Positions 1 to 11,389 of a DNA stretch of 11,389 nucleotides are shown here, one piece after another (position 1 is the first letter of the stretch; the number at the start of each line of letters is the position of its first letter). The notes beneath the pieces are model-generated. The model was not told the origin of the DNA. It worked only from the letters and a program-made list of their open reading frames with translations, and ran no database searches. This stretch comes from Planctomycetales bacterium (lineage in GTDB: Bacteria; Planctomycetota; Planctomycetia; Pirellulales; Thermoguttaceae), in NCBI GenBank assembly GCA_007127495.1, contig SKZG01000457.1:1-11389 (forward strand), given 5' to 3'. Made by a program: the position numbers and the translations under genes.

Positions 1-30
1 CAGTACCACGCCGATATACGGTAGAGAACT

Positions 31-801
31 ATGGATTACCGACGCATTATCCCGTGTTTGGACGTGAAGAACGGCCGCCTGGTCAAGGGCGTCCACTTTG
101 TCGAGTTGAAGGAACTGGGCGATCCGGCCGAAAGCGCCGCCGCCTACAGCGAGGCGGGGGCCGATGAACTGGTCTTCCTCGACATCAAAGCCACGCTCGA
201 CAATCGACAAACCCTGCTCGACGCCGTGCGGCGAACCGTCGAGCGGATTTCCATCCCGCTCACCGTGGGCGGCGGCATCCGCTCGGTGGCCGACGTCGAC
301 GCGCTGCTCGAAGTGGGCGCGTCGAAGGTGTCGATCAATACAGCCGCCGTTCGCAATCCCGACCTGGTGCGCGAAGCGGCCGACCGTTTCGGCTCGCAGC
401 GCATTACCGTGGCCATCGACACGCGGAAGTCGGACGCATGCCCCTCCGGCTTCGAGGTCGTCGTGCGCGGCGGCACGGAAGGCGCCGGGCTCGACGCCGT
501 GGCCTGGGCGAAGCGGGTCGAGGCGCTCGGCGCCGGCACGCTGCTGCCGACCAGCATGGACGCCGACGGCACGCAGGCCGGGTACGACATCCCCATGACA
601 CGCGCCATCGCCGACGCCGTGCAGGTGCCCGTCATTGCCTCCGGCGGCGCCGGCACGCTGGAGCACCTGTACGAGGCGATTGCCGAGGGCCACGCCGACG
701 CCGTGCTGGTCGCCTCCATCGCCCACTACGGCACGTACACCATCGCCCAAATGAAGCAGTACCTCGTGGAGCGCGGCTGCAACTGCCGGATGAGTGCGTG
801 A
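31..801 (+). CDS. hisF: Imidazole glycerol phosphate synthase, cyclase subunit HisF
   Basis: HisF is the cyclase half of the cytoplasmic HisH-HisF complex. It uses ammonia from the HisH glutaminase to turn PRFAR into imidazole glycerol phosphate and AICAR, linking histidine and purine synthesis. The 256-residue product has the usual family length and starts with the typical [17 protein letters not shown] segment. The two catalytic aspartates are visible: D11 in CLDV and D130 in AID. The phosphate-binding turns of the half-barrels are also present, with GGGIR at 80-84 and ASGGAG at 203-208. The strand-6 motif reads [11 protein letters not shown], where many homologues have LLTSMDRDGT; this is a mild divergence. 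The ATG at 31 is the only start that gives the normal N-terminus, though its Shine-Dalgarno is weak. No other his gene is visible here, and hisF is followed by an unrelated toxin-antitoxin operon, so hisF looks like the end of its unit. Confidence 0.97.
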
Positions 802-803
802 CT

Positions 804-828
804 GGCGAATCCGCCTTGGCCGTTCGCC
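804..828 (+). terminator. Weak hairpin just after hisF
   Basis: GGCGAA at 804-809 is complementary to TTCGCC at 823-828, three bases after the hisF stop codon. There is no run of T behind it, only TTGCTAATGG. It may help end the hisF transcript or protect its 3' end, but the 6-bp stem with a 13-nt loop is modest and could be chance. Confidence 0.25.
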
Positions 829-851
829 TTGCTAATGGTTCCCAAGGCCGT

Positions 852-869
852 TATTCCCGATCGGGAATA
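852..869. promoter_or_regulatory. Palindromic operator 1 upstream of hipBST
   Basis: This is a perfect 18-bp palindrome, TATTCCCGATCGGGAATA. It shares the 14-bp core TTCCCGATCGGGAA with two further copies downstream. It has the same length and outline (TAT, CCC, spacer, GGG, ATA) as the published E. coli K-12 HipB operators (TATCC-N8-GGATA). Binding by the HipB-like protein encoded at 1085 is inferred from this resemblance and from the position. Confidence 0.75.
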
Positions 870-934
870 GCCGGTTATTTCGGGACGTGTCTTGCGGGCA
901 ATTTTCGGCTGGACAGACCTGTGAATCTATATCC

Positions 935-950
935 ATTCCCGATCGGGAAT
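935..950. promoter_or_regulatory. Palindromic operator 2, just upstream of the hipBST -35 box
   Basis: This is a perfect 16-bp palindrome, ATTCCCGATCGGGAAT, identical to the inner 16 bp of operator 1. Its centre is 82 bp from that of operator 1 and 62 bp from that of operator 3. It ends six bases before the proposed -35 hexamer, so a bound repressor would lie beside RNA polymerase. Its role is inferred. Confidence 0.75.
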
Positions 951-956
951 ATCCAC

Positions 957-985
957 TGGACATCCGCGACACGTCGGTCGATAAT
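957..985 (+). promoter_or_regulatory. Sigma70-type promoter of the hipBST operon
   Basis: TGGACA at 957-962 and GATAAT at 980-985 are separated by exactly 17 bp, and each differs from the sigma70 consensus at one position. Transcription would start near 992, giving a leader of about 93 nt before hipB. Operators 2 and 3 flank this promoter on both sides, the expected geometry for tight self-repression by a HipB-containing complex. The call rests on sequence match alone. Confidence 0.65.
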
Positions 986-993
986 AATGAAGT

Positions 994-1015
994 GGCGTTC
1001 CCGATCGGGAATGCC
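994..1015. promoter_or_regulatory. Operator 3, overlapping the start of the hipBST transcript
   Basis: This is the third copy of the core palindrome TTCCCGATCGGGAA (998-1011). GGC and GCC flanks extend the symmetry after one G/T mismatch. It lies just downstream of the predicted transcription start, so a bound repressor could block initiation or escape. In RNA the same bases would form a nine-pair hairpin, including one G-U pair, with loop GAUC almost at the 5' end of the message. Confidence 0.72.
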
Positions 1016-1072
1016 CTGCGGGGGAAAAGCCATTCCTCCGATTGCGTATTGCGGGAGGGCTAACTACCGAAG

Positions 1073-1079
1073 AAGGAGG
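1073..1079 (+). promoter_or_regulatory. Strong Shine-Dalgarno that fixes the GTG start of hipB
   Basis: AAGGAGG stands five bases before the GTG at 1085. This near-perfect ribosome binding site supports the GTG as the hipB start, although GTG is a less common start codon. CCTCC at 1035-1039 in the leader could pair with the GGAGG of this site, so some translational control is possible but unproven. Confidence 0.75.
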
Positions 1080-1084
1080 GCCTC

Positions 1085-1321
1085 GTGGTATCGACGGTTG
1101 AGGAAAGCACGAAGACCGTTGGGGCCTTCGTCCGGCAGCGGCGGCGCGCGGCCAAGCTCAGCCAGCGCGAACTTGCCGAACTCGCGGCAGTCGGCACGCG
1201 TCTGGTCTCCGACCTCGAGCGCGGGAAGCCGACGCTACGGATGGACGCCGTCAACAGGGTCCTGTACGTGTTCGGCCGCATGCTCGGCCATGTAGAAGCA
1301 CCAAGAGAGGAAAACGGATGA
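1085..1321 (+). CDS. hipB: HipB-like Xre-family repressor and antitoxin component
   Basis: This 78-residue DNA-binding protein is the first gene of a hipBST-type operon. An HTH_3 (Cro/C1-type) domain fills residues about 11-66. The first HTH helix is around SQRELAELA (26-34) and the recognition helix around GTRLVSDLERG (37-47). GKPTLRMDAVNRVLYVFG is the typical HipB-like ending of the fold. The start is GTG behind a strong AAGGAGG. The stop overlaps the next start as ATGA at 1318-1321, which indicates translational coupling to hipS. In HipBST systems HipB binds DNA and the HipS-HipT pair, and it augments HipS in neutralising the kinase. Self-repression through the three upstream TTCCCGATCGGGAA palindromes is inferred. 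The product is short, with almost nothing after the HTH domain. Confidence 0.88.
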   Translation: MVSTVEESTKTVGAFVRQRRRAAKLSQRELAELAAVGTRLVSDLERGKPTLRMDAVNRVLYVFGRMLGHVEAPREENG

Positions 1322-1653
1322 AGCGACGCAGGGCTCAAGTCCGTCTTGCGGGCGAACCGGTCGGCACCCTCGAAGAAGCGGAAGGCCGGGTCCGGTTCAC
1401 CTATTCGCCGGAGTGGTTGGAACGCCCCGACGCGGCTCCGGTTTCGCTCACGCTGCCGCTGCGCAGGGAACCGTACGTTTCCCAGGAACTGCATCCCTTC
1501 TTTGAGAACCTGCTGCCCGAGGGCTGGCTGCTCGATATTTGCAGCAAGGCACTCAAAGTGTCGAAGGACGACCGCTTCGGGCTGCTTCTGGCGACCTGCG
1601 GCGATTGTGTCGGCGCCGTCGAAGTCATTCCCGTCGCCGTGGAGGACCGCTGA
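1318..1653 (+). CDS. hipS: HipS-like antitoxin (free-standing HipA N-terminal domain)
   Basis: This 111-residue protein corresponds to the N-terminal subdomain of HipA (Couple_hipA / HipA_N) without the kinase core. Recognisable stretches are VRFTYSPEWL (25-34), PVSLTLPLR (41-49), FFENLLPEGW (61-70) and DRFGLLLATCGDCVGAV (85-101). In the E. coli O127 HipBST system the equivalent HipS protein is the main antitoxin against the kinase HipT, whereas in classical hipBA this domain is part of the toxin. The ATG overlaps the hipB stop (ATGA) and has GAGAGG seven bases upstream. The gene ends two bases before hipT. The protein ends where the HipA N-domain normally ends, so it is a complete domain and not a fragment. 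Its antitoxin activity is inferred from synteny. Confidence 0.9.
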   Translation: MKRRRAQVRLAGEPVGTLEEAEGRVRFTYSPEWLERPDAAPVSLTLPLRREPYVSQELHPFFENLLPEGWLLDICSKALKVSKDDRFGLLLATCGDCVGAVEVIPVAVEDR

Positions 1654-1655
1654 CC

Positions 1656-2576
1656 ATGGCAACATGCGCGATATGCCTGGGCGGCACCGACGCCGATGCG
1701 GACTATCACAGCGCCTGCATCGAGGCACTGTTTGGCACCAACACGCTGCCAGCGATCGACGTGACTCGCAGTGAACTGCAAGAGATCGCCGTTGATATAT
1801 CCGGCAAGATGTCGATCTCCGGCGTTCAGGAGAAGGTTTCGTTGAAGCTGTCGGCCGGAAAGCGGGAACTCCTTGTTGCCACCAGAAACGGCCAATACAT
1901 CCTGAAGCCGCAGTCGTCGAGTTTCGCATGGTTGCCCGAGAATGAGCACCTGACCATGCGGCTGGCCGCTCTGGTCGGGATCGAGGTTCCGACGTTCGGT
2001 TTGGTTTGGCTCCGGGACGAATCGCCGGCCTACATCGTCCGGCGGTTCGACCGCACCGATGGAGGCGGGAAGCTCGCGGTGGAGGACTTCTGCCAGTTGT
2101 CAGGCAGGCCTTCACGGCAGAAGTACTCGGGATCGGCGGAGCTTTGTGTGCGCACGTTGCGCAAGTACGCCTCGGAGCCGCTCGTCCAACTGCGCAACCT
2201 GTACCGCCTTCTTTTGTTCGGCTGGTGGGCGGGCAACGGCGATATGCACCTAAAGAACTTCTCCTTGCTGACCCAGCCTGACGGAATTCGCCGCCTTGCG
2301 CCCGCCTACGATTTGGTTTGCACCCGGTTGGCACTTCCCAACGATTCGCTCGCTCTGCCGGTTGGCGGCAAGGAGAAGAATCTGACTCGGCGCAGTTGGC
2401 TCGACCTGGCCGCCTATTGCGAACTGCCGGAGAAGGCTGCGCGGCGAATCGTCGACGAGCAGATCCGTGCGCTTGAACCGTCGCTGGCGCTCATCGCCCA
2501 CTCCTTCCTGCCCGACCAGTTGAAGGAGCAATATGCAGGTGTCGTGCGGGAAAGCACTTCGATCCTGACGGCCTGA
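1656..2576 (+). CDS. hipT: HipT-like Ser/Thr kinase toxin (HipA C-terminal kinase core)
   Basis: This 306-residue kinase of the HipA family lacks the N-terminal subdomain, which the preceding gene encodes. Motifs in order: SIS at 53-55 followed by GVQEK (56-60), the Gly-rich loop where HipA and HipT autophosphorylate; YILKP with the ATP-binding lysine K84; ENEH (95-98); RRFDR (129-133); the catalytic loop GNGDMHLKN (193-201) with D196; and APAYDL (215-220) with metal-binding D219. All expected catalytic residues are present, so an active kinase is likely. HipA phosphorylates glutamyl-tRNA synthetase and E. coli HipT phosphorylates tryptophanyl-tRNA synthetase; the target here cannot be read from sequence. 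The N-terminus carries C4, C7, H18 and C21, a spacing that could hold zinc. The ATG at 1656 has GGAGGA about nine bases upstream. An in-frame start further upstream lies inside hipS and would add unrelated sequence. Confidence 0.94.
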   Translation: MATCAICLGGTDADADYHSACIEALFGTNTLPAIDVTRSELQEIAVDISGKMSISGVQEKVSLKLSAGKRELLVATRNGQYILKPQSSSFAWLPENEHLTMRLAALVGIEVPTFGLVWLRDESPAYIVRRFDRTDGGGKLAVEDFCQLSGRPSRQKYSGSAELCVRTLRKYASEPLVQLRNLYRLLLFGWWAGNGDMHLKNFSLLTQPDGIRRLAPAYDLVCTRLALPNDSLALPVGGKEKNLTRRSWLDLAAYCELPEKAARRIVDEQIRALEPSLALIAHSFLPDQLKEQYAGVVRESTSILTA

Positions 2577-2580
2577 CAGA

Positions 2581-2595
2581 GGCGCCGCGGGCGCC
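2581..2595. terminator. GC-rich hairpin between the convergent hipT and CPBP genes
   Basis: GGCGCC at 2581-2586 and again at 2590-2595 can form a six-pair stem with a GCG loop, four bases after the hipT stop. No T-tract follows on either strand, so it is not a textbook intrinsic terminator. Its place between converging units makes a transcript-end role plausible. Confidence 0.3.
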
Positions 2596-2678
2596 CGAAT
2601 ACTGTAACGTGGGTGGTTCCGGTCGACGCGAAAGCCCTGGCCGAGTGGCTCGACAAGGTGCCGGCCGAGTCGATCCGC

Positions 2679-3467
2679 CTACACCAGCCACCAATCGCCG
2701 CTTATAACAACGTACACGCCCAGCAGGAAGTTCGTCACGGCGTGGGCGGCAATGCAATCGCCGATGCTGCGCGTGCGCACCATCAGCCAAGTGACCATCG
2801 AGAACCAGACGGCCGCCGCGAACAGTTCCGCCGGGTGCATGAGCATGGGCACGACCGTGCCGACCACGACCGCCGTGGCGTCCACCTCGCCGAAGGGGAC
2901 GCGCCACCAGTTGCGGGCCATCGCGTACCGCATCACGAACGCGCGCAGGAAGAACTCCTCGACCACCGGCACGACCACCGCCAGGCCGAGCATCCGGACG
3001 GCCAGGTAACTCCACACGGCCGCGGGCCGGCCGGCATACTGCTCGAACGGGTTGAACGCGCTGCGTTCGCCCAGGCCGAGGATATTGCCCAGCCCGAGCG
3101 GAACCAACAGCCGCTCTTCAAGCTGCATTTTGCAGAGCCCTACCCACACCACCGCGCCCACCGCGCCCACCAGCAGCCCAAGCCAAGTTACCCGCCAAGT
3201 GAACTGCGTGTAGGCCGGCAGCACGGCGGCGACGGCGGCCAAGGTGAGCACGAGCTTCGCGGTGTACATCGCGGGATAGTAGCTGTACGGGATATTGAGC
3301 CCGAGGGCCGCGCCACCCGGCTCAGTCGGCGTCGGCTCCAGCGATCCGGCCAGCATGTACACGGCCAGCGGCAGGATGAACGGCAGCCAGGGTTGGCGCT
3401 CGAGCAGCCCGCGCCAGCCCGGCACCGGTTCGGGCGAGGAAGCCTTTCGCGTTTTTCGTTCAGACAT
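2679..3467 (-). CDS. CPBP-family intramembrane protease (CAAX prenyl protease-related)
   Basis: This 262-residue integral membrane protein of the CPBP (CAAX protease / bacteriocin-processing, Abi) family has about seven hydrophobic segments, near residues 28-42, 68-84, 93-112, 155-169, 198-211, 217-232 and 236-256. The family's glutamic-protease signatures are visible: EExxxR as E170, E171 and R175; a histidine at H211 (MLMHP); and HxxxN as H242 and N246. The overall layout resembles the CAAX prenyl protease-related group seen beside exosortase systems, but no exosortase gene is in this window. It is the last gene of the plsC-cdsA unit, 26 bp after cdsA. The start is uncertain: the ATG at 3467 is chosen, the ATG at 3476 is nearly as good, and neither has a clear Shine-Dalgarno. 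The substrate is unknown. Confidence 0.85.
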   Translation of the reverse strand: MSERKTRKASSPEPVPGWRGLLERQPWLPFILPLAVYMLAGSLEPTPTEPGGAALGLNIPYSYYPAMYTAKLVLTLAAVAAVLPAYTQFTWRVTWLGLLVGAVGAVVWVGLCKMQLEERLLVPLGLGNILGLGERSAFNPFEQYAGRPAAVWSYLAVRMLGLAVVVPVVEEFFLRAFVMRYAMARNWWRVPFGEVDATAVVVGTVVPMLMHPAELFAAAVWFSMVTWLMVRTRSIGDCIAAHAVTNFLLGVYVVISGDWWLV

Positions 3468-3493
3468 TGCGGGCATCAGGTTTGGGGGAGCGG

Positions 3494-4450
3494 CTACCAT
3501 TCCAACCAGAATTTGGTCAAGAGGAAGAAAATCGGCGCGGCGAAGCAAAGGGAGTCAATCCGGTCGAGCACGCCGCCGTGGCCTTCGACCAGGGTGCCAT
3601 AGTCCTTCACACCCCGGTCGCGCTTGATGGCCGACATGGTCAGCGAGCCGGCGAATCCCATCAGCGTGGTCACCAGCGCCATGAGCCCGGCCATCCACCA
3701 CCAGTGCCCGCCAAAAGGCGTCGCCCACCACAGCGCAGCCCCCAACAAGGTGGCCGTGCCGGCGCCACCGAGCAGACCTTCCCATGTTTTGTGCGGGTTG
3801 ATCGTGGGCACGATGACGTGTTTGCTTGGCAGTTGCGCCCAGGCATATTGAAGGGCATCGCCAAGCTGCGCGATGAGCACGAAGAACAGCAGAAGTCGGG
3901 TCCCGGCGTGCGGATCGCCGCCGGGCAGCGGCAGCATGAGCATGGCGGGTGCAAAGCTCAAGCAGTACACACAGATGAGCAGGCCGGCCTCGATCTTGGC
4001 CGTTCGCTCCAGGAATCGCTTGTAGTCGCCCGCCAACGCGATACGCGCCGGCAACAGCAGGAACGCGAACACCGGAATGAGGATGCTGTACAATTCGTAC
4101 CAATCCAGGGCCACCAGCACGAATTGCAGCGGGGTGATGAGGAAGAATACCCAGAAAAGCGTCCGGTGGTCGCCGGGGCGCGTGGGGGTCAGCGTGATGA
4201 ACTCGCGCAGCGCCCAAAATGCCAGCAGGCCGAACATGGCAACCGTGGCATTGGGGCCAAGCAGGAACGCGGCGGCCAACACCAGAAACAGCAGGAACCA
4301 GGCGCGCACCCGGTGGCTCAACGTGTCGAGAACGGCAACGTCCAGCCCGCTGTCCGCCCGGCTTTTCAGAAAGCGCACGGCCCCCGCCGCGGCCGCCAGA
4401 AGCACCAGCACTCCGCCAAGCAGTCCTAAAGTTCGCGCGTCAAGCACCAT
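3494..4450 (-). CDS. cdsA: Phosphatidate cytidylyltransferase (CDP-diacylglycerol synthase)
   Basis: This 318-residue polytopic membrane enzyme makes CDP-diacylglycerol from phosphatidate and CTP, the branch point for phosphatidylglycerol, cardiolipin and phosphatidylserine/ethanolamine. The family signature is complete near the C-terminus: S273, K276, R277, K282, D283, then GHGGVLDR with H291, D296 and R297. The cytoplasmic motif NPHKTWEG (218-225) is also typical. Roughly eight to ten hydrophobic segments span the protein, including 8-25, 50-64, 68-82, 98-115 and 120-136 before the core. The product is longer at the N-terminus than E. coli CdsA. It begins 17 bp after the plsC stop, so phosphatidate formed by the upstream gene product is its direct substrate. 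Confidence 0.95.
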   Translation of the reverse strand: MVLDARTLGLLGGVLVLLAAAAGAVRFLKSRADSGLDVAVLDTLSHRVRAWFLLFLVLAAAFLLGPNATVAMFGLLAFWALREFITLTPTRPGDHRTLFWVFFLITPLQFVLVALDWYELYSILIPVFAFLLLPARIALAGDYKRFLERTAKIEAGLLICVYCLSFAPAMLMLPLPGGDPHAGTRLLLFFVLIAQLGDALQYAWAQLPSKHVIVPTINPHKTWEGLLGGAGTATLLGAALWWATPFGGHWWWMAGLMALVTTLMGFAGSLTMSAIKRDRGVKDYGTLVEGHGGVLDRIDSLCFAAPIFFLLTKFWLEW

Positions 4451-4467
4451 GGTGTCTCAGGGAGTGG

Positions 4468-5082
4468 TCAAGCTTCTTTGAGGCGCCGCACGGCATTGCG
4501 GGCACGCTGGAGAAATTCGGTCTTGGTTTCACCCGCCTCCAGCCAAATCGGGGGCCCGAAGGTTATGCAGCTCAATAGCGGCACGGGCAGTACTTCGCCT
4601 CGCGGGAGGATGCGGTTCATGTTGTCGATATGCACGGGGATCAACTCCAGGTCGGGGCGTTTTTTGCACAAGTAATACAGGCCGCTCTTGAATTCCCGAA
4701 TCTCGCTGCCGTCGCTGCGGCTGCCTTCCGGAAACACGAGGATCGAATACCGATCGCCGATCTCCCGGATCATCATTTGGACCGGACTCCGGTGGACCTT
4801 GACCTCTTTGCGATCGATGAGGATCGCATGGAAAACCTTGCTCGACAGGTATCGCCGAACGGGACCGGCCGTCCAGTAGTCCTGGGCAGCGACCGGCCGG
4901 GTAAGCAGCCGGACCGCCGGCGGCAACGCTGACCAGAGCACGATGGAATCGAGGTGACTGGTATGGTTGGCGAAATAAACTCGCTGGCACGTATCCGGCT
5001 GCGAGTCGATCCATCGAATGCTCGTCCCGCTAAGGAACCTGGCAGCGAGAACCAGGAAATTTCGCGTCAGGTTGGTGTCCAT
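4468..5082 (-). CDS. plsC: 1-acyl-sn-glycerol-3-phosphate acyltransferase (PlsC-like)
   Basis: This 204-residue acyltransferase of the LPLAT/PlsC family is expected to add the second acyl chain to lysophosphatidate, giving phosphatidate. Motif I is NHTSHLD with the catalytic H40 and D45 (HX4D). Motif III is FPEGSRS at 117-123. The segment ELIPV (146-150) fits motif IV. There is no long N-terminal membrane helix, only a short amphipathic or hydrophobic stretch (8-19), as in many short PlsC homologues. It is the first gene of a unit with cdsA and the CPBP protease. The ATG at 5082 lacks an obvious Shine-Dalgarno, and an inverted repeat sits 14-47 bases upstream. Exact acceptor specificity within the LPLAT family cannot be told from the sequence. 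Confidence 0.9.
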   Translation of the reverse strand: MDTNLTRNFLVLAARFLSGTSIRWIDSQPDTCQRVYFANHTSHLDSIVLWSALPPAVRLLTRPVAAQDYWTAGPVRRYLSSKVFHAILIDRKEVKVHRSPVQMMIREIGDRYSILVFPEGSRSDGSEIREFKSGLYYLCKKRPDLELIPVHIDNMNRILPRGEVLPVPLLSCITFGPPIWLEAGETKTEFLQRARNAVRRLKEA

Positions 5083-5095
5083 GTCTGCACGAGCC

Positions 5096-5129
5096 GAACT
5101 CGGGTCGCCCCGCCCAATATGCCGAGTTC
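5096..5129. repeat. Inverted repeat in the plsC leader (possible operator)
   Basis: GAACTCGG at 5096-5103 and CCGAGTTC at 5122-5129 are perfect inverted copies separated by 18 bp. Two more pairs lie outside after one mismatch. The repeat is 13 bases upstream of the plsC ATG on the minus strand. It could be an operator for a dimeric regulator or an RNA stem near the ribosome site. No other copy is seen in the window. Confidence 0.45.
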
Positions 5130-5224
5130 TGCCGCGGTCGGGGCCCTCCGGCGTGGTGGTACTACGAAGTCCTCTAGGTTACGGTCGGGCAAGGGGAGCC
5201 ACAAGTGCCTCACCCAACAATACT

Positions 5225-5253
5225 ATCTTACCCTGTCTTCCGGCATGAGCCAA
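5225..5253 (-). promoter_or_regulatory. Possible promoter of the plsC-cdsA-CPBP unit
   Basis: On the minus strand TTGGCT (5253-5248) and TAAGAT (5230-5225) are 17 bp apart, each matching the sigma70 consensus at four of six positions. It lies in the 197-bp gap between the GTPase gene and plsC, which otherwise holds only the inverted repeat at 5096-5129. Four-of-six matches occur often by chance, so this is tentative. Confidence 0.35.
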
Positions 5254-5279
5254 GAGAGTGGGGTGGTTCCCAAGAACGG

Positions 5280-7097
5280 TCATTTGTTCTGTTCCGACCG
5301 TCTCGCTCCGAGCATGCCCTCGGGTAAGGCCAACTGGCGGCGCAGCCGAGCCACTTCGGCGCGGAGCTGCTTCAGGTCGGTCTGGAATTGCCGCACACGA
5401 CGACATTCGGTTTCGATCGGCCCGAACAGCCCCTCCACGGCGGAGGCCTCCGTCCAGCCGGAAGCGAGCCGGTCCACCTCGCGCCGCAGCCCGCGACGAA
5501 GCCGGCTGGTCAGCAACCAGATCAGCACGAGCGACCAAACAAGCAGCCAAAAGGCCGAGGCCAGGTAGAACTCCAGTCCGGCGACCGGCACCGGCGGCTC
5601 CGCCAGCCACGAGTCGTAGAAGAAGTTCTTGCCCAATCGGAACAGCAGGAATCCCAGCATCACAAGAAACATCAACTCGTAGCGGGCGCGGGTGAACCAT
5701 CCGGTATGCCGCGAGGCAAGCTGATGGACCACGCGCTGTAGTTCCGCCGATACGCGGTCGACAAATCCGGCGCCGGCCTGCTCCGCTCCGGCTTGCAGTG
5801 TGCCGGGCTCGACCAGTTCGCGGGGCAGTCCGGCGTCAGCGGCGTAGCCCTCCAACACCAGCGCGGCGGCCTGTATCTCGACCGGGTCGAAGCCGGCGGC
5901 CGCAGCGCGCCGCGGCGCCAGGTCGGCTCGCTGGGCCCGGCGGCGGCGTTGAAAGAATCGGGCCCCTTCGAGCGTCCCCCACAGGGCAACCTGTGCGGGG
6001 CTGCGCATCCGGTACAGCATGGCGCCGGACGCAAGATTCCCCAACCCTTGATAGATTCTCAGCACCAGGGAAAAGGGGCTCAGCCCCCAGTGTCCCGTTA
6101 CCTGGCCGAGGAGTCGCTGCTCCCATGCCCGGCGCCCGCTCAGTAGTTCACCGCGCATGTGCAACGCCAGGGCGGTGGTGAACTTCGCGTCCTGCTGAGC
6201 CAGCGCGGCTTCCAGTTGCCCGACGCGCGGCAACGCTTCCTCGATGCGTTCTTGGCAGGCGGCGAGCGCCTCGTCCGCCAGGTCCAAGAAATTCGCCCGC
6301 CGAATGCGGTTGCCCGCTGCGCCGCTTAGTTCGCGCGCCAGCAGGTCGAGCAGGCGGGCGAAGTCGCCCCTGGGAGCAACACCTTGGCGGACGTCGCGCA
6401 GCGCGGAGAGCGAATCGACCCGGAATAGGTAACCCGGAACGTAGTCGGGTTTCAGAATGCGGCGCCAGTCGTCGCGAATGTCGTCATCCGTATCGGCGTG
6501 GGTTTGCACGAAGACAAGGCGTGCCCCGCGAGCCGCCGCGGCCAACTCGGCGGAAACTCGGGCGCTGCGATACTTCTGCTGCGTGGCGGTTACGAGCATG
6601 GCGTCGCAACGAGGCAGGATGTCTCGCAGGCGGGCGAGGTTGGTCGGCTCGCGGCCGGCAGGGTCGTTGGCGTCGGTGGTGTCCGGGTCGGGGCAGTCGA
6701 TCAGCACCAGGTCGGCCAGCGCCGGGGCGTCGCGGTGAACGACCTTCACGGCTGCGGGGTCCATGCCCAGCATTTCAGGTCGTATGCCGGGCCGCGACAC
6801 GAGCACCGGCTGCGTCGTGGTTGGGCGAGCCTTTCCGGTGGGCACGACCTCGTCGCCCGCCAGGGCGTTCACCAGGGCGCTTTTCCCCGTGCCCGTGCCG
6901 CCCAACAGGGCGACTACCAAGGGAGCTTCGAGCCGGACGCAGAAAGCGGCCGCCCGATCGAGCAGGCGATCCATCCGAGCGCGGCACGGCACCGCCGGAT
7001 CCCAGCCGGGCGCGGCGCCGGCCCAGCGACGAAACCGCGTCAGCAGCGTGTCGACCTCGGCCAATAGTTCCAGATGTTCCGGCGATTCCGTGGTCAT
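5280..7097 (-). CDS. Membrane-anchored P-loop GTPase of unknown role
   Basis: This 605-residue protein has an N-terminal GTPase domain (about 58-255), a long linker, two transmembrane helices and a C-terminal coiled coil. The Walker A/G1 motif is GGTGTGKS (66-73), with K72 and S73. A threonine-rich RPTTTQP (91-97) suits G2. The G3 position reads DCPD (134-137) instead of DxxG, and the G4 position reads THAD (199-202) instead of NKxD, so nucleotide specificity is less certain than the fold. Hydrophobic helices at about 475-493 and 508-530 form a hairpin anchor. The tail from about 560 to 590 is heptad-like and charged. The layout recalls membrane-linked Era/dynamin-like GTPases, but no family function can be assigned. 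The ATG at 7097 lies 8 bp after the NagB/PIG-L stop, so the two genes are probably co-transcribed. Longer in-frame extension upstream overlaps that gene and is not used. Confidence 0.85.
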   Translation of the reverse strand: MTTESPEHLELLAEVDTLLTRFRRWAGAAPGWDPAVPCRARMDRLLDRAAAFCVRLEAPLVVALLGGTGTGKSALVNALAGDEVVPTGKARPTTTQPVLVSRPGIRPEMLGMDPAAVKVVHRDAPALADLVLIDCPDPDTTDANDPAGREPTNLARLRDILPRCDAMLVTATQQKYRSARVSAELAAAARGARLVFVQTHADTDDDIRDDWRRILKPDYVPGYLFRVDSLSALRDVRQGVAPRGDFARLLDLLARELSGAAGNRIRRANFLDLADEALAACQERIEEALPRVGQLEAALAQQDAKFTTALALHMRGELLSGRRAWEQRLLGQVTGHWGLSPFSLVLRIYQGLGNLASGAMLYRMRSPAQVALWGTLEGARFFQRRRRAQRADLAPRRAAAAGFDPVEIQAAALVLEGYAADAGLPRELVEPGTLQAGAEQAGAGFVDRVSAELQRVVHQLASRHTGWFTRARYELMFLVMLGFLLFRLGKNFFYDSWLAEPPVPVAGLEFYLASAFWLLVWSLVLIWLLTSRLRRGLRREVDRLASGWTEASAVEGLFGPIETECRRVRQFQTDLKQLRAEVARLRRQLALPEGMLGARRSEQNK

Positions 7098-7105
7098 GGT
7101 CGCGA

Positions 7106-9457
7106 TCAGGTTTCTGCTTCGGCCGCCTGCCGCAGCCTGCGCGCCGTGTGGCGGAACTCCTCCAGGTCCATCTGCTTGATAAACACCAGACCGCGTGTGG
7201 CACGAATGAGTGGGCTGGGGTGTTCGAAGAACCACTCGCGGCCGAGGCAGGTCTTCAGCATCTGGTACTGTTCCACTTGGATCTGCTGCGCCAGGCCGCA
7301 GAACGGCCCGTCGTAGTCGAAGCTTGGAAACGACGCCTCGCGCTGCGAGATAAACGTGTTCAGGAAGGCGCTTTCCATCACGGAAAACATGTTCAGGGAC
7401 ACCGGAGCGAACACGTTGGCCTCGCTGGGGTGGAAACGATACCAGACGTTCCGGTAACCCCAAATGCGCACGTCGCGTTCGGCTTGGCGCGCGTACCGCT
7501 CGGTCGCTTCGTTGACGGCCTGCAACACTTTGTAATGGGTATCCGGACCGCTCCCTTCCGGGTCGAGCGCCACGGTGATGACGTCCGGCGCCACCTGCTC
7601 GACGAGGTGGAGCACGGGTAGCACGTCGCGTTCCACCGTCGGCGTCGGTGTAAAAATATCGCCGGTGTAGAAGCCGAGTCGGAGGTGATGGATATTCGAC
7701 GACTGCCAACCAAAATATCCCCAAAGGCACTCGGCCTCCCATTCGCGGCACATGCCTTTAAGGCGCTGGATGTTTTCGGGGTCTTTCTTGCCGGGGTAGA
7801 CCGTGCGGAAGTAATGGGCCAACTCCTCCATCCGATCGGCGATCGCGTGCAAGTCGCTCTCGTCGAAGACGGCAATCAGGTTGCGCAGCAGACGGCGGGC
7901 GGCGCCTTCATCACGCATGGACGCGTTATTCGCCGCCAGCCCGTCCAGGTACTGCCAGATGTCGCGATTGCGGCCCTGGCGATTGTCGGGGTCGAAATAC
8001 CCTCCGCCGTGCAAGGCGGCGCAGCCGGCCGTGGTGATGAAGCGGCGCAGGCCCTCGAGCTGCCCTTGCATGTAGCGATTGGTTACGGCCGTAAACCCGC
8101 TGGTCAGCGTCACAAAATGGTGGACATTGCTCGCGTTGCGCACGTTCCGCACGATACACGGCAAATAGCCGAGCATCAGGTCGTCGTGGTGCGGCTCGGT
8201 ATGCAGGAACCGCGTGCCTTCACACGTTCGGCTGCCGGCTTCAATCTTGCGAATCAACGTTTCGCGTACCTGGGCGGCCAACTCGCTCAGCGGCTCGCCC
8301 CGGCTGGTCAATGTGGCATGCGCCAGGTCGTTCGACTCGACGTCGGCGGGCGTCAGCTCCACCACCCGCTTGCGCTTCTCCAGGGCCAGGTCCACCAGGG
8401 TCATTTCCACTTGCTCGTCGGAAGCGCGTTCCTGCCGGGCGACCATCGCCTTCCGGCGGCTCCGCAGGCGCAGGGCGGCGCCCCGCGTTATATAGAACCG
8501 GGCGGCCGGGAGTTTGCGCAGCGCGCTGGCGGGAATCAGCACGCCTTCGGGCCCCTCGACGGCGTCCGCCACGACGCGCGCCTTGGCTTCACCGGCTGCG
8601 AAAATGATGGCCGTGCATTCCGGGTTGAAGGTGATCGTGCCCAGGCCGATGGTGATGACGTGGCGCTCGCGTGCGACCTCGATGCCCCCCAAGTCGGTCG
8701 CCGCGGCGGCCTGGGTTTCGTAGTTGGTGGCCATCAGGCGCGTGGTCGAATGGTGGTCGGAACCGCGGATATTGAAAGCGATATGCCCATCCGGCCCGAT
8801 CCCGCCGAGAAAGAACCCGATGCCGCCCAACTCGCGAATCCGATCTTCGTATTGCTGGCACCATTGGTCGATGCGGTGGAGGACCTGCTGCTGCACCCGC
8901 TCCTGGTCCGATACCGGGCGGCGGGTCCGCAAACTCAAGTCGACACGCTGGTCCGGCCATACCGAGGCCAGTGTCTGCCCGGCAGACAGCCCGATTTCGC
9001 CGCCATGGATCAACATCGCCTTGGCAGGATCGAGCCCAAAGCCGTCAATGTAAAACTTCTTGACGTAATAATAGAAACTATTCTTCTGCGACGGGTCGAT
9101 CGGGTAGAAATCGTCGATCTGCACGAAATGAAAGGTCCGCATGTCGGGCTTCCGGCCGGGATCGATCCCTGACTTCTCCAGCATGCCGCGCGTCTCGTTC
9201 GTTTCCCAGGTCGCCAGCAGGTGGGTCACCCAGTGGATGAAATACTCGGGCGTCTTACCGGTGGGCAAGGAAATGACGCCGCCCGGATGCTCGCCCGCCC
9301 ACTCGAGAAATCGCAGCGCCACCAACCGGCCCAGCGTGGGAAAATTGTTGACCGTAAGCACGGCCAGATGCTCGGTGGCCGGATAGATGGGCTCGAACGG
9401 CGATTCCGCCAGCGCGGCCTGTTCCACGGGGGTAAGCAGCAGCGAGGTACTTTCCAT
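7106..9457 (-). CDS. Glucosamine-6-phosphate deaminase-like / PIG-L deacetylase fusion
   Basis: This 783-residue two-domain protein has an N-terminal part (about 30-335) of the NagB sugar-phosphate isomerase fold: LPTGKTP (64-70) is the phosphate loop, QIDDF (113-117) matches the NagB catalytic-aspartate segment, and GIGPDGHIAFN (219-229) supplies D223 and H225, equivalent to E. coli D141 and H143. The residue aligned with E. coli E148 is I230, so the ring-opening relay is altered. K292 fits the phosphate-binding lysine. The C-terminal part (about 395-690) is PIG-L/LmbE-like: PHHDD at 422-426 is the metal-binding motif and GPDTHYKV (637-644) offers a second histidine, H641. PIG-L enzymes remove N-acetyl groups from amino sugars, so the fusion may deacetylate and deaminate the same metabolite. 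Similar NagB/PIG-L proteins are known from Bacteroides. The pathway role here is inferred. Confidence 0.88.
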   Translation of the reverse strand: MESTSLLLTPVEQAALAESPFEPIYPATEHLAVLTVNNFPTLGRLVALRFLEWAGEHPGGVISLPTGKTPEYFIHWVTHLLATWETNETRGMLEKSGIDPGRKPDMRTFHFVQIDDFYPIDPSQKNSFYYYVKKFYIDGFGLDPAKAMLIHGGEIGLSAGQTLASVWPDQRVDLSLRTRRPVSDQERVQQQVLHRIDQWCQQYEDRIRELGGIGFFLGGIGPDGHIAFNIRGSDHHSTTRLMATNYETQAAAATDLGGIEVARERHVITIGLGTITFNPECTAIIFAAGEAKARVVADAVEGPEGVLIPASALRKLPAARFYITRGAALRLRSRRKAMVARQERASDEQVEMTLVDLALEKRKRVVELTPADVESNDLAHATLTSRGEPLSELAAQVRETLIRKIEAGSRTCEGTRFLHTEPHHDDLMLGYLPCIVRNVRNASNVHHFVTLTSGFTAVTNRYMQGQLEGLRRFITTAGCAALHGGGYFDPDNRQGRNRDIWQYLDGLAANNASMRDEGAARRLLRNLIAVFDESDLHAIADRMEELAHYFRTVYPGKKDPENIQRLKGMCREWEAECLWGYFGWQSSNIHHLRLGFYTGDIFTPTPTVERDVLPVLHLVEQVAPDVITVALDPEGSGPDTHYKVLQAVNEATERYARQAERDVRIWGYRNVWYRFHPSEANVFAPVSLNMFSVMESAFLNTFISQREASFPSFDYDGPFCGLAQQIQVEQYQMLKTCLGREWFFEHPSPLIRATRGLVFIKQMDLEEFRHTARRLRQAAEAET

Positions 9458-9514
9458 AATGACGTTTGGGTGTGGGTAACGCTAAAACACCGGCAGCGGG
9501 CCGGTTACCGATCC

Positions 9515-9543
9515 ATTGTGGTTGGCGCCGGCTTCCCTGTCAA
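9515..9543 (-). promoter_or_regulatory. Promoter of the NagB/PIG-L-GTPase unit
   Basis: On the minus strand a perfect TTGACA (9543-9538) is followed after 17 bp by CACAAT (9520-9515), a four-of-six -10 box. Transcription would start near 9508, about 50 nt before the ATG at 9457. The -35 box begins 14 bp from the edge of the inverted-repeat element at 9558. Confidence 0.55.
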
Positions 9544-9557
9544 GAGGGGGGGCTCGC

Positions 9558-9685
9558 GCCCAATGCCACTTACTTTGGGACCATTGAGGGGCATTTTGTT
9601 AGCGGAGCGGCGCGAGCCGCCCGGTTTTCCGACTGTAATAACGGACGAATTGCGCCGTGCCGCTACAAAGTAAGTGGCATTGGGC
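9558..9685. repeat. MITE-like element with 20-bp terminal inverted repeats
   Basis: The outer arms at 9558-9577 and 9666-9685 are perfect 20-bp inverted copies (core CCCAATGCCACTTACTTTG). Inner arms at 9600-9613 and 9652-9665 (TAGCGG..CGGCGC) match with two differences. On the right the inner and outer arms touch; on the left 22 bp (9578-9599) separate them. Inside, GCGGC-GCGA-GCCGC (9607-9620) is a small hairpin with a GNRA-type loop. The flanks read CTCGC and CTCAC (sharing the outermost C on the right), a possible imperfect target duplication. No protein is encoded. Size and structure suit a non-autonomous transposable element or a dispersed palindromic repeat. It separates the LOG gene from the NagB/PIG-L promoter and might also end the LOG transcript. 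Confidence 0.7.
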
Positions 9686-9720
9686 TCACGCCGCCCGGTG
9701 AAGCCCAGGACGGTTCCCAA

Positions 9721-10788
9721 TTAGCCCCGCCGTCCGTTGAGCAGGTCAATGAGTTCGCGGAGCCGCCCGCAGTTGCGCCGGTCGAAACAGAAGGTAAGCC
9801 GGGGCAAGTCGGCGAGGTCGGGTTCGTCTTTCTCCTCGGGGAGTGGCCCGCTCACGGAAAAAGTACCCTCGGCCACGATATCGGCATATTCGCGCCGAAT
9901 TCGGCGCAGCAGCGCCGCACTCGGCGGCGCGAGAAGACGCATGACCAGTTGGGCGCGGACATAACGCATGCTGTGATACACCGTATAGAATCCGGTCGTC
10001 TCGTCCACCGCCTCGTCGACACGGTCGGTAATGCGGTACAGCGACAGGTCGTGGGCATCGATCATGCCGCTGCCGAGCAACTGCGCGCGGACGAATTCAT
10101 CGAAGCCCTGCCAGTACGTACCGCCCGGCTCGTCCAGCAGAACCACCGGCGCGGGATCGCGCTTGCCGGTTTGCAACAGGGTGAGCACCTCGAGCCCCTC
10201 GTCGAGCGTACCGAATCCGCCGGGCAGGAGGCAAATCCCGTTCGTCTCCTTCACAAACATGAGCTTCCGCGTGAAGAAGTACTTCATGTGGACCAGCTTC
10301 GAATCGCCGGCGATGATTGGGTTCGCTTCCTGCTCGAACGGCAGGAGGATGTTCAACCCCATCGACCGCTCGCGCCCGGCGCCCTCATGCCCGGCCTCCA
10401 TAATGCCACTGGCAGCGCCCGTGACAACGAGCCAATCGCAGGCAGCCATCCGGCGGCCGAAATCGACGGCCTGCCGGTAACAGGGGTGCTCCTTGGACGT
10501 GCGAGCCGAACCGAAGACGGTCACCTTACGCACCATGCGGTACGGGGTAAAGACCTTGAAGGCATATCGCAGCTCGCGCAGCGTACGACTGAGAATCTTC
10601 AGGTCGCCCCGTGTCGCTTGATCGGAAGCAAGCCGATCAGCCGACTCCTTGATCTTGTCGATCAGTCCCGCCAACCGGCGCGGCGTCGCACGAACCGGCG
10701 CCTGATCGTCACGACCCGTGCTGGCCGTGGGCGAGGCCTTCGCTCCACTAGGGGGGTGGGCTTCCTTGGAGTGTTTTTCACGAGTCAT
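9721..10788 (-). CDS. LOG/TIGR00730-family Rossmann-fold protein
   Basis: This 355-residue protein belongs to the LOG (Lonely Guy) / YgdH-like lysine-decarboxylase-like family, whose characterised members hydrolyse nucleoside 5'-monophosphates, including cytokinin ribotides, to base and ribose phosphate. The core runs from about 88 to 275. It shows VFGSART (91-97), GAASGIMEAGHEGA (124-137), FTRK (172-175) with R174, and PGGFGTLDE (189-197) with E197, which together form the nucleotide-binding and catalytic pocket. The usual GGGPGIMEA is changed to GAASGIMEA. The protein is longer than plain LOG enzymes: about 85 N-terminal residues begin with a charged, Pro/Ser/Ala-rich, probably disordered stretch (1-37), then a helical segment. 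About 80 extra residues follow at the C-terminus. The ATG has GGAG eight bases upstream. The true substrate is unknown; decarboxylase activity is not expected. Confidence 0.88.
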   Translation of the reverse strand: MTREKHSKEAHPPSGAKASPTASTGRDDQAPVRATPRRLAGLIDKIKESADRLASDQATRGDLKILSRTLRELRYAFKVFTPYRMVRKVTVFGSARTSKEHPCYRQAVDFGRRMAACDWLVVTGAASGIMEAGHEGAGRERSMGLNILLPFEQEANPIIAGDSKLVHMKYFFTRKLMFVKETNGICLLPGGFGTLDEGLEVLTLLQTGKRDPAPVVLLDEPGGTYWQGFDEFVRAQLLGSGMIDAHDLSLYRITDRVDEAVDETTGFYTVYHSMRYVRAQLVMRLLAPPSAALLRRIRREYADIVAEGTFSVSGPLPEEKDEPDLADLPRLTFCFDRRNCGRLRELIDLLNGRRG

Positions 10789-10836
10789 GGCGCAAACTCC
10801 GGGTGCATCCAGGACACTGGACGGTCGCCAGCCGCG

Positions 10837-11389
10837 TTACCGAACCGTGATCGGCTGAACCTGGCTGGCCATGATGTGGCGGGCTCGCTGCTCGGGAATG
10901 TAGCCGGCGGTCCCGTTCACCCCCACACGCTGACCGACATAACTGCGCAGGTTCAGGTTCGGAGCCGGCGTGACGTAAAAGCTCGGCTGGCCCTGATCAT
11001 CGAGCAAGACAAATTGGGGAGCGCCGGGTTTCGCAGACGTTACCCGAACCAACTGGCCGCTGCCGTCGAACCGCGGGTTCACCGTGGCAGGCTGCGCCTC
11101 GCTGCCCTGCATCGGGCTGAGCTGCGCCCAACGCCGATTGGCCCGATCGGTTTGCTCCCGCAATGCCGCGACCTCGCGATGCCGCCGCTTCAGGTCGTCA
11201 AACTGCGATATCCGGTCGATGAGCATGCGGGCGCGCCCCCGCTCGACGGCGGTTTGCGCCTCGCGCAGGAGCTGTTCGGCTCGGAATTGGAGGCGGTCGA
11301 AATACCAGACGGTCGGTTCCTCCGAAACCATGGCGCTGAGTTCCAGGTCGATCGCCTCCAGTTCTTCGCGGAATTGCTCGGGGCCCAGG
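10837..11389 (-). CDS. Hypothetical protein, N-terminus beyond the window; coiled coil plus small C-terminal beta domain
   Basis: The reading frame stays open to the window edge, and the codons before the internal ATG at 11331 continue the same charged helical pattern (GPEQFREELEAIDLELSA), so the gene is cut and its start lies outside. The visible 183 residues comprise a charged helical or coiled-coil stretch of about 80 residues, rich in E, R, L and Q, a short linker, and a C-terminal domain with alternating hydrophobic strands (FVLLDDQG, FYVTPAPN, YVGQRVGVNGTAGYI). This last part resembles an OB-like or SH3-like domain common in planctomycete envelope proteins, an impression from recall and not from a search. 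A signal peptide or N-terminal SH3 domain may lie upstream. The LOG gene starts 48 bp downstream on the same strand and could be co-transcribed. Confidence 0.7.
   Translation of the reverse strand, partial: LGPEQFREELEAIDLELSAMVSEEPTVWYFDRLQFRAEQLLREAQTAVERGRARMLIDRISQFDDLKRRHREVAALREQTDRANRRWAQLSPMQGSEAQPATVNPRFDGSGQLVRVTSAKPGAPQFVLLDDQGQPSFYVTPAPNLNLRSYVGQRVGVNGTAGYIPEQRARHIMASQVQPITVR

Follow-up and report, generated by a model that had tools for sequence, protein, structure and literature searches.

The question raised by this locus is whether three neighbouring genes of a planctomycete make up a complete tripartite hipBST toxin-antitoxin operon and, if they do, which type of HipT kinase the operon encodes. 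The stretch of DNA analysed (11,389 nt, referred to below as the window) makes up contig 248 in an assembly of 3.17 Mb that is 84% complete. The original prediction had placed here an Xre repressor, a free HipA N-domain and a HipA kinase core in a probable planctomycete host. The host was named correctly, and all three genes were found to be intact, tightly coupled and arranged in the order hipB-hipS-hipT (Table 1). We consider it highly probable that the locus is a tripartite HipBST toxin-antitoxin operon on the chromosome, with a HipT from a lineage specific to planctomycetes. In it, a predicted HTH repressor is joined by the HipA N-subdomain as a free protein, a full HipT kinase core with a modelled mini-domain and three putative palindromic operators around a promoter-like site; judged from its sequence, the operon is very probably functional.

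Table 1. Predicted features of the hipBST operon, with positions in the window
Feature	Position	Strand	Description
Putative operator 1	853-868	.	ATTCCCGATCGGGAAT perfect palindrome, extending to TATTCCCGATCGGGAATA at 852-869; core TTCCCGATCGGGAA at 854-867
Putative operator 2	935-950	.	ATTCCCGATCGGGAAT; core TTCCCGATCGGGAA at 936-949; immediately 5' of the -35 box
Sigma70-like promoter	957-985	+	TGGACA-17-GATAAT, 10/12 matches to consensus, between operators 2 and 3
Putative operator 3	998-1011	.	TTCCCGATCGGGAA; near the expected transcription start
Shine-Dalgarno of hipB	1073-1079	+	AAGGAGG, five bases 5' of GTG; from sequence
hipB	1085-1321	+	predicted Xre/HipB-type HTH repressor, 78 aa, GTG start
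hipS	1318-1653	+	free HipA N-subdomain 1, 111 aa, probable antitoxin; 4-base overlap with the hipB stop
HipS Trp70	1525-1527	+	P-E-G-W at 67-70; alignment puts Trp70 on E. coli HipS E-G-W (W65)
HipS Cys94	1597-1599	+	codon of Cys94
hipT	1656-2576	+	HipA-type Ser/Thr kinase core, 306 aa, probable toxin; starts two bases past the hipS stop
HipT C4-x2-C7-x10-H18-x2-C21	1665-1718	+	candidate zinc site in the N-terminal mini-domain (CCHC)
HipT Gly-rich loop	1806-1835	+	KMSISGVQEK; S53-I-S55 is the S-psi-S motif
HipT Asp196	2241-2243	+	catalytic Asp (GNGDMHLKN), invariant; equivalent to HipT_Lp D197, as judged by position
HipT Asp219	2310-2312	+	Mg-binding Asp (PAYD), invariant; role by analogy to HipT_Lp D219

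The genes and their genomic setting

A profile search, suggested along with the original prediction as a check, placed HipS and HipT in the HipA_N and HipA_C families above the cut-offs. HipS matched Pfam Couple_hipA with 106.9 bits (cut-off 22.5) and the NCBIfam HipA N-domain family TIGR03071 with 113.9 bits (cut-off 27.8), while HipT matched Pfam HipA_C with 173.4 bits (cut-off 30.5). HipB matched Pfam HTH_31 with 36.4 bits (cut-off 27); against NCBIfam TIGR03070 (couple_hipB) it reached 67.3 bits, 4 bits under the cut-off of 71.65, which counts against our preferred reading. As in HipBST systems, HipA N-subdomain 1 is encoded as a free protein, and the HTH repressor gene has putative operators upstream.

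HipS matches the N part of HipA and HipT its C part, and in one genome of the family (L014) a fused HipA-like protein of 413 aa is encoded in one frame; both facts would suit a full-length HipA (hipBA) split by a frameshift or an assembly error. We regard such a split as extremely unlikely. At nine other loci of the window's lineage with resolved ORFs, hipS has its own stop and hipT its own start; a tenth locus (L012) shows the same hipS-hipT spacing by tblastn, and the HipT model has a folded mini-domain that HipA lacks. The split-HipA arrangement thus stands against the alternative of a HipA interrupted here and whole in close relatives. Comparison with locus L007, whose HipT is 71% identical to that of the window, gave dN 0.22 and dS 1.56 for hipT and dN 0.19 and dS 1.29 for hipS, dS being near saturation at this distance. 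The low dN relative to dS points to purifying selection on both genes, which likewise argues against an interrupted HipA.

A decayed or inactive locus, retained by chance, would be in keeping with three observations: no match was found in the assembly of the genus-mate G001 (86% complete), the next gene downstream of hipT is merely a remnant, and broken hipT copies occur in two relatives (L012 and L033). We find decay very improbable, since in the window the catalytic residues, the operators and the ribosome site are all intact and dN is low relative to dS.

Some related copies deserve separate mention. In L012/L065 (G017:C340) hipS and hipB share 74 and 76% identity with those of the window, and hipT is without approximately residues 109-235, the kinase core, so that the antitoxin was retained and the toxin broken. 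In the complete genome of Arachidicoccus ginsenosidivorans (L027, 5001-5917) hipT matches lie in two frames meeting at 5162, probably a frameshifted copy, with two palindromes 5' of hipB. At L011 (G050:C287) a HipT 54% identical to that of the window was found, with no match to hipS or hipB upstream or to the mini-domain; it is possibly an orphan or decayed copy, and the missing matches count against the reading as a HipBST operon of this lineage.

The operon is flanked by hisF (31-801) on one side and by an opposite-strand CAAX-protease-like gene (2679-3548) on the other. Its hipT is the sole HipA_C match found in its own 84%-complete assembly; in a second genus-mate, G002 (72% complete), the edge of a contig carries the 3' end of hipT. 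In an empty-site comparison with G001, the CAAX gene was found to be kept next to a peptidase-M20 gene, and no hisF match was found on 12,000 of the 20,735 bases of the contig; because of this neighbour and the unmatched hisF, no clean boundary was drawn.

Immediately 3' of hipT (2613-2675) lie what appear to be the last ∼20 codons of a right-handed beta-helix protein, the rest of the gene being missing; G002 has the whole gene (433 aa), which lies there between hipT and the CAAX gene. The CAAX-protease-like gene (TIGR03008, 93.4 bits, above cut-off) overlaps a phosphatidate cytidylyltransferase-like gene (2679-4450 on the minus strand for the pair), for which the CAAX-bearing stretches of G001 and G002 gave no match. 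A 783-aa ORF at 7106-9457 on the minus strand had no Pfam match at 1e-3; we take its GGIGPDGHIAFN stretch to resemble glucosamine-6-phosphate deaminases. A phage origin of the locus was rejected (one of 50,697 phage records matches), as were a plasmid origin (634 of 72,556 plasmid records match, every one at <60% identity) and a defence system (PADLOC matches were weak, 14-23 bits). No structured RNA was found at the Rfam gathering score.

Putative operators around a promoter-like site

The operon has, as had been predicted, an operator set of its own: three perfect TTCCCGATCGGGAA palindromes span 158 bases 5' of hipB and surround a promoter-like site, the one site found in a scan for which shuffled sequence gave a mean of 0.2. 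If HipB works as in the E. coli and Legionella systems, its dimer on the operators would shut the promoter and recruit HipT-HipS.

Elsewhere in the genome TTCCCGATCGGGAA has one further exact copy (C566) and one copy with a single mismatch (C214), both inside ORFs. A possible wider HipB regulon was probed by allowing two mismatches, which gave 27 places in the genome (three in the window) versus 12 for the reversed pattern. This control contains CTAG, often rare in bacteria, so its count may be an underestimate; the C566 and C214 copies were the ones examined among the 24 places that lie beyond the window.

The operator 1 site is present in relatives as well. We scanned the 350 bases 5' of hipB at 15 planctomycete loci, allowing three mismatches; four further loci (L011, L028, L036 and L037), where hipB was not found, fell outside the scan. 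All 10 loci of the window's lineage, the window included, carry two to four sites, with L022 having just two, each with three mismatches, and L065 being the locus whose hipT has lost its core. Two sites were found in L033 and one poorer site in L034, and there were none in this region of three Lp-type planctomycete loci. Shuffled upstream regions contained 0.01-0.15 sites on average and two at most.

A Bacteroidota/Oligoflexia sample gave a similar picture. Among loci whose HipT has the CCHC motif, 22 of 24 have two or more copies of TATACCCGnnnAGGTATA (up to three mismatches), ∼40 bases apart and with TATA ends (the misses are L025 and L097); it occurs in none of the eight non-CCHC loci. The other two of the 34 loci queried lacked hipB. 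The consensus was first derived from some of the loci later counted, a bias in favour of these counts, with shuffled sequences and the non-CCHC loci serving as controls. The CCCG...GG core is common to the planctomycete and the Bacteroidota/Oligoflexia CCHC lineages. Three spaced operators are also described for the Legionella operon (PMC10653801), so that repeated operators recur in HipBST systems. Operators of this kind, retained in both Planctomycetota and Bacteroidota, lend themselves readily to a DNA-binding assay.

The HipT kinase, its lineage and its mini-domain

The claim that the kinase core has all its catalytic residues was borne out by an alignment of 112 rows, in which K84, D132, R133, N194, D196, H198, N201 and D219 are invariant; R130 of the R130-x-D132-R133 motif is kept in all but one of the 111 other rows. 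The motifs of a HipBST kinase (Gly-rich loop, RxDR, catalytic and Mg Asp) are all intact. The S-psi-S double serine in the loop is the autophosphorylation motif of E. coli HipT (PMC10627512), and residues 51-55 are the sole stretch of three or more residues with pLDDT <50 in the HipT model, which fits a movable loop.

In E. coli, Trp65 of HipS is wedged behind this loop and is required for neutralisation (PMC10627512). Legionella HipS has I65/M66 in place of Trp and neutralises without it (PMC10653801); the Trp step is, therefore, not universal. By analogy with both systems, HipS would sit on HipT and hold the Gly-rich loop out by means of Trp70 wedged behind it, so that ATP could not bind, and HipT would autophosphorylate at S53/S55; upon a shortage of HipS, free HipT would phosphorylate a cellular protein and growth would stop.

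The tree of 54 HipT rows, made with the mini-domain omitted, has the window in a planctomycete lineage of 10 rows (support 100/100). It also contains a Bacteroidota/Oligoflexia CCHC lineage (25 rows, 100/99), an Lp-type lineage (13 rows, 99/95), two E. coli-type rows, both from one Aliivibrio plasmid (100/100), and four other, non-CCHC planctomycete rows (89/86). L011, L014, L052 and L100 were taken out of the tree; L012, L027, L049, L053 and L055 (broken, duplicate or remote) were never entered, and HipA was left out of the last tree. The Lp-type lineage owes its name to a Bacteroidota member, L075, that reaches 382.8 bits with HipT_Lp, which is itself off the tree. The window's HipT scores 191.7 bits with HipT_Lp versus 91.9 with HipT_Ec, and a Bacteroidota CCHC-type protein scores 167.2 bits with HipT_Lp. 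Three placements of the planctomycete lineage were not rejected: joined to the Bacteroidota CCHC lineage (p-AU 0.163), to the Lp-type lineage (p-AU 0.354) and to the two Aliivibrio rows that alone represent the E. coli type (p-AU 0.351). On the basis of these comparisons the window HipT belongs to a strongly supported planctomycete lineage and appears to be neither of Legionella type nor clearly of E. coli (TrpS) type. No characterised or solved member of this lineage or of its Bacteroidota counterpart was found in the literature searched.

Three planctomycete loci (L031, L032 and L035) have Lp-type hipBST with an S-psi-Q loop and without HipS Trp, CCHC or operators; Planctomycetota thus holds at least two hipBST types.

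In structure alignments, the free HipT_Lp and HipT_Ec align from residue 1-2 of the model and HipA from residue 29-36, which indicates that the window's HipT has the extra N-terminal mini-domain of HipBST kinases and is without N-subdomain 1. The E. coli paper calls the mini-domain 'of unknown significance' (PMC10627512). In our model its pLDDT is 93, 89 and 95 for residues 1-10, 11-20 and 21-30; positions 3 and 10 are bridge residues, and residues 19-26 form a helix. Zinc sites are commonly built from a CxxC and a later HxxC that opens a helix, and the mini-domain looks like a small zinc-binding finger. Its co-conserved C4, C7, H18 and C21 would hold a zinc ion shaping the mini-domain, a site that would be absent from Legionella-type HipT and from the E. 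coli-type HipT examined. The planctomycete and Bacteroidota lineages would give a concrete answer to the question of the nature of the HipT mini-domain.

The C-x2-C...H-x2-C motif is present in nine of the 10 tree rows of the planctomycete lineage and in 25 of 25 of the Bacteroidota/Oligoflexia lineage. Alignment A1 took in 68 of the 120 database matches listed, the window's own not counted; all four residues are found in 65 of these rows and in 31 of 43 locus rows. The 12 locus rows without the motif (10 with C-T-S-G, one with C-S-D-A and one with gap-gap-D-A) have all lost C7, H18 and C21 jointly, a pattern explicable by a metal site absent from some lineages. Counting against a zinc site are the retention of C4 in the C-T-S-G rows, the three other database rows, of which one lost C7 alone (CSHC) and two lost C4 alone, and L022, which lies inside the planctomycete lineage and has lost C7, H18 and C21 with E-G-W kept.

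Systems with the CCHC motif also share the HipS Trp and the repeated CCCG/GG operators. The Trp is present in 32 of 32 CCHC pairs versus six of 19 other pairs, and in none of the nine pairs where the HipT loop ends in Gln; Cys94 of HipS is present in 31 of the 32 and in four of the 19. The association of Trp with CCHC follows lineage and so is not usable as a coupling test, just two independent pairs falling on starred branches; CCHC and HipS Trp changed three times each on the tree used for this comparison, too few for testing association. A single origin of CCHC is not shown: in the best tree without the mini-domain the Bacteroidota lineage stands next to the four planctomycete rows that have no CCHC, while a tree holding the CCHC rows together with L022 was not rejected (p-AU 0.163).

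A bolder idea, which we think rather unlikely, is that the mini-domain is at root a zinc knuckle that in the planctomycete and Bacteroidota lineages works as a zinc/thiol switch, with metal loss or oxidation freeing the kinase. Such an event would loosen the HipS-HipT (or HipB-HipT) contact, and Cys94 of HipS, given its distribution, could be part of the switch. If this were true, a toxin-antitoxin family would respond directly to metal or redox stress, and HipT of the E. coli and Legionella types would have lost the switch. No description of a zinc site in HipT was found in the literature searched; in one eLife paper zinc occurs solely in a reference.

Comparison with known HipBST and HipBA systems

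The expectation that the locus would widen the known range of HipBST proved partly right. What is new is a HipT lineage for which no characterised member was found, together with the candidate zinc-finger mini-domain and the widely kept operator. HipBST outside Proteobacteria is already in print: homologues of HipBST_Lp are reported as widespread outside Gammaproteobacteria, notably in the FCB superphylum, and 86 HipBST_Lp representatives from diverse taxa are given (Lin 2023; PMC10653801), and HipT forms one clade of 48 in the survey of Gerdes 2021 (PMC8262856). No mention of planctomycetes was found in the main texts of PMC8262856 and PMC10653801, and CCHC proteins may be in their supplements. 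No experiment on a planctomycete HipBST was found in the literature searched, and some of these proteins may already be in published supplementary lists. Our database search also narrows the claim, with at least 7976 homologues at E ≤ 1e-20 among 8000 scored candidates and several named planctomycete among the 120 matches listed. HipT matches, all types together, were found in 11 of 392 sampled Planctomycetota genomes (E ≤ 1e-40, own included) and in 54 of 296 genomes of the Bacteroidota sample (E ≤ 1e-30); 12 of 60 relatives, own included, have a match at E ≤ 1e-3, some of them weak or partial. The planctomycete and Bacteroidota lineages are not rare.

HipBST_Lp of Legionella pneumophila (PDB 8ezr, 7vkb, 7wcf; PMC10653801, PMC9325769) is, among solved HipT structures, the one with which the window scores highest, and grouping with the Lp-type lineage was not rejected. 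That the window holds a system of this type, with the same target, is nevertheless improbable. Legionella has an S-V-Q loop (PMC10653801) and I65/M66, and the window has S-I-S and E-G-W, not the S-psi-Q and E-G-I of that type. The rows of the separate Lp-type lineage have CPITY...YS..GL-like mini-domains, with CCHC in none of the 13 and HipS Trp in two (L074 and L093). With 191.7 bits to HipT_Lp, compared with 382.8 for L075, the window's HipT lies outside this lineage, HipT_Lp being off the tree.

TrpS had been hinted at as the target, with the sensible reserve that the target may differ. HipT of E. coli O127:H6 HipBST (PDB 7ab3-7ab5; PMC6581861, PMC10627512) phosphorylates the KMSKS motif of TrpS (PMC6581861). 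The window system shares with this type the S-psi-S loop and the HipS Trp, grouping with the E. coli-type rows was not rejected, and a single TrpS, bearing KMSKS, is encoded in its own genome. Many synthetases carry that motif, so this TrpS neither supports nor excludes TrpS as the target. The sequence is remote (91.9 bits; 27% identity by structure alignment), the branch leading to the Aliivibrio E. coli-type HipT measures 2.8 changes per site, and the one E. coli-type HipT examined (Aliivibrio) is without CCHC, unlike that of the window. A TrpS-targeting system like that of E. coli O127 is doubtful but has some chance of being right; the hint itself gained no support from these results, and the toxicity of Legionella HipT is reported not to be rescued by TrpS or GltX (PMC10653801).

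A four-gene version was seen on the Aliivibrio fischeri plasmid pCG103-32 (L101, 2695-4802), where hipB-hipS-hipT is followed by a second HipT-like kinase with S-P-T, not S-I-S.

HipBA of E. coli K-12 and Shewanella has a kinase core, a HipS-like N-subdomain and an HTH partner as in the window. There, according to the papers, a single HipA protein lacks the mini-domain and the antitoxin role falls to HipB, whereas the window has HipS and HipT as separate proteins.

The HipBST-like operons of Bacteroidota/Oligoflexia (CCHC rows among L023-L025, L051, L054 and L070-L099) have CCHC, HipS Trp and CCCG/GG repeats as in the window; they differ in forming a lineage of their own, in a loop that is mostly S/T/A-psi-T/P and in the spacing and TATA ends of their operators. 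We found two kinds of HipBST system characterised, the E. coli-like systems and that of Legionella, and next to these the window system is a useful third point for how HipT kinases choose their substrates.
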